From Blastococcus sp. CT_GayMR16 (GTDB taxonomy: Bacteria; Actinomycetota; Actinomycetes; Mycobacteriales; Geodermatophilaceae): DNA of 64,000 bases. The notes beneath the pieces were generated by a model that worked only from the letters and a program-made list of their open reading frames with translations, was not told where the DNA came from and ran no database searches. Positions 1 through 64,000 of the stretch are shown one piece after another (positions within the stretch are counted from its first letter, which is position 1; each line of letters begins with the position of its first letter). The translations under genes were made by a program, and so were the position numbers. Where the stretch lies: the NCBI RefSeq assembly GCF_004570875.1, contig NZ_SPQK01000006.1, forward strand, positions 62,001 through 126,000, read 5' to 3'.

Positions 1-855
1 CCCTGCAGACCCTGACGCCGCGGCGGATCACCCCGGAGCCGGTGCAGTTCAGCTGCACGCCGCTGAACCTGGAGATCTGCCGGCGGCACAAGGACAACCC
101 GACCCGCCAGATCGACCTCGGCCCCTGGTTCCCCTCGATGGACCAGGCGGTGGAAACCGGGGCGATCTACTCGTCGGCGTTCCCGATCACCCCCGAGAAG
201 GGCGCCAACAGCATCGGCCAGCGCTACTTCGGGCCCGTCGTCCTGATCACCGACGCCCGCTGCTACTCGGCGACGGACATCTTCGCCGCGGGCTTCCAGG
301 ACCACGAGATCGGCCCGGTCCTGGGCGTGGACGACAACACCGGAGCGGGCGGGGCCAACGTCTGGACCCACGGGCTGCTCAAGGCGCTGCGGGACCTGCC
401 GCCGGACGCCGAGACGCCCTACGCCGCGCTGCCCCGGCAGGCCGACATGCGGGTGTCGATCCGCCGCACGCTGCGCGTCGGGAAGCTCGCGGGTACCCCG
501 GTGGAGGACCTAGGACCTCGGGGTCCGCTCCGACGTCCGGCACGAGATGACCCGTCGCGACGTGCTGGAGAACAACGTCGACCTGCTCGACGCGGCCGGC
601 GCACTCCTGGCCGGCCGCCCGGTCCGCCGGCTGCGGCTCACCCCGTCGCTGGCCGGCGGGACGCTGACGCTGCAGCTGACCACGGGCGGGATGGACCGGA
701 TCGACGTCTACGTGGACGGTCGGCCGCGCGGGAGCAGTGACGTGGCCGACGGCGCCATGACGCTCACCTTCCCCGGGGTCGGCGCCGCGACCACGGTCCA
801 GGTGCAGGGGTTCGCCGCGGGGGAGCTGGTGGCCGCGCGCACGCAACCGCTCTGA
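1..855 (+). pseudogene. S41-type peptidase, 3' part, frameshifted
   Basis: The reading frame is open from the left edge to about position 510, then continues in another frame to the stop at 855, so the gene is cut by the window on its 5' side and broken inside. The first part contains a segment reading VVLITDARCYSATDIFAAGF, typical of the catalytic core of S41 (C-terminal processing/tail-specific) peptidases, where the Ser after Tyr fits the nucleophile. Downstream comes the family-like phrase G-T-P-V-E-D-L-G-V. The frame is lost exactly at a perfect 7-bp tandem duplication (505-518). Deleting one copy restores VEDLGVRSDVRHEMTRRDVL and a continuous protein. The gene could be a genuine slippage mutant or an assembly indel. 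The family call rests on motif resemblance only. Confidence 0.7.
505..518 (+). repeat. 7-bp perfect tandem duplication causing a frameshift
   Basis: The heptamer AGGACCT occurs twice back to back (505-511 and 512-518). The second copy shifts the reading frame of the S41-like gene and puts a TAG in the downstream frame. Removing one copy reads gtg-gag-gac-ctc-ggg-gtc through the junction. Confidence 0.85.
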
Positions 856-904
856 CCCTCCGAGTTCTGCCATCCTGCCGTCACTCCACGGGGAAGGCGG
901 TGCG

Positions 905-3349
905 GTGGCGAGTCCAGGGACTCCGACGGCGTTCCGTGCGCCGGACGCCGGCCCGGAGACGCCGGCCGCCGGGCTGACCGCTGCGGGCGTCGCGGAGCGG
1001 GTGGCGCTCGGCCGCACGAACGCCACGTCGCTGCGCACCAGCCGCACCGTCGGCGAGATCGTGCGGGCGAACGTCTTCACCGTCTTCAACGCCGTACTGC
1101 TCACCCTGTTCGCCGTGGTCCTGGCGACCGGGCGGTGGCAGAACGGGCTGTTCGTCGGGGTAGTCGTCGCCAACGCCGCGATCGGCATCGTGCAGGAGCT
1201 GCGCGCCAAGCGGACGCTCGACCGGCTGGCAGTGCTGAACGCACCCCGGGCCCGGGTGGTGCGCGACGGGGTGGAGGAGGAGATACCGATCGCCGACGTC
1301 GTCCTCGACGACCTGCTCGCGCTCGCCGCCGGCGACCAGGTGCCCGCCGACGGCGTCGTCCGGACGACGACCGGGCTCGCGGTGGACGAGTCGCTGCTCA
1401 CCGGCGAGGCCGATGCCGTCGTCAAGCAGCCCGGCGACGCGGTGTGGTCCGGCGCCATCGTGGTGTCGGGCCGCGGGCGGGCCCAGACCACGGCGGTGGG
1501 GGAGAACTCCTACGCGGCCCGGCTCTCCACCGAGGCCCGCCGGTTCGCCACCACCTACTCCGAGCTCGTCGCCGGCACCAACCGCCTGATGCGGTGGATC
1601 GCCGTCATGCTCGCCGTCGTCGGCCCGGCGGTGCTGTGGAGCCAGTTCCAGACGGACGAGAACGCCGACTGGCGCGAGGCGGTCACCGGAACGGTCGCGG
1701 CGCTGGTCGGGATGGTCCCGGAAGGGCTGGTCCTCCTGACCACCTTGGCCTTCGTGGTGGCGACCGTGGGCCTGGCCCGGCGGCAGGTCCTGGTGCAGGA
1801 GCTGCCCGCGGTCGAGGGGCTGGCCCGGGTCGACGTGGTCTGCCTGGACAAGACCGGCACGCTCACCCACGGCGACGTCCGGTTCGACCGGCTCGAGCCG
1901 CTCGACTCGGTGGACCCGGCGCCCGCTCGGAGCGCCCTGGGCCTGCTGGCCGCCGCGGACGCGTCCAACGCGACGGCCGCGGCGCTGTCCGCCGCCTTTC
2001 CTCCGCCGGACGGCGCCCCGGCGCAGACCGTTCCGTTCTCGTCGGCCCGCAAGTGGTCGGCGGTGCGCACCGCCGGCGCGGTCACCTGGGTGCTCGGTGC
2101 GCCGGAGATGGTCCTCCCGGCCCCGGTGGGCGAGGAGCAGACCGCCGCGCGTGCCCGGTCCGACGAGCTCGCCGCCGAGGGCCGCCGGGTGCTGCTGATG
2201 GCGCGGTCGGCCGCCGCACCGGGGGTCGACGGCGACGGCGACGCCGTGCTCCCCGGCGACCTGGTCCCGGTCAGCCTGGTGCTGCTGGCCGAGCGGATCC
2301 GGGCGGACGCCGCCGAGGTGCTGCGCTACTTCACCGAGGAGGGCGTGACGCTGAAGGTCATCTCCGGTGACAACCCCCGCACGGTCGGCGTGGTCGCCGC
2401 CGCCGTGGGCGTCCCCGGGGTGACCGGCGCCGGCGACGCCGTCGATGCGCGGACCCTGCCCGAGGACCCGGACGCCCTCGCCGCAACGATGGAGGCCGGC
2501 AGCGTCTTCGGGCGGGTCACCCCGCACCAGAAGCGGGCGATGGTGCGGGCTCTGCAGCGGAGCGGGCACGTGGTGGCGATGACCGGTGACGGCGTCAACG
2601 ACGCCCTCGCGCTCAAGGACGCCGACATCGGGGTGGCCATGGGCAACGGCTCGGCGGCGACGCGGGCGGTGGCCCAGCTCGTCCTGCTCGACGGCCGCTT
2701 CGCCCACCTGCCCGACGCGGTCGCGGAGGGCCGGCGGGTCATCGCCAACATCGAGCGCGCCGCGAACCTCTTCCTGGTCAAGAACATCTACTCGCTGGTG
2801 CTCGCGGTCATCACCGTGGCCGCGGTCTCGGCCTATCCGCTCGAGCCGATCCAGCTCACCCTGATCTCCACCGTCACGATCGGCGTGCCGGGTTTCTTCC
2901 TCGCGCTCGGCCCGAACCGCCGGCGCTACCTGCCGGGGTTCCTGCACCGGGTGCTGCGCTTCTCCGTGCCGGCCGGGCTGATCACCGGGGCGGGGGCGTA
3001 CGCGGGCTACGCCGCGTCCCGCTACCTCTACCCGGACGCCGGGGTCGCGGGCGCCCGGACGACCGCGACCGTCGTCGTCCTGATCGTGGCCCTCTGGACG
3101 CTGGTGATCCTCGCCCGGCCCCTCGTCGCCTGGAAGGTGGCCCTGATCGCCACGATGGCTGGGATCGCGGCGGCCGTCGTGGCGATCCCGGCGCTCGGCG
3201 AGACGATCGTCCTGCTGCAGGTCACGCCCGAGGCGCTGCTGACCGCGGGGGTCGTCGGCGCGGTGGGCGCGGCACTGGTCGAGGTCTCCTCGAGGGTCTT
3301 CAGCGCATCCCCGGCAGCGACCAGGACGAGGTCTGCGCCAGCGCGCTGA
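905..3349 (+). CDS. P-type cation-transporting ATPase, CtpE-like
   Basis: This 814-residue integral membrane pump should move a cation across the cytoplasmic membrane using ATP. Visible signatures are SLLTGEAD near residue 165 (actuator domain), the M4 segment with VPEGLVLLTT near 275, the phosphorylation loop DKTGT with its Asp at about 315, and GDGVNDALALKDADIG near 561 (hinge). Hydrophobic segments cluster near residues 45-95, 225-285 and 620-800. The N-terminal phrase SRTVGEIVRANVFTVFNA and the run QELPAVEGLARVDVVCLDKTGT closely resemble mycobacterial CtpE, linked to Ca2+ uptake. The metal here is inferred from that resemblance. The GTG start at 905 lies about 6 bases after a GGGGAAGG-like site; another GTG at 900 is out of frame. 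Its 3' end overlaps the opposing gene by 50 bases. Confidence 0.88.
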   Translation: MASPGTPTAFRAPDAGPETPAAGLTAAGVAERVALGRTNATSLRTSRTVGEIVRANVFTVFNAVLLTLFAVVLATGRWQNGLFVGVVVANAAIGIVQELRAKRTLDRLAVLNAPRARVVRDGVEEEIPIADVVLDDLLALAAGDQVPADGVVRTTTGLAVDESLLTGEADAVVKQPGDAVWSGAIVVSGRGRAQTTAVGENSYAARLSTEARRFATTYSELVAGTNRLMRWIAVMLAVVGPAVLWSQFQTDENADWREAVTGTVAALVGMVPEGLVLLTTLAFVVATVGLARRQVLVQELPAVEGLARVDVVCLDKTGTLTHGDVRFDRLEPLDSVDPAPARSALGLLAAADASNATAAALSAAFPPPDGAPAQTVPFSSARKWSAVRTAGAVTWVLGAPEMVLPAPVGEEQTAARARSDELAAEGRRVLLMARSAAAPGVDGDGDAVLPGDLVPVSLVLLAERIRADAAEVLRYFTEEGVTLKVISGDNPRTVGVVAAAVGVPGVTGAGDAVDARTLPEDPDALAATMEAGSVFGRVTPHQKRAMVRALQRSGHVVAMTGDGVNDALALKDADIGVAMGNGSAATRAVAQLVLLDGRFAHLPDAVAEGRRVIANIERAANLFLVKNIYSLVLAVITVAAVSAYPLEPIQLTLISTVTIGVPGFFLALGPNRRRYLPGFLHRVLRFSVPAGLITGAGAYAGYAASRYLYPDAGVAGARTTATVVVLIVALWTLVILARPLVAWKVALIATMAGIAAAVVAIPALGETIVLLQVTPEALLTAGVVGAVGAALVEVSSRVFSASPAATRTRSAPAR

Positions 3350-3764
3350 TCGCGGCGGCCCCGAGCGCGTCCACCTCCCCGGCGAGCAGGCGCAGCGGCA
3401 CCGGAGCCGGGGCATGCAGGAGCCCCAGCAGGCGGCCGGTGGCCAGCTCGACCCGGGTCGTGCCGGGCAGCTCCGGGTCGTCGGCCGGGGCGGTCGGCCC
3501 CCAGGGCTCGCCGAGCTCGTCGCAGAGTGCCGGCAGCCGGCGCAGCAGCTCCGCGCAACCGGCGGCCAGCCGCCACCAGCGGCCGGCGTCCACCCCGGCG
3601 CTCGCGGCTGTCGCCGCCGACCAGCGCAGGAGGTGGACGACGTCGTGCCACACCACGTCGGAGACCACGCACGTCATCGCCGAGCAGTGCGGTGGACGCC
3701 GGGCGAGCACGAGGCGGTGCGCGCCGTCGGGGTCGAAGAGCCGCTGCCGCAGGTCGTCGTCCAT
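3300..3764 (-). CDS. Hypothetical protein, 154 aa
   Basis: I do not recognise this protein. It begins MDDDLRQRLFDPDGAHRLVL and is rich in Leu, Ala and Arg, with several Trp residues and three Cys, and no obvious membrane segment or signal peptide. The longer open frame extends upstream through the coding region of the acetyltransferase gene, but there the translation looks like antisense noise. I chose the ATG at 3764 because it lies in the short gap shared with the divergent acetyltransferase gene (start 3843). The tail overlaps the end of the convergent ATPase gene by 50 bases. Codon third positions are G/C-rich on this strand, which supports coding. Confidence 0.55.
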   Translation of the reverse strand: MDDDLRQRLFDPDGAHRLVLARRPPHCSAMTCVVSDVVWHDVVHLLRWSAATAASAGVDAGRWWRLAAGCAELLRRLPALCDELGEPWGPTAPADDPELPGTTRVELATGRLLGLLHAPAPVPLRLLAGEVDALGAAAISALAQTSSWSLPGMR

Positions 3765-3842
3765 GAGCCCACGCTGCGCCCGCAGCCCGGCAGGGGACTG
3801 GACGCCGGCTGGCAGTCGGCTGTCGAGACGGCGTCGGGAAGG

Positions 3843-4367
3843 ATGCGGGTCGTGATCAGGGACGCGGCTGCCGCCGACGCCGGACGCTGCGCGGAGATCT
3901 ACGCGCCGTACGTGCGCGACACCGCGATCTCCTTCGAGAGCGAGCCGCCCTCGACCGAGGAGATGGCCCGGCGGATCGCCGAGGCGCAGCGCGCCCATGC
4001 CTGGCTGGTCCTCGAGGACGACGGGAACGTCGTGGGGTACGCCTACGGCGGGCCGTTCATGTCCCGCGCCGCGTACCAGTGGGCGACGACGGTCAGCGTC
4101 TACCTCGCGGCCGGCCGCCGACGGACCGGGGCGGGGCGGGCGCTGTACGAGGCGCTGTTCGACCGCCTCACCACCCGTGGGCACCGCACGGCGCTGGCCG
4201 GGATCGCGCTGCCTAACGACGCCAGTGTCGGACTGCACCGCGCCCTGGGCTTCGAGCCGGTCGGCACGTACCGGCGGGTGGGCTGGAAGCACGGCCGGTG
4301 GCACGACGTCGCCTGGTACCGGCGGGCCCTCGGCGACGACGACGGGCCGCCGGTCCCGCTGCGCTGA
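3843..4367 (+). CDS. GNAT N-acetyltransferase, phosphinothricin acetyltransferase (PAT) type
   Basis: A 174-residue acetyl-CoA-dependent N-acetyltransferase. The N-terminus MRVVIRDAAAADAGRCAEIY followed by YVRDTAISFESEPPS is the usual opening of the PAT/Bar subfamily. The acetyl-CoA pyrophosphate loop is visible as RRTGAGRALYEAL near residues 95-107. The C-terminal phrase LHRALGFEPVGTYRRVGWKHG, followed by WYRRAL, is also characteristic. The family includes phosphinothricin, methionine sulfoximine and other amino-acid-like acetyltransferases; the real substrate is unknown. ATG 3843 was chosen because homologous proteins start with this Val/Ile-rich strand. An in-frame GTG lies three codons later. 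The gene stands alone, divergent from the 154-aa gene. Confidence 0.85.
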   Translation: MRVVIRDAAAADAGRCAEIYAPYVRDTAISFESEPPSTEEMARRIAEAQRAHAWLVLEDDGNVVGYAYGGPFMSRAAYQWATTVSVYLAAGRRRTGAGRALYEALFDRLTTRGHRTALAGIALPNDASVGLHRALGFEPVGTYRRVGWKHGRWHDVAWYRRALGDDDGPPVPLR

Positions 4368-4447
4368 GCTCCACACGTCTGCATCGGTCGACCCGTCCTG
4401 GACGAGGAATTGCCGAGCGAGCCTGCGCCTATGTATTTCCACCGGCC

Positions 4448-4474
4448 TGTCCCATAACGGCCCACTTAGGGACA
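4448..4474. repeat. Dispersed palindromic repeat, copy A
   Basis: A 27-bp imperfect palindrome with 6-bp outer arms TGTCCC and GGGACA around CATAACGGCCCACTTA-like DNA. It matches the empty-site sequence rebuilt across the IS110 insertion (copies D plus E) and shares right-flank bases (GACAG followed by CGCCTCA) with copy E. It lies directly behind the stop codon of the small gene 4476-4766. Confidence 0.8.
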
Positions 4475-4475
4475 G

Positions 4476-4766
4476 CTACGCCTCATCCGTCTCGCGCGGT
4501 GGGAGCGGCGGGTGAGGGACTGTGGCCCTTAGCCCGGCGGGTACCGGAACATGGCCTTCAGGCCGGTCGCAACAGACGTCAAACCCGCTGTGCCTGGGGC
4601 ACTCAACTTCCCCACCGGTCGGGCAGTAGTACACGTCCGGGCAGCCGCAGTCGTAGACAACCCCGTCCCAAGCGGAGGCGATGACCTCCGGTGTCGTGCT
4701 CACCGGGTGACGGTATCGGGCAAACGGCTCGGCCTCGATGTACGTCTCAGCCCTACCGATGCCCAT
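4476..4766 (-). CDS. Hypothetical Cys-rich protein, 96 aa
   Basis: The frame reads MGIGRAETYIEAEPFARYRH, followed by a segment dense in Cys: YDCGCPDVYYCPTGGEVECP, then RHSGFDVCCDRP. The C-G-C, Y-C-P, E-C-P and C-C groups with a nearby His suggest metal binding or disulfides, but no family is recognised. The ATG lies inside repeat copy B and the stop is next to copy A, so the gene is bracketed by the repeat on both sides. No clear ribosome site precedes the ATG, and an internal start is possible. Base composition is less G+C-rich than in the catabolic genes. It could be a cargo gene or a decaying fragment. Confidence 0.45.
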   Translation of the reverse strand: MGIGRAETYIEAEPFARYRHPVSTTPEVIASAWDGVVYDCGCPDVYYCPTGGEVECPRHSGFDVCCDRPEGHVPVPAGLRATVPHPPLPPRETDEA

Positions 4767-4782
4767 AACGGCCCATTTAGGG
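4761..4782. repeat. Dispersed palindromic repeat, copy B (partial)
   Basis: GCCCATAACGGCCCATTTAG followed by GG. It keeps the core of copy A, but the right arm is degraded (GGCG instead of GGGAC). It supplies the ATG of the 4476-4766 gene on the minus strand. Confidence 0.75.
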
Positions 4783-4869
4783 CGACCTGATCGGGTCGGA
4801 TCAGGCGACGTCGTCTTCGCGGCCATACTCACCTCCGTGGGCCGAGACCAGGGGGACGCAGAACGAGGC

Positions 4870-5064
4870 ATGAGCCGGGCGGATGCCGATTCGCTTGCTT
4901 CGGCGGTGCGTAACGCCGTCCCCGAAGCGCACGTTGCGATACAACCTGACACCGGCCATTGGCTGGTCCAGGTGGAAACTTCCTCTGCTGGCGCCTTCAC
5001 CCTCTACGACGAGGACGACTGGCGATGGCTGCAGCCTCAGATCGTTCAGGGCATACAACGGTGA
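4870..5064 (+). CDS. Small hypothetical protein, 64 aa
   Basis: An acidic, Trp-containing small protein: it starts MSRADADSLASAVRNAVPEA and ends with TLYDEDDWRWLQPQIVQGIQR-like sequence. A beta-rich middle (HVAIQPDTGHWLVQVET) gives it the look of a real folded domain rather than noise. I do not recognise the family. The ATG at 4870 follows a weak CGAGG; the frame stays open upstream to 4738, but that part runs through repeat copy B and looks non-coding. It sits between copies B and C. Local G+C is about 60%, below the window average, consistent with an acquired gene. Confidence 0.5.
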   Translation: MSRADADSLASAVRNAVPEAHVAIQPDTGHWLVQVETSSAGAFTLYDEDDWRWLQPQIVQGIQR

Positions 5065-5104
5065 CCGGTGCAGAAAACCTGTCGATCCCCAGGCTTCGGA
5101 CACG

Positions 5105-5147
5105 TTTCTGAAGCCGCCTTGTGTCCCAGAGCGGACCACTTAGGGCC
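5105..5147. repeat. Dispersed palindromic repeat, copy C
   Basis: Contains both halves of the element: CTGAAGCCGCC (5108-5118) and a diverged TGTCCCAGAGCGGACCACTT (5122-5141) followed by AGGGCC. It has more substitutions than copies A and D and lies directly behind the stop of the 5163 gene. Confidence 0.7.
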
Positions 5148-5162
5148 ACTCTGCTTGCGCTT

Positions 5163-5654
5163 TCAGGAGTCCGAGTCGCTCTCGTTGATGCCATAGCCGC
5201 GGCCCAGAGGATTCGGCTTCCATCGCGGCGACGAGAACTCGTCGGCTGGACGTGATGGTTCGCCCGGCAGGCGCCCGGCCGATGCATCTCGCGCAGCCAC
5301 GGACTTGGGTGGGTGAACGTAGCCCGGGGGAAGTGGGTACCACCGGCTCCAGCCAAAATCGTGCCCCCGCCGAAGAAATGCCTGCCCGGGCCGCTCTTCA
5401 GCGAATGAGAGGTCTTCGCCTGCAAGCTTCTTGGCGTCGATCTCTGAACTGTTGCGCTTGAAGAAGCCAGCCTGTTGGAAGGTCGCGCGAGCCTGCTCCG
5501 GCGAAGTTGCGAAGAGGACGACCTGGCTCTGCCATGTTTGGGCCATTGCGTCGTCGACCGTGAGTCCGTAGACCCGACTTGCCGGGATAGCGGCATCCCG
5601 CTCAAGGCGACGAGCGCGCACGTCTGCGCGGCTCGGCTTGTTCGACTTGGGCAC
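5163..5654 (-). CDS. Hypothetical protein, about 163 aa
   Basis: An unrecognised, fairly hydrophilic protein: it starts V-P-K-S-N-K-P-S-R-A-D-V-R-A-R-R, continues with ASRVYGLTVDDAMAQTWQSQ and VVLFATSPEQARATFQQAGF, and ends in a Pro/Ser-rich acidic tail (INESDSDS). No membrane segment is seen. I chose the GTG at 5654. The frame stays open to an ATG at 5756, but that ATG is inside repeat copy D, has no ribosome site, and gives a peptide (MGRYGTEGG...) encoded by the repeat itself. G+C is about 55-60%, well below neighbouring catabolic genes, so this is probably acquired DNA. The gene is bracketed by copies C and D. Confidence 0.45.
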   Translation of the reverse strand: MPKSNKPSRADVRARRLERDAAIPASRVYGLTVDDAMAQTWQSQVVLFATSPEQARATFQQAGFFKRNSSEIDAKKLAGEDLSFAEERPGQAFLRRGHDFGWSRWYPLPPGYVHPPKSVAARDASAGRLPGEPSRPADEFSSPRWKPNPLGRGYGINESDSDS

Positions 5655-5718
5655 GAGGCGATCGTAGGAGAGCCCGCGTGCGGCCAACGCCGACCTGACT
5701 TGGCGCGTCTGTGTCTCG

Positions 5719-5760
5719 GTGTCCCTGGAGCCGCCCTCTGTCCCATAGCGGCCCATTTAG
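5719..5760. repeat. Dispersed palindromic repeat, copy D (left part of the IS110 target)
   Basis: Reads GTGTCCCTGGAGCCGCC (5719-5735), then TGTCCCATAGCGGCCCATTT up to the AG at 5759-5760, where homology to the repeat ends and the IS110 element begins. The missing right arm (GGGACA) is found at 7257-7262, on the other side of the element. Confidence 0.8.
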
Positions 5761-5781
5761 ACATCCCACGGTGCTAACTCG

Positions 5782-7015
5782 TCAAGCGGCGGCGAGTTCG
5801 CCGGTTCCGGTGTGCCAGGCGGTCGCCTCGTCGTAACGGCTGTGGTGGCGTAGGCAGCCGTGCAGGATGCCCACCAACCGGTTGGCCAGGGCGCGCAGCG
5901 CCTGGTGATGGGTGGCTCCCCGGGCGCGCTGTCGGTCGTAGTAGTCCCGGGCTCCGGGTGAGACGCCGAGCGCGGTGAAGGCCTGGAGGTAGAGGGCGTC
6001 GGCGAGCCGACGGTTGCGGGCAAAGCGCGCCAGAACAACCCGTCGGGTGCCCGAGGCGCGGGTAATCGGCGCCATTCCGGAATAGTTCTTGCGCGCCTTC
6101 GGATCGGCGTAGCGGTGCGGGTCGTCTCCGAACTCGGCCAGCACCCGGGCGCCCAGAATCGGCCCGAGCCCGGGCTGGCTCAGGTAGATCTCAGCGTCCG
6201 GGTGCCGGCCAAAACCCGCCTCCACCTCCGCCCGCAGCACCTCGGTCTGGGTCACCAGCTCGGTGATAACCGCGACCAGCGCGCGCACCGCGGCTGCGTA
6301 GGCGCCGACTACGCCGGGGTGCGCCTCGAGTTGCGGAGCCCGCAGTGCGGCCTGGATGTTCTCGGCGGTGGCCTGCAGGTTGCGCTGCCGGCCGGCCGGC
6401 CCGCCGCAGCGCCGCGGCGATCTTGCTGCGGGAGAGCCGGCGACCGGCCTCCGGTAAGGGCGCGACCGCCAGGATGGCCAGCGCGTCCCGGCCGGCCAGT
6501 TCGTCGCCGAAGGCGGCCAGCGCGGCCGGATAGAACTCGCGCAGCATCGAGCGCAGCGCGTTGGTCTGCCGCTGCCGGGACCAGATCATCGACTGGTGGG
6601 TGCGGGTAAGCACCTTGATGTGCGCGCCCAGCGCGGAGTCCCCGGCCACCGGGCGGTGATGCGCCCGATCCAGGCGGACCAGCTCGGCCAGCACATGCGC
6701 GTCACCAGGATCGCTCTTGGCCCCGGAGGTGCCGTGCCGTTCCCGGTAGCGGGCGACCTGCAGCGGATTGATCGCGTAGACGATGTAGCCGGCGGCGATC
6801 AGCGCCTGCACCCACGGCCCCCGGTCGGTCTCGATCCCGATGACCACCTGCTCTGGTTCGGCGTCGTCCTCGAGGTGCTCGGCGATCAGCGCATGCAGTG
6901 CCGCCAGACCATCGGCCCCCTCGGGAAGCCGGCGGCGGGCCAGCCTGCGACCGTCGTCGTCGACGAGCTCAATGTCGTGATGGGCCTCGGCCCAGTCGTT
7001 TCCGATGAACAACAC
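5782..7015 (-). pseudogene. IS110-family transposase (DEDD recombinase), frameshifted
   Basis: The N-terminal half begins at GTG 7015 behind GGAGGAGG and reads VLFIGNDWAEAHHDIELVDD, then VVIGIETDRGPWVQAL, then SGAKSDPGDAHVLAEL, showing the D, E, D and D residues of the RuvC-like DEDD catalytic domain. The C-terminal half (Tnp_20 domain) contains LSQPGLGPILGARVLAEFGD and RYADPKARKNYSGMAPITRA, with the conserved Ser of that domain probably LSQPG. The halves are in different frames. The break is at a CCGG tetranucleotide run (6388-6401), where removing one 4-bp unit restores AALRRAGRQRNLQATAENIQ and a protein of about 409 residues, normal for the family. As read, the element is not autonomous. 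Confidence 0.85.
6388..6401. repeat. CCGG tetranucleotide run at the transposase frameshift
   Basis: CCGG repeated three times plus CC. One extra 4-bp unit, relative to the frame that joins the two transposase halves, explains the frameshift and suggests slippage. Confidence 0.7.
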
Positions 7016-7069
7016 CCCAGCGGCCTCCTCCGGTTCGCATCCGTCCGTCCGAACCCTGGAGGAGAAGAC

Positions 7070-7200
7070 CGTGGCGACCTTATGGATCAGTGCTCGAGGC
7101 ACGCCATCCCACCAGCCATCCGCTTCTCCTCGCTCACCGGCGGGTGCACGGTCTAAATGTGGGCCTCGACGTTCGGGCCCGGGACGCGGAGTGCTCACCC
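7070..7200 (-). ncRNA. Putative IS110 bridge RNA
   Basis: The non-coding left end of the element, upstream of the transposase, shows two guide loops in the order expected for IS621-type bridge RNA (minus strand). Target loop (7146-7194): closed by GCAC/GTGC, it has GTCCC (7185-7181), identical to the left target, a GGGCC/GGCCC hairpin (7180-7161), then CATTTAG (7159-7153), exactly complementary to CTAAATG of the right target including the CT core. Donor loop: GTGGGATG (7112-7105), identical to the element's right end, a GTGC/GCAC hairpin, then CCATAAG (7085-7079), matching CCATTAG, the complement of the left end, at 6 of 7 positions. RNA ends are approximate. Structure and guides are read by eye; the model comes from published IS110 work. 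Confidence 0.6.
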
Positions 7201-7246
7201 GCCGACGGCCCGGACACCCGGATCCTGCTGGAGATCGACCGGATGC

Positions 7247-7262
7247 GGTCCCATTAGGGACA
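7247..7262. repeat. Dispersed palindromic repeat, copy E (right part of the IS110 target)
   Basis: The bases from 7256 rightward (AGGGACAG followed by CGCGCCTCAG) continue the repeat interrupted at 5760. The bases to the left (GGTCCCATT) are the end of the IS110 element, which mimics the repeat. The flank resembles the flank of copy A. Confidence 0.7.
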
Positions 7263-7270
7263 GGCGCGCC

Positions 7271-7909
7271 TCAGTTCAGTCGGGCAGACGCTATGCCCCT
7301 CAGGAGGGAGATCGTCGCGGCGTCGGTCTGAACGCCTCCCACTCCCGGGTGCCGCGAGTACTGGTCGGGAAGATCGACAAGGCCCAGCGCTCGATCAGCC
7401 GCTGCCGCAGCGGCCTCGGAGTCGCCCAGCATCCTTGCGGCCTTGGCGCAAGCCAACTCATACCGGAAAAGGCTGTCGTAGAAGGCGGTGATGCCGAACA
7501 TGACCTGTTCGTCCTCGCTCATCTGGACCAGCACCGTCGATGCCTCCTCCGGCCGCTGCAACTCCAGCAGTACCTCAGCCAGAGATACGTGCAGGATGTC
7601 CGATCGAACGTTGCTCGGCGGCAAGGACCGGAGGTGTCGGTAGCGCATCTCGGCCTCTTCGAACCGCCCCTGCGCCCGTGCTATGTCGCCGAGGTGCTCA
7701 AGCGCCCTCCGCTCCTCGAAGTCGTCGGGATGCTCGGTTAGCAAGCGTTCGTACAGGGCTGTTGCCTCATCGAGCAGCCCGGCTTGAGCCAGAGTGAAGG
7801 CCTTAATCCTTATGTAGGAGGAACGCGACTGTCTGGCTCTACTCAGACGCTGCTCAAAGTCCGCTCGCGCATCCGCGTCCCAGTCCGGGTTTCGATACCA
7901 GTCACTCAC
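7271..7909 (-). CDS. Tetratricopeptide-repeat protein, 212 aa
   Basis: Starts V-S-D-W-Y-R-N-P-D-W-D-A-D-A-R-A-D-F-E-Q-R-L, an opening seen in a family of actinobacterial TPR proteins of unknown role. Helical repeats follow: AFTLAQAGLLDEATALYERL, EHLGDIARAQGRFEEAEMRY and VSLAEVLLELQRPEEASTVL, each with the TPR spacing of small and large residues. It is probably a cytoplasmic scaffold or immunity/accessory protein; no enzyme motif is visible. The GTG at 7909 is chosen because the upstream open frame runs through repeat copy F (7917-7942) and then noise. G+C falls to about 52-58% over much of the gene, unlike the surrounding chromosome, which suggests acquisition together with the island. Confidence 0.7.
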   Translation of the reverse strand: MSDWYRNPDWDADARADFEQRLSRARQSRSSYIRIKAFTLAQAGLLDEATALYERLLTEHPDDFEERRALEHLGDIARAQGRFEEAEMRYRHLRSLPPSNVRSDILHVSLAEVLLELQRPEEASTVLVQMSEDEQVMFGITAFYDSLFRYELACAKAARMLGDSEAAAAAADRALGLVDLPDQYSRHPGVGGVQTDAATISLLRGIASARLN

Positions 7910-7916
7910 GTGCCAA

Positions 7917-7942
7917 GTGTCCCTGAAGCCGCCTTCAGGGAC
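7917..7942. repeat. Dispersed repeat, copy F (perfect hairpin half-element)
   Basis: GTGTCCCTGAAGCCGCCTTC followed by AGGGAC. The arms GTCCCTGAAG and CTTCAGGGAC are perfectly complementary around CCGC. It equals the left half of copies C and D but closes directly on itself. It lies 8 bases upstream of the TPR gene start. Confidence 0.75.
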
Positions 7943-8055
7943 GTGCCTGCGACGATGGCTGATCGACCGATGCGCGGCGGGCGGGATGGATGGGGGCGCA
8001 CCGTCGCCTGAGGCGGCTCGCTCATAGGCCTCTCCAAGGGCTGCTGAACTGGTAC

Positions 8056-8102
8056 GCGGCCGGTCGGCGCCACCCCTCCGTCGGGTGGCACCGCCCGGCC
8101 GC
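8056..8102 (-). terminator. Hairpin terminator after the rhodanese gene
   Basis: Arms 8056-8075 and 8083-8102 pair at 18 of 20 positions around a 7-base loop, directly behind the stop codon at 8106. No long T run follows, as usual in high-G+C actinobacteria. Confidence 0.6.
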
Positions 8103-8105
8103 GAG

Positions 8106-8522
8106 TCAGGGTGTGCCGGTCGTCGGCAGTCCGGCGGCGGACCAGGCGAGGAAGCCGCCGACCACGTCGGTGGCCCGATGCAGGCCGAGCGACCGCAGCG
8201 CGTCGGCGGCAAGGCTGGACGTGTAGCCCTCCGAGCACAGCACGATCACGTCGACGTCGTAGCCGGTCGCCTCGGGCAGCCGTGCATCGCTGGCCGGGTC
8301 GAAACGCCACTCCAGGACGTTGCGCTCGATGATCAGCGACCCAGGCACCTCGCCCTCACGCTGCCGCTGGGCGGCCGGGCGGATGTCGACCAGGTACGCG
8401 CCGTCCAATATGCGGGCGGCGGCCTCCTCCGGGGTCACCCGGACGATGCGGGCGCGGGCCTCGGCCAGCAGGTCGTCGACCGTTTGGGCCCCGCGGGGCC
8501 GGTCGAGGGTGGGGGCGCTCAC
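8106..8522 (-). CDS. Rhodanese-like sulfurtransferase, single domain
   Basis: A 138-residue cytoplasmic protein with one rhodanese fold: LVDIRPAAQRQREGEVPGSL (residues 44-63, the CH2A-like region) and the active-site loop VLCSEGYTSS with the persulfide-carrying Cys at about 96. The family moves sulfane sulfur to cyanide, thiols or protein acceptors. The GTG start (8522) overlaps the stop of the cysteine dioxygenase gene by 4 bases, so the two are translationally coupled. The pairing suggests handling of sulfur from excess cysteine: oxygenation to cysteine sulfinate and control of persulfide. The physiological acceptor is unknown. Confidence 0.85.
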   Translation of the reverse strand: MSAPTLDRPRGAQTVDDLLAEARARIVRVTPEEAAARILDGAYLVDIRPAAQRQREGEVPGSLIIERNVLEWRFDPASDARLPEATGYDVDVIVLCSEGYTSSLAADALRSLGLHRATDVVGGFLAWSAAGLPTTGTP

Positions 8523-9073
8523 CAGTCCACCCCCGCCCGCTCGGTGCCGGTGCGGACGAGGGCAGCCCCGTCGATGCGGTACGTGTTCATCCAGGACAGC
8601 CCCGGCGTGTAGACGTGCACGCTGATCGCCGGCTCGGCCTGGGCGTTCGTCACCTGGTGGACGTAGTGCGGGCCGAAGTGCCGCACCCGCCCGGCGGTCA
8701 GCTCCGAGCTGGAGTCGTGGACGTCGCTGCGGCCCGCGGCCACCACCCGTTCGGTCAGGGTTCCCCGCACGACGGTGAACGCGCCAGCCGACGTGCCGTG
8801 GTCGTGCAGGGGCGTCCCCTGGTCGGGCAGCCAGGAGAGCAGCCAGACCTGTGCGCCGGCCAGATCGGCGTGCAGGGACGGGTCGAGGACGTCGGCGGCG
8901 TCGTCGGCGGGCAGCAGGTGCGTCCACCGGCTCGAGGGCCGGTACTCGACGAGGTCGAGCCAGCGTGGGGCAGCGGCGGCCAGGGCTGCCACCAGCCCGG
9001 CGGCGCCGGTGCGGCGGACCGTGGCGTCGGTGGGGGCGTGGAGCACGGACGAGGACAGGAGGGTGCTGGTCAT
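8519..9073 (-). CDS. Cysteine dioxygenase family protein (cupin)
   Basis: A 184-residue cupin of the type I cysteine dioxygenase family, which uses Fe(II) and O2 to convert L-cysteine to cysteine sulfinate. Metal ligands fit H90 and H92 in TPLHDHGTSAGAF and H139 in HYVHQV. Further family phrases are VVRGTLTE and HVYTPGLSWMNTYRID. Length and motif order match actinobacterial members, which are often annotated only as cysteine dioxygenase family; some act on related thiols. It is the first structural gene of an operon with the rhodanese gene. It follows a leader peptide ending in Cys-Pro-Val-Cys 79 bases upstream, which fits expression tuned by cysteine supply. Confidence 0.85.
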   Translation of the reverse strand: MTSTLLSSSVLHAPTDATVRRTGAAGLVAALAAAAPRWLDLVEYRPSSRWTHLLPADDAADVLDPSLHADLAGAQVWLLSWLPDQGTPLHDHGTSAGAFTVVRGTLTERVVAAGRSDVHDSSSELTAGRVRHFGPHYVHQVTNAQAEPAISVHVYTPGLSWMNTYRIDGAALVRTGTERAGVDW

Positions 9074-9152
9074 GGGGAGATCCCGGGGTGTGCGGCGCGT
9101 CGACCGACCCGAGCGGGCGGGACGCGGAGAGGAGGGGTGGCTGCGGGGTCGG

Positions 9153-9233
9153 TCAGCAGACCGGACAGAGCGCGCTGCTGACCCGTCCGAGGTCGACAGC
9201 GGCCCGTCGGTAGAGCTCGGACGCGGCAGCCAT
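9153..9233 (-). CDS. Putative Cys leader peptide, 26 aa
   Basis: A 26-codon frame, MAAASELYRRAAVDLGRVSS followed by ALCPVC and TGA. The phrase R-R-x-x-V-D-L-x-R-V-S-S-A-L-C matches the small putative leader peptides found in Streptomyces and relatives in front of sulfur-metabolism genes (rhodanese, thioredoxin-like, cysteine genes). Two Cys codons sit at the very end, where ribosome stalling on low Cys-tRNA could alter downstream structure or coupling. An in-frame TGA lies just upstream of the ATG, so no longer form exists. A TTGACA on the same strand (9269-9264) lies 30 bases before the ATG. The peptide match is strong; the attenuation role is inferred from family knowledge. Confidence 0.7.
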   Translation of the reverse strand: MAAASELYRRAAVDLGRVSSALCPVC

Positions 9234-9269
9234 GTGCTGATGTGATCAGGACGAACATATCTGTGTCAA
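9234..9269 (-). promoter_or_regulatory. Possible promoter of the leader-cysteine dioxygenase operon
   Basis: TTGACA (9269-9264) is a consensus -35 hexamer. A convincing -10 at 16-18 bases is not visible (ATCACA or TCACAT), so the start site is uncertain and transcription might begin very near the leader ATG. Confidence 0.3.
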
Positions 9270-9485
9270 GTTCATCGGATTGGTAGGGTTTTCGTGTCGC
9301 GACGCCGGACCACCCGGGGACGGCGCTGAAACGAGGGGTGGGTGAACGCGGTGCAACGGCTGCGGTCCGACCTCGAGGGCTTCTGGCCCAGCCGACGCCT
9401 CGACGCCTTCGACGGACTCTGTCCGCAGGCCGCTGCGTCGTCCGCCCGCCAGTAGTCCCCACTCACCCTCTGCTCAGGAGCTCCC

Positions 9486-9973
9486 GTGTCCGTCACCGAC
9501 GAACTGCTCGCCAACAACGCCAGGTATGCCGAGTCCTTCACCGGACCGCTGCCGCTTCCGCCGTCCCGCCACATCGCCGTCCTGGCCTGCATGGACGCTC
9601 GCCTCGACGTGTACCGCGCCCTTGGCCTCGCCGAGGGGGAGGCGCACGTGATCCGCAACGCCGGGGGCGTCGTCACCGACGACGAGATCCGGTCGTGGCC
9701 ATCAGCCAGCGGCTGCTCGGCACGACCGAGATCGTGCTGATCCACCACACCGACTGCGGGATGCTCACCTTCACCGACGAGGAGTTCCGCTCCTCGATCG
9801 AGCAGGACGTCGGCCACCGCCCGCACTGGCACTCGGAGGCGTTCCCCGAGCTCGAGGCCGACGTGCGGGCCTCCCGCCAGCGGATCCTGGACAGCCCGTA
9901 CATCCCCGAGAAGAGCAGCGTCCGGGGCTTCATCTTCGACGTGGCGACGGGCCGGCTCACCGAGGTCTCCTGA
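9486..9973 (+). pseudogene. Beta-carbonic anhydrase, frameshifted
   Basis: The GTG start at 9486 follows CAGGAGCT. The first frame reads [16 protein letters not shown] with the Cys and Asp-Arg dyad of beta-carbonic anhydrases, then [13 protein letters not shown]. The second frame continues [20 protein letters not shown], with the His and Cys zinc ligands (H-x-x-C), and ends at 9973. The frames meet at about 9694-9697, where TCG-TGG-CC would need one more C (TCG-CTG-GCC) to read D-E-I-R-S-L-A-I-S-Q. The repaired protein is about 162 residues, normal for the small actinobacterial beta class. All zinc ligands survive, so a single-base error in the assembly is quite possible. Function would be CO2/bicarbonate interconversion in the cytoplasm. 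Confidence 0.8.
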
Positions 9974-9991
9974 ACCGCGGTGCCTGAGCGC

Positions 9992-10021
9992 GCGGCCTCC
10001 CGGCTCAGTCCGGGAGGCCGC
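9992..10021. terminator. Bidirectional hairpin terminator
   Basis: Perfect 12-bp arms GCGGCCTCCCGG (9992-10003) and CCGGGAGGCCGC (10010-10021) with a 6-base loop, between the convergent carbonic anhydrase and acyl-CoA dehydrogenase genes and overlapping the end of the latter. Confidence 0.75.
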
Positions 10022-11168
10022 CGCGCCTGACCAGCTGCTCCACGATCACGTTGCGCTGGATCTCGTTGGTGCCCTCGCCGACGATCATCAGCGGCGCGTC
10101 CCGGAAGTAGCGCTCGACGTCGAAGTCCGTGGAGTAGCCGTATCCGCCGTGCACGCGCACCGCGTCCAGCGCGATCTGCATGGCGGCCTCGGACGCGAAC
10201 AGCTTGGCCATGCCGGCCTCGAGGTCGGCGCGGACGCCGCTGTCGACCCGCTCCGCGGCGAGCAGGACGAGCTGGCGGGCGGCGGTGAGCCGCGTCGCCA
10301 TGTCGGCCAGGTAGTTGCCCACCGACTGGTGCTGCCAGATCGGCTTGCCGAAGCTCTCCCGCTCCTGGGCGTAGCGCAGCGCGTCCTCGAACGCGGCCCG
10401 CCCGACGCCGACCGCCCGGCTCGCGACCTGGATCCGCCCGAGCTCGAGGCCGCGCATCATCTGCGCGAACCCCGCACCCGGCTCGCCCCCGAGGACGGCG
10501 TCCTTCGGGGCGCGGTAGCCGTCGAAGACGACCTCGCAGCTCTCCACGCCCTTGTATCCGAGCTTCGGCAGGTCCCGCTCGACGGTGAGGCCCGGGCCCT
10601 TCTCGGCCAGCAGGATGCTCATGCCCCGGTGCGGCGGGTCGGCCCGCGGATCGGTGCGGCACAGCAGCGCGATCAGCCCGGCCCGGCGGGCGTTGCTGAT
10701 CCAGGTCTTCGACCCGTCGACCACCCACTCGTCGCCGTCGGCGCGCGCGATGGTGCGCATGGCCTGGAGGTCGGAACCACCGCCGGGCTCGGTCAGCGCC
10801 ATCGTGGCCCGCAGCTCGCCGGTGGCCAGCCGCGGCAGGTATCGCTCCCGCTGGTCCTCGGTCCCGAACGTGGCGAGCAGCGAGCAGACGACGCTGTGCC
10901 CGCCCATCGACCCGGCCAGGCTCATCCAGCCGCGCGCGAGCTCCTCGGTGACCAGGGCGAAGCAGGCGGTGGAGACCTGCACGTCGCCGTACGGCGGGGG
11001 CACCACCAGCCCGAAGACGCCGAGGGCCTTCATCTGCTCGATGAGCGCCTCGGGATAGGTGTTGGCGTGTTCGAGCTCGCGGACGACGGGCCGGACCTCG
11101 TCGTCGACGAACTCGCGGACCAGCGCGACGATCGCGCGCTCCTCGACCGACAGCTGCGAGGTGCTCAC
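10005..11168 (-). CDS. Acyl-CoA dehydrogenase
   Basis: A 387-residue FAD-dependent dehydrogenase that introduces the alpha,beta double bond into acyl-CoA. Domain order is an N-terminal helical domain (VREFVDDEVRPVVRELEHAN), then the beta domain with ATMALTEPGGGSDLQAMRTI and WISNARRAG, then a C-terminal helical domain. It ends with GEGTNEIQRNVIVEQLVRRG, where the Glu at about 365 is the usual catalytic base. GTG 11168 starts the protein at VSTSQLSVEER. It is divergent from the racemase gene across 60 bases, so a shared control region is likely. Together with the next three genes it completes a beta-oxidation set suited to 2-methyl acyl-CoAs. Substrate chain is unknown. Confidence 0.88.
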   Translation of the reverse strand: MSTSQLSVEERAIVALVREFVDDEVRPVVRELEHANTYPEALIEQMKALGVFGLVVPPPYGDVQVSTACFALVTEELARGWMSLAGSMGGHSVVCSLLATFGTEDQRERYLPRLATGELRATMALTEPGGGSDLQAMRTIARADGDEWVVDGSKTWISNARRAGLIALLCRTDPRADPPHRGMSILLAEKGPGLTVERDLPKLGYKGVESCEVVFDGYRAPKDAVLGGEPGAGFAQMMRGLELGRIQVASRAVGVGRAAFEDALRYAQERESFGKPIWQHQSVGNYLADMATRLTAARQLVLLAAERVDSGVRADLEAGMAKLFASEAAMQIALDAVRVHGGYGYSTDFDVERYFRDAPLMIVGEGTNEIQRNVIVEQLVRRGGLPD

Positions 11169-11228
11169 CGGACTGATCCTGACAGTCCGTCGACGGGCCG
11201 GCTCTCCGTGCCGTCTAGGGTCCCCTCC

Positions 11229-12392
11229 GTGCAGCCGCCGACCGGCCCGTTGACCGGGATCCGCATCGTCGAACTGGCAGGGCTCGGACCTGCTCCCTAC
11301 GCCTGCATGCTGCTGGCCGAACTGGGCGCCGACGTCGTCCGGGTGGGCCGTCCCGACGGGCGGGGCCACCTGATCAGCCCCGAGGTCGACAACCTCAACC
11401 GCAGCCGGCCGAGCATCGCCGTCGACCTGAAGCGCGCCGACGGCCGGGAGGTCCTCCTCCGCCTGCTCGACCGGGCCGACGTGCTGGTCGAGGGCAACCG
11501 GCCGGGAGTGCTGGAGCGGTTGGGCCTCGGTCCCGACGAGGTGCTCGACCGCAATCCGCGGCTGGTCTACGCGCGGATGACCGGCTGGGGGCAGGACGGC
11601 CCGATGGCCGCCCGCGCCGGCCACGACATCAACTACCTGAGCCTCACCGGCGCCCTGCACGCGATCGGGACGGCGGACAAGCCGGTGGCGCCGCTGAACA
11701 TCGGCGCCGACTTCGGCGGCGGGTCGATGTTCCTCGTCGTCGGCGTCCTCGCCGCCCTGCTCGAGCGGGGGACCAGCGGCCGCGGCCAGGTCGTCGACGC
11801 CGCGATGGTCGACGGCGCCAGCTCCCTGGTCACGATGATCTACGGGATGCTCGGCGCCGGCCTGTGGCAGGACCGGCGCGCGGGCAACCTCCTCGACGGC
11901 GGGGCGCCGTTCTACGACACCTACGCCTGCGCCGACGGCGGGCACGTCGCCGTCGGCGCGCTGGAGCCGCAGTTCTACGCCGCCCTGCTCGAGGGCACCG
12001 GCCTGACCGGGAAGCTGCCCGGCGGGCAGTACGACGTCGCCCGCTGGTCCGAGCACCGCAGCCGGTTCGCCGAGGTGTTCGCCTCGCGGACCCGGGACGA
12101 GTGGGCCGCCACCTTCACCGGCACCGACGCCTGCGTCACCCCCGTGCTGAGCCTCTCGGAGGCCCCGGCCGACCCGCACCTCGCGGCGCGCGGGACGTTC
12201 GTCACCGACGGCGGGGTGACCCAGCCCGGCCCCGCACCGCGGTTCTCGCGCACGCCCGGCGCCGTCCGCGGGAGCCAGCGGCTGCCCGGCGCGGACACCC
12301 GTGAGGTGCTCGCGGAGTGGGGCTTCGCCGACGACGAGGTGGGGAAGCTCCTGGCCGACGGCGCCGTCGCCGAGGCGGCGCCGGAGGACTGA
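11229..12392 (+). CDS. Alpha-methylacyl-CoA racemase-like family III CoA transferase fold
   Basis: A 387-residue protein of the CaiB/BaiF fold. It carries the racemase triad rather than the single transferase Asp: H132 in RAGHDINYLSLTGAL, D161 in LNIGADFGGGSM and E246 in VGALEPQFYAALLEG, matching in order and spacing the His-Asp-Glu set of mycobacterial MCR. The reaction is inversion of the 2-methyl centre of acyl-CoA so that S-specific dehydrogenases can act, needed for isoprenoid and sterol side chains. The GTG start at 11229 opens V-Q-P-P-T-G-P-L-T-G-I-R. It is followed after 18 bases by the hydratase and then the thiolase, probably one operon. Confidence 0.87.
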   Translation: MQPPTGPLTGIRIVELAGLGPAPYACMLLAELGADVVRVGRPDGRGHLISPEVDNLNRSRPSIAVDLKRADGREVLLRLLDRADVLVEGNRPGVLERLGLGPDEVLDRNPRLVYARMTGWGQDGPMAARAGHDINYLSLTGALHAIGTADKPVAPLNIGADFGGGSMFLVVGVLAALLERGTSGRGQVVDAAMVDGASSLVTMIYGMLGAGLWQDRRAGNLLDGGAPFYDTYACADGGHVAVGALEPQFYAALLEGTGLTGKLPGGQYDVARWSEHRSRFAEVFASRTRDEWAATFTGTDACVTPVLSLSEAPADPHLAARGTFVTDGGVTQPGPAPRFSRTPGAVRGSQRLPGADTREVLAEWGFADDEVGKLLADGAVAEAAPED

Positions 12393-12410
12393 CTGCGAGA
12401 GGGTGGACCG

Positions 12411-13175
12411 ATGGCGGACGAGGTACTGGTGGAGCGGCGCGACGGCGTCCAGGTCATCACGATCAACCGGCCGGGGGCGAAGAACGCACTCGACCGTGCG
12501 GTGGCCGAGGGGGTCGCCGCCGCCGTCGACGAGCTCGACGCCGACGACGACCTGCGGGTCGGCGTGCTGACCGGCGCGGGGGGCACCTTCTCCGCCGGCA
12601 TGGACCTCAAGGCCTTCCTCCGCGGCGAGACGCCGACGATCGGCGACCGGGGGCTCTGCGGCATCACCCGCACCCCGCCGCGCAAACCGCTGATCGGCGC
12701 CGTCGAGGGCTGGGCGCTCGCAGGCGGCTTCGAGCTGCTGCTCGCCTGCGACCTGATCGTCGCCTCGGAGACCGCCCGGTTCGGCGTCCCGGAGGTCAAG
12801 CGCTCACTCGTGGCCGCCGGCGGAGCGGCGCTGTCGCTGCCGCAGCGGGTGCCGTTTAACCTCGCGCTGGAGATGCTGCTGACCGGCGATCCCCTGTCGG
12901 CCGTCCGTGCGGCGGAGATCGGCCTGGTCAACCGGCTCGCGCCCGAGGGCGAGGCGCTGCAGGGCGCCCTGGATCTCGCCGCCACGATCGCCGCGAACGG
13001 GCCGCTGGCGGTGGCCGCGACCAAGGCGGTCGCCCGCGGCAGCTCCGACTGGACGTTCGCCGATTCCTGGGCCCGGCAGGAGGAGCTGATCGCGCCGGTG
13101 TTCGCCAGTGAGGACGCGCGCGAGGGGGCCACGGCGTTCGCGGAGAAGCGGGCACCCGTGTGGAAGGGCCGCTGA
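12411..13175 (+). CDS. Enoyl-CoA hydratase (crotonase family)
   Basis: A 254-residue crotonase. The oxyanion-hole strands are visible as TGAGGTFSAGMDLKAF and VEGWALAGGFELLLACDLIV. Both hydratase glutamates appear conserved: PEVKRSLVAAGGAA and NLALEMLLTGDPLS. It should add water across trans-2-enoyl-CoA. It sits between the alpha-methylacyl-CoA racemase and thiolase genes, so it serves the same spiral. ATG 12411 has a GAGAGGGTGG ribosome site. The C-terminal FAEKRAPVWKGR is the usual crotonase ending and resembles those of the other crotonases in this window. Confidence 0.88.
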   Translation: MADEVLVERRDGVQVITINRPGAKNALDRAVAEGVAAAVDELDADDDLRVGVLTGAGGTFSAGMDLKAFLRGETPTIGDRGLCGITRTPPRKPLIGAVEGWALAGGFELLLACDLIVASETARFGVPEVKRSLVAAGGAALSLPQRVPFNLALEMLLTGDPLSAVRAAEIGLVNRLAPEGEALQGALDLAATIAANGPLAVAATKAVARGSSDWTFADSWARQEELIAPVFASEDAREGATAFAEKRAPVWKGR

Positions 13176-13233
13176 CGCGCCCCCAGGGATGCGTGGGATG
13201 GTGGCCGGTACTGGCAATCGGAAGGGGCAGGAC

Positions 13234-14379
13234 ATGCGGGACGCAGTGATCGTGGAGGCCGTGCGGACGCCGGTCGGCAAGCGCAACGGCGGGCTGTCCG
13301 GGGTGCACCCGGCCGAGCTCTCGGCACACGTGCTCAACAGCCTGGTTCAGCGGGCGGGCGTGGACCCGGCACAGGTCGACGACGTCATCTGGGGCTGTGT
13401 CGGCCAGGTGGGCGAGCAGACCTTCGACATCGCCCGCACCGCCGTGCTGACCGCGGGGTGGCCGGAGTCGGTCACCGGCGTGACCATCGACCGGCAGTGC
13501 GGCTCGTCGCAGCAGTCGGTGCACTTCGCCGCCGCGGGCATCGTGTCCGGCCAGTACGTCGTCGTCGTCGCCGGCGGTGTGGAGTCGATGAGCCGCGTGC
13601 CCATGGGCGCCGCGCTGATCGGCGCCAATCCCTTCCCCGCGCCCTTCCTCGACCGGTACGACGGCGTGGCCCCCAACCAGGGCATCGGCGCGGAGATGAT
13701 CGCCGAGCAGTGGGGCTTCTCCCGCGAGCAGGTCGACGAGTTCTCCGTGAACTCGCAGGACAAGGCGGCGGCCGCCCGGGACGAGGGTCGTTTCGACGCG
13801 CAGCTCGCGCCGGTCACCCTGCCCGACGGCACCGTGATCTCGCAGGACGAAGGCATCCGGCCGAGCAGCCTGGAGAGCCTCGGCAAGCTCCGGACCGTCT
13901 TCAAGCCCGAGGGCGGCGTCATCACCGCCGGCAACTCGTCGCAGATCTCCGACGGCTCGGCCGCCCTGCTGATGATGAGCGGCGAGAAGGCCCGCGAGCT
14001 GGGGCTCACCCCGATCGCGCGGGTGCACACGGCGGTGCTCGCCGGGGCCGACCCGGTGATCATGCTGACCGCTCCCATCCCGGCCACGGCCAAGGCGCTG
14101 CAGAAGTCGGGCCTGACGATCGACGAGATCGGCGCGTTCGAGGTCAACGAGGCGTTCGCCCCGGTGCCGCTCGCGTGGCTCGCCGAGTTCGGCGCCGACA
14201 CCAAGGCGCTCAACCCCAACGGCGGTGCGATCGCGCTGGGTCACCCGCTCGGCGGCTCCGGCGCGCGGCTCATGACGACGCTCGTGCACCACATGCGGGA
14301 CAACGGCATCCGCTACGGCCTGCAGACCATGTGCGAGGGGGGCGGCCAGGCCAACGCCACCATCCTCGAGCTCCTCTGA
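13234..14379 (+). CDS. Acetyl-CoA acetyltransferase / thiolase
   Basis: A 381-residue classical thiolase. All three catalytic signatures are present: nucleophile C89 in TIDRQCGSSQQS, H337 in GAIALGHPLGGSGAR, and C367 in TMCEGGGQANATIL. The middle VNEAFAPVPLAW is also typical. It cleaves 3-oxoacyl-CoA with CoA to release acetyl-CoA or propionyl-CoA. The ATG at 13234 is preceded by GGAAGGGGCAGG; an upstream open frame is not needed. It closes the racemase-hydratase-thiolase operon and is followed by a strong terminator. In contrast to the three thiolase-like genes at 42.7, 46.7 and 51.9 kb, it is catalytically complete. Confidence 0.9.
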   Translation: MRDAVIVEAVRTPVGKRNGGLSGVHPAELSAHVLNSLVQRAGVDPAQVDDVIWGCVGQVGEQTFDIARTAVLTAGWPESVTGVTIDRQCGSSQQSVHFAAAGIVSGQYVVVVAGGVESMSRVPMGAALIGANPFPAPFLDRYDGVAPNQGIGAEMIAEQWGFSREQVDEFSVNSQDKAAAARDEGRFDAQLAPVTLPDGTVISQDEGIRPSSLESLGKLRTVFKPEGGVITAGNSSQISDGSAALLMMSGEKARELGLTPIARVHTAVLAGADPVIMLTAPIPATAKALQKSGLTIDEIGAFEVNEAFAPVPLAWLAEFGADTKALNPNGGAIALGHPLGGSGARLMTTLVHHMRDNGIRYGLQTMCEGGGQANATILELL

Positions 14380-14382
14380 CGT

Positions 14383-14414
14383 CCTGAGCCGGGGCCCCCG
14401 CGCCCCGGCTCAGG
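14383..14414. terminator. Bidirectional hairpin terminator
   Basis: Perfect 12-bp arms CCTGAGCCGGGG (14383-14394) and CCCCGGCTCAGG (14403-14414) with an 8-base loop, between the thiolase and the convergent hydrolase gene. Confidence 0.75.
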
Positions 14415-15285
14415 CGCCGTGCGGCCAGACCGCGAGCAGGGTGCGCACCCCGGCGACCAGTGTCAGCGGCCGGTCCAGCATCGGGTGGTGGCCCGCGTCG
14501 GGCAGGTCGACCACCGGCAGGTGCCCGCCGACCAGTCCGGCCATCTCCGCTGCCATCGTGGGGCTCACCATGCCCTTCTCGCAGCGGAACAGCGCCACCG
14601 GACCGGTCACCCGGGGCAGCAGCTGGGTGAGCAGGGGACGCGTTCCCCAGAAGTTCGGATCGAACTTCCACCGCCAGCCGTCGGAGTCGTGGCGCAGAGA
14701 CCCGCGGGCGACGTGGTCGTGGACGTAGGGCAGCAGGACGTCCTGCCGCGGGATCGTCCGGAAGTGGCTGATCGCCTCCTCGGCGGTCGGGTACGGCCGG
14801 TGCGGGCGTCGCCTCCGGTCGCGCAGCCGCTCGTCCTCGGGCGGCTGGCGGTCGATGGGGGAGTCGATGACGGCGACGGCCGAGACCGTCCCGGGGAGCT
14901 CGACGCCGATGGTCAGCGCGACCCACCCGCCCATGCTGTGGCCCAGGACGACGGGGCGGTCCAGCTCCTCGGCGGCGGCCACGGCCGCGACCTCGCGCGC
15001 CCAGAGCGACATGGCGTAGGTGTCGCGCCGGCCGCTGTCGCCGTGCCCGGACAGGTCGACGGCCACGACCCGGTGCGAGTGCAGCTGCGGTGCGATGTGG
15101 TCCCACCAGCCCGAGTGCGCCGCGCCACCGTGCACGAGGACGAGGCCGGGCAGCGATCTGTCGCCCCAGGCCCGGTAGTGGACGGGCACGCCCTCGACCT
15201 CGACGTCCTCGTGGGCCGGCGCGGCGGCCAGCGCCTGCACGAACCAGTCGGGCGCGTCAGCCCGCTCGGCCGGGGAACGGGACAT
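14410..15285 (-). CDS. Alpha/beta hydrolase
   Basis: A 291-residue alpha/beta hydrolase with the oxyanion motif LVHGGAAHSGWW, the nucleophile elbow GHSMGGW (Ser at about 117) and the C-terminal catalytic His in PDAGHHPMLDRP. A cap region (residues 150-220) holds a charged run of Arg and a WRWKFDPNFWG phrase that recurs in the other hydrolases of this window (WRWKHDQF at 33.5 kb, WAWRYDRP at 21.9 kb). They may form one paralogous group acting on CoA esters, lactones or ring-cleavage products. No signal peptide is present. The gene is single, convergent with the thiolase operon. Substrate is unknown. Confidence 0.8.
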   Translation of the reverse strand: MSRSPAERADAPDWFVQALAAAPAHEDVEVEGVPVHYRAWGDRSLPGLVLVHGGAAHSGWWDHIAPQLHSHRVVAVDLSGHGDSGRRDTYAMSLWAREVAAVAAAEELDRPVVLGHSMGGWVALTIGVELPGTVSAVAVIDSPIDRQPPEDERLRDRRRRPHRPYPTAEEAISHFRTIPRQDVLLPYVHDHVARGSLRHDSDGWRWKFDPNFWGTRPLLTQLLPRVTGPVALFRCEKGMVSPTMAAEMAGLVGGHLPVVDLPDAGHHPMLDRPLTLVAGVRTLLAVWPHGA

Positions 15286-15366
15286 CCCCGCACGCTACCC
15301 AGCCGATGAGTTCCGCCCGGCGGTGGAGTCCAGGACACTGACGGGTCCAGAAGGAAGGGGCGCACG

Positions 15367-15663
15367 ATGGGTGGCACACCGGCGGGCGGCGGCCCGCTCG
15401 ACAGGGAGTTCACCGCCACGATGGTCCGGAGCCCGGCAGCGGGTGGATGGACCTACGTGCAGATGCCCGGGTCGGCCGAGTACTTCGGCACGCGCGGGCT
15501 GGTGAAGGTCCGCGGCCGGGTCGACGGGCACCCGTTCGAGAGCTCGTTCATGGCCCTGGGCGACGGCACCCACAAGCTGCCCGTGAAGGCCGACGTCCGG
15601 AAGGCGATCGGGAAGCAGGCCGGCGACACGGTGACGGTGCACCTGGACGAGCGGCTCGGCTGA
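15367..15663 (+). CDS. DUF1905 domain protein
   Basis: A 98-residue protein that is almost entirely one DUF1905 domain. It contains [20 protein letters not shown], then [20 protein letters not shown] and [14 protein letters not shown]. The family is a small beta barrel of unknown biochemical role, often joined to a YdeI-like segment that is missing here. ATG 15367 follows AAGGAAGGGG. It is a single gene between divergent hydrolase and convergent antiporter genes. Confidence 0.8.
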
Positions 15664-15681
15664 GCGATCCCCGCCGAGGGG

Positions 15682-17358
15682 TCAGCGGGTGCTCCGCGTG
15701 GGGAGCAGGCCCTCCTCGTGGTCGAGCTCGCGCTCCAGCGTGCGCAGGCTCTCGTCGGGGAGCCGGCCCACGTCGCGCCAGCGCAGCAGCTCACCACGCT
15801 GGGCCTCGATGACCGACCGGCGCAGTCGCAGCGCGGCCTCGTACTCCGGCGACAGCGGTATCTCCCCGGCCTCGGCACCCTCCAGCAGGTCCAGCCGGTG
15901 GCGGTACCGGTTCAGCCGCGTGCGCAGCTGCCCCCGGATGGCGGTGATCGCCCGGTCGTCGACGTCGTCGTGCTGCTCGGCCTCCATCTCGTCGAGACGG
16001 CGCAGGGCGGCCTCGACCGCGGCCACCCGGGCCTCGTTGCGCAGGCGCGCCTGATCCGCGGCATCCGCCCGCAGGCCCAGCGCCCGCACCAGGGGGGCGA
16101 ACGTGAGCCCCTGCCCGACGAGGGTGACCAGCACGGCCAGGAACGCGCAGAAGAGCAGCAGGGTGCGGTCGGGGAACGGGCTGCCGTCGTCGGTGACCAG
16201 CGGCAGCGTGAAGATCGCGGCCAGGCTGATCACCCCGCGGGTACCCGCCCAGCTCAGGACGACGATCTCCCGCCCCGAGAGCCGGCCGGGAGCGCCGTGC
16301 CCCGGGGCGCTGTCCGGCTCGCCGTCCCCATCGAGGTCCTGGTCGGTCAGCCGCATGTGCAGCGACTGCGGCAGGTGCTCGGTCAGCCACAGCCACAGCG
16401 GCCGGAGCAGGAGCACCACGCCGACCGTGATCGCGGACGCCGTGACGATCGTCGACGTCTCGTACTCCCCGAGCCCACGGATGACGGTCGGCAGCTGCTG
16501 GCCGATGAGCAGGAAGACGAATCCCTCGAGCAGGAAGTCGACCAGCCGCCACACGGCGTCGGTCTGCAAGCGGCTGGCACCGGAGGCCCAGCTCGGGTTG
16601 TTGTGGCCGATGATCAGTCCGGCCACGACCACGGCGAGCACCCCGGAGACGTGCACGGACTCCCCGAGCAGGTAGGCGACGAACGGCGTCGCCAGCGAGA
16701 TCGCGTTCGACGACAGCGGGTCCGCCCGCAGCCTCCGCAGCGGCCGCACGCCGTAGGCGACCGCCACGCCCGCCACCACACCGCCGACGGAGGCGAGCAG
16801 GAACTGGCCGAGTGCCGCCGGGGTCGAGAAGCCGTCGCCCCGGGCCGCGGAGACGGCGACCGCCAGGATGGTGAGGGCGGTGGCGTCGTTGAGCAGTCCC
16901 TCGCCCTGGATCAGCGTGATCAGCCTCGGTGGCAGACCGGCCTTGCGGCCGACGGCGAGCGCGGCCACCGGGTCGGGCGGGGCCACCGCCGCGCCGAGTG
17001 CGATGCCGGCGGCCACGGTCGCACCGGCGACGAAGAGCCCGAACCCGATCCCGATCACCACTGCGGTGACCAGGACCAGCAGCACCGACAGGCTGACCAC
17101 GGTGCGCAGGTTCCGGCGGATCGCGGTCAGCGAGGAGTCCAGCGCGGCGCTGTAGAGCAGCGGCGGGAGGACCAGGGTGAGGACGAGCTCGGGGTCCAGG
17201 GTGATGTTGGGCCCCGGCAGGAGCGCGTAGCCGATGCCGACGAGGGTCAGCAGGGCCGCGGCGGGCAGGCCGGTCCGCTCGGCGACCCAGCGCACGGCGA
17301 CGAGGACCGCCACGCCTCCGAGGACCAGCAGCAACATCGTCTCGGCGCTCACTGCCAC
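15682..17358 (-). CDS. Na+/H+ antiporter, CPA1 (NhaP-like) family
   Basis: A 558-residue membrane protein with about 12 hydrophobic segments between residues 5 and 420 and a charged helical cytoplasmic tail of about 130 residues. Family marks are LVLPPLLYSAALDSSL, GAAVAPPDPVAALAV, and the ion-binding GEGLLNDATALTIL with the Asn-Asp pair. SWAGTRGVISLAAIFTLPL is the conserved later segment. It should exchange protons for Na+ (or K+) at the cytoplasmic membrane in pH or salt homeostasis. ATG 17358. The downstream end lies close to the DUF1905 gene, convergent, without an obvious terminator. Confidence 0.9.
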   Translation of the reverse strand: MAVSAETMLLLVLGGVAVLVAVRWVAERTGLPAAALLTLVGIGYALLPGPNITLDPELVLTLVLPPLLYSAALDSSLTAIRRNLRTVVSLSVLLVLVTAVVIGIGFGLFVAGATVAAGIALGAAVAPPDPVAALAVGRKAGLPPRLITLIQGEGLLNDATALTILAVAVSAARGDGFSTPAALGQFLLASVGGVVAGVAVAYGVRPLRRLRADPLSSNAISLATPFVAYLLGESVHVSGVLAVVVAGLIIGHNNPSWASGASRLQTDAVWRLVDFLLEGFVFLLIGQQLPTVIRGLGEYETSTIVTASAITVGVVLLLRPLWLWLTEHLPQSLHMRLTDQDLDGDGEPDSAPGHGAPGRLSGREIVVLSWAGTRGVISLAAIFTLPLVTDDGSPFPDRTLLLFCAFLAVLVTLVGQGLTFAPLVRALGLRADAADQARLRNEARVAAVEAALRRLDEMEAEQHDDVDDRAITAIRGQLRTRLNRYRHRLDLLEGAEAGEIPLSPEYEAALRLRRSVIEAQRGELLRWRDVGRLPDESLRTLERELDHEEGLLPTRSTR

Positions 17359-17437
17359 ATCCTCCCGGACGGGAGGTGCGCGCCCCGGCAGGCGAGGCCC
17401 TCCCGGCTGTGAGGTGAGTCCGGCGACCCGCGCCCGG

Positions 17438-17641
17438 CTACCGCGATCGCTGCTGTCGGCGCGCGATCACGACGAGCACGCCGAGAACGACTGCCAGTGG
17501 CACCCAGGACGGCACCCCGAACGGCCCCAGGATGAGCCCGACGAGGAAGATCAGGAGCTGGAAGCCGACGACGAACGCGACGAGCAGCACCACCCAGAAG
17601 AGAACGGGCCGTTCCGTCTGCATGCGGCGCAAGTAGTCCAT
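17438..17641 (-). CDS. Small membrane protein, 67 aa
   Basis: A short protein with two predicted membrane segments, FWVVLLVAFVVGFQLLIFLV and PSWVPLAVVLGVLVVI, flanked by basic ends (N-terminal YLRRMQTERP, C-terminal ARRQQRSR). No family is recognised. ATG 17641 has GGAGAGGG upstream. It lies between RNase J and the antiporter on the same strand; no enzyme motif is seen. Confidence 0.7.
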   Translation of the reverse strand: MDYLRRMQTERPVLFWVVLLVAFVVGFQLLIFLVGLILGPFGVPSWVPLAVVLGVLVVIARRQQRSR

Positions 17642-17725
17642 CGCCCTCTCCTCGGTCTACAGCGGCGGGGCCACAGGAAGCATCGGCACCATGAGGACGG
17701 ACATGAAGGCGACCGCCCCCCGGAC

Positions 17726-17750
17726 AACGCCCCGGCCGGGGGAGGGCGTT
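17726..17750 (-). terminator. Hairpin terminator after RNase J
   Basis: AACGCCCC and GGAGGGCGTT form a 7-8 bp stem directly downstream of the stop at 17755. Confidence 0.5.
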
Positions 17751-17754
17751 CCCG

Positions 17755-19440
17755 TCAGGCGTCGATGACGATCGGGATGACCATCGGGCTGCGCCGGTAG
17801 GTGCGGTGCGCCCACTGGCCGACGGCACGGGAGATCAGCTGCTCGAGCTGGATGGCGCCACCCACGCCCTCCTCGGCCGCCCGGGCCAACGCCTTCTCGA
17901 TCAGCGGCTCGACCTCGGTGAAGGTGGACTCGTCGTGGACGAAGCCGCGGGCGAGGAAGTCCGGCGGCTCGGCCAGCCGCCCGGTGTCGGCGTCGACGAT
18001 GGCGACGACGGTGATGACGCCCTCCTCGGCGAGGTTGCGCCGGTCCTTCAGGTGCGCCTCGGTCGCGCCCCCGACGGTCTCGCCGTCCACGTAGACGTTG
18101 CCCGCGGAGACCTTGCCGGTGATGGACACCCGGCCGTTCACCAGGTCCACCACGAAGCCGTCCTCGGCGAGGACGACGCCCTTGGGGTGCACGCCGGTGC
18201 GGATCGCGAGGTCACCGTTGGCCCGCAGGTGCCGCCACTCGCCGTGCACCGGCATCACGTTGCGGGGCTGAACGAGGTTGTAGCAGTAGACGAGCTCGCC
18301 GGCGCTGGCGTGGCCGGAGACGTGCACCTTCGCGTTCCCCTTGTGGACGACGTTCGCGCCCCAGCGGGTGAGCTCGTTGATGACCCGGTAGATCGCGTTC
18401 TCGTTGCCCGGGATGAGCGAGCTCGCCAGCAGCACAGTGTCGCCCTCGGTGACCCGGATGACGTGGTCGCGGTTGGCCATGCGCGACAGCGCGGCCATGG
18501 GCTCCCCCTGGGAACCGGTGCAGACCAGGCACACCTGGTTCGCGGGCAGCTTCTCCAGCACCTTCATGTCGACGACCAGGCCGTCGGGCACGTTCAGGTA
18601 GCCGAGATCCCGGGCGATGCCCATGTTGCGGACCATCGACCGGCCGACGAAGGCCACCTTGCGGCCGTGCGCGTGCGCCTGGTCGAGCACCTGCTGGATC
18701 CGGTGCACGTGGCTGGCGAAGCTCGAGACGATGACGCGGCGGGGGGCGGTGCGGAACACCTTCTCGATGGCGGGGACGAGCTCGCCCTCCGACATCGTGA
18801 AGCCCGGCACCTCGGCGTTGGTCGAGTCGGTCAGGAAGAGGTCGACACCCTCCTCACCGAGCCGGGCGAAACCGCGCAGGTCGGTGATCCGCCGGTCGAG
18901 GGGGAACTGGTCCATCTTGAAGTCGCCGGTGTGCAGCACCAGGCCGGCGGCGGTGCGGATGGCCACAGCGAGCGCGTCGGGGATGGAGTGGTTCACGGCG
19001 AGGAACTCGAGGTCGAACGGGCCGAAGGACACCTCGTCGCCCTCGGCCACCTCGCGGGTGACCGGCTTGATCTTGTGCTCCTTGAGCTTGGCGTCAATGA
19101 ACGCCAGCGTGAGCCGGGAGCCGACCAGGGGGATGTCGCGCCGCTCGCGCAGCAGGTAGGGCACGCCGCCGATGTGGTCCTCGTGGCCGTGGGTGAGCAC
19201 GATCGCGACGACGTCGTCCATCCGGTCCCGGATCGAGGTGAAGTCGGGGAGGATGACGTCGATGCCGGGCTGGTGCTCCTCGGGGAAGAGCACGCCGCAG
19301 TCGACGATCAGCAACTTCCCGGCGTGCTCGAAGACGGTCATGTTGCGACCGATCTCGCCGAGGCCCCCCAGCGCGATCACGCGCAGGCCGCCCTCGGGCA
19401 GGGCCGGCGGTGTCCGGAGTTCGGGGTGGGAGCGACTCAT
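17755..19440 (-). CDS. rnj: Ribonuclease J
   Basis: A 561-residue cytoplasmic exo/endoribonuclease of the metallo-beta-lactamase/beta-CASP family, for 5' RNA processing and decay. The zinc motif HGHEDHIGG lies at about residues 84-92, further ligands are in HTGDFKMD and HVSGHAS, and the beta-CASP part includes CTGSQGEPMAALSRM. Length fits actinobacterial RNase J. The start is set at ATG 19440 (MSRSHPELRTPP); the frame is open a further 27 codons upstream, but that stretch has no homologous look. In many actinobacteria rnj follows dapA; here it lies behind the csp gene and its terminator, with its own promoter likely in 19441-19510. Confidence 0.95.
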   Translation of the reverse strand: MSRSHPELRTPPALPEGGLRVIALGGLGEIGRNMTVFEHAGKLLIVDCGVLFPEEHQPGIDVILPDFTSIRDRMDDVVAIVLTHGHEDHIGGVPYLLRERRDIPLVGSRLTLAFIDAKLKEHKIKPVTREVAEGDEVSFGPFDLEFLAVNHSIPDALAVAIRTAAGLVLHTGDFKMDQFPLDRRITDLRGFARLGEEGVDLFLTDSTNAEVPGFTMSEGELVPAIEKVFRTAPRRVIVSSFASHVHRIQQVLDQAHAHGRKVAFVGRSMVRNMGIARDLGYLNVPDGLVVDMKVLEKLPANQVCLVCTGSQGEPMAALSRMANRDHVIRVTEGDTVLLASSLIPGNENAIYRVINELTRWGANVVHKGNAKVHVSGHASAGELVYCYNLVQPRNVMPVHGEWRHLRANGDLAIRTGVHPKGVVLAEDGFVVDLVNGRVSITGKVSAGNVYVDGETVGGATEAHLKDRRNLAEEGVITVVAIVDADTGRLAEPPDFLARGFVHDESTFTEVEPLIEKALARAAEEGVGGAIQLEQLISRAVGQWAHRTYRRSPMVIPIVIDA

Positions 19441-19510
19441 ACCCCGAACGTTACGGCGGCGCTTCGACGGCCCGGCGAGGGGCATTGTGGACGGCCGCCG
19501 GAAATGCGAA

Positions 19511-19546
19511 ACGGGGGCCACGGCGCCGAAGCGCCGTGACCCCCGT
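19511..19546 (-). terminator. Strong hairpin terminator after the cold-shock gene
   Basis: 16-bp arms 19511-19526 and 19531-19546 with one mismatch and a 4-base CGAA loop, 23 bases behind the csp stop codon. Confidence 0.8.
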
Positions 19547-19569
19547 TCCGGAAGATCAGATCCAGTGGA

Positions 19570-19773
19570 TCAGATCGCGCGGACGTTCTCCGCCTGGGGG
19601 CCCTTCTGGCCCTGCGTGACGTCGAACTCGACCTGCTGGCCCTCGTCGAGGGACTTGTAGCCCTCCGACACGATGGCGGAGTAGTGGCAGAAGACGTCAG
19701 CGCCGCCGCCGTCCTGGGCGATGAAGCCGAAGCCCTTCTCCGCGTTGAACCACTTCACAGTTCCCTGAGCCAT
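19570..19773 (-). CDS. Cold-shock protein, CspA family
   Basis: A 67-residue single cold-shock domain, an RNA/ssDNA chaperone. RNP1 is visible as KGFGFI (residues 13-18) and RNP2 as DVFCHYS (26-32), with Cys where many members have Val. It starts [18 protein letters not shown] as usual. It has a long non-coding stretch upstream (19774-20101), as expected for csp mRNAs whose leader affects translation at low temperature, and a strong terminator downstream. Confidence 0.95.
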
Positions 19774-20101
19774 GCTGTTTTTCTCATTCCGTGCAGGGGG
19801 TGTCCGGACCGGCTAGTGCCGATCTTCGGGCCGCCGCACCGACCGGCAGGACCGAGAAGGAACGTCAGGCAGAGACGACTGCGGACGTTCAAGAACGAGG
19901 CAGAGGCACAACAGCGACCGACGTGAACCTTACGCTGTCGAACGCGATCTTGGCCATCCCGGCCGTCCGGCGTGCCGTTCGTCACCCCCAGGGCCTGTTC
20001 CCCCGGGTAGCCCGCCCGCATTCGCCCGGTGGCGGGAAGTCGTGTCATCGTGCTCGCCGAGGGCAGGGCAGGGAGCCCGCTCCACGCGCCCCGGAGGCTG
20101 C
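19774..20101. other. Non-coding gap: csp leader and divergent promoter region
   Basis: 328 bases with no convincing gene on either strand. The part next to csp (19774-19930) has low G+C for this genome, a run of five T (minus-strand AAAAACAGC before the ATG) and purine-rich tracts, consistent with a csp 5' untranslated leader. The part next to 20101 is G+C-rich and should hold the promoter of the methyltransferase gene. I see no clear -10/-35 pair or riboswitch. Confidence 0.5.
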
Positions 20102-20692
20102 ATGAACCAGCACATCGCCGATCGGCTGCGCTTCCTGCGCGCCTTCGCGGCCAATCCGCGTCAGGTCGGGGCGATCCTGCCGACGTCCCGGCAGGCGGTC
20201 AGGGACATGCTCGACCTGGGCGACGTCGCCGGAGCGGACCTGGTGGTCGAGCTGGGCGCGGGGACCGGCGTCCAGACCGGCGAGATCCTGGCCCGCATGC
20301 GGCCGGACGCGCGCCTGGTCGCGCTCGAGATCGATCTGCGGCTGGCCGAGCTGCTCGAGGAGCGGTTCGACGACCCGCGGCTGCAGGTCGTCGCCGACTC
20401 GGCCGAGAACCTGGCGGAGCACCTGGACGGCGAGCAGGCCGACGTCCTGGTGTGCGCGCTGCCATTCACCTCGCTGGAGCCAGGGCTGCGCCGGCGCATC
20501 CTGGAGTCGCTGCCGAAGGCGATCGCACCGCGCGGGGTCGCACTGGTCATCCAGTACTCCCCGCTGATCCAGTCCGAGCTGCGCCGGCTCTTCCCGTCGG
20601 TCCGTCGCCGGATCTCGGTGATGAACGTGCCCCCGGCGTTCCTCTTCGCCTGCCGGCTGGAGGCCGGCGCCGGGTCCGACGGCGGTAGCTGA
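20102..20692 (+). CDS. SAM-dependent methyltransferase, phospholipid N-methyltransferase-like
   Basis: A 196-residue class I methyltransferase. The opening FLRAFAANPRQVGAILPTSRQA resembles the N-terminus of Pmt-type phosphatidylethanolamine N-methyltransferases and rRNA adenine dimethylase relatives. The SAM motif is VVELGAGTGVQTGEIL (about residues 48-63), followed by LVALEIDLRLAELL (acidic loop) and a motif IV region VLVCALPFTSL. The hydrophobic patch in VALVIQYSPLIQSELRRLF fits membrane lipid work. ATG 20102 has GGAGG upstream. It may methylate a lipid headgroup; RNA as substrate is the alternative. No neighbour clarifies the role. Confidence 0.7.
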   Translation: MNQHIADRLRFLRAFAANPRQVGAILPTSRQAVRDMLDLGDVAGADLVVELGAGTGVQTGEILARMRPDARLVALEIDLRLAELLEERFDDPRLQVVADSAENLAEHLDGEQADVLVCALPFTSLEPGLRRRILESLPKAIAPRGVALVIQYSPLIQSELRRLFPSVRRRISVMNVPPAFLFACRLEAGAGSDGGS

Positions 20693-20810
20693 CCGCAGGC
20701 CGGCAGGAACGTCTCGTCCCGGGCGTGCGCGCGACGGTGTTCCCGCCGGTCGGCTCCGCCCATACTCGGCATCCGCGTTCGACGGGGAGCGCCGAGGAAA
20801 GGGACGATCC

Positions 20811-21698
20811 ATGCAGCGGCTCATCGACGCCCACACCCACACGCAGCCCTCACCGGCCGCCACCCAGGAGTTCCTGGACGCCCTTCCCGTCGGGCCGCCG
20901 CGGCCACTGCAGGGAACGGTCGACGAGCTGATCGCGGGCATGGACGCCAACGGTCTGGACTGGACCCTGATCGTTCCCTGGTTCGCGGGCATGGACATCG
21001 TGAACGCCGCCGTCGAGGCCGGCCGCGACCGGGACGAGGCCGGCGCGGAGGTCGTCGCCCGCTGGCGTGACCTCAACGCCTGGGCGGCGAAGTCGGCGCA
21101 CGACAACCCCACCCGCATCGTCGCCGTGGTCGGGCTCGACCCCGTGCTCATGTCTCCCGACCTCATCGCCAGCGAGGTGAGGACCCGGCTGGCAGAGGGC
21201 GCCAGCGGCCTGAAGGTGGCACCGACCTACATCGGACTGCGGCCCGACGACGAACGCATGGAGATCGTCTGGAAGCTCGCTCAGGAGCACGGTGTGCCGA
21301 TCCTGTCGGAGTCCGGCAGCACGGACTACGGCCACACGCTGCTCGCCCGGCCCGAGTACTTCGAGGAGGTGCTGCGGAGCTATCCGGACGTCGTCGTCCA
21401 GCTGGCGCACCTGGGCCAGGGTGGTGAGGCCGAGATCGCCCGGCTCAACGCCGCGTACGGCAACGTCTACACCGACACCGCGATGCGCCTGGGCGGGCCG
21501 GCCATGGGCGACCTGGGCCCGGCCGAGCTGGTCGACCTGATCCGGCTGGTCGGCGCCGACCGGGTCATGTTCGGCACCAACTACCCGATCGTGGACCAGG
21601 TCGAATACGCGGCGCTGCTCCGGGCGCTCCCGCTGACGGAGGACGAGCTGCGCCTCGTCGGGCACGACAACGCCGAGCGCGTCTGGGGTGCGCGCTGA
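20811..21698 (+). CDS. Amidohydrolase family 2 (PF04909-like)
   Basis: A 295-residue TIM-barrel metal-dependent hydrolase or decarboxylase. Metal motif IDAHTHTQP is at the N-terminus (residues 5-13). Later barrel motifs include GLKVAPTYIGLRPDD, LAHLGQGGEAEI (His) and MFGTNYPIVDQVEYA (Asp at the eighth strand). The family includes ACMSD-type decarboxylases and ring-opening hydrolases such as LigI. The gene opens the catabolic region and converges on a hydrolase gene only 3 bases away. ATG 20811 follows GAGGAAAGGGACG. Substrate is unknown. Confidence 0.8.
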   Translation: MQRLIDAHTHTQPSPAATQEFLDALPVGPPRPLQGTVDELIAGMDANGLDWTLIVPWFAGMDIVNAAVEAGRDRDEAGAEVVARWRDLNAWAAKSAHDNPTRIVAVVGLDPVLMSPDLIASEVRTRLAEGASGLKVAPTYIGLRPDDERMEIVWKLAQEHGVPILSESGSTDYGHTLLARPEYFEEVLRSYPDVVVQLAHLGQGGEAEIARLNAAYGNVYTDTAMRLGGPAMGDLGPAELVDLIRLVGADRVMFGTNYPIVDQVEYAALLRALPLTEDELRLVGHDNAERVWGAR

Positions 21699-21701
21699 CG
21701 G

Positions 21702-22613
21702 TCAGCCGGGAGCCAGCGCCGTCCGGAGCAGCGCGGTGAGCTCCCGCGGGCGGTCGGACTGGACCGAGTGGCCGGCCCCGTCGACGACCTCCACCGTCAC
21801 GTCCGGCCGGCGACGGCGGAACTCCGCCACGTCCTCGTCGCCGACGAACGCGGAGTCCCCGCCCCGGACCAGCGTCACCGGGGCGGGGGTCGCGGCGACG
21901 TCGTCCCACAGCCGGGCGAAGGAGTGGGGCCCCATGTCCCGCGGCCGGTCGTAGCGCCAGGCCCACCGGCCGTCGGGCAGTTGCCGGGAGTTGTGCACGA
22001 CCCCGCGCCGCACCGACCCCGGCGGCCGGCGAGGGGCCGCCGCCGTGGCCGCGGCCACCATGGTCTCGAGGTCGTCGAAGGTCTCCGGGCCACCGACGAG
22101 GGCGGTCGTTCCCCGCTGGACGGTGGTCATGGCCTCGACCCGCGCCATCACCGACGGCGTCACGTCGACCACCACGAGCCGGGAGACCGTGCCGGGGTGG
22201 CGCCCCGCCAGGGCGATCGCGGTGAGGCCGCCCATCGACATCCCCACGACGGGGACGTCCCGGACCGACTCGGCGGCCAGGGCGGCCGCGACGGTGCCGG
22301 CGGTGGTGTCGGGGGAGTAGTCCCGGTCCTCGCGCCAGTCGGAGTGTCCGTGCCCCGGGAGGTCGATCGCGAGGGCAGGCAGCTCGAGACCGATCAGGAC
22401 GGTGTCCCAGGTGTGCGCGTTCTGGCCCCCGCCGTGGAGGAACACCACCTGAGGCGGGCCCTCGCCCCAGCGGAGGGCGCTGACCCGTCCCTGCGGGGTG
22501 GTCGTCGTGGTGCGTCGGACGGGCGGCAGCGCGGCGACCGGTACCCCCACCTCGGCGGCGTTCTCGGGGAGCAGGGCGAACTCGTCGCCGGCGGGCTGGT
22601 GGTCCTCGGTCAT
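21702..22613 (-). CDS. Alpha/beta hydrolase
   Basis: A 303-residue hydrolase. Oxyanion motif VVFLHGGGQNAHTWD, nucleophile elbow GMSMGGL (Ser at about 126), and catalytic His in VDGAGHSVQSDRPREL; the acid is probably in LVRGGDSAFVGDED. The cap contains RWAWRYDRPRDMGPHSF, similar to the hydrolase at 14.4 kb. There is no signal peptide. It is divergent from the crotonase at 22684 with a 70-base gap that should hold two promoters. It may hydrolyse a ring-cleavage product or ester of the catabolic substrate. Confidence 0.8.
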   Translation of the reverse strand: MTEDHQPAGDEFALLPENAAEVGVPVAALPPVRRTTTTTPQGRVSALRWGEGPPQVVFLHGGGQNAHTWDTVLIGLELPALAIDLPGHGHSDWREDRDYSPDTTAGTVAAALAAESVRDVPVVGMSMGGLTAIALAGRHPGTVSRLVVVDVTPSVMARVEAMTTVQRGTTALVGGPETFDDLETMVAAATAAAPRRPPGSVRRGVVHNSRQLPDGRWAWRYDRPRDMGPHSFARLWDDVAATPAPVTLVRGGDSAFVGDEDVAEFRRRRPDVTVEVVDGAGHSVQSDRPRELTALLRTALAPG

Positions 22614-22683
22614 CGTGCGCCTGCTTCCTGACCTGCTGGGTCGACGATCATCCTGGGCACGCCTCGCGGGTTAGGGTCCGATC

Positions 22684-23433
22684 GTGGCGGTCGTCGAGGA
22701 GCAGCGCGGCCGGGTGCTCCTCGTGCGGATCGAACGCGAGGAGAAGCGCAACGCGATCGACGTCGCCACCGCCCTCGGCATCTCCGCCGCCCTCGACCGG
22801 CTCGACGACGATCCCGACCTCTGGGCCGGCGTGCTCACCGGGACGACAGCAGTCTTCTGCGCCGGCACCGACCTGAAGGACGGCGCGGGCGCGGTCACCG
22901 AGCGCGGCGGCGAGTACGGCGTCATCCGTCGGCGCCGGGCGAAGCCGCTGATCGCCGCCGTCGAGGGCCCCGCGTTCGGCGGCGGCTTCGAGATCGTGCT
23001 CGCCTGCGACCTCGTCGTCGCCTCGACCACCGCGCGGTTCGCGCTGCCGGAGAGCCGGCGGGGCGTGATCGCCACGTCGGGCGCGCTGTTCCGGGCCGCC
23101 CGCGCGCTGCCGCGCAACGTCGCCACGGAGATGCTCATCGCGGGCACTGTGTTCGACGCCGAGCGCATGCACGCCGTCGGCGTCGTCAACCGGGTCACCG
23201 AGGCGGGCGGTGCCGTCGAGGCGGCACTGGCCCTGGCCGAGGAGGTCTGTGCCTCCTCTCCGGTCAGCGTCCGGGAGACGCTCGCGGCGCTGGCCGGGCA
23301 GGACGAGGACGACGACGCCCGCGGCTGGGCCGCGACGGCCACCGCGCTGGAGGCGATCCTCGCCTCCGAGGACATGCACGAGGGCGTCACCGCCTTCTTC
23401 GAGCGCCGGCCGCCGCAGTGGAGCGGGCGCTGA
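22684..23433 (+). CDS. Enoyl-CoA hydratase/isomerase family protein
   Basis: A 249-residue crotonase with VLTGTTAVFCAGTDLKDGAG and VEGPAFGGGFEIVLACDLVV as oxyanion-hole strands. The residue at the first hydratase Glu position reads PESRRGVIATSGALF, and LPRNVATEMLIAGT provides the second Glu. It ends FFERRPPQWSGR. GTG 22684 starts the protein. First gene of a three-gene operon: the next gene begins 22 bases downstream and the third overlaps. It acts on a CoA thioester; hydratase, isomerase and hydrolase activities cannot be told apart by sequence alone. Confidence 0.82.
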   Translation: MAVVEEQRGRVLLVRIEREEKRNAIDVATALGISAALDRLDDDPDLWAGVLTGTTAVFCAGTDLKDGAGAVTERGGEYGVIRRRRAKPLIAAVEGPAFGGGFEIVLACDLVVASTTARFALPESRRGVIATSGALFRAARALPRNVATEMLIAGTVFDAERMHAVGVVNRVTEAGGAVEAALALAEEVCASSPVSVRETLAALAGQDEDDDARGWAATATALEAILASEDMHEGVTAFFERRPPQWSGR

Positions 23434-23455
23434 CCGAGTGACCGGGAGGGCACCG

Positions 23456-23956
23456 ATGGAGGACACCGGACAGCGCCGTGGGCGGTCGATCGCGATGACG
23501 GCGGCCGAGGTCGACGACTTCCTCACCGGCGAGCGGACCTGCCGGGTGGCGACCGTCGGCGGGGACGGCAGTCCGCACGTCGCGCCGCTGTGGTTCGTCT
23601 GGGACGGCGCCGCCCTGTGGCTGAACTCCCTGGTGCGCAGCCAGCGCTGGACCGACCTGCAGCGCGATCCGCGCGTGTCCGTCGTCGTCGACGCCGGGAC
23701 GGAGTTCGCGGAGTTGCGGGGCGTGGAGATCAGCGGCCGGGCCGTGGTGGTCGGGGACGTCCCGCGGACCGCCGAGCCCGATCCGGCACTGGCCCGCCCC
23801 GAGGAGCTCTTCGCCGGCAAGTACGCCGGCGGCGCGTCGTTCGCCCCGGACGGGCGGCACGCCTGGCTGCGGATCACCCCGGACAAGCGGGTCAGCTGGG
23901 ACTTCCGGAAGAACCCCGCCCTGCGGATGGCGGGCCCACCGTCCGGGGACAGCTGA
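23456..23956 (+). CDS. PPOX-class (F420/FMN split-barrel) oxidoreductase-like protein
   Basis: A 166-residue split-barrel flavin/F420-binding protein. The opening MTAAEVDDFLTGERTCRVAT followed by SPHVAPLWFVWDGAALWLNS and RSQRWTDLQRDPRVSVVVDA is the usual pattern of the pyridoxamine-phosphate-oxidase-like F420-dependent family in actinobacteria. The C-terminus has TPDKRVSWDFRK. The cofactor is probably F420 or FMN, reducing an enoyl or quinone-like group; the substrate is unknown. Its TGA shares one base with the ATG of the next gene (TGATG), so translation is coupled. Confidence 0.75.
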   Translation: MEDTGQRRGRSIAMTAAEVDDFLTGERTCRVATVGGDGSPHVAPLWFVWDGAALWLNSLVRSQRWTDLQRDPRVSVVVDAGTEFAELRGVEISGRAVVVGDVPRTAEPDPALARPEELFAGKYAGGASFAPDGRHAWLRITPDKRVSWDFRKNPALRMAGPPSGDS

Positions 23957-24804
23957 TGGATCTCACCGTGAACAAGCTCGTCCACATCAACCAGGTGGTC
24001 GACGACTTCGAGGGCGCCGCTGCGTTCTACACCGACGTGTTCGGCGCCCGCGAGTACTGGCGCGGGTACGACGAGGACCAGCGCCGGAACGCGAGCCTGT
24101 TCGTGATCGGCGACCTGTGCATCGAGCTGTTCGCGCCCGTCGACGCCGACTCGCTGCTCGGTGCCTCGCTGGCCCGGTTCGGCAACAGCTGGCACTCCTT
24201 CGAATGGCAGGTGCCCGACCTCGAGCAGGCCCACGCCGCCCTCGACGAGCGCGGCGTGCGGGTGACCACCTACCGGCCGGGTGAGTTCCTGATGGTCCAT
24301 CCCGGCGACTGCCACGGGATGCTGCTGGAGCTCTGTCCGCTGGAGATGGTCGGGGATCCCCGCATCGAGCCGGACTGGTCCGCGGAGCCGTGGCGCACAG
24401 GGCATCCCCTCGGGGTGACCGGACTGCACCACCTGTCCGTCGCCGTCCGGGACCTGCCGGCGGCCACCGCCTGGCTCACCGGCCTGGTCGCGGGCGCCGA
24501 GATCGTCCACTCCGGGCCGCGCGACGAGGTGGACGCCGACGCGACCGGGGTGCGGGTCGCCGACCACGTCGTCGAACTGGTGTCGCCGCGGTCCGCCGAG
24601 GGACCGGTGGCCGGCTACATCCAGCGCTTCGGTCAGCGCCTGCGCTCCATCGAGATCGGCGTGCTCGACCTCGACCGGGCCCGGGAGCATCTCGAGGGCA
24701 AGGGCCTGCGGATCACCGACGGCAGCCGGGCGGGCGCCTTCGCCATCATCGAGGACGACAACTGGGGCGTCCGCTGGGAGTTCGCGCAGACGCCGGCGGG
24801 CTGA
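23956..24804 (+). CDS. Tandem VOC-domain protein (epimerase-like)
   Basis: A 282-residue protein with two vicinal-oxygen-chelate modules (about 5-125 and 155-280). Module 1 starts LVHINQVVDDFEGAAAFYTD and ends FLMVHPGDCHGMLLELCP; module 2 starts LHHLSVAVRDLPAATAWLTG. Both keep a His near the first strand and a Glu on the last, consistent with metal binding. The H-P-x3-H-G-x3-E-L ending resembles methylmalonyl-CoA epimerase, while two-module architecture is also found in extradiol dioxygenases. With CoA-ester enzymes around, epimerase-like action is my preferred reading. Last gene of the 22.7-24.8 kb operon, convergent with the MFS gene. Confidence 0.78.
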   Translation: MDLTVNKLVHINQVVDDFEGAAAFYTDVFGAREYWRGYDEDQRRNASLFVIGDLCIELFAPVDADSLLGASLARFGNSWHSFEWQVPDLEQAHAALDERGVRVTTYRPGEFLMVHPGDCHGMLLELCPLEMVGDPRIEPDWSAEPWRTGHPLGVTGLHHLSVAVRDLPAATAWLTGLVAGAEIVHSGPRDEVDADATGVRVADHVVELVSPRSAEGPVAGYIQRFGQRLRSIEIGVLDLDRAREHLEGKGLRITDGSRAGAFAIIEDDNWGVRWEFAQTPAG

Positions 24805-24806
24805 GC

Positions 24807-26321
24807 TCACGCCACGGTTGCCGGCGTCGCCGCGCTCCGCCGGGCCTGCACGACCGGCGCCAGCAGCAGCACGAGCGCCAGCAACGCACAGCCGACCGCG
24901 GTGCCGGCGAAGGCGAGCGTGTAGCCGTGCTCGGCGGGCAGGAGCTCACCCTTCAGCGTGGCGGTGGCGAGGACGGCGCCGACGGTGGCGCTGCCGATCG
25001 AGCCGCCGAGGGTCCGCAGGACCTGGTTGAGCGCGACCGCGCTGCCGGTCTGCTCCGGGGGGACGGCGGCCAGGATCATCGTCGGCATCACCACGAAACT
25101 GGCGCCGATCGCCAGTCCCTGCACGAACGTCCCCGAGTACACCTGCCACAGCTGGTCGTGGAAGAACGTCAGGAACACCATGTCCAGGCAGATCAGCGCC
25201 GGGCCGACCGGCAGCATCCGCTGGATCGGGATGCGCCGGGCGAGGACCTGGACGAAGCGGTTGGACACCTGGCTGCCGATCGAGCTCGGCATCAGCGCGA
25301 GCCCGGCCAGCAGCAGTCCCAGGCCGAAGCCGTAGCCGGTGGACCGCGGGGTCTGCACCAGCTGGCTGACCGCCGACGACCCCGCGAAGAGCATGGCGCC
25401 CAGTCCGAGGGCGGACACGTTCGCCAGCGCGACGTCGCGGTGCTTCAGGCTGCGGAGCTGGACGAGTGGGCGCTCGGTGCGCAGTTCGTGCCAGGTCCAC
25501 AACGGGAACAGCAGCGCCGCCGTCCCGAAGAGGCCGACCACGCCGGGCGAGCCCCAGCCCCACTCGTCGCCCTGGCTGACCGCGAGCAGGAGGCTGGCCA
25601 GCGCCCCGGCCAGGAGCGCGGCTCCGGACCAGTCCAAACGCGCCGGACGCCCCACGGCCGACGGGTCCCGCCCGGGCACGGTCAGCAGCACCGCGACGAG
25701 GGCCAGGGCGGTGAAGCCGACGGCGAACCAGAAGGCAACCCGGTAGTTGGAGACCTGCACGATCAGGCCGGTGAGCGGAAAGCTCAGCCCGGCGCCGGTC
25801 ACCGTGGTCACCGACAGGGCCGCGACGGCGCTGCGTACCCGGTCCGGGGGGAGATGCGCCCGCGCCGTCGCCGTCGCCATCGGGATGACCCCGTAGGTGA
25901 GGCCCTGCATCGCCCGGCCGATCACCAGCTGGGGGAAGGACTGCGCGGTGGCGGCCAGCACCGAGCCGAGCAGGACCAGGCCCAGCGTGCAGAGGAGGAC
26001 CGTGCGCCGGGTGGGCCGGTCGCTGAGCGCGCCGAGGACCGGGGTGGCCACGGCGCCCACCAGGAGCGCGGCCGTGAGCACCCACTGCGCGGTGCCCCGG
26101 GAGACGTTCTGCGTCTCGGAGATGGTCGGGATCAGCAGCGCGCCCAGCGAGCCGACGACCGACGTGCACAGGCCGCAGTAGACGAGCGCGGCGACGAGGC
26201 CGCGGCCCGCGGGCTGACGGGGCCCGGCGGTCGCGTCCGCCTCGGCCATCGCCTGCGCGACCTCGTCCGGGAGGCCGGACGGGTCGTCGAGCGGCGGGCC
26301 GGTGACGTGCGGGCTGGTCAT
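24807..26321 (-). CDS. MFS transporter, DHA2-like (14 TM)
   Basis: A 504-residue transporter with about 14 hydrophobic segments. Motif A is LSDRPTRRTVLL, and the segment GAGLSFPLTGLIVQVSNYRV corresponds to the antiporter motif C region. It probably exports drugs or pathway intermediates with proton antiport at the cytoplasmic membrane. ATG 26321 (MTSPHVTGPP) overlaps the MarR stop by 4 bases, so MarR and transporter form a two-gene operon. This arrangement is classic for a ligand-responsive efflux pair. Longer open frame upstream runs antisense to MarR and is not used. Confidence 0.88.
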   Translation of the reverse strand: MTSPHVTGPPLDDPSGLPDEVAQAMAEADATAGPRQPAGRGLVAALVYCGLCTSVVGSLGALLIPTISETQNVSRGTAQWVLTAALLVGAVATPVLGALSDRPTRRTVLLCTLGLVLLGSVLAATAQSFPQLVIGRAMQGLTYGVIPMATATARAHLPPDRVRSAVAALSVTTVTGAGLSFPLTGLIVQVSNYRVAFWFAVGFTALALVAVLLTVPGRDPSAVGRPARLDWSGAALLAGALASLLLAVSQGDEWGWGSPGVVGLFGTAALLFPLWTWHELRTERPLVQLRSLKHRDVALANVSALGLGAMLFAGSSAVSQLVQTPRSTGYGFGLGLLLAGLALMPSSIGSQVSNRFVQVLARRIPIQRMLPVGPALICLDMVFLTFFHDQLWQVYSGTFVQGLAIGASFVVMPTMILAAVPPEQTGSAVALNQVLRTLGGSIGSATVGAVLATATLKGELLPAEHGYTLAFAGTAVGCALLALVLLLAPVVQARRSAATPATVA

Positions 26322-26758
26322 CGGTCCAGCAGCCGGCGGACGAGGACCAGGGCCTGGTCGAGGACGGCGCGGTCGGCCTCGTCGAGCTCGGCGCCGATGG
26401 CGGCGGCCAGCCACGCGGTGCGCGCGCGCCGCTCGCGCTCGAGCACGGTCCGTCCCTCGTCGGTCAGCTCGAGCAGGACCTGGCGGCCGTCCTCGGGGTC
26501 GGGCCGGCGGGTCACGAGCTCCGCGGTCACCAGGTCGGCGACGGTCGCGGCCATCGACTGGGGGCGCACCCGCTCGCTGATGGCCAGCCGGCTCGTCGTC
26601 CGCGGGCCCTCCCGGTCGAGCCGGCCCAGCACCATGAGCTGGTGGGCGGGGAACGCGCTCTCGGTGCGCAGCCGCCGGATGAGCTGGGCGGCGACGACGG
26701 AGAGCTCGGCGGCGGTGGAGGTGACGTCGACAGGGGCTGCGGTCCGAGCGGCGGGCAC
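26318..26758 (-). CDS. MarR-family transcriptional regulator
   Basis: A 146-residue winged-helix dimer. The recognition region reads LAISERVRPQSMAATVADLV, followed by the wing VTRRPDPEDGRQVLLELTDE with the conserved D-x-R and G-R. It should repress its own operon until a phenolic or aromatic-like ligand binds. It overlaps the downstream MFS gene (ATGA). A 28-bp near-palindrome 11 bases upstream of its start (26769-26796) is a good operator candidate. The neighbouring amidohydrolase gene on the same strand downstream of nothing else suggests local control only. Confidence 0.88.
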   Translation of the reverse strand: MPAARTAAPVDVTSTAAELSVVAAQLIRRLRTESAFPAHQLMVLGRLDREGPRTTSRLAISERVRPQSMAATVADLVTAELVTRRPDPEDGRQVLLELTDEGRTVLERERRARTAWLAAAIGAELDEADRAVLDQALVLVRRLLDR

Positions 26759-26768
26759 CTCCGGAACG

Positions 26769-26796
26769 TACAGGCAGACTGAACAGTTTGTCTGTA
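26769..26796. promoter_or_regulatory. MarR operator candidate (28-bp near-palindrome)
   Basis: The two 14-base halves, TACAGGCAGACTGA and the complement of ACAGTTTGTCTGTA, agree at 11 of 14 positions. Position, length and symmetry fit a MarR dimer site covering the promoter of the MarR-MFS operon. Confidence 0.65.
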
Positions 26797-26833
26797 GACT
26801 TTCGGTGACCCGCCGCTCGGCGGCAGTACGGGC

Positions 26834-28018
26834 TCAGCTCCCCCGGGGGAACCGCAGCATCCGTCGGGCGTTGGTCTCGACGATCTTCTCGACCTCGTCG
26901 TCGGGGATGTCGGCGAGCACCTCGGTGGCGCGCTTGCGGCTGTTCGGCCAGTTCGAGTCCGAGTGCGGGAAGTCGACCTCGACCATGATCCGGTCGATGC
27001 CGATCTCGTGCCGGTTCTTCAGCCCGTGCTCGTCATCGATGAAGCAGCCCCAGAAGTGCTCGCGGAACAGGTCGCTGGGCCGGGTGTCCATGTCGACGTC
27101 CTGGTACCACTTGTGCCGTTCCCAGGTGTAGTCGGTGCGCTCGAGGATGTAGGGCACCCACCCGATGCCGCCCTCCGCGAGGGAGAACTGCAGCTTCGGG
27201 AACTTCTGGAGAGCGCGGGAGAACAGCAGGTCGACCGTCGTCCACATGAGGTTGGTCGAGAACAGGGCGATCGCCACGGCGAAGGGGCCGTCGGGCGCTG
27301 CCAGCTGCCCCGGGACCGGCTTCATGGAGGCGTAGCTGAAGCCGGGCACGAACGATCCCGAGCCGAAGTGCAGCGAGATCGGGACCTCCGTCTCGGAGGC
27401 GACCTCCCAGAGCGGGTCCCAGTGTCGCGTGTGGAACGACGGGAGCCCGAGGGGGACGGGGCTGTCCGGGAAGGAGAACGTGCGCGCCCCCTTGGCCGCC
27501 GTCCGCGCGGCTTCCTTGGCGGTCTCCTCGATGTCCCACACCGGGAGGATTGCGATCGGGACGTACCGGTCCGGTGCGACCGAGCACCACTCGTCGATGT
27601 AGAAGTCGTTCCACGCCTTCACGCAGAGGAGCGCGAGCTCCTTGTCCTGGGCGCGGAAGAAGGTGCCGCCGGCGAAGCCGGGAAAGGACGGGAAGCACAA
27701 CGCCGCCTGGACGCCGTCGACATCCATGTCCTTCACCCGTGCCACCGGGTCGTAGCAGCCCGGGATCATGTCCTCGTAGCGGACCGGGTCCATGCCCCAC
27801 TCCTCGCGGGGCTTCCCGGCCACCGCGTTGAGCCCGATCGTCGGGTAGACCTGGCCGTCGTAGTACCAGAGGTGCTTCCCGTCCACCTCACGGATCTGCG
27901 GCCCTGCTGCCTTGAACTTCTCGGGGAGCCGGTCCTGCCAGACGCGGGGGTGTTCGATCAGGTGGTCGTCGACGCTGACGATCTGGTGATGGTCCTGCAG
28001 GGGCATGTCCACTCCCAT
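26834..28018 (-). CDS. Amidohydrolase family 2, paralogue I
   Basis: A 394-residue metal-dependent amidohydrolase/decarboxylase-type protein. It starts MGVDMPLQDHHQIVSVDDHLIEHPRVWQDRLPEKF and holds the later barrel motifs ISLHFGSGS (His), LAEGGIGWVPYILERTDYTW and EVDFPHSDSNWPNS (Asp). It is clearly paralogous to the 44923-46065 product, sharing SVDDH-IEHP-VW-DRLP, KDMD--GV-A-LCFP and GGIGW-PYILER. The ACMSD-like superfamily acts on carboxylates with C-C or C-N cleavage. ATG 28018 was chosen over an ATG four codons later. A TTCCCGTAAA element lies 9-18 bases upstream. A paralogue at each of two promoter regions suggests parallel branches for related substrates. Confidence 0.82.
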   Translation of the reverse strand: MGVDMPLQDHHQIVSVDDHLIEHPRVWQDRLPEKFKAAGPQIREVDGKHLWYYDGQVYPTIGLNAVAGKPREEWGMDPVRYEDMIPGCYDPVARVKDMDVDGVQAALCFPSFPGFAGGTFFRAQDKELALLCVKAWNDFYIDEWCSVAPDRYVPIAILPVWDIEETAKEAARTAAKGARTFSFPDSPVPLGLPSFHTRHWDPLWEVASETEVPISLHFGSGSFVPGFSYASMKPVPGQLAAPDGPFAVAIALFSTNLMWTTVDLLFSRALQKFPKLQFSLAEGGIGWVPYILERTDYTWERHKWYQDVDMDTRPSDLFREHFWGCFIDDEHGLKNRHEIGIDRIMVEVDFPHSDSNWPNSRKRATEVLADIPDDEVEKIVETNARRMLRFPRGS

Positions 28019-28023
28019 TGACT

Positions 28024-28039
28024 GGGTTCCCGTAAACCC
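28024..28039. promoter_or_regulatory. Shared catabolic motif, site 1
   Basis: GGGTTCCCGTAAACCC: a small hairpin/palindrome containing TTCCCGTAAACC, directly upstream of amidohydrolase I. It belongs to the TTACCGTAA-like set described at 28648, 44856, 56445 and 60159. Confidence 0.4.
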
Positions 28040-28105
28040 GACGACATTCCCGCCGAGCATATAAGGTCTGTGGCCTGGATCACCATGTGAACGAGGAGGC
28101 TCCGG

Positions 28106-28396
28106 GTGACCGAACCGGGCGACGGGGGGCTGCTGGAGCGGCCTGCGGACGAGGACCACGACCTGCTGACCTACGGGGAGGCGGGCGTCCGGCTGCAGAC
28201 CGAGATCCAGACGCTCCGGGACGAGGTCGCGCGCCTGGCGGCGGCGACCGATCCGGGGCCCGCCCTGGGGTCGGCCCGCGCCCGGCTGGCGCTCCTCGAG
28301 GACGCCGCCCAGCGCAACGCCCGGCAGCCGATCACCGACGACAACTTCGAGGCCTTCTTCGGCTACCGCGGAACGGCCCGGCGCAACACCACCTGA
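28106..28396 (+). CDS. Small hypothetical coiled-coil protein, 96 aa
   Basis: GTG start; an acidic protein beginning M-T-E-P-G-D-G-G-L-L-E-R-P-A-D-E-D-H-D-L. A predicted coiled coil lies in VRLQTEIQTLRDEVARLAAA (about residues 28-47), with heptad Leu/Val/Ile. The end reads ITDDNFEAFFGYRGTARRNTT. No catalytic motif and no membrane segment. It is the first of two small genes before the MFS gene and divergent from amidohydrolase I. I know no function; a small accessory or regulator-binding protein of the pathway is possible. Confidence 0.65.
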   Translation: MTEPGDGGLLERPADEDHDLLTYGEAGVRLQTEIQTLRDEVARLAAATDPGPALGSARARLALLEDAAQRNARQPITDDNFEAFFGYRGTARRNTT

Positions 28397-28435
28397 CCGG
28401 CCGCCCCCGGGCGGCCACCGAGAGGAAGTTCCGCG

Positions 28436-28615
28436 ATGTCCGGTCTCGACAACAGCCAGATCATCACCGACGAGGTCAGCCTGCACGCGGAGGAGGCCGG
28501 CCTGGCGGGACACAAGCAGCGCGAGCACGTGACCCCGCTCGGCACGGCCCCCGCCGGCCACCTGCCCGACGGCGAGGGCGACGCGGAGGAGAAGGCCGAG
28601 CCGGCCGCGGAGTGA
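28436..28615 (+). CDS. Small acidic hypothetical protein, 59 aa
   Basis: ATG 28436 preceded by GAGAGGAAGTT; the protein opens MSGLDNSQIITDEVSLHAEE and ends in an acidic Ala/Glu tail (GDAEEKAEPAAE). Soluble, probably partly disordered, without Cys or Trp. It lies 39 bases behind the 96-aa gene and 71 bases before the MFS start, so it is likely in the same transcript as the former. Good ribosome site and codon bias support it as real. Function unknown. Confidence 0.6.
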   Translation: MSGLDNSQIITDEVSLHAEEAGLAGHKQREHVTPLGTAPAGHLPDGEGDAEEKAEPAAE

Positions 28616-28647
28616 CCTCCCACTGACGGCCCCCGCTGTTATAGCGA

Positions 28648-28659
28648 GGTTTACGGTAG
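28648..28659. promoter_or_regulatory. Shared catabolic motif, site 2
   Basis: GGTTTACGGTAG (complement CTACCGTAAACC), followed on the plus strand by TGGTGTTGAGG. The same TTACGGTAG plus TGTTGA arrangement recurs at 60161. It lies 28 bases upstream of the MFS start. Confidence 0.5.
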
Positions 28660-28686
28660 TGGTGTTGAGGTGGTAAGCCTCTCTCC

Positions 28687-29970
28687 ATGGTCGACCCGGA
28701 CAGTCCTCCGCTGACCACGGCGGCCGACCGTCCGGCGACCGACCGTCCGCCGCTGTTCACGCGGGCCTTCCTGCTCCTGCTGACCGGAGGCTTCTGCTTC
28801 TTCGCCGCCTTCGGCATGACCGTCCCGGTGCTGCCGCTCTTCGTCACCGAGGAACTGGGCGGCAACGACCTGGCCGTCGGCGTCATCGTCGGGCTGACGG
28901 CGGTCTCCGCCATCGCGATCCGCCCCTGGGCCGGACGCCGGGCGAACGCGTGGGGCAGGCAGCGACTGATCGTCGTCGGCATCGTCATCGGCGCGGTCTC
29001 GTTCGTGTTCTCCGGCATCGCGCCGAACCTCGTGGTCCTCGGCGTGCTGCGGCTGCTGACCGGCGTGGGCTCGGCCCTCGTGCTCATCGGGGCGATCACC
29101 ACGGTGATGGACACCGTCCCGGAGAACCGCCGGGGTGAGGGGGTCAGCTACTTCTCCGTCGCGCCCTATCTCGGCATCGGGCTCGGGGCCGTGGCGGGGC
29201 AGGCGGTGTACGAGGCGCTGGGGTTCGAGCTGTCCTTCGTCGTGGCCGGCGCGGTCACCCTGCTGGGCGTGTTGCCGATCCTCGGCGTGCCCAACCTGGT
29301 CATCCAGGCCGCACCGGGGGAGGCGCGACAGCGGCACTTCCACCCGGCCGCCATCCTCCCGGGGGCGATCTTCGCCCTCGGCCTCGTGGGCCCGGTGGCC
29401 TTCACCTCCTTCATCGCCCTGTACGTCCGCGACTTCGGCCTGGACAGTCCCGAGTGGCTGCTGCTGGCCTACTCGGGCTGCGTCCTGGCGGCCCGGATCC
29501 TGGGCGGCCGCATCCCCGATCTCTTCGGTCCGCGCATCGTCGGACCACTGTCGGCGGTCCTGCTGGCGGTCGGGCTGGGCACCATCGCGCTCACCCCGGT
29601 CGCGTGGGGTCTCTACGTCGGGATCGTGCCGTTCGCGCTCGGCATCTCCCTGCAGTACCCGGCGATGCTCACCCTCGCGCTCAGCCGGGTGCCGGAGCGC
29701 GAGCGCGCCGTCGGGGTGGCCACCTTCACGATGTTCTTCGACGTCGCACAGGGCCTCGGCGGCGCCGTCGTCGGGGGACTGGCGGCCCTCGGCGGCTACC
29801 GGGTGGCCTTCGGCGGCTGCGCGGTCCTGGCCCTGGTCGGTCTGGCCGGCCTCTGGTTCGGCCTGCTGCGGCCGAGCGCGGCCGCCGGCGCCGCCGAGGA
29901 CGGCCATCCACCGCACGACCCCACCGCCGACCAGCCCGAGACCGCCGAGCGCGCCATGCGCCTGGAGTGA
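28687..29970 (+). CDS. MFS transporter (12 TM)
   Basis: A 427-residue transporter with about 12 membrane segments. Motif A-like RPWAGRRANAWGRQRLIVVG follows TM2, and a second loop GGRIPDLFGPR between TM8 and TM9 repeats the pattern. The N-terminal 25 residues are hydrophilic (DPDSPPLTTAADRPATDRP). It probably imports or exports the pathway's carboxylate. ATG 28687 follows AGCCTCTCTCC, a poor ribosome site, and lies just behind the shared motif, so a leaderless or near-leaderless transcript is possible. An SDR and a MaoC-type hydratase follow 51 bases downstream on the same strand. Confidence 0.85.
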   Translation: MVDPDSPPLTTAADRPATDRPPLFTRAFLLLLTGGFCFFAAFGMTVPVLPLFVTEELGGNDLAVGVIVGLTAVSAIAIRPWAGRRANAWGRQRLIVVGIVIGAVSFVFSGIAPNLVVLGVLRLLTGVGSALVLIGAITTVMDTVPENRRGEGVSYFSVAPYLGIGLGAVAGQAVYEALGFELSFVVAGAVTLLGVLPILGVPNLVIQAAPGEARQRHFHPAAILPGAIFALGLVGPVAFTSFIALYVRDFGLDSPEWLLLAYSGCVLAARILGGRIPDLFGPRIVGPLSAVLLAVGLGTIALTPVAWGLYVGIVPFALGISLQYPAMLTLALSRVPERERAVGVATFTMFFDVAQGLGGAVVGGLAALGGYRVAFGGCAVLALVGLAGLWFGLLRPSAAAGAAEDGHPPHDPTADQPETAERAMRLE

Positions 29971-30021
29971 GCTCGCGCGTCGTTTCCGAACACCCTCATC
30001 CCGATTCCAAGGAGCACGACC

Positions 30022-30930
30022 ATGGACCAGCGCGTCGCCGTCATCACCGGAGCCGGCAGGGGGATCGGCCGTGAGCACGCACTGGCCTTCGCCCGCCACG
30101 GCGTCGCCGTCGTGGTCAACGACCTCGGCGGCAGCAGCGAGGGGGAGGGGGCGTCCGCGGGGCCGGCCCAGGAGGTCGTCGACCTGATCCGCTCCGAGGG
30201 CGGTTCGGCCGTCGCCGACTCCTCCGACATCTCCGAGCCCGACGGGGCGGCGCAGCTGGTGCAGACGGCGCTGGACGCCTTTGGCCGGCTGGACACCCTG
30301 GTCAACAACGCCGGGATCCTCCGCGACAAGGCGCTGCTGAACATGGACGTCGCCGACTTCGACCTCGTCCTCAAGGTGCACCTGCGCGGCACGTTCCTGA
30401 CCACGCAGGCAGCCGGCCGACACTGGCGGGACCGCGCGAAGGCCGGCGACAGCGTCGACGCGAGGATCGTGAACACCTCGTCGGGCAGCGGGCTGTTCGG
30501 CAACTTCGGCCAGTCCAACTACGGCCCGGCGAAGGCCGGCATCGCCAACCTCACGATCGTCTCGGCGATGGAGCTCGGGCGCTACGGGGTCAACGCGAAC
30601 GCGATCGCGCCCGTGGCGAAGACCCGGCTGCTGGCCACCGCGGGTGCCTCACCGACGATCGACGAGGGCTTCGACCCGCTGGACCCCCGGCACGTGTCGC
30701 CGTTCGTCCTGTGGCTGGGCAGCCCGGAGTCGAAGGAGGTCACCGGCCGCGTCTTCAGCGTCGTGGGCGGGTACGTCGGTGTCGCCGAGGGCTGGGAGAT
30801 CGGCCCGACCCTGCACGAGGAGGGTCCGCTGACCTTCGACCTCATCGAGGAGAAGTTCCCCGCCGTCTTCTCGAAGGCGGCGCCGAACTTCGACGTCCGG
30901 CAGTCCCACCCCTACCGCAGCAAGGCCTGA
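30022..30930 (+). CDS. SDR 3-hydroxyacyl-CoA dehydrogenase, HSD17B4-like
   Basis: A 302-residue NAD(P)-dependent short-chain dehydrogenase. Cofactor motif VITGAGRGIGREHALAFA, then NNAGILRDKAL, and the catalytic set S/Y/K as NTSSGSGLFGNFGQSNYGPAK. The long C-terminal extension beyond the Rossmann core (PRHVSPFVLWLGSPESKEVT onward) matches the SDR domain of peroxisomal multifunctional enzyme 2. That protein also carries a MaoC hydratase, and here the next gene, 5 bases downstream, is a MaoC hydratase. The pair therefore mimics split MFE-2, doing hydration and dehydrogenation. ATG 30022 with AAGGAGCACGACC. Confidence 0.87.
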   Translation: MDQRVAVITGAGRGIGREHALAFARHGVAVVVNDLGGSSEGEGASAGPAQEVVDLIRSEGGSAVADSSDISEPDGAAQLVQTALDAFGRLDTLVNNAGILRDKALLNMDVADFDLVLKVHLRGTFLTTQAAGRHWRDRAKAGDSVDARIVNTSSGSGLFGNFGQSNYGPAKAGIANLTIVSAMELGRYGVNANAIAPVAKTRLLATAGASPTIDEGFDPLDPRHVSPFVLWLGSPESKEVTGRVFSVVGGYVGVAEGWEIGPTLHEEGPLTFDLIEEKFPAVFSKAAPNFDVRQSHPYRSKA

Positions 30931-30935
30931 TCGCG

Positions 30936-31787
30936 ATGCCGATGGACATGTCCGTCGTCGGCTACCGGACCGAGCCGGTCACCGTCACCTGGGACTCCGC
31001 CCGCGCCATCCTGTACGCCCTCGGAGTGGGCGCCGGCAGCGAGGACCCGCAGCGTGAGCTGAAGTTCACGACCGAGAACTCCGTGGGCGTGGTCCAGGCG
31101 GTGCTGCCGACGTTCCCCATGGTCATCGGGCGGCGGGTGGACCGGCCCTTCGGCGACTACGACCGGGCCCGGAGCCTGCACGCGGAGCAGGAGATCCGGC
31201 TGCACGAGTCCCTGCCGCCGGACGGCAGCGCCGAGGTCGTGGCCGCGGTCGAGTCGATCCAGGACAAGGGGAGTGGCGCGCTGGTCACGTTCAGCGCCAC
31301 GTTCACCGACCCGGCCACGGGCCGGGTGCTGGCGGCGACCCGGACCGGCTCCTTCGTGCGTGGTGAGGGCGGCTTCGGCGGCGACCGGGGACCGTCGGCG
31401 ACCTGGACGGCGCCGGACGGCGAGCCCGATGTCGTCGTCCGGCAGCAGACGTCGGTCTGGCAGCCGCTGCTCTACCGCCTGTCGGGGGACCGCAACCCGC
31501 TGCACTCCGATCCGGAGATCGCCGCCCGGGGTGGCTTCGACCGCCCGATCCTGCACGGCGCCTGCACCTACGGCTTCGTGGGGCGGGCGCTGCTGCACGC
31601 CGTGCTCGGCTCCGACGTCGACCGGTTCGGCGCCATGAAGGCGCGGTTCGCCGCCCCCGTCTACCCGGGGCAGGAGCTGCACACGTCGATCTGGCGGACC
31701 GGCGACGGTGCCGTCTTCGTGACGCAGGACGAGACCGGCCGGACGGTGCTGGGGCAGGGCCTGCTCACCGAGCGCGGAGCCGGCTGA
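30936..31787 (+). CDS. MaoC-type enoyl-CoA hydratase 2
   Basis: A 283-residue double hot-dog hydratase. The N-terminal non-catalytic half starts ALGVGAGSEDPQRELKFTTE, and the C-terminal half carries the hydratase-2 motif YRLSGDRNPLHSDPEIAARG followed by FDRPILHGACTYGF, with catalytic Asp and His in D-R-N-P-L-H. It hydrates trans-2-enoyl-CoA to the (R)-3-hydroxy form, matching the HSD17B4-like dehydrogenase encoded 5 bases upstream. ATG 30936. Convergent with a VOC gene, 27 bases away. Confidence 0.88.
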   Translation: MPMDMSVVGYRTEPVTVTWDSARAILYALGVGAGSEDPQRELKFTTENSVGVVQAVLPTFPMVIGRRVDRPFGDYDRARSLHAEQEIRLHESLPPDGSAEVVAAVESIQDKGSGALVTFSATFTDPATGRVLAATRTGSFVRGEGGFGGDRGPSATWTAPDGEPDVVVRQQTSVWQPLLYRLSGDRNPLHSDPEIAARGGFDRPILHGACTYGFVGRALLHAVLGSDVDRFGAMKARFAAPVYPGQELHTSIWRTGDGAVFVTQDETGRTVLGQGLLTERGAG

Positions 31788-31814
31788 GCAGGCGCTGCCC
31801 AGGAACGGCGGCCG

Positions 31815-32723
31815 TCAGGAGGTCGCCGTCCACTCCATCCGCAGACCCAGGGTGTCGGCGGGCTCGGTCAGCAGCACCGACCCCGCCCGCTCCGTCACCC
31901 GGATGCCCGCCGTCCGGAGGCGCTCCTCGGTGGCGGCGAGGTCGTCCACCGCCCAGGCGAGCGACGCCAGCCGTTCGCCGCCGGCCGCGAGGAAGGACCC
32001 CCACCGGCTCTCCGGGGAGTCCGGCGAGACCAGCCGCACCACCAGGTCGAAGACCGCCACGTCCGCCATCGTCTCGCCGGGAAGGTTGCCGGGCCGGGGC
32101 GCCGCCACCTCGACGTCCACGAGGGTGCCCAGCACCCCGACGGCGGCGTCGAGGTCGCGGACGACGGCGGTGACCCACGCCAGTCCCCGGACGGGCACCT
32201 CTCCGGCGGTCGGCCCGATCGGCCCGGACCCGTGGCGGGGATCGTCGGCGAAGTCGGTGTCGGTCCACTCGACCAGGATCCCGGCGGAGTCCTTCGGGTG
32301 CATGAACATGTGCCGGCCCTCGATGTCGGTGCCGGTGATCCGGACCCCGTGCCGCCTCAGCAGGCTCTCCACCGTCCAGAGGTCGTCCACCGACCAGGCG
32401 ACGGAATGAACGCCCGGGCCGTAGCGGGACAGGAACCCGGTCAGCGGCGAGTGCTCGCCCGCGGGCACGAAGACCGCGATGGGACTCGGCCCGACCCACA
32501 GGACCTCCGCGGTCGCGCCCGACTCGCCGCCGTCCGCCGGCGCCTCCTCGCTGAACCGCGGGTAGCCGCGCACGGCGGGCATGTCGCTGGTGTTGGGAAT
32601 CGCTCCCAGGACCCTGGTGAACCATTCGGACACCTCCGCCGCCGGGCGGTCGGTGACCAGCCCCAGGCGGTGGAAGTCCCCGGGGCGGACGGGCAGGGCG
32701 GGCGGCTGCAGGGGCGGCGGCAT
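31815..32723 (-). CDS. Tandem VOC-domain protein (epimerase-like)
   Basis: A 302-residue two-module VOC protein. Module 1: FHRLGLVTDRPAAEVSEWFT to MFMHPKDSAGILVEWTDTDF; module 2: GLAWVTAVVRDLDAAVGVLG to LLTEPADTLGLRMEWTATS. Module 1 keeps His near strand 1, HSVAW (His) and Glu in ILVEW; module 2 has lost the first His (AWVTA), so only the first module is probably metal-bound. The MHPKDSAG-ILVEW phrase is shared with the VOC proteins at 24.0 and 33.8 kb and with methylmalonyl-CoA epimerase. It is divergent from the hydrolase at 32891 with a palindrome between them. Confidence 0.75.
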   Translation of the reverse strand: MPPPLQPPALPVRPGDFHRLGLVTDRPAAEVSEWFTRVLGAIPNTSDMPAVRGYPRFSEEAPADGGESGATAEVLWVGPSPIAVFVPAGEHSPLTGFLSRYGPGVHSVAWSVDDLWTVESLLRRHGVRITGTDIEGRHMFMHPKDSAGILVEWTDTDFADDPRHGSGPIGPTAGEVPVRGLAWVTAVVRDLDAAVGVLGTLVDVEVAAPRPGNLPGETMADVAVFDLVVRLVSPDSPESRWGSFLAAGGERLASLAWAVDDLAATEERLRTAGIRVTERAGSVLLTEPADTLGLRMEWTATS

Positions 32724-32814
32724 CGGAACTCCTCAGCGGCGGGCGGGCGCGGGGCGCAGGACCGGTGGTGATGGACAGGGGGACGCCCACCAACTTAGGG
32801 TGCGCCGTACCGTT

Positions 32815-32832
32815 CGGCTTTCGATAAAGCCG
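32815..32832. promoter_or_regulatory. 18-bp palindrome in a divergent promoter region
   Basis: CGGCTTTCGATAAAGCCG: perfect 7-bp arms CGGCTTT/AAAGCCG around CGAT, between the divergent VOC (start 32723) and hydrolase (start 32891) genes. It could be an operator for both units. A hairpin in the mRNA leader is the alternative. Confidence 0.45.
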
Positions 32833-32890
32833 CGGCGCCCGGGATCCGGCGCCGTCGCGGGACTGTGATCGAGCGCCGAGGGGGCCCGCA

Positions 32891-33763
32891 ATGACCGCAG
32901 GCGTCGTACCCGGCCCGGTGTCGTGGCTGGACCGGGTCGTCGAGGTCGAGGGCGCCGAGATCCGGTACGCGGTGTCCGGCGACGGGGACCGCGACCTGGT
33001 GCTCGTGCACGGCCGGGGCGCCCACCACCTCTGGTGGCACACGGTCCTGCCGCTGCTCGAGCCGGCCTGGCGGATCACCCGCGTGGACCTCAGCGGGCAC
33101 GGCGACAGCGGGCATCGGACGGCCTACTCCACCCGGCTGTGGTCGGCGGAACTGCTGGCGGTCTGCGACGCCGTCGGCGCGCGACGTCCGGTGCTGGTCG
33201 GGCACAGCATGGGCGGCAACGTCTCGCTGCTGACCGCCGTGGAACATCCGGAGAGGTTCGCCGGACTGGTCATGCTCGACAGCGGCGTCCGGCCGCCCGG
33301 CCGCTACCGCTCCTTCCACGACGAGCCGCGGGACGGCGCCCGCCCGCCCCGGGGGCCGCGGTACGCGGCCACGCGCGAGGAGCTGCTGACCCGCTTCCGG
33401 CTGATGCCGCCGCAGCCGCACCCCGAGCCGGAGGTGATGGCGGTCATCGGGGAGCACAGCACGCGCGATACCGAGCTCGGCTGGCGCTGGAAGCACGACC
33501 AGTTCGACATCTCCGACCTCGGTGACGAGCAGGTCGACCTCGCCCTGACCCGGCTGCCCTTCGCGGTCGGCTACGTCTACGGCACCGAGAGCCAGGTGAC
33601 CGACCGTTCCTCGGCCGAGTACTTCGGCCGCGTCGTCGCCGGTGCGCGGGTGGAGGCGCTACCCGGCGCCCACCACCACGTGATCCTCGAACGGCCGGAG
33701 CGGTGCGCGGAACTGATCGACGAGATGGCCGACGCGCAGCTCCGCGGGGTTGCGCACCAGTGA
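32891..33763 (+). CDS. Alpha/beta hydrolase
   Basis: A 290-residue hydrolase: LVHGRGAHHLWWHTVLPLLE (oxyanion), GHSMGGNVSLLTAVEHPERF (nucleophile Ser at about 106), and the catalytic His in EALPGAHHHVILERPERC. The cap contains TELGWRWKHDQFDISDLGDE, the same WRWK-like feature as in the hydrolase at 14.4 kb. ATG 32891 follows GAGGGGGCCCGCA. A VOC gene starts 40 bases downstream, so hydrolase and VOC are co-transcribed. It probably hydrolyses a thioester, lactone or vinylogous ketone; not resolvable here. Confidence 0.82.
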   Translation: MTAGVVPGPVSWLDRVVEVEGAEIRYAVSGDGDRDLVLVHGRGAHHLWWHTVLPLLEPAWRITRVDLSGHGDSGHRTAYSTRLWSAELLAVCDAVGARRPVLVGHSMGGNVSLLTAVEHPERFAGLVMLDSGVRPPGRYRSFHDEPRDGARPPRGPRYAATREELLTRFRLMPPQPHPEPEVMAVIGEHSTRDTELGWRWKHDQFDISDLGDEQVDLALTRLPFAVGYVYGTESQVTDRSSAEYFGRVVAGARVEALPGAHHHVILERPERCAELIDEMADAQLRGVAHQ

Positions 33764-33802
33764 CACGAGCCCGGCAACGTTGCCGGGGAGCGAGGAGATC
33801 CG

Positions 33803-34651
33803 ATGAGCACGGTGCAGGTCCAGCGGCTGGGACACGTCAACACGTTCGCGGCCGACCACGAGGCGGTCGCGGGCTACCACGCCCGGGTCCTCGGCGCGCA
33901 GACGTTCATGGACTGGGAGGAACCGGCCTTCGGCGGGCGGAACGCCCTCTGGCGGATCGCCGGCACGGTGGTGGAGATCTTCTCGCCCACCCGGCCCGAC
34001 GGCGCCATCGGCCAGTGGGTGGAGCGCAACGGGTCCGGGTGGCACTCCCTGGAATGGACCGTCCCCTCCCTCGACGCCGCGATCGAGACGATGCGCGAAC
34101 GGGGCATCCGGATCACCGATCACGTCGAGGGCCAGTACGCGTTCACCCACCCCAAGGACGGCCACGGCATCTCCTTCGAGCTCACCGAGGCGCACTTCCC
34201 GGGTGACCCGCGGGACGACCCGGGCTGGACGCCGCCGAAGGCCGGCGAGGAGAACCCGCTGGGCATCGTCGGGCCGGTGGCGATCAGCGTCGCGTCGCAC
34301 GACCCCGACGCGGCCGCCCGCTGGCTCGCCGACCTCACCGGCGCCGAGGGCGTGCGGGCCGAGGAGCGGCGCCACCTGAACACGCGGTCGGTGGCCGTCG
34401 ACTTCCCGGACCATGTCGTCGAGTTCGTGACCCCCTTGGTCACCCCCGCTGTCGACCACCACCTGACCGACTTCCTGCGGGACAGGGGCGAGCGCATCTT
34501 CTCGGTCGACTTCCCCGTCGCCGACATCTACGCCGCCCGCGCGGCGCTGGCCGGGGTCGGCGCACGCTTCGAGCAGTTCGGGCGCACGTCCCTGGTGCTC
34601 CCGTTGGACGAGACCGGCGGGGCCCGGATCGAGCTGCGCGCGCAGGTCTGA
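33803..34651 (+). CDS. Tandem VOC-domain protein (epimerase-like)
   Basis: A 282-residue two-module VOC protein. It starts VQVQRLGHVNTFAADHEAVA with His in the first strand, continues GSGWHSLEWTVPSLDAAIET, and closes module 1 with YAFTHPKDGHGISFELTEAH. Module 2 starts GPVAISVASHDPDAAARWLA and ends LVLPLDETGGARIELRAQV. The T-H-P-K-D-G-H-G-x3-E-L phrase is close to methylmalonyl-CoA epimerase. Second gene of the hydrolase-VOC pair. ATG 33803 has GAGGAGATCCG upstream. Four such proteins in one cluster suggest repeated handling of similar chiral or diol intermediates. Confidence 0.77.
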   Translation: MSTVQVQRLGHVNTFAADHEAVAGYHARVLGAQTFMDWEEPAFGGRNALWRIAGTVVEIFSPTRPDGAIGQWVERNGSGWHSLEWTVPSLDAAIETMRERGIRITDHVEGQYAFTHPKDGHGISFELTEAHFPGDPRDDPGWTPPKAGEENPLGIVGPVAISVASHDPDAAARWLADLTGAEGVRAEERRHLNTRSVAVDFPDHVVEFVTPLVTPAVDHHLTDFLRDRGERIFSVDFPVADIYAARAALAGVGARFEQFGRTSLVLPLDETGGARIELRAQV

Positions 34652-34704
34652 GGCCTCGCGGAGGCCCGCAGGTCACAGCCGTGTCACGGGCCGTACGCCG
34701 TACG

Positions 34705-34734
34705 TTGACGTGACCTGGGTCATGCACCTACGTT
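34705..34734 (+). promoter_or_regulatory. Promoter with internal palindromic operator, solute-binding operon
   Basis: TTGACG (34705-34710) and TACGTT (34729-34734) are spaced by 18 bases. The spacer starts with TGACCTGGGTCA (34711-34722), a perfect 5-bp inverted repeat with a 2-base centre, placed to block RNA polymerase if bound. About 100 bases separate it from the first ATG. Confidence 0.45.
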
Positions 34735-34832
34735 CCAACCGGCCACCCTCCCGTACGGCTTCCGATATACCGGACGATCCGGGCGAGCCGGCCGTGCCAC
34801 GACAGCGTCGTCCCGCACCCAAGGAGTAGTCC

Positions 34833-36131
34833 ATGTCCCGGTTCTCCCTTCCAGGCGCCACCGGCCCACGACGGGCGCGGCGCACCGCGGCCCTCGCCGT
34901 GGCAGGCGTCGCCGCATCCCTCGTCCTGGGCGCCTGCGGCGACGCGAGTGACGACAGCGGCGGTGGCGGGGGTACCGCCGCTGCCGACTGCGGCGACGCA
35001 CCCGGTGTCACCGACGATGCGATCACCCTCGCCTCGGTGTCCCCGCTCAGCGGTCCGTCCGCGACCACCTTCGCCGGGTTCGTCGAGGCCGCCGAGGCGC
35101 GCTTCGCACTGCAGAACGCCGACGGCGGCGTCAACGGCCGGGAGATCACGGTCGAGAAGAACGACGACCTCGGGGACGGCGCAGCGCAGGTCACCGCGGC
35201 CCGCAACGCCGTCCAGCAGCAGCAGGCCTTCGCCATCATCTCCGCCTCACGCGTGGACACGATGTTCGACTTCCTGGCCACGCAGAGCGTGCCGGTCGTC
35301 GGCTACCCCGGGCAGCCCGCCTACGTGGAGGACGAGAACGTCTTCGGCTTCGCCGGATCGGGCAACATCGGCTACTTCGCCGAGGCGTACGTCAACAAGA
35401 TGGTCGACCTGGGCGCCACCAACCTCGCCGTCCTGGCGCACAACTCGCCCGGATCGCTGAACAGCGCCAACGGCATGATCCAGGCCGCCGAGGCCAATGA
35501 CCTCGAGGTCGGTGTCAAGTCGCTGGACGTCCCGCTGGGGTCCTTCGACGCCACCGCGCTCGCCATCCAGATGAAGGAGGCCGGCGCCGACGCGATCTAC
35601 GCGCCGACCCTCACCGACTCGTCGGTGTCGGTGCTCCGGGCCGCGCAGCAACAGGGCGTGGACCTCAAGGCCGTGTTCGTGTCGAGCGTCTACGACCCGC
35701 GGGTCGCCGACCAGATCTCGGAGTTCATCCAGGGCGCGATCACCACGACCCTCGCCGTGGTCCCGAACCAGCTGGCGGACGAGAACGAGGCCGTGCAGAC
35801 CTACATCGACACGATGAAGGAGTACGCGCCCGACACCGACCCCAGCGCCGGGTTCGCCGAGGTCGGCTACATCTCCGCCGACCTGTTCATCAAGGGCGTC
35901 GAGGAGGCCGGTGACTGCCTCACCCGCGAGTCCTTCATCGAGGGCCTGCGCGGAGTCACCGAGTACGACGGGGGCGGCCTGCTCACCGAGCCGGCGCAGT
36001 TCTCCGGCGGCGACGCCCCCAACGGTGGCCAGCGGTACGGCAGCTGCGCCTGGTTCGTCACCCGCGAGGGCGACGAGTGGGTGCCGGACGACGAGCCGAC
36101 CTGCGGCGAGCTGATCCAGATCGCCGGCTGA
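34833..36131 (+). CDS. ABC-type solute-binding lipoprotein (branched-chain amino acid-like), copy 1
   Basis: A 432-residue periplasm-side/extracytoplasmic lipoprotein. The signal has an R-R-A-R-R cluster, a hydrophobic run ALAVAGVAASLVLG and lipobox L-G-A-C with Cys at about 35, then a Gly/Ser linker. The mature part is a periplasmic-binding-protein type I fold of the LivJ/HAAT class: DDAITLASVSPLSGPSATTF, ADGGVNGREITVEKNDDLGD and VLAHNSPGSLNSANGMIQAA. Such proteins bind amino acids, but also aromatic and steroid-like acids, for ABC importers. No permease or ATPase gene is in the window. ATG 34833 with CCAAGGAGTAGTCC. A near-duplicate follows. Confidence 0.88.
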   Translation: MSRFSLPGATGPRRARRTAALAVAGVAASLVLGACGDASDDSGGGGGTAAADCGDAPGVTDDAITLASVSPLSGPSATTFAGFVEAAEARFALQNADGGVNGREITVEKNDDLGDGAAQVTAARNAVQQQQAFAIISASRVDTMFDFLATQSVPVVGYPGQPAYVEDENVFGFAGSGNIGYFAEAYVNKMVDLGATNLAVLAHNSPGSLNSANGMIQAAEANDLEVGVKSLDVPLGSFDATALAIQMKEAGADAIYAPTLTDSSVSVLRAAQQQGVDLKAVFVSSVYDPRVADQISEFIQGAITTTLAVVPNQLADENEAVQTYIDTMKEYAPDTDPSAGFAEVGYISADLFIKGVEEAGDCLTRESFIEGLRGVTEYDGGGLLTEPAQFSGGDAPNGGQRYGSCAWFVTREGDEWVPDDEPTCGELIQIAG

Positions 36132-36157
36132 CCAGCACCCCTGCACCAGCTCTCGGA

Positions 36158-36188
36158 CGTGGCGCGGTCCTCAGCGGACCGCGCCACG
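36158..36188 (+). terminator. Hairpin terminator between the two solute-binding genes
   Basis: Perfect 13-bp arms CGTGGCGCGGTCC (36158-36170) and GGACCGCGCCACG (36176-36188), 5-base loop. Confidence 0.7.
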
Positions 36189-36293
36189 GTCGGGGCCTCC
36201 GTCCCTCGGGGGCTCGCGACAAGCGTTCCGCCGGCCCTGACCGGCTGCTCGTGCACCGACGGATCCATCCCCGCATGACAAAGGAGTTCCTCC

Positions 36294-37592
36294 ATGACCC
36301 CGTTCCCCCTTCGATCTGCTTCCGGCCCGCGCCGGGGGCGGCGCACCACGGTCGTGGCCGTGGCCGGCGTCGCTGCTTCCCTCGTCCTGGCCGCCTGCGG
36401 TGACGCCGGGGGAGGCGGTGGCGGTGGTGGTGGCTCGGCCTCCGCTGACTGCGGCGAGGCGCCGGGTGTCACCGACGACTCGATCACCGTCGCCTCGGTG
36501 TCGCCGCTGAGCGGCCCGTCGGCGAGCACCTTCGCCGGCTTCGTCGAGGCCGCCGAGGCGCGCTTCGCGCTGCAGAACGCCGACGGCGGGGTCAACGGCC
36601 GCGAGATCACCCTCGAGAAGAACGACGACCTCGGCGACGGCGCCGCGCAGGTGACCGCTGCCCGCAACGCCGTTCAGCAGCAGCAGGCGTTCGCCATCGT
36701 GCACGCCTCGCGCGTCGACACCATGTTCGACTTCCTGGCGACGCAGAACGTTCCGGTCGTCGGCTACCCGGGCCAGCCCGCCTACGCCGAGGACGAGAAC
36801 GTCTTCGGCTTCGCCGGTGGGTCCCAGACCGGCTACTTCGCCGAGGGTGCGGTCACGCGCCTGCAGGAGGAGGGCGCGACCAACCTCGCCGTCCTGGCGC
36901 ACAACTCGCCCGGATCGCTGAACAGCGCCAACGGCATGATCCAGGCCGCCAAGGCCAACGGCCTCGAGGTCGGGGTCACGTCCTTCGACGTCCCGCTCGG
37001 CTCCTTCGACGCCACGGCGCTCGCCATCCAGATGAAGGAAGCGGGTGTCGACGGCATCTACGCCCCGACGCTGACCGACTCGTCGATCTCCGTGCTCCGG
37101 GCCGCACAACAGCAGGGCGTGACTCTCAAGGCGAACTTCGTGTCCCAGGTCTACACGCCGGCCGTGGCGGAACAGGTGTCGGAGTTCATCCAGGGCGCAC
37201 TGACGTCGACCCTTGCCATCGTCCCCAACGAGCTCGCGAGCGAGAACGAGGACGTGCAGGCCTACGTCGACGCGATGGCGGAGTACGCGCCCGACATCGA
37301 GCCCAGCACCGGCTTCGCCGAGGCCGGCTACATCTCCGCCGACCTGTTCATCAAGGGCGTCGAGGAGGCCGGTGACTGCCTCACCCGCGAGTCCTTCATC
37401 ACGGGCCTGCGCGACCTGGGCGAGTACGACGGCGGCGGCCTGCTCGTGGAGCCGGCCGTGTTCTCCGGTGGCCCCTTCGCGAACGGCAGCGCGCCGTTCG
37501 GTGCGTGCACCTGGTACGTCGTCCGCGAGGGCGACGAGTGGGTTCCGGACGCCGAGCCGGTCTGCGGTGAGCTGATCAAGCAGGAAGGCTGA
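36294..37592 (+). CDS. ABC-type solute-binding lipoprotein, copy 2
   Basis: A 432-residue lipoprotein, same length as copy 1 and very similar throughout (shared ADGGVNGREIT, NDDLGDGAAQVTAARNAVQQ, AHNSPGSLNSANGMIQAA, FIKGVEEAGDCLTRESFI). The lipobox is L-A-A-C with Cys at about 35, followed by a run of nine Gly. Differences cluster around AEGAVTRLQEEGATN versus AEAYVNKMVDLGATN, NFVSQVYTPAVAEQ versus VFVSSVYDPRVADQ, and the last 100 residues. These regions usually shape the ligand cleft and lobe interface, so the copies may bind related but different ligands. ATG 36294 has AAAGGAGTTCCTCC. Separated from copy 1 by a terminator, so independently transcribed. Confidence 0.88.
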   Translation: MTPFPLRSASGPRRGRRTTVVAVAGVAASLVLAACGDAGGGGGGGGGSASADCGEAPGVTDDSITVASVSPLSGPSASTFAGFVEAAEARFALQNADGGVNGREITLEKNDDLGDGAAQVTAARNAVQQQQAFAIVHASRVDTMFDFLATQNVPVVGYPGQPAYAEDENVFGFAGGSQTGYFAEGAVTRLQEEGATNLAVLAHNSPGSLNSANGMIQAAKANGLEVGVTSFDVPLGSFDATALAIQMKEAGVDGIYAPTLTDSSISVLRAAQQQGVTLKANFVSQVYTPAVAEQVSEFIQGALTSTLAIVPNELASENEDVQAYVDAMAEYAPDIEPSTGFAEAGYISADLFIKGVEEAGDCLTRESFITGLRDLGEYDGGGLLVEPAVFSGGPFANGSAPFGACTWYVVREGDEWVPDAEPVCGELIKQEG

Positions 37593-37598
37593 CCCGTC

Positions 37599-37639
37599 GC
37601 CCGCCCCCGGACCTCCTTCGCGGAGGACCGGGGGCGGGC
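37599..37639 (+). terminator. Strong hairpin terminator
   Basis: Arms GCCCGCCCCCGG-A-CCTCC (37599-37616) and GGAGG-A-CCGGGGGCGGGC (37622-37639) pair over 17 bp with one A/A mismatch and a 5-base loop, directly behind solute-binding copy 2. Confidence 0.8.
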
Positions 37640-37692
37640 CTCGTCCCGCTCCCTGCTCGGAGCGGACGAACCCCCGGACCAGAGGAGCAACC

Positions 37693-38721
37693 GTGAGCGT
37701 CGACCAGGGTTCGCCCGGCATCGCTGCGCCGGGCGGCATGGCCACGCCGGTGCAGCAACTGCCGGCACCGGCGACCCCCGGCGCACGACGCGAGGTCAGC
37801 ATCGTCATCGCGCCGCAGGACGCCTGGACGTCCGGCACCGAGGTGCGCGCCCGGGCCCGCGACGTCGTGCGGGGCGGGAACGCCTCGACGTCCACCCGCG
37901 AGCCGGTCGAGATCGCCGTCCGCACGGATGCCTCCGGTGTGCTGGAGGACGTCCGGATCCCCGCGGCACCCCAGCGGGGAGAAGCCCTGCGCGGCCGCGC
38001 GGTGCGTGGTGGGTTCCGGGCCGGCCTCTCCGCCCTGGACGGACTGGACCCGACGTCGCCCGAGGCGGGCCTGCTCGACGACCTGCCGACGGTCCGGCTC
38101 ATCTCGGGCTACGCGCTGATGATGGAGGCGGAGGAGTCGCCCGCTCCGCCGACCGGGCAGCGGCGGGCGCCCCTGGTGGGCATCTGCAGCGGCTGGCGCG
38201 CCGACGGCGTCGCCGTCCAGCGGGCCATGGCCGAGGTGCCCCTGCTCGGTGCCGCCGCGACGACCCCGCCCCTGGAATCGGTCACCGGCTCCCCGGAGGC
38301 CTTCCTCGAGGAGGAGGCGCTCGCCCCGCGGACCATGCGGCGCCGGCGCGTGCTCGAGATCGCCCCGGCGGCCGACGGCGGGTGGGACGTCTTCGCCTAC
38401 CTGCGCGACAGCCACGTCGACCGGGCGGGGATCGAGCACGGACTGCACGAGTACGTGGTGACCGCGACCGCCGGCCGGGGTGACCTGCGCCTGCGGTCCG
38501 TCGTGGCCGAACCGCGCACGCTGCCCTTCCGCGACTGCCCGCTGGCCTCCCCGAACGTGGACCGGCTGATCGGCATGCCCGCCGGCGAGGCCGGCTCCGG
38601 CGTCGTCGACCGCCTGCCCGGCGCGGCCGGCTGCACCCACCTGAACGACCTGCTCCGCACCTTCCGCTTCCTGCCACGCCTGGCAGCCATGGTCGACCGA
38701 GGAGACACAGATGAGCACTGA
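37693..38721 (+). CDS. DUF2889 domain protein
   Basis: A 342-residue soluble protein resembling DUF2889 proteins, identified mainly by the C-terminal GAAGCTHLNDLLRTFRFLPR and the cysteine in LPFRDCPLASPNVDRLIGMP. The N-terminal 110 residues contain a beta-rich acidic domain (REPVEIAVRTDASGVLEDVR). DUF2889 proteins occur beside acyl-CoA dehydrogenases and thiolase-like genes in actinobacterial catabolic clusters, without a known activity. GTG 37693 follows AGAGGAGCAACC. Its end overlaps the next gene's start by 11 bases, which suggests stoichiometric expression with the acyl-CoA dehydrogenase. Confidence 0.65.
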   Translation: MSVDQGSPGIAAPGGMATPVQQLPAPATPGARREVSIVIAPQDAWTSGTEVRARARDVVRGGNASTSTREPVEIAVRTDASGVLEDVRIPAAPQRGEALRGRAVRGGFRAGLSALDGLDPTSPEAGLLDDLPTVRLISGYALMMEAEESPAPPTGQRRAPLVGICSGWRADGVAVQRAMAEVPLLGAAATTPPLESVTGSPEAFLEEEALAPRTMRRRRVLEIAPAADGGWDVFAYLRDSHVDRAGIEHGLHEYVVTATAGRGDLRLRSVVAEPRTLPFRDCPLASPNVDRLIGMPAGEAGSGVVDRLPGAAGCTHLNDLLRTFRFLPRLAAMVDRGDTDEH

Positions 38722-39817
38722 GGTGCTGGACGAACTGCGCGGGTTCCTCGACGAGGCCGTCCCGCGCTTCCGGGAGCAGTTCGGGGACGACGCCGGCTGG
38801 GACACCCGGATCGCCTGGCAGCGGGCCATGGCCGAGGCCGGCTGGGCCGCCCCGGGGTGGGCGGCCGAGAACGGCGGCCGGGCCCTCCCGGCGCACGAGG
38901 TCCTCGCCATCGAGGAGGTGACGGCCGGCTACGGGATGCCCCCGCTGGCCGGGATGCTCGGGCTCAAGAACGTCGGCCCGACGCTCGCCGCCTGGGGCAC
39001 TCCCGAGCAGAAGCAGCACCTGCCGCGCATCCTCTCCACCGAGGAGGTGTGGTGCCAGGGCTTCAGCGAGCCCGGCGCCGGCTCCGACCTCGCGGGGCTG
39101 CGCACGCGCGCCGTCCGTGACGGCGAGGACTACGTCGTCAACGGCCAGAAGATCTGGACGTCGAACGGCATGCACGCCACGCACATGGAGCTGTTGGTGC
39201 GCACCGACCCCGACGCTCCCAAGCACCGCGGGATCTCCGCGCTGCTGGTCGACATGTCGACACCGGGCATCGAGGTGCGGCCGATCCGCCAGATCAACGG
39301 CCAGGCGGAGTTCGCCGAGGTGTTCTTCACCGACGTCCGAGTCCCGGTGGAGAATCTCCTGGGCAAGGAGAACGACGGCTGGAACGTCACGATGACCACC
39401 CTCGGGCACGAGCGCTCCGGTGTCGCGATCTTCGCGACGCGGTTCGAGCGCGAGGTCCGCGACCTGATCGCCGCGCACCGCGGGGACGACCTGACACCGG
39501 TCCAGCAGGACACCCTCGTCCGCCACTTCATCGAGGCGCGGGTGGTGGCGATCCTGGGCGAGGCCACCCTGTCCCGCGTGGCGGCGGGGGAGCAGCCCGG
39601 CTCCGAGCAGTCGGTGATCAAGCTCGTGTGGAGCGAGGCGGCCCAGCGGCTGGCGGCCACCAAACTCGATCTGGCCGGCATCGACGGCGTCGCCGGCGAC
39701 GCGCCGGACGCCGCGGACGCCTACCTCTCCGCCCGCGCGATGACCATCGCCGCCGGCACGTCACCGATCGTCAAGAACATCCTGTCCGAGCGCGTGCTCG
39801 GCCTGCCCCGTGGCTGA
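38711..39817 (+). CDS. Acyl-CoA dehydrogenase, subunit-type A
   Basis: A 368-residue FAD acyl-CoA dehydrogenase. Flavin/substrate motifs: CQGFSEPGAGSDLAGLRTRA, VNGQKIWTSNGMHATHMELL, and TDVRVPVENLLGKENDGWNV. The usual C-terminal E-G-T-x-E-I-Q is not present; the end reads MTIAAGTSPIVKNILSERVL. A Glu in TTLGHERSGVAIF sits where isovaleryl-CoA and FadE26-type enzymes place their base. The following gene encodes a partner of the same fold. Paired 360-residue dehydrogenases form alpha2beta2 enzymes in sterol side-chain breakdown (FadE28/29, FadE26/27, FadE34 types). Overlaps the DUF2889 gene by 11 bases. Confidence 0.85.
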   Translation: MSTEVLDELRGFLDEAVPRFREQFGDDAGWDTRIAWQRAMAEAGWAAPGWAAENGGRALPAHEVLAIEEVTAGYGMPPLAGMLGLKNVGPTLAAWGTPEQKQHLPRILSTEEVWCQGFSEPGAGSDLAGLRTRAVRDGEDYVVNGQKIWTSNGMHATHMELLVRTDPDAPKHRGISALLVDMSTPGIEVRPIRQINGQAEFAEVFFTDVRVPVENLLGKENDGWNVTMTTLGHERSGVAIFATRFEREVRDLIAAHRGDDLTPVQQDTLVRHFIEARVVAILGEATLSRVAAGEQPGSEQSVIKLVWSEAAQRLAATKLDLAGIDGVAGDAPDAADAYLSARAMTIAAGTSPIVKNILSERVLGLPRG

Positions 39818-39862
39818 GCTACGAACTCCGAAGCCAGGAACCCCGTCCGAGGGAGCACGCGC

Positions 39863-40957
39863 ATGACCACCACCATCGCCGAGCGGGAGGACCTGCGGGC
39901 CGCCATCCGTGGCTTCCTGGCCGACCGGCTGCCCGAGGCCACCGTGCGCGTGCTGATCGACACCGACACCGGGTTCGACGCCCGCGCATGGACCCAGCTC
40001 TCCGGCGAGCTCGGCCTGTCCGGGCTCCTGGTCCCCGAGGAGCACGGGGGACAGGGGCTGTCCACCGTCGAGCTCGGCATCGCCCTCCAGGAGAGCGGTC
40101 GTGCGCTGCTCGGCGCGCCGTTCCTCGGCAGCGCCGTGCTCGCCACCTGGGCCCTGGTGGCCTCCGGCGACGACGCGACGGCCAAGGGGCTGCTCCCGGC
40201 GCTGGCCGACGGCTCGACCGTCGCCGCCCTGGGCATCGACGACGACCCGCAGGCGCCGGTCCGGGCGGTGCCCGACGGCGACGGCTGGCGGCTCACCGGT
40301 GCCAAGCGGCACGTCGTGGACGTCGCCGCGGCCGACACGTTCCTCGTCACCGCCGAGGCCGACGGCGGGGTGGGGCTCTTCGTCGTCCCCTCGTCCGGTG
40401 ACGGCGTGACCGTCGAGCAGACCGGGTCCCTGGACCTGACCCGGCGGCTCGGCGTGGTCCGGCTGGACGGCGTTCCCGCGCAGCGCGTCGGGACCGACTT
40501 CGCCGCGGGCCTGGAGACCGTGCGCGAGCTCGGGGCCTTCGCCTGCGCCGCGGAACAGGCGGGAATCGCCGGCCGGTGCCTCGAGATCGCCGTCGAGTAC
40601 GCCCGCACCCGGGAGCAGTTCGGCAAGCCGATCGGCTCGTTCCAGGCGATCAAGCACCAGCTCGCCGAGCACCTGGCCCGCGTCGAGCAGATGCGCGCGG
40701 CGGTCACCGCCGCCGCGGCCGAGCTGGCGACGTCCCCCGGCAGTGCGCGGGAGATCGTCTCGGTGGTCAAGGCCTACTGCGGCGACGCGGGGACGACGGT
40801 CGCCGAGGGGCTCATCGACACCCTCGGCGGCATCGGCTTCACCTGGGAGCACGTCGCCCACCTGTACCTGCGCCGGATGAAGACGCTGGCGTACCTGTTC
40901 GGCAGCCCGGCCGAGCACCGGGCACGGCTCGCCGCCGAGTTCGGGCTGACCGGCTGA
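39863..40957 (+). CDS. Acyl-CoA dehydrogenase, subunit-type B
   Basis: A 364-residue member with weaker FAD motifs: GLSGLLVPEEHGGQGLSTVE and GFTWEHVAHLYLRRMKTLAY at the C-terminus, and EYARTREQFGKPIGSFQAIK (the FAD-contacting helix). The S-E-P-G-x-G-S-D motif of the beta domain is absent (LGIDDDPQAPVRAVPDGDGW instead) and no catalytic Glu is evident. This is the pattern of the non-catalytic partner in heteromeric acyl-CoA dehydrogenases. It begins 45 bases after subunit A with GAGGGAGCACGC as ribosome site. I infer a heterotetramer; a free-standing enzyme is less likely. Confidence 0.82.
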   Translation: MTTTIAEREDLRAAIRGFLADRLPEATVRVLIDTDTGFDARAWTQLSGELGLSGLLVPEEHGGQGLSTVELGIALQESGRALLGAPFLGSAVLATWALVASGDDATAKGLLPALADGSTVAALGIDDDPQAPVRAVPDGDGWRLTGAKRHVVDVAAADTFLVTAEADGGVGLFVVPSSGDGVTVEQTGSLDLTRRLGVVRLDGVPAQRVGTDFAAGLETVRELGAFACAAEQAGIAGRCLEIAVEYARTREQFGKPIGSFQAIKHQLAEHLARVEQMRAAVTAAAAELATSPGSAREIVSVVKAYCGDAGTTVAEGLIDTLGGIGFTWEHVAHLYLRRMKTLAYLFGSPAEHRARLAAEFGLTG

Positions 40958-41031
40958 ACCAGTTCCACCGACCGACAACCCAGAGCGAACGGTGCACCCG
41001 GAGTGTGTGCCGAACCGAGGAGGAACCACAG

Positions 41032-42252
41032 ATGGCAAGGATCATGGAAGGCGTCCGCGTCGTAGAGCTGGCGTCGTGGACATTCGTCCCCGCAGCTGGA
41101 GCGGCACTGGCCGACTGGGGTGCCGACGTCATCAAGGTCGAGGACATCCGGGGCGGTGACCCGGGCCGGCAGCTGGTCATCGGTGGCCTTCGCCGCGGGA
41201 CGGGCAAGGCCGACGTCGACTTCATGATGGAGATCGGCAACCGCGGCAAGCGCAGCATCGGCCTCGACCTCAAGACCGAGGGCGGCCGGGAGGCGTTCGC
41301 AAAGCTCATCGCCACGGCCGACGTGTTCCTGACCAACTGGCTCCCCGGACCGCGCAAGCGCGCCGGCGTCGACGTCGAGGACATCCGGGCGATGAACCCG
41401 AACATCATCATCGCCCGCGGCTCGGGCCAGGGCCCCCGCGGTCAGGACGCCGACCGCGGCGGCTTCGACTCGGCCAGCTACACCGCCCGTGGCGGTGTCG
41501 CCTACGCGCTCACGCCCCCCGGCGCCGAGTACCCGATCTCGCAGGGCCCCGCCTTCGGCGACCTGCCCAGCGGCATGACCCTGGCCGGCGGTGTCGCCGG
41601 TGCGCTCTTCCACCGGCAGCGCACGGGTGAGGCGAAGATCGTCGACGTCTCGCTGCTCGGCCAGGCGATGTGGGCGATGGCACCGGACATCACGGCCGCG
41701 GAGTTCTTCGGCGTGGACCGCATCCCGGTCGCGCAGCCGGGCCAGGCTCTCAACCCGGTCACCAACCGGTACAAGACCAGCGACGGCCGCTGGATCCAGC
41801 TGGTCTTCCTGCAGCCGGACCGCTTCTGGGCCGACTTCACCCGCCGGATCGGCCGGCCGGAGCTGGCCGAGGACAAGCGCTTCGTCCCCTCGGCCAACCT
41901 GATCCAGAATTCGGCAGCGGCCACCGCGGAGCTCACGGCGACGTTCGCGGAGCACGACCTCGAGCACTGGACCAAGGTCCTCGCCGACGAGAAGGGTGTC
42001 TGGTCGGTCATGGCCTCTCCCAAGGAGGTGCTCGACGACCCGCAGGTGTCGGCCAACGACTACCTCGTCACCAACACCGACGACGAGGGCAAGAGCTACC
42101 GCTACATCCCTGCCCCGGTGCAGTACGACGAGACCCCGCCCCTGCCTGCCCGGTCCCCGGAGTACGGCGCGGACACCGAGGTCCTGCTGCTCGAGCTCGG
42201 CTACGACTGGGAGCAGATCGCGGCGGCGAAGGAAGCCGGGTCCGTCCTGTGA
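41032..42252 (+). CDS. Family III CoA transferase (CaiB/BaiF)
   Basis: A 406-residue interlocked-dimer-type CoA transferase. It opens MEGVRVVELASWTFVPAAGA, then GADVIKVEDIRGGDPGRQL, and the catalytic Asp is at about 146 in RGGFDSASYTARGGV (no racemase-type His). It likely transfers CoA from a succinyl, acetyl or product CoA ester to the pathway's free carboxylate, thus activating it without ATP. ATG 41032 is preceded by GAGGAGGAACCACAG, one of the best ribosome sites in the window. A similar gene lies at 47.9 kb, next to another DUF35/thiolase-like pair. Confidence 0.87.
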   Translation: MARIMEGVRVVELASWTFVPAAGAALADWGADVIKVEDIRGGDPGRQLVIGGLRRGTGKADVDFMMEIGNRGKRSIGLDLKTEGGREAFAKLIATADVFLTNWLPGPRKRAGVDVEDIRAMNPNIIIARGSGQGPRGQDADRGGFDSASYTARGGVAYALTPPGAEYPISQGPAFGDLPSGMTLAGGVAGALFHRQRTGEAKIVDVSLLGQAMWAMAPDITAAEFFGVDRIPVAQPGQALNPVTNRYKTSDGRWIQLVFLQPDRFWADFTRRIGRPELAEDKRFVPSANLIQNSAAATAELTATFAEHDLEHWTKVLADEKGVWSVMASPKEVLDDPQVSANDYLVTNTDDEGKSYRYIPAPVQYDETPPLPARSPEYGADTEVLLLELGYDWEQIAAAKEAGSVL

Positions 42253-42280
42253 CGGCACGCCCGCGGCGGGCGGCCGAGGT

Positions 42281-42691
42281 ATGACGGCGAAGCCGAGGCC
42301 GGTGCCCACCCCGGACACCCAGTTCTACTGGGACCGGGCGGCCGAGGAGGAGTTGTGGCTGCCGCGCTGCGACGCGGAGGGCACCGTCTTCTGGTACCCG
42401 CGCGACTTCTGCCCCAGCTGCGGGTCGCGCTCGGTCTCCTGGGTGCGGGCGAGCGGGCGGGGCACGTTGGCGGCGTTCGTCGTCAACCACACCCCGCACC
42501 CCTCGTACGCCGCCGACGGGCCGTACGTGATCGCGCTCGTGCAGCTGGAGGAGGGCCCCCGGCTGATGACCAACATCCTCGGCGTCGAGCCCGACCCGGC
42601 ACAGCTGCCGATCGGGATGCCGGTCGAGGTGGTCTTCGAGGACCGCGGCGAGGGCCTCAAGGTCCCGCAGTTCCGGCCGGTGGCGGCATGA
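42281..42691 (+). CDS. DUF35 Zn-ribbon/OB-fold protein, pair 1
   Basis: A 136-residue protein: N-terminal helix FYWDRAAEEELWLPRC, rubredoxin-like zinc ribbon (RCDAEGTVFWYPRDFCPSCG) and OB-fold (SGRGTLAAFVVNHTPHPSYA, MPVEVVFEDRGEGLKVPQF). Only three of the four usual Cys are present; the second of the first pair is replaced within C-D-A-E-G, so zinc binding may be weaker. DUF35 proteins dock CoA substrates and partner thiolase-like enzymes (for example ChsH2-Ltp2). ATG 42281; its stop overlaps the next start (ATGA). Confidence 0.85.
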   Translation: MTAKPRPVPTPDTQFYWDRAAEEELWLPRCDAEGTVFWYPRDFCPSCGSRSVSWVRASGRGTLAAFVVNHTPHPSYAADGPYVIALVQLEEGPRLMTNILGVEPDPAQLPIGMPVEVVFEDRGEGLKVPQFRPVAA

Positions 42692-43830
42692 GCGGGCTGC
42701 CGGACGTCGTCATCGTCGGGGCGGCGGAGTCGGAGAACGTCGGCGTCGTCCCCGACCAGTCGCAGTTCCAGCTGGCGGCCGACTCCGTGCTCCGGGCGCT
42801 GGCGCAGTGCGGCCTCGGGATCGGGGACGTCGACGGCGTCGCCAGCACCCTGCAGGTCGCCCAGTTCGCCCACCATCTCGGCACGCGGCCGCGGTGGCTG
42901 GACGGCACCGGCGTCGGCGGGTGCTCCTACATGCTGCATGTCCGGCATGCGGTGGCGGCGATCCAGACGGGACAGGCGGACGTCGTCGTCGTCGCGCACG
43001 GCGAGTCCGGCCGCTCGCGGGTCGGTCCGACCCTGCGGGTCCCCGACATGGCCAGCCCGGGCGGCCAGTTCGAGCTGACCTACGGCGTCGCGGGCACCTT
43101 CTCCTCCTTCACCATCCCGACCACCGCCTACCTGCACAAGTACGGGCTGGGGGAGGAGGCGCTGGCCGAGGTGACGGCCGCCCAGTCGGCCTGGGCGTCG
43201 CAGAACCCCCGCGCGTTCCGCGGCAAGTCGCTGACGGTCGACGACGTCCTGGCGTCCCGGATCATCGCCTGGCCCTTCCACGTGCTGGAGTGCTGCCCGG
43301 TGACCGACGGGGGAGGAGCCCTCGTGCTCACCTCCGCCGAGCGGGCAGCCGACCTCGACCTGACCGGTCCGCCCGTCCGGGTGGCCGGCTCGGGCGAGAC
43401 GTGCGAGGGCCCGGGTGCCAGCTTCATGGAGGACCTGACCACGTTCCGCGGCTTCCGGGACTCCTCCGCCGAGGCGCTGCGGCAGGCCGATCTCACCGTC
43501 GCCGACATCGACCACCTGATGGTCTACGACGCCTATGCCCACCTGCCCCTCTACGGGCTGGAGGACATCGGGTTCGTCGGCCGCGGTGAGGCGTCGGCCT
43601 TCATCGCCAGCGGGGCGACCCGTCCCGGCGGCTCCCTGCCCATGAACACCAACGGCGGGGGACTGCTCTACACGCACACCGGTCAGTACGGGATGTTCGC
43701 GATCCAGGAGGCCGTCCGGCAGCTCCGCGGCGAGGCCGTGGTCCAGGTGCCGGACGTGCGGACCAGCCTCATCCAGGGCGTCGGCGGCATGTTCAGCGCC
43801 GCCGGCGCACTCGTGCTCACGACCGCCTGA
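42688..43830 (+). CDS. Thiolase-like protein (lipid-transfer/Ltp2-like), pair 1
   Basis: A 380-residue thiolase-fold protein. It starts LPDVVIVGAAESENVGVVPD and has VVVAHGESGRSRVGPTLRVP and MNTNGGGLLYTHTGQYGMFA. By hand alignment with the true thiolase at 13.2 kb, the nucleophile position is Gly (GVGGCSYMLHV), with a Cys one residue C-terminal of it. Members of this class coupled to DUF35 are retro-aldolases (Ltp2) that use Tyr residues; here MVYDAYAHLPLYG fits that Tyr region. It would split a 3-hydroxy branched CoA ester. Start overlaps the DUF35 stop by 4 bases, consistent with complex formation. Confidence 0.8.
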   Translation: MSGLPDVVIVGAAESENVGVVPDQSQFQLAADSVLRALAQCGLGIGDVDGVASTLQVAQFAHHLGTRPRWLDGTGVGGCSYMLHVRHAVAAIQTGQADVVVVAHGESGRSRVGPTLRVPDMASPGGQFELTYGVAGTFSSFTIPTTAYLHKYGLGEEALAEVTAAQSAWASQNPRAFRGKSLTVDDVLASRIIAWPFHVLECCPVTDGGGALVLTSAERAADLDLTGPPVRVAGSGETCEGPGASFMEDLTTFRGFRDSSAEALRQADLTVADIDHLMVYDAYAHLPLYGLEDIGFVGRGEASAFIASGATRPGGSLPMNTNGGGLLYTHTGQYGMFAIQEAVRQLRGEAVVQVPDVRTSLIQGVGGMFSAAGALVLTTA

Positions 43831-43870
43831 ACACCGTCAGGTCTCACCACCACCAGCAAAGGAACCTTCG

Positions 43871-44737
43871 ATGACGAAGCCAGTCCCAGGCGTCCACTAC
43901 ATCTCCACCGCCGACCCTGAGGCATGGGCCGAGGCGGGCCTGGAGTTCCGGGTCGAGGACTCCGTCGCCTGGATCGTGATGAACCGTCCCGAGCGGCGCA
44001 ACGCCGTGACCCACCCCCTCCGGAACGCCATCCTCGGCGCGGTCGAGGAGGTCCGCGACGACCCGAACATCCGGGCCGCCGTCGTCACCGGGAACGGGAA
44101 GGCGTTCTGCTCGGGCGCCGACCTCGGCGAGCCCGACCACATCGAGATCGCGCCGGACAACCGGCGCGGGAGCCACAGCAACATCGCCCGCGAGGACGGC
44201 CTCCGCTTCGGCTGGTGGCGGCTCATCAAGGCGGTCTGGGACAACGAGAAGCCGTTCGTCGCCGCGGTCAACGGCCCTGCCTACGGGTTCGGGTGCAACT
44301 TCGCGCTCGCCTGCGACCTCGTGATCGCCGCCGAGTCCGCCACGTTCAGCGAGGTCTTCGTCAAGCGAGGCCTGCCGCTGGAGGCGGCCGGTGCCTACCT
44401 GCTCACCCGGGGTACCAGCCCGGTCCGCGCCAAGGAGATCGCGCTGTTCGGCGAGCCCCTCCCGGGCCGCACCGCCGCCGAGTGGGGCCTGGCCAACCGC
44501 TGCGTCCCCGACGACGAGCTGCTGGCCGTGGCCGGCGACTGGGCCAAGCGGCTCGCGGCCGGCCCGACGATCGGCATCGGCCACGTCAAGGGGCAGATCA
44601 ACAGCGCCCTGGAGCAGTCGATGGAGCAGGTGGCCAAGGACGAGGTCACGCTGCTGGGTCTCGGCGTCGGCAGCGATTCCGAGGAGGCCATGCGGTCGTT
44701 CGTGGAGAAGCGGGAGCCACGCTTCACCGGTCGCTGA
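43871..44737 (+). CDS. Enoyl-CoA hydratase/isomerase family protein
   Basis: A 288-residue crotonase with an N-terminal extension of about 25 residues (KPVPGVHYISTADPEAWAEA). Oxyanion strands: VTGNGKAFCSGADLGEPDHI and VNGPAYGFGCNFALACDLVI, with GFGCN in place of the usual GGG. SEVFVKRGLPLEAAGAYLLT replaces the P-E-x-x-x-G-x-x-P-x-x-G-G motif and keeps a Glu. A long insertion (RRGSHSNIAREDGLRFGWWR) lies between. Different activities than hydration (isomerase, hydrolase) are possible. Last gene of the 37.7-44.7 kb unit, followed by a hairpin. Confidence 0.82.
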   Translation: MTKPVPGVHYISTADPEAWAEAGLEFRVEDSVAWIVMNRPERRNAVTHPLRNAILGAVEEVRDDPNIRAAVVTGNGKAFCSGADLGEPDHIEIAPDNRRGSHSNIAREDGLRFGWWRLIKAVWDNEKPFVAAVNGPAYGFGCNFALACDLVIAAESATFSEVFVKRGLPLEAAGAYLLTRGTSPVRAKEIALFGEPLPGRTAAEWGLANRCVPDDELLAVAGDWAKRLAAGPTIGIGHVKGQINSALEQSMEQVAKDEVTLLGLGVGSDSEEAMRSFVEKREPRFTGR

Positions 44738-44743
44738 GCTCCC

Positions 44744-44779
44744 GTCCCGCCCGTCCTGGCATCTGCCGGCGGGCGGGAC
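44744..44779 (+). terminator. Hairpin terminator
   Basis: 10-bp arms GTCCCGCCCG (44744-44753) and CGGGCGGGAC (44770-44779) with a 16-base loop, behind the crotonase stop. Confidence 0.55.
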
Positions 44780-44855
44780 CGGGTTCGGCGGACCGTCGTC
44801 GGAGGAAATTTGTGGTCCGAAGCACTGATACCCCGTGACAGGGGTCTCAGCGAGA

Positions 44856-44867
44856 GTTAACGTAACC
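44856..44867. promoter_or_regulatory. Shared catabolic motif, site 3
   Basis: GTTAACGTAACC, with GTTA/TAAC inverted arms, 56 bases upstream of amidohydrolase II. It deviates from the other sites by A for C at the centre. Confidence 0.4.
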
Positions 44868-44922
44868 CTTACGAGATAGCCGTCCAGAACGGCGCTGTCC
44901 TTACTTGCCACCGGAGGCACCC

Positions 44923-46065
44923 ATGCCCTTGCCCGACGATGCCCAGGTCATCTCCGTCGACGACCACGTGATCGAGCACCCCCAGGTCTGGCTCGACCGC
45001 CTGCCGAGCAAGTACAAGGACGTCGCTCCCCGCATCGAGCGCGCGGCCGACGGCAACGACTTCTGGATCTACGAGGGCGAGCAGGCCGGCAACTTCGCGC
45101 TGAACGCCGTCGCCGGCAAGGACCCGAAGGACTTCGGGCTCGACCCGCGGACCTACGACGACATGCTCCCCGGTTGTCACGACATCGAGGACCGCATCAA
45201 GGACATGGACCTCGAGGGCGTCCATGCCCAGCTGTGCTTCCCGAACATGGGCGGTTTCGCGGGCAGCACCTTCGCCAAGTCCAAGGACTTCGAGCTCGCC
45301 AACCTCTGCATCAGCGCCTACAACGACTTCATCATCGACGAGTGGTGCGCCTATGCACCCGACCGCCAGATCCCGCTGATGATGGTCCCGTACTGGGACG
45401 TCCAGGCGACGGTCAAGGAGCTCCAGCGGACGGCCGCCAAGGGCGCGAAGTCCTTCACCTTCCCGGAGCTGCCCGACCGCATCGGCCTGCCGTCGTGGCA
45501 CACCGACCACTGGGACCCGATGCTCGCTGCGGCGCAGGAGCTCAACCTCCCCATCTCGCTGCACTTCGGTTCCGGTGGCGCCCCGGTCGTCTCGCCCGAG
45601 GGCATGTCCAGCAACTTCACCGTGGCCATCACGCTCTTCGCGCTCAACTCGCAGAGCGCGATGACCGAGCTGCTGCTCTCGCCGGTCTTCCACAAGTTCC
45701 CCGACGTGAAGATGGCCCTCTCCGAGGGCGGCATCGGCTGGATGCCCTACATCCTCGAGCGCCTGGACTACGTCTGGACCCGGCACCGCTGGTACAACGA
45801 CGTGAACCGCGAGATCAAGCCGTCGGAGATCTTCAGGGACCACATCTACGGCTGCTACATCTCCGACGACGCCGGCATCTTCTCGCGGCACCGCATCGGC
45901 GTGGACAACATCATGTTCGAGAGCGACTACCCGCACTCGGACAGCCAGTGGCCGCACACCCGCAAGATCCTCGCCGAGACGCTCGTGGACGTCCCGGACG
46001 ACGAGGCCCGCAAGATGGTCGAGCTGAACGCCCGGAAGCTGTACAACTTCCCGCGCAGCAGCTGA
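44923..46065 (+). CDS. Amidohydrolase family 2, paralogue II
   Basis: A 380-residue TIM-barrel metal enzyme, paralogue of the 26.8-28.0 kb product. N-terminal metal motif region VISVDDHVIEHPQVWLDRLP, then ISLHFGSGGAPVVSPEGMSS (His), SEGGIGWMPYILERLDYVWT, and FESDYPHSDSQWPHTRKILA (Asp). Family members decarboxylate or hydrolyse carboxylates with Zn or Mn. ATG 44923 is chosen because GGAGG sits 7 bases upstream; a TTG at 44905 is in frame but poorer. A shared regulatory motif lies upstream and a long hairpin downstream, so it is a single-gene unit expressed together with the pathway. Confidence 0.85.
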   Translation: MPLPDDAQVISVDDHVIEHPQVWLDRLPSKYKDVAPRIERAADGNDFWIYEGEQAGNFALNAVAGKDPKDFGLDPRTYDDMLPGCHDIEDRIKDMDLEGVHAQLCFPNMGGFAGSTFAKSKDFELANLCISAYNDFIIDEWCAYAPDRQIPLMMVPYWDVQATVKELQRTAAKGAKSFTFPELPDRIGLPSWHTDHWDPMLAAAQELNLPISLHFGSGGAPVVSPEGMSSNFTVAITLFALNSQSAMTELLLSPVFHKFPDVKMALSEGGIGWMPYILERLDYVWTRHRWYNDVNREIKPSEIFRDHIYGCYISDDAGIFSRHRIGVDNIMFESDYPHSDSQWPHTRKILAETLVDVPDDEARKMVELNARKLYNFPRSS

Positions 46066-46071
46066 CCACCC

Positions 46072-46117
46072 CGACGCGCTGCGGCGCCGGCCTGCGGGCC
46101 GGTGCCGCGGCGCGTCG
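46072..46117 (+). terminator. Strong hairpin terminator
   Basis: Arms 46072-46092 and 46097-46117 pair over about 20 positions with one T/G mismatch and a TGCG loop, directly behind amidohydrolase II. Confidence 0.75.
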
Positions 46118-46213
46118 CTCGTTCCGGCAGACGATCCCGCTCCCCACCGCGCCCGTCGGCGCGGCGTCGAGCGTGCCCGGGAGCTGCCGTCCACACCACG
46201 GAGGAATCCTGAG

Positions 46214-46660
46214 ATGACGGCCCGTACGACGGTCGGCGCGGTCCTGCCGCTGCGCCTGAAGCCCTACGTGGACGCGGACAACTCCGCGTTCTGGAGCGGC
46301 GGCGCCGACGGCGCGCTGATGATCCACCGCTGCCGCAGCTGCGGCTCCTGGTTCCACCCGCCGGCGCCCGTCTGCCGGAACTGCCAGAGCCTCGAAGTCG
46401 GCCCCGAGCGGGCCAGCGGACGCGGGACGGTGGCCTCCTACACCGTGAACGTCCAGCCCTGGATCCCCGGCTCGGAGCCCTACCTCATCGCCTGGGTCGA
46501 GCTCGCCGAGCAGCCCGGTCTGCGGCTGACGACGAACCTGGTCGACGTCGAGGCCGAGGACGTCTCCCTCGACATGCCGGTCGAGGTGGTCTTCGAGCCG
46601 CACCCCGACGGCGACGTCTGGTACCCCCTCTTCCGCCCGGCCCCCGGAGCGACGGCATGA
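46214..46660 (+). CDS. DUF35 Zn-ribbon/OB-fold protein, pair 2
   Basis: A 148-residue protein with a complete zinc ribbon: IHRCRSCGSWFHPPAPVCRN followed by C-Q-S, giving C-x2-C and C-x2-C. The OB-fold follows (ASGRGTVASYTVNVQPWIPG, DMPVEVVFEPHPDGDVWYPL). It has an N-terminal helix region that binds the CoA-enzyme partner in known complexes. ATG 46214 follows CGGAGGAATCCTGAG. Its stop overlaps the ATG of the thiolase-like partner (ATGA). The first gene of the 46.2-50.6 kb unit. Confidence 0.88.
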   Translation: MTARTTVGAVLPLRLKPYVDADNSAFWSGGADGALMIHRCRSCGSWFHPPAPVCRNCQSLEVGPERASGRGTVASYTVNVQPWIPGSEPYLIAWVELAEQPGLRLTTNLVDVEAEDVSLDMPVEVVFEPHPDGDVWYPLFRPAPGATA

Positions 46661-47856
46661 CCACGATCGGCGAGCGCAGCAGCTACGTCTCCGGGCTCGG
46701 GCAGTCGGCGGTGGGCCGCAACCTGGGTCGCACCGAGATGTCCCTGACCGTCGAGGCCATCACCAACGCCATCGCCGACGCCGGTCTGCGGCCGTCCGAC
46801 ATCGACGGCCTGGTGACCTACCCCGCGGGTGGGAACGGCACGGCCAAGGGCGGGTTCGGCGGCCCGAGCGCGAACGCGGTCCAGGACGCCATGGGCCTGC
46901 GTCTGGACTACTACTCCGGCAGTTCCGACGGCGCCGCCCAGCTGCAGGCGCTGGTCACCGCGTGCATGGCGGTCGCCACCGGTCTGGCCCGGCACGTGGT
47001 CATCTACCGCACGGTCACCGAGTCCACGGCCCAGACGGCGTCCGGACGACGGGGACTCTCCCTCGGCGACACCGAGCTGGACGGCGAGATGCAGTACCGG
47101 CTGCCCTACGGCGCGCTGTCGGCCACGACCTGGCTGGCACCGCTGGCCCAGTACCACATGGACCGCTTCGGGCTCACCCGCGAGCAGCTCGGCCAGATCG
47201 CCGTCGTGTCCCGGGCGAACGCGCAGCTGACCCCATACGCACTGATGCGCGGCCGGCCCATGACCATGGACGACTACCTGGCCGCGCGGATGATCTCCAC
47301 CCCGCTGAGCCTGTTCGACTGCGACATCCCGTGCGACGCCTCGACGGCCCTGGTCATCTCCCACGTCGACACCGCCGCCGACTGCCCGCACGTGCCGGTG
47401 CAGATCAACGCCCTGGGGACGGCGAGCTGGGGCCGGCCGTCGTGGGACCAGTACGAGGACCTGGCCTCCTTCCCGGGACGGGGGCCGGCCGAGCACATGT
47501 GGCAGCGCACCGACCTCACGAAGGACGACGTCGACAGCGCGCACATCTACGACGGCTTCTCGATCATCGTGAACCTGTGGCTCGAGGCGCTCGGTTTCTG
47601 CGGGACGGGCGAGTCGGGGGCGTTCCTCGAGGGTGGCAAGCGCATCTCCCGGGACGGCGAGCTCCCCATGAACACCAACGGCGGCCAGCTCTCCGGTGGC
47701 CGCCTGCACGGCTTCGGCCACCTCCACGAGGCCGCCCTCCAGCTGCGCGGGGAGGCGGGGGAGCGGCAGCTGCCCCGCCAGCCGGAGGTCTCCGTCGTCA
47801 CCAACGGCGCCGGCTCCACCGTCGGCTGCGCACTGCTCACCCGCGGCCTGGCCTGA
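46657..47856 (+). CDS. Thiolase-like protein (lipid-transfer/Ltp2-like), pair 2
   Basis: A 399-residue thiolase-fold protein. Segments: YVSGLGQSAVGRNLGRTEMS, LRLDYYSGSSDGAAQLQALV, DSAHIYDGFSIIVNLWLEAL, MNTNGGQLSGGRLHGFGHLH. The thiolase nucleophile position appears to be Gly within S-S-D-G-A-A, so Claisen chemistry through a Cys is unlikely. The YDGFS and GGRLHGFGH regions fit the active site of Ltp-type aldolases. Translationally coupled to DUF35 pair 2, and followed 38 bases later by a CoA transferase gene. I infer retro-aldol cleavage of a tertiary 3-hydroxyacyl-CoA. Confidence 0.82.
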   Translation: MTTIGERSSYVSGLGQSAVGRNLGRTEMSLTVEAITNAIADAGLRPSDIDGLVTYPAGGNGTAKGGFGGPSANAVQDAMGLRLDYYSGSSDGAAQLQALVTACMAVATGLARHVVIYRTVTESTAQTASGRRGLSLGDTELDGEMQYRLPYGALSATTWLAPLAQYHMDRFGLTREQLGQIAVVSRANAQLTPYALMRGRPMTMDDYLAARMISTPLSLFDCDIPCDASTALVISHVDTAADCPHVPVQINALGTASWGRPSWDQYEDLASFPGRGPAEHMWQRTDLTKDDVDSAHIYDGFSIIVNLWLEALGFCGTGESGAFLEGGKRISRDGELPMNTNGGQLSGGRLHGFGHLHEAALQLRGEAGERQLPRQPEVSVVTNGAGSTVGCALLTRGLA

Positions 47857-47893
47857 CCGGCCTGCGGACCCACCCGAATCGGAAGAGGTAGAC

Positions 47894-49102
47894 GTGGACG
47901 TTCTCCGTGGACTGAAGGTCATCGATCTGACGGTGTGGGCGTTCTGCCCGGCCGCCGGGGCGGTCCTGGCCTCCTGGGGTGCCGATGTGGTGCACATCGA
48001 GAACCCCGGTGCACCCGACCCGATGCGGGTGTTCCTCGGCGGCTCGACCGAGCCCGGCGGCGCGCACTGGATGTTCCAGCACTACAACCGTGGGAAGCGG
48101 GCGGTCGCCCTCAACCTCGCTGACGAGCGCGGGCGCGAGGTGCTGCTGAAGATGGTGGAGGAGGCGGACGTCTTCCTGACCAGCTACCTGCCGGCCACGC
48201 GCCGCAAGCTCGGCATCGACGTCGACGACATCCGCGCGCGGAACCCGAAGATCATCTACGCCAAGGGCACGGGGGCCGGCCCGCTGGGGCCGGAGTCCGA
48301 GCGTGGCGGCTACGACGCCGCTTCCTGGTGGTCGCGGGGATCGCTGTCGGACACCGCGATGAACGTGACCGACACCGACGTCCCGCCCGGCATGGTGGGG
48401 CACGGCGACGGGATGTCCGGGCTGGTCTTCGCCGGCGGCATCTGCGCGGCGCTGCTCCAGCGTGAGCGCACCGGCGAGGCGGTGGTCGTCGACTCGTCGC
48501 TGATGGGCACGGCCATGTGGTTCAACGGGCCGGCGATCATCAGCAGCACGTTCCCGCCCGAGCAGCAGATGTTCAACGCGCGGCCCCCGCGCGAGGCGCT
48601 GTCGTGGTCGGGCAACACCTACCGCACGGGCGACGGGCGCTTCCTCTACCTGTCGTTCCTGGGAGATCCGCAGAAGCACTGGGTCGACCTGTGCGAGCGG
48701 ATCGGCCGGCCGGAGCTCGCCACCGATCCCCGGTTCGCGACGGCCGCCGAGCGGGCGTCGAACAACACCGACCTCATCCACCTGATGGACGAGGTGTTCG
48801 CCGGCCGGCCGCTCGCCGAGTGGCGGACGGTGCTCAACGAGGCGCTCGGCGTGTGGGCGCCCGTGCAGACAGCCCGCGAGCTGCACGACGACCCGCAGGC
48901 CATCGCGAACCGGTACGTGCAGGACGTGAAGGCCGGGAGCCGGACGCTGCCGCTGGTGTCGCCCCCGATCAGTTTCGACCAGAACGTCGGTGACATCCGA
49001 CGGGCGCCGGAGTACGGCGAGCACACCGACGAGGTCCTCGCCCACCTGGGCCTGGGGCAGAACGAGATCGACGACCTGCGCCGCGCCGGCGCGGTCGCCT
49101 GA
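47894..49102 (+). CDS. Family III CoA transferase (CaiB/BaiF)
   Basis: A 402-residue transferase: VLRGLKVIDLTVWAFCPAAG, SWGADVVHIENPGAPDPMRV, FQHYNRGKRAVALNLADERG, and catalytic Asp at about 141 in RGGYDAASWWSRGSL. It is a paralogue of the 41.0 kb protein (same W-A-F/W-T-F opening, PAAGA and SWGADV). GTG 47894 follows GGAAGAGGTAGAC. It acts in CoA activation or recycling of a carboxylate; its position behind DUF35/thiolase-like pair 2 suggests that the cleavage product or next substrate is re-thioesterified here. Confidence 0.86.
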   Translation: MDVLRGLKVIDLTVWAFCPAAGAVLASWGADVVHIENPGAPDPMRVFLGGSTEPGGAHWMFQHYNRGKRAVALNLADERGREVLLKMVEEADVFLTSYLPATRRKLGIDVDDIRARNPKIIYAKGTGAGPLGPESERGGYDAASWWSRGSLSDTAMNVTDTDVPPGMVGHGDGMSGLVFAGGICAALLQRERTGEAVVVDSSLMGTAMWFNGPAIISSTFPPEQQMFNARPPREALSWSGNTYRTGDGRFLYLSFLGDPQKHWVDLCERIGRPELATDPRFATAAERASNNTDLIHLMDEVFAGRPLAEWRTVLNEALGVWAPVQTARELHDDPQAIANRYVQDVKAGSRTLPLVSPPISFDQNVGDIRRAPEYGEHTDEVLAHLGLGQNEIDDLRRAGAVA

Positions 49103-49125
49103 GCGACGACGACAGAGGAGTCGCC

Positions 49126-49959
49126 ATGACACGCAGGGCACTGGTCACCGGAGCCAGCCGGGGCATCGGCAAGGCGATCGCGCTCGCGCTCGCCGAGGCC
49201 GGTCACGACGTGGCCATCGGGGCGCGGACGCTGAACAGCGGCGACCCGACGCAGGACCACAGCATGAGCATCCACAAGAAGGACGAGCGGCCGTTGCCCG
49301 GCAGCCTCGAGGAGACGGCGCAGCTCATCCGTGAGCGCGGGCAGGAGGCGCTGCCGGTCCGGATGGACCTGACCGACCAGAAGTCGGTGGAGTCCGCGGT
49401 CGGCGAGGTGCTCGACCGGTGGGGCGGCGTCGACGTCGTGGTCAACAACGGCCGGCACATCGGGCCGGGACTGATGGACACCATCCTGGACACCCCGCTG
49501 GAGCAGTACCGGCTCTTCGTCGAGGCGCACGCCATCGCCCCGCTGCGGATCGCCCAGCTGCTCCTGCCCGCGATGCTCGACCGGGGCTCCGGCACGTTCG
49601 TCACCATCAGCTCCGGTGCGGGCACGGACTTCTACCCGGCGGGCAAGCCGGGAGCCGGCGGCGCGGGCCTGGGCTACCGGCTCGGCAAGGCCTCGGGCCA
49701 CACGGTGGTCGGCAGCCTGCTGGCCGAGTACTCCGACCAGGGCATCCGGGCGTTCAACGTCGACCCGGGCCTCGTGGCGACCGAACGCAACTCGATCGAG
49801 CTCGCCGAGCTGGGCTTCGACCCCAACATCGGCGCGCCCCCGGCCGCCATCGGGGCCGCCGTCACCTGGCTGGTGACCGACCCGGACGCCGAGCAGATCA
49901 TGCGCGGGGACATCTCGGGTCAGGCGCTGGCCCGCGAGCGGGGTCTGTACTCCTGGTGA
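49126..49959 (+). CDS. SDR-family oxidoreductase
   Basis: A 277-residue short-chain dehydrogenase. Cofactor motif LVTGASRGIGKAIALALAEA; N-N-G replaces N-N-A-G (VVVNNGRHIGPG); catalytic Ser in FVTISSGAGTDF and Tyr/Lys in LGYRLGKASGHTVVGSL. A small insertion near residues 35-55 (NSGDPTQDHSMSIHKKDERP) follows the second strand. It may oxidise a hydroxyl of the pathway intermediate with NAD(P). ATG 49126 has AGAGGAGTCGCC. The stop overlaps the next GTG start by 4 bases. Confidence 0.83.
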   Translation: MTRRALVTGASRGIGKAIALALAEAGHDVAIGARTLNSGDPTQDHSMSIHKKDERPLPGSLEETAQLIRERGQEALPVRMDLTDQKSVESAVGEVLDRWGGVDVVVNNGRHIGPGLMDTILDTPLEQYRLFVEAHAIAPLRIAQLLLPAMLDRGSGTFVTISSGAGTDFYPAGKPGAGGAGLGYRLGKASGHTVVGSLLAEYSDQGIRAFNVDPGLVATERNSIELAELGFDPNIGAPPAAIGAAVTWLVTDPDAEQIMRGDISGQALARERGLYSW

Positions 49960-50594
49960 ACGTCCTGGTCTACGGCGCCACCGGGATGATCGGCGAGGCG
50001 ATCGTGGGAGAGCTCCTCGACCGCGGCCACCGGGTCACCGCCGCCAGCCGGCAGGGCGCGGGCCCCGCGGACCGGCCGGGGCTGACCGTGGTCGCGGCCG
50101 ACGTGACCGACCGGGCGTCGGTGGCGGCGCTCGCACCCGGGCACGACGCCGTCGTCACGGCGGTGCGGCCGGCTCCGGGGGAGGGGCCCGACCGGGTCGT
50201 GGAAGCGGCGCGGTCGCTGGTGACGTCCCTGCCTGGGGCCGGCGTCCTCCGGGTGCTGGCGGTGGGGGGTGCCGGGGGGCTGCAGGTCGCCCCCGGCGTC
50301 CGCGTCGTCGACGACCCGGACTTCAGCCCCGTCTACCGGCCGTTCAGCCTGGCGCACGTCGACGCCCTGTCGGTGTACGCCGGGGCGGACCAGTCGCTCG
50401 CCTGGACGATGGTCTGCTGCCCCCGGGTGATCGAGCCGGGAGAGCGCTCGGGCCGGTACCGGGTGGGCGGTGCAGAGCTGCTCAGCGATGCGGAGGGGGT
50501 CAGCCGGATCACCAACGCCGACTACGCCGTGGCGCTCGCCGACGAGCTCGAGCAGGCGGCGCACCCGCGCGCCCGCATCTCCGTCGCGTACTGA
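49956..50594 (+). CDS. NAD(P)-binding atypical SDR / NmrA-like protein
   Basis: A 212-residue protein with an N-terminal Rossmann motif VLVYGATGMIGEAIVGELLD (G-x-x-G-x-x-G type), then VVAADVTDRASVAALAPGHD and VTAVRPAPGEGPDRVVEAAR. There is no Y-x-x-x-K pair, as in NmrA/atypical SDRs, which act as redox sensors or isomerase-like epimerases. GTG start within the previous stop (GTGA). Last gene of the 46.2-50.6 kb unit. Activity is unknown. Confidence 0.72.
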   Translation: MNVLVYGATGMIGEAIVGELLDRGHRVTAASRQGAGPADRPGLTVVAADVTDRASVAALAPGHDAVVTAVRPAPGEGPDRVVEAARSLVTSLPGAGVLRVLAVGGAGGLQVAPGVRVVDDPDFSPVYRPFSLAHVDALSVYAGADQSLAWTMVCCPRVIEPGERSGRYRVGGAELLSDAEGVSRITNADYAVALADELEQAAHPRARISVAY

Positions 50595-50660
50595 CCTCCC
50601 GTGGTCGCGTCGCTGCGTCCCACCCCTGGTGAGGACGCGTGACGCGTGCCATAGTGCGGT

Positions 50661-50671
50661 CTATCGAATAG
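50661..50671. promoter_or_regulatory. Small palindrome upstream of the hydrolase gene
   Basis: CTATCGAATAG (arms CTAT/ATAG), 21 bases upstream of the GTG at 50693. A core of the same kind (TCGAT) is in the palindrome at 32815-32832. It may be an operator or part of a -10 region. Confidence 0.25.
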
Positions 50672-50692
50672 CTTCCCGAAAGGCAGACGACA

Positions 50693-51436
50693 GTGACGAC
50701 GTTCGCCCTCCTGCACGGTGGCCAGCACGGCGGCTGGTGCTGGGACCTGCTGGTCGAGGAACTCGCCGCCCGCGGCCACCGCGCGGTGGCTCCGGACATG
50801 CCGATCGAGGATGACGCCGCCGGTGCCCGGGAGTGGGCGCAGAGCGTGGTCGACGCCCTCGGCGAGACCGACGACGACGTCGTGGCCGTCGCGCACTCGA
50901 TGGGCGGCATGGCGCTGCCGGTGCTCGCCACTCTGCGCCCGGTGCGCCGGATGGTGTTCCTCGGCGCCGTCGTCCCCGTGCCGGGCATGTCGTTCCTCGA
51001 GTACCTCGGCACCCCGGAGGGCGGTCAGGCCGTCACGATGCCGATGGGGCCGGACCAGGAGCCCGACGAGCTCGGCCGCGGCGCCTGCTCGTGGGCGACC
51101 GCGCGCACGTACTTCTACCCGGACGTCCCCGAGCCGCTGGCCCGCTCGTCGTGGGAGAAGCTCCGGTCCAACGCGCTGACCGTCTTCGTCGAGCCGTGCC
51201 CGCTGGACACCTGGCCGGACGTTCCCTCGACGTCCCTCGTCCTGACCGAGGACGCGGCGATGTCGCCGGACTGGCAGCGACTGGTCGCCCGCGGCCGCCT
51301 CGGGTCCGACGTGGTCGAGCTCCCCGGCAGCCACTCGCCGTTCCTCACCCGACCGGCCGAGCTGGCCGACGCCCTCGTCCGCATCGCCACCTCTCCGACC
51401 CCGACGCCGGCCGCCGCTCCCGCGGCCGCCGGCTGA
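50693..51436 (+). CDS. Alpha/beta hydrolase, salicylate-esterase-like fold
   Basis: A 247-residue small hydrolase without a large cap: TTFALLHGGQHGGWCWDLLV, the elbow VAHSMGGMALPVLATL (Ser at about 69), acid probably in VLTEDAAMSPDWQR, and His in ELPGSHSPFLTRPAEL. The G-G-x-x-G-W-C-W opening is typical of the esterase group related to plant methyl esterases and to several bacterial carboxyl-esterases. The tail is Pro/Ala-rich. GTG 50693 with AAAGGCAGACGAC. First gene of a unit containing DUF35/thiolase-like pair 3. Confidence 0.82.
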   Translation: MTTFALLHGGQHGGWCWDLLVEELAARGHRAVAPDMPIEDDAAGAREWAQSVVDALGETDDDVVAVAHSMGGMALPVLATLRPVRRMVFLGAVVPVPGMSFLEYLGTPEGGQAVTMPMGPDQEPDELGRGACSWATARTYFYPDVPEPLARSSWEKLRSNALTVFVEPCPLDTWPDVPSTSLVLTEDAAMSPDWQRLVARGRLGSDVVELPGSHSPFLTRPAELADALVRIATSPTPTPAAAPAAAG

Positions 51437-51453
51437 ACAGACAGGACGCCTCC

Positions 51454-51885
51454 ATGACCGAGACCGCACCGCTGCGGCCACTGCCGCTGCCCGACGACGA
51501 GACGCGCTTCTTCTGGGACGGCACGCGCGAGCACCGCTTCCTGATGCAGTTCTGCGCCGACTGCAAGCGCTTCTACCACCACCCGCGGCCCGTCTGCCCG
51601 GGCTGTCTGTCCTCGGACATGGCGCCCGAGGAGCTGTCGGGGCGCGGGACCGTCTACACGTACACGATCGCCGAGCAGGCCTTCCACCCGTTCTTCGCGA
51701 ACCGGCTGCCCTACACGCTGATCGTGGTGGACCTGGAGGAGCAGCCCGGCCTGCGGTTCGTCTCCGAGCTCGTCGAGTGCTCCCCGGACGACGTCCGAGT
51801 CGGCATGCCGGTCGAGGTCGTGTGGGAGCACGTGACCGACGAGATCACGCTGCCCCTCTTCAAGCCGGCCGCGGTGCAGGCATGA
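51454..51885 (+). CDS. DUF35 Zn-ribbon/OB-fold protein, pair 3
   Basis: A 143-residue protein with a complete zinc ribbon (QFCADCKRFYHHPRPVCPGC) and OB-fold (LSGRGTVYTYTIAEQAFHPF, VGMPVEVVWEHVTDEITLPL). N-terminal F-F-W-D-G-T-R-E-H-R-F is the docking helix common to all three DUF35 proteins here (FYWDRAAEEEL, FWSGGADGAL). ATG 51454, 18 bases behind the hydrolase. Its stop overlaps the next start (ATGA). Confidence 0.88.
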   Translation: MTETAPLRPLPLPDDETRFFWDGTREHRFLMQFCADCKRFYHHPRPVCPGCLSSDMAPEELSGRGTVYTYTIAEQAFHPFFANRLPYTLIVVDLEEQPGLRFVSELVECSPDDVRVGMPVEVVWEHVTDEITLPLFKPAAVQA

Positions 51886-53021
51886 CCGGCACCGGACGCC
51901 GGGTCGCCATCGTCGGCGTCGGCTACTCCACGGTGGGCCGCGACACCGGCCTCTCCCTCAAGCAGCTCATCGCCCAGGGCGCGCAGGCCGCCATGGCCGA
52001 CGGCGGTGTCGAGCAGGCCGACATCGACGGCGTCGCGATGCACGCCTTCCCCCCGCACTTCGTGCCGGCCTACGAGTGCGGTGCGCTGCTCGGCCTCCCG
52101 TCCCTGAAGTGGACGTCGGGCTCCATCGAGGGCCCGGCCTTCCTCTCGGCCGGGATCCACGCCGCCGCGGCCGTGGCCTCCGGGACCGCCGACGTCGTCC
52201 TCGCGCTGCGGCCGATGCTGCGGCTCGGCGCCACCGGGCCCACGCCCGGCGCCTCCGCCGCGGGTGGCCGGCAGTTCCTCGAGCCCTTCGGGGCCGGGCG
52301 GCCCGCCCAATGGGCCGGGATGATCAAGCAGCGGATGATGTCGGAGTTCGGCTGGGGCGAAGAGGCCTTCGGCCGGCAGATGGTGGCCCAGCGGGAGTTC
52401 GCCGCGCTGAACCCCGACGCCCTGCTGCGGGAGCGGATCACCCTCGACGACTACATGAACACCCGGTACGTGGCCAAGCCCCTGCGCCTGCTCGACTGCG
52501 ACTACCCCGTCGACTCCTGCGGCGCGGTCATCTTCGCCACCGAGGAGCGGGCCCGGGACTTCGCCCAGAAGCCGGTCTTCGTCGAGTCGTGGTCGTTCGG
52601 GACGAGCGGGGAGTCCGACTTCGAGCTCGCCGAGGACATGACGCGGACGTCGAGCTTCAGTGCTGCCGCGGACATGTGGGCACGCACGTCGCTGACGCCG
52701 GAGGACGTGCAGGTGGCCGGCCTCTACGACGGCTTCTCGCCGATCACCCTGAACTGGATGGAGGCGCTGGGCCTCTGCGGGCGCGGCGAGGCCAGCGACT
52801 TCGTCGCCGAGGGCAACACGTCCCTGGGCGGGCGGGTGCCGGTGAACTGCGACGGCGGCGCGACCAACGTCGGCCGGGTGCACGGGGTCAACCACGTGGC
52901 CGAGGTGGTGCGCCAGCTCCGCGGCACCTCCGGCGACCGGCAGCGCCCGGACGCCAAGGTCGGGGTCGCGGCGAACTCGATCGCGGCGTTCACCGCCTGC
53001 ATGCTCATGTCGGCCGAATGA
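51882..53021 (+). CDS. Thiolase-like protein (lipid-transfer/Ltp2-like), pair 3
   Basis: A 379-residue thiolase-fold protein: VAIVGVGYSTVGRDTGLSLK, PSLKWTSGSIEGPAFLSAGI, VAGLYDGFSPITLNWMEALG, NCDGGATNVGRVHGVNHVAE. The nucleophile position reads S-I-E-G-P, with no Cys, again against a classical thiolase. The YDGFSP and VGRVHGVNH motifs match pair 2. Third translationally coupled DUF35/thiolase-like pair. Divergence among the three pairs suggests that each cleaves a different intermediate of a stepwise side-chain or ring degradation. Confidence 0.82.
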   Translation: MTGTGRRVAIVGVGYSTVGRDTGLSLKQLIAQGAQAAMADGGVEQADIDGVAMHAFPPHFVPAYECGALLGLPSLKWTSGSIEGPAFLSAGIHAAAAVASGTADVVLALRPMLRLGATGPTPGASAAGGRQFLEPFGAGRPAQWAGMIKQRMMSEFGWGEEAFGRQMVAQREFAALNPDALLRERITLDDYMNTRYVAKPLRLLDCDYPVDSCGAVIFATEERARDFAQKPVFVESWSFGTSGESDFELAEDMTRTSSFSAAADMWARTSLTPEDVQVAGLYDGFSPITLNWMEALGLCGRGEASDFVAEGNTSLGGRVPVNCDGGATNVGRVHGVNHVAEVVRQLRGTSGDRQRPDAKVGVAANSIAAFTACMLMSAE

Positions 53022-53059
53022 CGTCCTGCTGGCCGCCACCCCGGCGGTAGGTGCACGAT

Positions 53060-53085
53060 CCCCTTGCCCGCGCGGCGGGCAGGGG
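53060..53085 (+). terminator. Bulged hairpin, possible terminator
   Basis: CCCCTTGCCCGC and GCGGGCAGGGG pair with one bulged T and a 3-base loop, 39 bases behind thiolase-like pair 3. Confidence 0.45.
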
Positions 53086-53129
53086 CCACCAGGAGCGAAC
53101 CGCTCCGCGCACGGTTCGGAGGAGCGCCC

Positions 53130-53648
53130 GTGTCCACAGATGTCGACCTCGGCATGTTCATCATCCGGCTGGCTCTCGGCCTGATGCTGATCGCGCACGG
53201 CTACAACAAGCTCTTCGGTGCCGGTGGGCTCGCCGGCACCACCCGGTGGTTCGAGGGCCTGGGCCTGCGTCCTGCGTGGCTGCACGCCCGCATCGCGCCG
53301 GTCAACGAGATCGGCGCCGGGATCCTGCTCAGCCTGGGGCTGTTCTTCCCGCTGGCCTGCGCCGCGTTCGTCGGGCTGATGGCGGTGGCCTCGCTCACCG
53401 ACCACCGCGGCAAGGGCTACTTCGTGTTCAAGGGCGGCTGGGAGTACACCCTGCTGGTCGGCACCGTGGCCGTGGGGATGGCGTCGATCGGCCCCGGTGA
53501 CTGGTCGGTCGACCACGCACTCCTCGACTGGCACCTCGAGGGCCCCGAGTGGGCGGCGTTCGCCGCCGTGCTGGGGCTCGTCGCCGCCGGGCTGCTGCTG
53601 GCGACGTCCTACCGGCCGGTGAAGAAGTCGGACACCGCGGCAGTATGA
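53130..53648 (+). CDS. DoxX-family membrane protein
   Basis: A 172-residue protein with four hydrophobic segments: FIIRLALGLMLIAHGYNKLF, NEIGAGILLSLGLFFPLACA, LLVGTVAVGMASIG, and FAAVLGLVAAGLLLATS. The R-L-x-x-G-x-x-x-x-x-H-G-x-x-K opening is the DoxX signature. Family roles include quinone-linked thiosulfate oxidation and redox defence; here it is not clear. GTG 53130 follows GGAGGAGCGCCC. A CGAACCG/CGGTTCG inverted repeat (53096-53118) just upstream could be an operator. It overlaps the thioesterase start by 4 bases. Confidence 0.8.
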   Translation: MSTDVDLGMFIIRLALGLMLIAHGYNKLFGAGGLAGTTRWFEGLGLRPAWLHARIAPVNEIGAGILLSLGLFFPLACAAFVGLMAVASLTDHRGKGYFVFKGGWEYTLLVGTVAVGMASIGPGDWSVDHALLDWHLEGPEWAAFAAVLGLVAAGLLLATSYRPVKKSDTAAV

Positions 53649-54454
53649 CGGGACTGGACGCCGGCCCCGGGACGCTGACCACCGGACCGTCGATCCTCGA
53701 CCTGCTCGCGCTGGCCGAGGCCGGGCCGGACGTGTTCCGGGCCGACCTCGTCTACGACGACGGCGGCTTCCTGTACGGCGGACAGGTGGCCGCCCAGGCG
53801 CTGCGGGCGGCCGCGCACACGGTCCCGCCCGACCGGCTGCCGCACTCGCTGCACTGCTACTTCGTGCGGGCGGGGAACCCCGGCCGCGCGACGGAGTTCC
53901 GCGTGGAGCGGGACCGTGACGGGCGGTCGTTCTCGAGCCGGCGCGTGGTCGCCACCCAGGACGGGCGGCTGATCTTCACGATGTCCTGCTCGTTCGCCGT
54001 CCCGCTGACCGGCCCGGAGCAGGACGTCGACGGGATGCCGGACGCCGAGCCGCCGGAGCGATCCCGCGCGGCCGAGCTCACCCACCTGTTCTCGCTGGAG
54101 GGGGCGCTGCCGACGCAGCCGTTCCCGGACGGGGCGTGGCCGACGCGGGTGTGGGCCCGGTCCACGCTGCCGCTCCCGGACGACCCCCTCGTCCACGCGT
54201 GCGTCCTGACCTACCTGTCCGACCTGTTCACCGGTACGGCCGGCCTCGACGACGTCTCGGACCTGGGGACGACGAGCCTCGACCACGCCCTGTGGTTCCA
54301 CCGGCCCGTCCGGCTCGACGACTGGGTGCTCATGGATCTCGTGCCGCACCAGAGCGCCGCCAGCCGCGGCTGGTACACGGGAACGGTGCACGACGCCTCG
54401 GGGCAGCTGGCCGCGTCACTCGCGCAGGAGATCCTCTTCCGCCGCCCGCGGTGA
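53645..54454 (+). CDS. Acyl-CoA thioesterase II (TesB-like), copy 1
   Basis: A 269-residue double hot-dog thioesterase. N-terminal LVYDDGGFLYGGQVAAQALR and PHSLHCYFVRAGNPGRATEF, C-terminal LTYLSDLFTGTAGLDDVSDL followed by SLDHALWFHRPVRLDDWVLM and GWYTGTVHDASGQLAASLAQ, with catalytic Asp and Gln-type residues. It hydrolyses acyl-CoA and frees CoA or regulates intermediates. ATG 53645 overlaps DoxX by 4 bases. Its 3' end overlaps the opposing crotonase-fusion gene by 39 bases. A second TesB-like gene is at 57.8 kb. Confidence 0.86.
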   Translation: MTGLDAGPGTLTTGPSILDLLALAEAGPDVFRADLVYDDGGFLYGGQVAAQALRAAAHTVPPDRLPHSLHCYFVRAGNPGRATEFRVERDRDGRSFSSRRVVATQDGRLIFTMSCSFAVPLTGPEQDVDGMPDAEPPERSRAAELTHLFSLEGALPTQPFPDGAWPTRVWARSTLPLPDDPLVHACVLTYLSDLFTGTAGLDDVSDLGTTSLDHALWFHRPVRLDDWVLMDLVPHQSAASRGWYTGTVHDASGQLAASLAQEILFRRPR

Positions 54455-55525
54455 CGCGACGGCGTGCCCGCCGTCGATCTCGTCGACCAGGCCCCACTCC
54501 CGGGCCGTGGCCGCGTCGACCCGCGTGCCGGTGAGGCCGAGCCAGGCGGCGCGCCAGCGGCCCGCGCGGCGGACGATGCCGACCGTGCCGCCCGCGCCGG
54601 GGATGAGGCCCATCGCCAGCTCCGGCAGGCCCAGCACGGTGTCCGGTGCGGCGACCACGCGCCCGGCGAACGTGGGCAGCTCGAAGCCGGCCCCCAGGCA
54701 GGTGCCGTGGACCCGGACGGTCACGCGGTCGCGGAGCCGGTGCAGGACCTCGGCGACGCTCGCGCCGAGCCGCAGCACGTGGGCGCCGGCGGGGTCCACC
54801 GCAGTCCCGAACTCGTCGAGGTCCCCGCCCGCGGAGAAGCTCGGGCCGTCGCCGCTGATCTCCACCTCCAGCAGCGGGTCCCACTCGGCGGGGGCCAGCG
54901 CCGCGAGCAGCGCGTCCCGCATCGCCGCGTCCACGGCGTTGCGGCGGGCCGGCCGGGTCAGGCGCAGGAAGAGGACGTCGCCGGCGAGGGTCGCCGCGAC
55001 GCGGTCGCTGCGGTCGTCCGGCGGGCGCGGGGCGCCGCGGCCGGCCAGCCAGGCGGCGAACTCGGGGCCGGCGAGGAGCGTGGAGTAGGCGGCCGACTCC
55101 GCGCTCAGGGCCGCCGGCACGGGCAGGCCCGCGCTCTGGCGGAGCAGCCAGGTGTAGGTCAGCGCGGCCAGGGGAGTGGTGGCGAACCGGTCGCGGAGAC
55201 CGGCGAGAGCGGCGAGCGGGTCGGGGACCGCGATCACCCGCCCGCCCGCGGAGGCGTCGGCCAGGCTCAGGTCGACCGCCTGCGCCAGTTCCCCGGGTAC
55301 CCGCACACCCGGCCCGGCCACCGCCACGGTGGCGCGCCGCGTGCCGCGCAGGGTGGCGACCACGCGCCGGCGTGCCTCGTCGTCCAGGGTGGTGAACTCG
55401 CCCGCGGACACCGCGAGCACAGGCTCGACGGGCCGCCCGCGTTCGTCGAGCACGAGCGGGGGCGGCGGTCCCACGGCGACCTCGGCCAACGGGACGAGCG
55501 CTGCGGCTGCGTCCGTTCTCCTCAC
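54416..55525 (-). CDS. Crotonase-family protein with N-terminal extension
   Basis: A 369-residue protein. Residues about 170-369 are a crotonase: EVEISGDGPSFSAGGDLDEF, VRVHGTCLGAGFELPTFAGR, and LGLPELAMGLIPGAGGTVGI with the hydratase Glu motif P-E-x-x-x-G-x-x-P-x-x-G-G. The first about 165 residues (LAEVAVGPPPPLVLDERGRP onward) also look crotonase-like but lack motifs: a DLSLADASAGGRVIAVPDPL strand pair without oxyanion glycines. It may be a degenerate duplicated crotonase half, usual length being near 260. Convergent overlap with the thioesterase gene. ATG 55525 follows GGAGG-poor sequence, GAGGAGGGGCACC. Confidence 0.75.
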   Translation of the reverse strand: MRRTDAAAALVPLAEVAVGPPPPLVLDERGRPVEPVLAVSAGEFTTLDDEARRRVVATLRGTRRATVAVAGPGVRVPGELAQAVDLSLADASAGGRVIAVPDPLAALAGLRDRFATTPLAALTYTWLLRQSAGLPVPAALSAESAAYSTLLAGPEFAAWLAGRGAPRPPDDRSDRVAATLAGDVLFLRLTRPARRNAVDAAMRDALLAALAPAEWDPLLEVEISGDGPSFSAGGDLDEFGTAVDPAGAHVLRLGASVAEVLHRLRDRVTVRVHGTCLGAGFELPTFAGRVVAAPDTVLGLPELAMGLIPGAGGTVGIVRRAGRWRAAWLGLTGTRVDAATAREWGLVDEIDGGHAVASPRAAEEDLLRE

Positions 55526-55552
55526 CCGGTGCCCCTCCTCGTCGTGTCCGGT

Positions 55553-55589
55553 GGGCCGGCCGGCGGGGGAGGCCCCCGCCGGCCGGCCC
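55553..55589 (-). terminator. Perfect hairpin terminator
   Basis: 17-bp arms GGGCCGGCCGGCGGGGG (55553-55569) and CCCCCGCCGGCCGGCCC (55573-55589), 3-base loop, directly behind the SDR stop at 55603 and upstream of the crotonase-fusion gene. Confidence 0.8.
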
Positions 55590-55602
55590 GTAGTCGGTCG
55601 AG

Positions 55603-56370
55603 CTACTTGGGACCGAACCGCAGCGCACCGTCGATGCGGATCGTCTCACCGTTCAGGTAGTCGTTCTGGACGATCTGCAGCGCCAGCTGGGCGTACTCGT
55701 CGGGGCGACCCATCCGCTTCGGGTTGGGCACCGTCGGGCCGAAGTGCGCCTCGGCCTGCACCGGGTCGGGGTAGGCCGGGGTGAGGAACGTGCCGGGGGC
55801 GATGACCATCGTCCGGATACCCAGCGGCGCCAGGTCGCGGGCCGCGGTCAGGTTCAGGCCGATGACGCCACCCTTGGCGGCGGAGTAGTCGGACTGGCCG
55901 GCCTGGCCCTCGAACCCGGCGATGCTCGCGGTGGAGATGATGACGCCGCGCTGGCCGGAGTCCAGCGGCTCGTTGGCCGCCATCGCCTCGGCCGCCTGGC
56001 TCAGCACGTTGAACGTGCCGGTGAGGAAGACCTCGACGGTGCGGCGGAACGTGGCCAGCGGGTAGCGGGCGCCGTCGCGGCCGATGATGCGCTTACCGGC
56101 GGCCGGGCCGCCGTGCACGATGACGGCGACGCGCAGCGGCGCCAGCTCCGTGGCGGCGGCGACCGCCGCGGCCACCGACTCCTCGCTCAGCACGTCGGTC
56201 TCGACGAAGCGGACGCTGTCCCCGAGCTCCTCGGCGAGCTTCTTCCCCTTGTCGGCGGCGAGGTCGGCGATGACCACCTTCGCGCCGCCGTCGACGAGCC
56301 GGCGCACCGTCGCCTCGCCGAAGCCGCCTGCGCCACCCGTGACCAGGGCGGATGCGTTGGACAGGTCCAT
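55603..56370 (-). CDS. SDR 3-hydroxyacyl-CoA dehydrogenase type 2 (HSD10-like)
   Basis: A 255-residue short-chain dehydrogenase. Cofactor motif LVTGGAGGFGEATVRRLVDG, acid FVETDV, catalytic Ser in GVIISTASIAGFEGQAGQSD and Tyr/Lys in YSAAKGGVIGL. C-terminal NPKRMGRPDEYAQLALQIVQ and LNGETIRIDGALRFGPK are HSD10/FabG-like endings. It oxidises 3-hydroxyacyl-CoA with NAD+. It is divergent from the thiolase at 56574 with a CCTTACCGTAAGG palindrome between, so dehydrogenation and thiolysis share control. ATG 56370 with GAGGAGCACAC. Confidence 0.88.
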   Translation of the reverse strand: MDLSNASALVTGGAGGFGEATVRRLVDGGAKVVIADLAADKGKKLAEELGDSVRFVETDVLSEESVAAAVAAATELAPLRVAVIVHGGPAAGKRIIGRDGARYPLATFRRTVEVFLTGTFNVLSQAAEAMAANEPLDSGQRGVIISTASIAGFEGQAGQSDYSAAKGGVIGLNLTAARDLAPLGIRTMVIAPGTFLTPAYPDPVQAEAHFGPTVPNPKRMGRPDEYAQLALQIVQNDYLNGETIRIDGALRFGPK

Positions 56371-56444
56371 GTGTGCTCCTCGAATGTGCCGCCCGGAGGC
56401 GGTGTCGGGCGGTGGCCTCGGCCGCGGCACCCGAAGTTGTTGGT

Positions 56445-56457
56445 CCTTACCGTAAGG
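56445..56457. promoter_or_regulatory. Shared catabolic motif, site 4 (best palindrome)
   Basis: CCTTACCGTAAGG, a perfect palindrome around its central base, followed by TGTTC. It is 75 bases from the SDR start and 117 from the thiolase start in the divergent region. Confidence 0.6.
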
Positions 56458-56573
56458 TGTTCTACACTGCCGGGAGGGCCGAGTGGTAGTTCCCCCGTAG
56501 CGGGATCGCCGGGTGACCCTCCGTAACCCCCGCCGTTCTCCTGATTCCCTCGAAGCAGCCCAGTGAGGTGCTC

Positions 56574-57746
56574 ATGCCCGACGCCGTGATCGTCAGCGCA
56601 GTCCGAACCGCCATCGGAACGGCCCGCAAGGGCACCCTGGCGGACACCACGCCCGAGGAGATGGCCAAGGTCGTCCTGGAGGAGACCCTCCAGCGCTCCG
56701 GGATCGACCGGGAGCTCGTCGACGACGTCGTCTTCGCCGAGTCCGGCTACGGCGGCGGCGCCATCGCCCGGCACGCCGCGGTCGAGGCCGGCCTGCTCAA
56801 CGCGGGCGGCCAGGCCGTCAACCGGCACTGCGCCGGCAGCCTGACCGCCGTCGGCATCGCCGCCGGCTCGATCAAGTCCGGCATGGACCGCGCCATCGTC
56901 GCCGGCGGCGTCATGTCGGCGTCCCTGTCGCCGCGCCTGCAGCGCCGGGTCCCCGGCACCGAGGACGAGTTCGTGGCGTGGTACCCGCCCACGCACCCGG
57001 ACAGCCCCGAAGCCCCCAACATGGACATGTCGATCAGCGTCGGCTGGAACACGGCGAAGGAAGCCGGCCTGACCCGCGAGGACCAGGACGCCTGGGCCGT
57101 CCGGTCCCACGAGCGGGCGATCGCGGCCATCGACGCCGGCCTGTTCGTCGAGGAGATCGTGCCGATCAAGGCGCTCCGCAAGGACGGCAGCTACGTCGAC
57201 TTCTCCGTCGACGAGCACCCGCGCCGCGGCTCCAGCATGGAGAAGCTCGCGTCGCTCAAGGTGCTCCACCCGGAGATCGAGGGATTCTCGGTGACCGCCG
57301 GCAACGCCAGCGGCGTCAACGACGCGGCCGCGGCGCTCACCATCGTCAGCAGTGACCTCGCGGCATCCGAGGGCCTCGCCCCGATCGCCACGATCCGCAG
57401 CTGGGCGTCGGCCGGCATCGACCCGCGCCTCATGGGCATGGCGCCGCTGCGCGCCATCCCGAAGGTGCTCGAGCGGGCCGGCGTGAAGCAGTCCGACATC
57501 GCCATCTGGGAGATCAACGAGGCGTTCGCGTCCGTCCCGGTCGCGGCCTGCAAGGTGCTCGGCATCGACGAGGAGATCGTCAACATCCACGGCAGCGGCT
57601 GCAGCCTCGGCCACCCGATCGCCGCCACCGGCGCCCGGATGCTGACCACGCTCATCAACGACCTGCGCCGCCGCGGTGGCGGCCTGGGCATCGCGACGAT
57701 GTGCGCCGGCGGCGGCCAGGCCGGCGCCGTCCTCATCGAGGTCTGA
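56574..57746 (+). CDS. Thiolase (acetyl-CoA acyltransferase)
   Basis: A 390-residue classical thiolase: nucleophile C86 in VNRHCAGSLTAVGIAAGSIK, H347 in CSLGHPIAATGARMLTTLIN, C377 in TMCAGGGQAGAVLIEV. Also WEINEAFASVPVAACKVLGI. It cleaves the 3-oxoacyl-CoA formed by the divergent HSD10-like enzyme. ATG 56574 was chosen; an in-frame GTG two codons earlier (56568) overlaps GAGGTG, the likely ribosome site. Followed by a strong hairpin. Confidence 0.9.
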   Translation: MPDAVIVSAVRTAIGTARKGTLADTTPEEMAKVVLEETLQRSGIDRELVDDVVFAESGYGGGAIARHAAVEAGLLNAGGQAVNRHCAGSLTAVGIAAGSIKSGMDRAIVAGGVMSASLSPRLQRRVPGTEDEFVAWYPPTHPDSPEAPNMDMSISVGWNTAKEAGLTREDQDAWAVRSHERAIAAIDAGLFVEEIVPIKALRKDGSYVDFSVDEHPRRGSSMEKLASLKVLHPEIEGFSVTAGNASGVNDAAAALTIVSSDLAASEGLAPIATIRSWASAGIDPRLMGMAPLRAIPKVLERAGVKQSDIAIWEINEAFASVPVAACKVLGIDEEIVNIHGSGCSLGHPIAATGARMLTTLINDLRRRGGGLGIATMCAGGGQAGAVLIEV

Positions 57747-57765
57747 TCCCGCGCTCGTCTCACGC

Positions 57766-57803
57766 ACGACGGCCCGGTCCCCCCGCGGGGGCCGGGCCGT
57801 CGT
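57766..57803. terminator. Bidirectional hairpin terminator
   Basis: ACGACGGCCCGG-T-CCCC pairs with GGGGCCGGGCCGTCGT over 16 bp with one bulged T, between the thiolase and the convergent thioesterase gene. Confidence 0.75.
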
Positions 57804-57813
57804 TCATGTGGGC

Positions 57814-58644
57814 TCAGCGGGCCGCGTGCGGCTCCCGCACCGACCGCATGAGCCCCTCCTGGACGACGGTCGCGACGAGCCGGCCCTGCACGTCGGTGAT
57901 CCGACCCTCGTTGAAGGTGCGTCCGCTGGCGGCCGAGGGCGACGCCTGGTCGTAGAGCAGCCACTCGTCGGCACGGAAGGGCCGCAGGAACCAGAGGGCA
58001 TGGTCGAGCGAGGCCCACTGGAGGCGCGTGCCGGGGTGCAGCAGGGCGCCGGTGCCCAGCAGGCGCATGTCGCTGAGGTAGGTCAGCGCCCCCACGTGGA
58101 CGGCGGGATCGTCCGGCAGGCGGTGGCGGTAGCGCACCCACAGCAGCTGCCGGGCCCGGCCGGGAACGTCCTCGCCCGCGGGCGCCGGCACCTCCGCGGC
58201 CTCCCACTGCGGCCACTCGGCGGCGAAGAACTCGTCCGGGCCGCCGTTCCCGGACACCCCCGGCGCCAGCTCCTCCGGGCGCGGGACCGCCGGGGCGCTG
58301 ACCTGGTGCTCGGGTCCGTCGTCCCCGCGGTGGAACGAGGCCGACATCGAGAAGATCGTCTCGCCGTTCTGCACCGCGCTCACCCGCCGGGTCGCGAAGG
58401 AGCGCCCGTCGCGCACCCGGTCGACGAGGAACACGGTGGGCCGGTCCGGCACCCCCGGCCGGAGGAAGTACCCGTGCAGGGAGTGCACCGGCTGAGCCGG
58501 GTCGACCGTGCCGACGGCGGCCATCATCGCCTGGCCGGCCACCTGCCCGCCGAAGGTGCGGGTCATCCGGGTGGGCACCGGCCGGCCCAGGAAGACGTCC
58601 GCGTCCAGCTGCTCGATGGACAGGACGTCCTGGATGTCGGTCAC
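57814..58644 (-). CDS. Acyl-CoA thioesterase II (TesB-like), copy 2
   Basis: A 276-residue double hot-dog thioesterase: VFLGRPVPTRMTRTFGGQVA, HSLHGYFLRPGVPDRPTVFL, DGRSFATRRVSAVQNGETIF, and at the C-terminus ASLDHALWFLRPFRADEWLL, RTFNEGRITDVQGRLVATVV with the catalytic Asp/Gln region. It releases free acid from acyl-CoA when intermediates accumulate. It is the second gene of a minus-strand pair behind the aldehyde dehydrogenase gene, 31 bases apart. ATG 58644. Confidence 0.87.
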   Translation of the reverse strand: MTDIQDVLSIEQLDADVFLGRPVPTRMTRTFGGQVAGQAMMAAVGTVDPAQPVHSLHGYFLRPGVPDRPTVFLVDRVRDGRSFATRRVSAVQNGETIFSMSASFHRGDDGPEHQVSAPAVPRPEELAPGVSGNGGPDEFFAAEWPQWEAAEVPAPAGEDVPGRARQLLWVRYRHRLPDDPAVHVGALTYLSDMRLLGTGALLHPGTRLQWASLDHALWFLRPFRADEWLLYDQASPSAASGRTFNEGRITDVQGRLVATVVQEGLMRSVREPHAAR

Positions 58645-58675
58645 CGCGCATACCTACCAGGCCGGCAGGCAGCGG

Positions 58676-60121
58676 TCAGAGGGCGGTGCCGATCAGCTTG
58701 ATGTCGAGGTACTCGTCGATCCCGGTCGAGCCACCCTCGCGGCCGGTGCCGCTCTCGCCCACGCCGCCGAAGGGTGCCGCCGCCGACGTCGGGTTGATGT
58801 CGTTGAGGCCGATCATCCCGAACCGCAGCGCCTCGGTGACCCGGATCGAGCGCTTGAGGTCGTTGGTGTAGACGTAGGAGGCCAGGCCGTAGCGGGTGTC
58901 GTTGGCCATGGCGATCGCGTCCGCCTCGTCGTCGAAACCGACGATCGCCGCGATCGGCCCGAAGGTCTCCTCGCGGTAGATCAGCATGTCCGGGGTGACG
59001 TCGGCGAGCACGGTCGGTGCGAAGAAGTTCTGCCCGGTGAGGCCGTCGGGCCGGACCGCGGTGCCGCCGGTGGTCACCCGCGCCCCCTTGGCGACGGCGT
59101 CGTCGACCTGGCGCTGCATCTTCGCCATCGCCGCGCCGTCGATCAGCGGGCCGATCGTGACGCCGTCGGTGGTGCCGGCGCCGACCTTCAGCTTGGCGGC
59201 GCGCGCCGTGAACGCCTCGGTGAACGCCTCGACGTGGGGGCGCTGCACGTAGATGCGGTTGGGGCAGATGCACGCCTGGCCGGTGTTGAGGAAGCGCACC
59301 AGCGCCGCGCCCTTCGCGGCGTGCTCGATGTCGGCGTCGTCGAAGATCAGGAACGGGGCGTGGCCGCCCAGCTCCATCGACACCCGCTTCATGCTCGCCG
59401 CGGCACGTGAGGCGAGCATCATGCCGACCTCGGTGGAGCCGGTGAAGGTGAGCTTGCGGACCTCGTGGGAGTTCAGCCAGACGTCGGACACCGGAGCCGG
59501 GTCCTCGGCGGTCACGAGGTTCGCCACGCCCGCCGGCAGGCCCGCCTCGTGCAGGATCTCGAACACCGCCACGGCGCAGAGCGGCGTCTGCTCGGCCGGC
59601 TTGAGCACGGTGGTGCAGCCGGCCGCGATCGCCGGGGCCACCTTCCGGGTGATCATGGAGATCGGGTAGTTCCAGGGCGTGATCGCCGCGACCACCCCGA
59701 CCGGCTGGCGCAGCACGGTGAACCGCTGGTCGGCGCGGGCGGACGGGATGGTCATCCCGTAGACCCGCTTGGCCTCCTCGGCGAACCACAGCAGGAAGTC
59801 GCCGGCGTACTTCACCTCGGCACGGGCCATCCGGATCGGCTTGCCCTGCTCGCGGGTCATGAGCTGGGCCAGCTCCTCGGCCCGCTCGCCCAGCAGCCGG
59901 TGCGCCCGGACCAGGATCTCCGACCGCTCGTACGCCGTCGTCCGGGACCAGGCGGGGAAGGCCGCGTTCGCGGCGTCGAGGGCCGCGCGGGCGTCGGCCG
60001 CCCCACCGGCCGAGGCCGCGCCGAAGGCGACGTCGGTGCTGGGGTCCAGGACGTCGAACGTCGCGCCGTCGGCCGCCCCGGTCCACTTGCCGTCGATGTA
60101 GAGGGTGGCGGCGTCGGTCAT
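58676..60121 (-). CDS. NAD(P)-dependent aldehyde dehydrogenase
   Basis: A 481-residue aldehyde dehydrogenase. Motifs: TPWNYPISMITRKVAPAIAA (cofactor region), FTGSTEVGMMLASRAAASMK, catalytic Glu at about 250 in VSMELGGHAPFLIFDDADIE and Cys at about 284 in NTGQACICPNRIYVQ. It resembles succinate-semialdehyde dehydrogenases (MARAEVKYAGDFLLWFAEEA, YREETFGPIAAI), but retro-aldol cleavage in this cluster could supply another aldehyde. That would link it to the DUF35/thiolase-like pairs. ATG 60121 with CGGAGGACACC. The divergent region holds shared motif site 5. Confidence 0.88.
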   Translation of the reverse strand: MTDAATLYIDGKWTGAADGATFDVLDPSTDVAFGAASAGGAADARAALDAANAAFPAWSRTTAYERSEILVRAHRLLGERAEELAQLMTREQGKPIRMARAEVKYAGDFLLWFAEEAKRVYGMTIPSARADQRFTVLRQPVGVVAAITPWNYPISMITRKVAPAIAAGCTTVLKPAEQTPLCAVAVFEILHEAGLPAGVANLVTAEDPAPVSDVWLNSHEVRKLTFTGSTEVGMMLASRAAASMKRVSMELGGHAPFLIFDDADIEHAAKGAALVRFLNTGQACICPNRIYVQRPHVEAFTEAFTARAAKLKVGAGTTDGVTIGPLIDGAAMAKMQRQVDDAVAKGARVTTGGTAVRPDGLTGQNFFAPTVLADVTPDMLIYREETFGPIAAIVGFDDEADAIAMANDTRYGLASYVYTNDLKRSIRVTEALRFGMIGLNDINPTSAAAPFGGVGESGTGREGGSTGIDEYLDIKLIGTAL

Positions 60122-60158
60122 GGTGTCCTCCGGGAGACGGCGGCGGTCTTATCGACGA

Positions 60159-60204
60159 GCTTACGGTAGCGCTGTTGACGGAGGCGATGCCCGCCGCCTA
60201 GTGT
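60159..60204 (+). promoter_or_regulatory. Shared catabolic motif, site 5, with adjoining promoter
   Basis: GCTTACGGTAGC (60159-60170), followed by TTGACG (60175-60180), an 18-base spacer and TAGTGT (60199-60204), a plausible plus-strand promoter for the 60289 gene. The motif is immediately upstream of the -35 and 38 bases from the aldehyde dehydrogenase start on the other strand. Confidence 0.5.
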
Positions 60205-60288
60205 CCGCCAGGGTGGGCGTGGGAGCCGGGCAGCGGGAGATCGCCGAGGCTTCTACCGCTACGACGACCGAGACGCAGGAGACCCTCC

Positions 60289-60618
60289 ATGGCTGACCAC
60301 AACGCGATGCTCCTGGCCTGGAGCAGCCCCGTCGACGACGCCGCGGCCGACGAGTTCCACGAGTGGTACGAGGGCACCCACGTGCCCGAGGTGAAGGCCG
60401 CCGTGCCCGGCATCGTCGACGTCCGCCGGTACGGCCTCAACGACGTGACGGCCGAGGGGACGCCGGCCACCCGCTTCCTCGCGATCTACGAGCTGAAGAC
60501 CGACGACCTGGCCGGTGCGGCCCGGGCGCTCGGCGCGGCCGCGGGGCGGTTCACGCCCACGAAGACCATGGACTTCGCCGGCGAGCCGCCGGTGCTGCAG
60601 TGGTACGACGCGCGCTGA
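60289..60618 (+). CDS. Small dimeric alpha/beta-barrel (EthD-like) protein
   Basis: A 109-residue protein. The sequence NAMLLAWSSPVDDAAADEFH followed by EWYEGTHVPEVKAAVPGIVD is the hallmark of EthD/DUF4286-type dimeric ferredoxin-like folds (H-x-W-Y-x-x-x-H-x-P-x-V). These small proteins occur in aromatic and ether catabolism and in polyketide cyclases. His and Trp-Tyr residues could bind a ring compound. Followed 57 bases later by a VOC gene on the same strand. ATG 60289 with GGAGACCCTCC. Confidence 0.75.
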   Translation: MADHNAMLLAWSSPVDDAAADEFHEWYEGTHVPEVKAAVPGIVDVRRYGLNDVTAEGTPATRFLAIYELKTDDLAGAARALGAAAGRFTPTKTMDFAGEPPVLQWYDAR

Positions 60619-60675
60619 ACGACGACTTCCGGGGCGGCATCGCCGTCCCGACGACCTGACGACAGAGGAGCAACG

Positions 60676-61611
60676 ATGCAGAAGACTGTCACCACCACCG
60701 GTGACCACGGGATCGGGATCATGATCCACGTGGTCCACATGACCGACGACGTGGCGAAGCTGACCAAGTTCTACGAGGAGGTCTTCCTCGGCTACACCTA
60801 CCTCGGCCAGGACGAGATCAACTTCCTGCCCAACGAGGACCGCTGGGCCACCCTGATCATGATCGGCGACTACTGCGTCGAGGCCATGGCACCCAACCAG
60901 CCGGTCAACCCCCAGCTGCCGGTCGGCAAGTTCTACACGAAGTTCGGGCAGCACCTGCACTCGGTCGGCTACAAGGTCGACGACCTGGAGGGCCTCGGCG
61001 ATCGGCTGATCGACCAGGGCGTGTACATCGGCAAGCCCGGCGGCGGCAAGATCGAGAAGATGGACCCGGCGACGGTCTACTTCTACCCGAGCCCGCGCGA
61101 CACCGCCGGCCTCATGGTCGAGATGTGCCGTACCGACATGCCCGACGACCCGCGCCTGTCGCCGTACTGGACGTCGATGGCGAGCATGTGGCGCAACAGC
61201 CCGCTGACCATCGACCGCCTCGCCTACGTGACCCTCGGCGTCAAGGACCTCGAGCAGGGCGTGCGCACCTACGTCGACACCATGCAGGCGATCCCGGTGT
61301 CCGAGGGCATCGACGACGAGATCCAGGCGAAGTACCAGATCCTGCACCTCGGCGACTGCCTGCTGCGGCTGGTGGAGCCGCTCGACAAGACGTCGGACCT
61401 CGGCAAGCACGTCGAGCAGTGGGGCAACATGATCTACAGCGTCACGTTCAAGGTGGTCGACCTCGACTCCGCCGAGGAGTGGCTCAACCGCAAGGGCGTC
61501 AAGACCAGCCGGCTGCGCCCCGGCCTGCTCGCGGCCGACCCGGCGGACACCTTCGGTGCGCCGCACTTCTTCACCACCGAGACGGTCCCGAACGACCCGT
61601 TCGAGAGCTGA
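60676..61611 (+). CDS. Tandem VOC-domain protein, 311 aa
   Basis: Two VOC modules: IGIMIHVVHMTDDVAKLTKF to VYFYPSPRDTAGLMVEMCRT, and DRLAYVTLGVKDLEQGVRTY to LAADPADTFGAPHFFTTETV. The first has His (HVVH), HLHSVGY and Glu (LMVEM), a possible 2-His-1-carboxylate metal site; the second begins with Tyr and lacks the first His. The acidic, less Ala-rich sequence differs from the other three tandem VOCs and it may be an extradiol-dioxygenase relative. ATG 60676 with AGAGGAGCAACG. It ends before a 21-bp terminator hairpin. Confidence 0.75.
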   Translation: MQKTVTTTGDHGIGIMIHVVHMTDDVAKLTKFYEEVFLGYTYLGQDEINFLPNEDRWATLIMIGDYCVEAMAPNQPVNPQLPVGKFYTKFGQHLHSVGYKVDDLEGLGDRLIDQGVYIGKPGGGKIEKMDPATVYFYPSPRDTAGLMVEMCRTDMPDDPRLSPYWTSMASMWRNSPLTIDRLAYVTLGVKDLEQGVRTYVDTMQAIPVSEGIDDEIQAKYQILHLGDCLLRLVEPLDKTSDLGKHVEQWGNMIYSVTFKVVDLDSAEEWLNRKGVKTSRLRPGLLAADPADTFGAPHFFTTETVPNDPFES

Positions 61612-61620
61612 CGCCCCGCA

Positions 61621-61666
61621 CGACGAAGGGCCCTGCGCACCGGCTGGTGCGCAGGGCCCTTCGTCG
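61621..61666. terminator. Perfect bidirectional hairpin terminator
   Basis: 21-bp perfectly complementary arms (61621-61641 and 61646-61666) with a GGCT loop, between the convergent VOC and MaoC genes; the strongest hairpin in the window. Confidence 0.9.
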
Positions 61667-61675
61667 TCCCGGGTT

Positions 61676-62101
61676 CTAGCGGGGGAGGAGCACCTCGGCC
61701 GTCCCGGGGGCGAGGGCGTTGCCGTCCTGTTCCTCGGTCCACACGCGCAGGCTGACCCGTCGCCCGTCGGGACCGTCCTCCACGGCCGTCACCTCACCCT
61801 TGGCGGTCACGGTCTGGCCCTTGACGTTGGGACCGCGGAACTGGCAGCTGATCGAGACCAGCGTGCCGTCCTCGCCCATCCAGTTCCGGATGAGGTTGTG
61901 CAGGTAGGACCACTGCAGGTTCCCCATGCCGAAGGCGGTCGGGTAGCCCGCCGCCTGACCGGCCTCGTCGTCCATGTGGATGGGGACGAACTCGTCGTTC
62001 ACCGCCGCGTACCGGTTCCAGTTGGCGAAGCCGGTCTTCCGGGTGAAGGGGGTCAGCTGGTCGCCGACGGCGACCTCGCGGGTCTGTGCCGTGCTGGTCA
62101 T
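61676..62101 (-). CDS. MaoC-type dehydratase, single hot-dog
   Basis: A 141-residue hot-dog protein with the hydratase motif NDEFVPIHMDDEAGQAAGYP (Asp and His of D-x(4)-H) and MGNLQWSYLHNLIRNWMGED. With the next protein upstream (62130-62669, FAS1-like non-catalytic half) it should form a heterodimeric enoyl-CoA hydratase like ChsH1-ChsH2 of sterol side-chain degradation. Here the partner lacks a DUF35 tail, which is provided separately in the cluster. 28 bases separate the two genes. ATG 62101 with GAGAGGACGAGTC. Confidence 0.82.
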   Translation of the reverse strand: MTSTAQTREVAVGDQLTPFTRKTGFANWNRYAAVNDEFVPIHMDDEAGQAAGYPTAFGMGNLQWSYLHNLIRNWMGEDGTLVSISCQFRGPNVKGQTVTAKGEVTAVEDGPDGRRVSLRVWTEEQDGNALAPGTAEVLLPR

Positions 62102-62129
62102 CGACTCGTCCTCTCGTCGTCGTTGGCGC

Positions 62130-62669
62130 TCAGTAGCGGATCAGCGTCGTGCGGCCGCGCTTGACCAGCGCGCCGTCCTGGTTGGTCCAGGTGTCCTCCA
62201 TGACCGTGAAGAGCATCAGGCCGAGCCGGCCGCGACGCTCGGAGTAGGAGGCCAGCCGGTTGACGCCGGTGATGACGTCCCCGGACCGGATGGGAGCGCC
62301 GTACTCGGCCTCCATGCCGCCGTTGAGCATGAACGTCAGCCCCGGCCCCGCGACCCCGATCTGCTTCTCGGTCGAGTCGGGGTCGTTCTGCTCGCCCACG
62401 GCGCCCGACGGGTGGGTGGTCACCTCGGCGGCGGCCCAGGCGAAGGGGTTGAACTCCTCCGGCGCGGTCAGCGGGGCGTCGCCGCGCAGGTAGTGCGCCG
62501 GCGGCTCCTCGGGCCAGTAGACGGCCAGTGCCCAGCGGCGGATGTCGGAGTCGGTCACCGGGAAGCTGACCCGGCGGGCGATCTCCGTCCCGGTGGCGGC
62601 GGCCATCTCCGGGGAGATGTTGGTGTCGGTCTCGGACGCTGTGTCGGTCTCGGACGCTGTGTCGGTCAC
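62130..62669 (-). CDS. MaoC N-terminal (FAS1-like) dehydratase domain protein
   Basis: A 179-residue protein, one FAS1-like hot-dog: FPVTDSDIRRWALAVYWPEE, EEFNPFAWAAAEVTTHPSGA, LNGGMEAEYGAPIRSGDVIT, MLFTVMEDTWTNQDGALVKR. It lacks the hydratase Asp-His pair and so is the substrate-shaping half. The N-terminus contains a tandem D-T-A-S-E-T repeat encoded by an 18-bp DNA repeat (62633-62668), an unusual flexible start; translation might also begin later. Operon partner of the MaoC gene. Confidence 0.8.
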   Translation of the reverse strand: MTDTASETDTASETDTNISPEMAAATGTEIARRVSFPVTDSDIRRWALAVYWPEEPPAHYLRGDAPLTAPEEFNPFAWAAAEVTTHPSGAVGEQNDPDSTEKQIGVAGPGLTFMLNGGMEAEYGAPIRSGDVITGVNRLASYSERRGRLGLMLFTVMEDTWTNQDGALVKRGRTTLIRY

Positions 62670-62760
62670 GGGCGTTCCTCCTCGTGAGGGCGGTCGGCCG
62701 ACGGGGAGGCCCGTCGGATGCGGTCCCGTGGCCGACCGGCCCGGGAGGTCTGGATGCGGC

Positions 62761-64000
62761 TCACGCGAGCTGCTCGACGAAGGCGCGCAGCTGCCGGAGG
62801 TTGCGGCACTCCACGACGGTGTCGCAGTAGGGCGCGTAGCGGCCGATGACGGAGTCGCCGCTGTCCCACGCCGCCGCCTGCTCCGGGTTGAGCCAGTGCA
62901 GCGCGCCGGCCCGCCGGCGGATCGCGGCCAGGCTCTTCTCCTGCGGGTCGTGGTAGTTGCCCCGGGCGTCGCCGAGGATCAGCACGGTGGTCCGCCGGGT
63001 CAGCTCCTCGGCCCACCGGTCGGCGAACGTGGCCATCGCGTTGCCGTAGTCCGACCGGCCGTCGAGCCACACCCCCGCACCGGCCGCGTTGATCCGGCGG
63101 CCGGCGTCGGCGATGTCGTCGGACTCCTCGATCAGCGCGGTCACCTCGTCGACGCCGTCGACGAAGGCGAAGCTCCGCACCGAGGAGAACTCCGAGCGCA
63201 GGGCGTGGACCAGCTGGAGCGTGAAGCCGGCGAAGGTCGCAACCGAGCCCGAGATGTCGGCCAGCACCACCAGGCGGGGCTTCGCCGGGTGCGGTGCTCG
63301 GAACACCGGCGTGACCGGGACGCCGCCGGTGGACATGGCGTTGCGGACGGTCCGGCGGAAGTCGAGGTGACCGCGGCGCTTGTGCCGGCGCCGCTCGGCC
63401 AGCCGGGCGGCGAGGGCCCGGGAGAGCGGCCGCAGCACCTCGCGGAGGGCGTCCACCTGTTCGCGGGAGGCGGTGAGGAAGTCGACGTCCTCGGGCAACG
63501 GCGTCCGCAGGGTGCGCGCCACGGCCTCCGCGCCCCGGTCGGCCACGAGACGACGGCGGATCTCGCCCTCGACCGCCAGCCGCAGGCCCTCCACCCGCGC
63601 CTCGGACTGCTCCACCACCAGGCGTGCGTGCAGGTGATCGGCGCCGGCCGGGGCCTCGGTGACGAGGCGGGTGACCAGGCCCTCGGCATCGATCGCGCGC
63701 ATGGTCCGGAAGAGGTTGAACGTGCCCGCCACCGGCTGGCCCGGCACGAGGGCCGCGTGCCGCTCGACGTACAGGCCGGCGATCGCCCGCACCAGCGTGC
63801 TGTCGTCGGAGCGCATCGCGCGCAGCAGCACCTCGCGCAGCGCCAGGTCGTCGAGGTCGTCGAGCCCGCCCCCGCCGCCGCCCCCGCCGCCGGGCAGCCC
63901 GGCGTCCTCGGCCGCCTCGCCGTCCTCGGCGTCGGGCGCGCGCAGGCCGAAGAAGAGGTCGAAGACCGTGTCGAAGGTCGGCAGGTGGTCGGTGGTCTTC
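62761..64000 (-). CDS. VWA domain protein, CoxE-like (5' end beyond the window)
   Basis: The frame is open to the right edge, so the N-terminus is missing; 413 residues are visible. The C-terminal VWA domain carries the metal-ion motif D-I-S-G-S in RLVVLADISGSVATFAGFTL, with LDGRSDYGNAMATFADRWAE and TTVLILGDARGNYHDPQEKS. The upstream part contains TFDTVFDLFFGLRAPDAEDG and a run of nine Gly before LDDLDDLALREVLLRAM. CoxE-like proteins work with a MoxR/CoxD AAA+ ATPase to mature or insert metals in molybdenum hydroxylases; the partner gene would lie outside. A downstream start at 63831 (GTG) is possible but less likely. Confidence 0.85.
   Translation of the reverse strand, partial: KTTDHLPTFDTVFDLFFGLRAPDAEDGEAAEDAGLPGGGGGGGGGLDDLDDLALREVLLRAMRSDDSTLVRAIAGLYVERHAALVPGQPVAGTFNLFRTMRAIDAEGLVTRLVTEAPAGADHLHARLVVEQSEARVEGLRLAVEGEIRRRLVADRGAEAVARTLRTPLPEDVDFLTASREQVDALREVLRPLSRALAARLAERRRHKRRGHLDFRRTVRNAMSTGGVPVTPVFRAPHPAKPRLVVLADISGSVATFAGFTLQLVHALRSEFSSVRSFAFVDGVDEVTALIEESDDIADAGRRINAAGAGVWLDGRSDYGNAMATFADRWAEELTRRTTVLILGDARGNYHDPQEKSLAAIRRRAGALHWLNPEQAAAWDSGDSVIGRYAPYCDTVVECRNLRQLRAFVEQLA

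What the first reader, a model, noticed from the sequence alone, without database searches (positions are those of the whole stretch)
5719..7262. IS110 element inserted in a palindromic repeat, with boundaries, CT core and bridge-RNA guide loops legible
Joining the flanks at one CT dinucleotide rebuilds the repeat exactly, and the same repeat is found uninterrupted at 4448-4474. The element's left end contains two loops in which the guides can be read. GTCCC and CATTTAG match the left target and pair with the right target including the CT core. GTGGGATG and CCATAAG match the donor ends (8 of 8 and 6 of 7). Each guide pair encloses a small hairpin. This is the architecture reported for IS621 bridge RNA, which also targets REP-like palindromes, here in a new actinobacterial context with a natural target.
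Basis: partly seen in the sequence, partly recalled or inferred. Interest (0 to 1): 0.85.

Follow-up and report, generated by a model that had tools for sequence, protein, structure and literature searches.

The report
RNA-guided transposon inside a cassette-array repeat
A jumping gene that uses a built-in guide RNA to choose its landing site has landed in a short palindrome, and that palindrome looks like the joining site of a chain of swappable small gene units in soil bacteria for which I found no description.

Summary
Window 5761-7257 (minus strand) is a single IS110 element of 1,497 bp in a Blastococcus-like genome (Geodermatophilaceae), with a CT core at each end. Rejoined flanks give a complete 27-bp palindrome. 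The left end encodes a bridge RNA. In 40 non-redundant left ends, a scan of all target positions against all columns put the two expected guide diagonals at 10 of its top 11 places. In 27 elements with both flanks, guides match their own target at 8.8 of 10 positions and other targets at 3.5. This copy is probably dead: 4 extra bases shift the transposase frame and a donor guide is mutated. The mechanism is known; this is a new member of a known kind.

The target is the surprise: not a genome-wide REP but one site of an array. Sites of 27 bp (10-bp arms, conserved 7-bp spacer), mostly in one orientation, follow a distinct 26-bp head site, with small genes between. Similar arrays occur in the family, share gene units whose homology often ends at or near sites, and the site was not found in 392 other Actinomycetes genomes. 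I read them as an undescribed cassette system; its recombinase is unidentified.

The parts
5761..7257 (-). IS110-family element, 1497 bp including the left CT core; transposase read from the minus strand
   Evidence: Homology to 7 close relatives stops at the left end, and to the 6 of them with a right end there too; length 1497; single copy in the own genome
5759..5760 (-). Right core CT (left core CT is 7257-7256)
7068..7218 (-). Bridge RNA region (covariance-model match, 128.8 bits, E 9e-25; the window sequence is one of the 36 the model was built from)
7181..7186 (-). Left target guide CGTCCC (last C pairs with the core)
7153..7159 (-). Right target guide CATTTAG (reads target CTAAATG)
7105..7112 (-). 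Left donor guide GTGGGATG
7079..7085 (-). Right donor guide CCATAAG, a variant of the majority sequence CCATTAG
5782..7024 (-). Transposase gene (start approximate) in two frames; 4 extra bases at 6398-6401 relative to two intact relatives
7258..7262 (-). Left part (TGTCC) of the interrupted 27-bp target site
5739..5760 (-). Right part of the interrupted 27-bp target site
7918..7943 (-). 26-bp head site CGTCCCTGAAGGCGGCTTCAGGGACA of the array
5122..5148 (-). 27-bp array site
4762..4782 (-). Array site, core match only (falls below the 27-mer score threshold)
4448..4474 (-). 27-bp array site, last one detected in this array
7274..7909 (-). Unit 1 gene (start read by eye): tetratricopeptide-repeat protein; homologue in another array (L078)
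5166..5756 (-). Unit 2 gene, 197 aa, no Pfam match
4448..4706 (-). Part of the last unit and its site, shared with an array of another genome (L082 7119-7377, 70%)

Best explanation
This is an IS110 insertion sequence whose left end is transcribed into a bridge RNA. One loop (guides CGTCCC and CATTTAG) pairs with the two strands of the target around CT; the other loop (GTGGGATG, CCATTAG in intact relatives) pairs with the joined ends of the excised circle. The transposase (DEDD domain plus the PF02371 domain) then exchanges strands at CT, leaving CT at both ends. Shown here: the ends, the core, guide-target covariation, the conserved RNA fold and the broken transposase frame in this copy. Inferred from the published IS621 work: transcription, circle formation and strand exchange. 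The natural target of this Geodermatophilaceae subgroup is the arm of 26/27-bp palindromes that head and separate the units of a polar gene array. The right guide tracks which kind of site is hit. The copy in the window is probably immobile by itself.
For: Covariation map without prior choice of positions: 10 of the top 11 of 7,374 column/target tests are the ten positions of the two guide diagonals (40 elements; one non-guide column at target -1 ranks second). Own guide-target match 8.8 of 10, other targets 3.5; 0 of 20,000 permutations reach the observed sum (27 elements, 25 distinct targets). Out of sample: of 10 loci fetched later, 9 have a readable left end, and the four left-guide bases match 4/4 in five (two of these share one flank), 3/4 in three and 1/4 in one; mean 3.3 own against 1.7 with each other's targets. 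RNA fold: 14 of 32 consensus pairs have sequences that keep pairing through changes on both sides. Empty site rebuilt. Transposase family. Bridge RNA matches in 26 of 112 family genomes.
Against: No expression or transposition data. The copy is frameshifted and its right donor guide is mutated. Left and right ends were found with motifs that contain CT, so 'all share CT' is partly by construction; one later locus (L205) reads CC at the left core. The guide columns used were chosen on the same data. Relatives share ancestry, which inflates single-column scores. 47 of the 98 loci lacked the left-end motif and were not tested. In 4 of the 27 elements another element's target fits the guides better than their own; L091 matches its target at only 5 of 10 positions; L203 matches at 1 of 4.
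Confidence: 0.96

Rival explanations
1. The palindromes are passive REP-like repeats, terminators or operators; nothing moves the genes between them, and the IS110 simply found a convenient repeat, as IS621 does.
For: No recombinase was tied to the sites. Sites lie just upstream of genes in the window, as operators would. IS110 elements on REPs are well known (PMC11208160, passages seen). Not every shared unit ends at a site.
Against: Sites are polar: 70 of 78 27-mers within 3 kb downstream of a 26-mer share its orientation, and 43 of 55 26-mers have a 27-mer downstream but 12 upstream. The asymmetric spacer is conserved: exact in 101 of 114 27-bp sites and 54 of 60 26-bp sites. The same units occur in different genomes, with homology often stopping at or near sites. 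Only a few strict sites per genome, unlike REPs.
Confidence: 0.25
2. The arrays are ordinary integrons and the sites are divergent attC sites.
For: Polar array of small units behind a special head site; in 12 loci a tyrosine recombinase lies within 3 kb upstream of a head, divergent in 9. An IS1111 group is known to target attC (PMC11187229, passages seen).
Against: 0 of 112 family genomes pass the integron-integrase cut-off. Sites are 26-27 bp and their arms show no excess of compensatory changes (power is limited because sites were picked by similarity to a consensus), which fits duplex recognition rather than a folded attC. [quoted passage not shown] Three of the 12 near-head recombinases adjoin a tRNA gene (L074, L077, L176), as island integrases do.
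Confidence: 0.08
3. The guide matches are coincidence or shared descent.
For: Some high-ranking columns (z up to 7.6) are not guide positions and probably reflect ancestry.
Against: Ten positions on two diagonals rank at the top; a sister group with different sites has correspondingly different guides; most out-of-sample loci agree.
Confidence: 0.02

Closest known systems
IS621 and its bridge RNA (IS110 family)
   Same: Transposase family, RNA from the left end, two loops with left/right guides, CT core, palindromic target, guide-target covariation (PMC11208160, passages seen)
   Different: Actinobacterial; target is an array site rather than a REP; this copy is frameshifted
IS1111-attC group (ISKpn4, ISPst6)
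   Same: RNA-guided DEDD elements that sit in recombination sites of gene cassettes (PMC11187229, passages seen)
   Different: IS1111 usually has its RNA downstream of the gene and has subterminal inverted repeats; targets are integron attC sites
pdif/dif modules of Acinetobacter and the IS1202-family elements that hunt them
   Same: Small gene modules between short recombination sites (11-6-11 there; 10-7-10 and 10-6-10 here), with a site-hunting IS that reveals them (PMC10132070, passages seen)
   Different: Modules there lie between inversely oriented sites on plasmids and use XerC/XerD; here sites are mostly in direct orientation behind a distinct head, also in single-contig genomes of 4.6-5.6 Mb; site sequence differs and the recombinase is unknown
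Integrons
   Same: Polar array of small units behind a head site, a tyrosine recombinase sometimes nearby and divergent
   Different: No integrase over the integron cut-off, no attC-sized site recognised

Membership tests
IS110 family with bridge RNA | DEDD (PF01548) plus PF02371 transposase | tested here: met
   two pieces because of the frameshift
IS110 family with bridge RNA | Dinucleotide core at both ends, empty site restored on joining | tested here: met
   CT at both ends, site rebuilt
IS110 family with bridge RNA | No terminal inverted repeats | not tested
   no scan of the ends for inverted repeats was run
IS110 family with bridge RNA | Conserved structured RNA in the left end with two loops | tested here: met
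   14 of 32 pairs with changes on both sides; donor-loop stem nearly invariant, so not tested by covariation
IS110 family with bridge RNA | Guides match target and donor | tested here: met
   target guides; donor guides by reading
IS110 family with bridge RNA | RNA is transcribed and directs recombination | not testable with these tools
   needs RNA reads and a transposition assay
Integron (for the target array) | IntI integrase | tested here: not met
   TIGR02249 over cut-off in 0 of 112 genomes (weaker matches to general tyrosine recombinases in all 112 and in all 14 controls)
Integron (for the target array) | attC sites | not tested
   no attC model available; length and lack of arm covariation argue against
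dif modules (for the target array) | 11-6-11 XerC/XerD sites, modules between inversely oriented sites | tested here: not met
   10-7-10 and 10-6-10 sites, mostly in direct orientation; definition seen in PMC10132070 passages
REP elements (for the target) | Many intergenic copies across the genome | tested here: not met
   5 matches in 4.5 Mb at up to 2 mismatches, 4 clustered

The most novel reading that the evidence does not exclude
The element's target is the recombination site of an undescribed gene-cassette system of Geodermatophilaceae: 27-bp sites with 10-bp inverted arms and a conserved asymmetric spacer TGGGCCG separate small gene units in one orientation; a distinct 26-bp site with spacer GGCGGC marks the head and recurs just behind many 27-bp sites. 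A tyrosine recombinase, possibly one of those found divergent from the head, excises and inserts units. IS110 bridge RNAs have been tuned to the sub-types of these sites and so act as markers for them.
Probability: 0.6. Interest if true: 0.8.

Novelty: new member of a known kind. Interest (0 to 1): 0.6.

Why it matters
For IS110 biology it adds a natural series in which one transposon lineage was retargeted by guide changes while its donor ends stayed fixed, with both sides of the target readable for 27 elements. [quoted passage not shown] The RNA-guided element led straight to these sites, so its guides give a direct way to find and test the system.

Tried and rejected
REP reading of the palindrome: dropped after the genome search found a local cluster. 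Integron reading: no integrase over cut-off. Hairpin (attC- or REP-like) recognition: arms show no excess of compensatory changes (27-mer: lowest p 0.026 among 11 position pairs; 26-mer: lowest p 0.24 among 10); this test used only sites whose centre allowed an orientation call and that resemble the consensus, so its power is limited. My first count of spacer conservation used sites filtered on part of the spacer; the figures given here are from the unfiltered recount. One recombinase family common to all arrays: clustering of reading frames from 42 regions found none; the largest cluster (17 loci) mixes tyrosine recombinases with frames inside the IS110 element. The recombinases compared (11, near and far from heads) are 23-52% alike where BLAST found a match, apart from one pair at 85%; three of the 12 near-head ones (L074, L077, L176) and two others (L185, L191) adjoin tRNA genes, so they may be ordinary island integrases; the profile used to count them was built partly from the same loci. 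Sites on viral contigs: none for three patterns. Rfam: nothing but a tRNA at gathering threshold in four array loci. Literature: searches for integrons or cassettes in this family or in Actinobacteria (open-access library only) listed nothing that describes such arrays; I saw listings and passages of PMC9024848 only. Loci L063 and L064 (two of the eight close elements) show no array site at the threshold used. Alignments below about 62% identity look like GC-rich background and were ignored.

Full report
What is there. The minus strand of 7257-5761 is an IS110 element. Two reading frames carry PF01548 (E 9.4e-33) and PF02371 (E 4e-13). It is the only copy in the 4.52-Mb own genome (the second hit there is 33 bases). 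Seven relatives at 82-86% nucleotide identity were found in other genomes of the family (L004-L009, L021), and more distant ones besides: 17 of 112 genomes, the own one included, hit at E 1e-30. Named relatives place the family as Geodermatophilaceae.

Ends and core. Left and right ends align across relatives and similarity stops at the CT on each side (L008 lacks the right end). Joining the window's flanks gives TGTCCCTAAATGGGCCGCTATGGGACA. The intact copy at 4448-4474 differs from it at 2 of 27 bases.

This copy. Relative to two intact relatives the transposase carries 4 extra bases at 6398-6401, so its frame breaks; an assembly error cannot be excluded. Its right donor guide CCATAAG departs from the majority CCATTAG.

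Guides follow targets. 51 had the left-end motif CTAATGGG. Nine duplicates and two with too short a flank were dropped, leaving 40. Target positions -10 to +10 were tested against every column of the left-end alignment with enough data, for identity and for complement (7,374 tests). Ranks 1 and 3-11 are target -5..-1 against left-end positions 72-76 (identity) and target +1..+5 against positions 103..99 (complement), for example 27 of 27 at +3 and 26 of 27 at +2. Rank 2 is a column at position 180 that I take as ancestry. In the 27 elements with both flanks the guides match their own target at 8.8 of 10 and others at 3.5; the own target is the single best in 18, tied best in 5 and beaten by another in 4. 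L091 reaches only 5 of 10. Ten loci found later by the covariance model served as a check: nine have a readable left end and match the four left-guide bases 4, 3, 4, 4, 1, 3, 4, 4 and 3 times (L199-L207), L201 and L202 sharing one flank; the mean against each other's targets is 1.7. L208 could not be read.

RNA fold. The 36-sequence alignment gives a target loop closed by a long stem with many compensatory changes (for example GC to CG in 11 sequences at columns 26/81) and an inner hairpin at columns 46-49/60-63 that also covaries; the donor-loop stem is almost invariant. The model built from it finds only 7068-7218 in the window.

Known context. Bridge RNAs, guide-target covariation and REP targets are published (PMC11208160, passages), as is targeting of attC by IS1111 elements (PMC11187229, passages). 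The element is therefore a new member of a known kind.

The target. The strict site pattern occurs in 58 of 112 family genomes with no hit of the reversed control. A 27-bp pattern with up to 1 mismatch occurs in 2 of 394 Actinomycetes genomes, both of this family. Two kinds exist: 27 bp with spacer TGGGCCG (exact in 101 of 114 scored sites) and 26 bp with spacer GGCGGC (54 of 60); with only the arms prescribed, 56 of 66 and 43 of 45 strict matches carry these spacers, matches on the two strands counted apart. In the window, reading the minus strand: 26-bp head at 7943-7918, TPR gene, 27-bp site (split by the element), 197-aa gene, 27-bp site at 5148-5122, a unit of about 340 bp, a degenerate site at 4782-4762, a small gene, 27-bp site at 4474-4448. 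Forty-five regions, fetched because they held sites or related insertions, show this polarity (L063 and L064 have no site): of 55 26-mers (one counted twice because two loci overlap) 43 have a 27-mer within 3 kb downstream, 70 of 78 such 27-mers in the same orientation, whereas 12 have one upstream. Many 27-bp sites are followed within 0-13 bases by a 26-like half.

Shared units. Units are shared between genomes: L074 7620-9040 with L082 (72%), L185 9519-10002 with L067 (79%), L066 14156-14798 with L180 (79%), the window's TPR unit with L078 (65%), the window's 4448-4706 with L082 (70%); a 235-bp unit occurs twice in L067 at 96% with its ends at sites to within one base. Most other ends lie 0 to about 120 bases from a scored site, but several are 200-600 away (for example L185/L067, L073/L069), so not every boundary is clean.

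How the sites may work. Two 10-bp inverted arms around a short conserved asymmetric spacer is the layout of a tyrosine-recombinase core site (general knowledge; the dif layout was seen). Arms resemble each other but do not covary pair by pair, which argues for duplex recognition. In 12 loci a tyrosine recombinase lies within 3 kb upstream of a head, divergent in 9. This is suggestive only, given the tRNA neighbours of three of them and the detection bias noted above.

The link. Of the eight close elements, the window included, five sit in regions with further array sites (L060, L062, L065, L066, L067), one shows only its own interrupted site near a contig end (L061), and two show none at the threshold (L063, L064). 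The right guide reads CTAAATG in the window, CTAAGCG in L004, L007, L008 and L021 and CTGAAG in L005, L006 and L009 (26-bp type); of the seven with a right flank, five match all of +1..+5 and two (L004, L021) four of five. The same strategy, an IS that hunts the recombination sites of small modules, is known for Acinetobacter dif modules (PMC10132070, passages).

Noticed in passing
window 4448-7943, and L060-L085, L176-L194: Polar arrays of 26/27-bp palindromic sites separating small genes across Geodermatophilaceae; likely an undescribed cassette system.
   Followed up: partly
L067 1729-2811, L074 5328-6659, L077 11445-12716, L187 2856-4016, L188 5502-6683: Tyrosine recombinases close to and divergent from array head sites; two of these (L074, L077) adjoin tRNA genes. 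Candidates for the array recombinase or ordinary island integrases.
   Followed up: partly
window 6097-6178 (+): Rfam match to Ms_AS-4 (61.6 bits, gathering 50), antisense to the transposase reading frame; this sRNA family may simply reflect IS110 coding sequence.
   Followed up: no
L011-L015, L020, L022: A sister IS110 group in the same family with a different target (left side mostly ..CGA or ..CGT before CT) and matching guides: natural retargeting with unchanged donor ends.
   Followed up: yes
L067 6054-6288 and 10040-10275: A 235-bp unit present twice in one genome in opposite orientation (96% identical), each copy bounded by array sites to within one base.
   Followed up: partly
own genome C22:305221-305245: One further palindrome copy (3 mismatches) outside the window; its surroundings were not read.
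   Followed up: no
   Followed up: no
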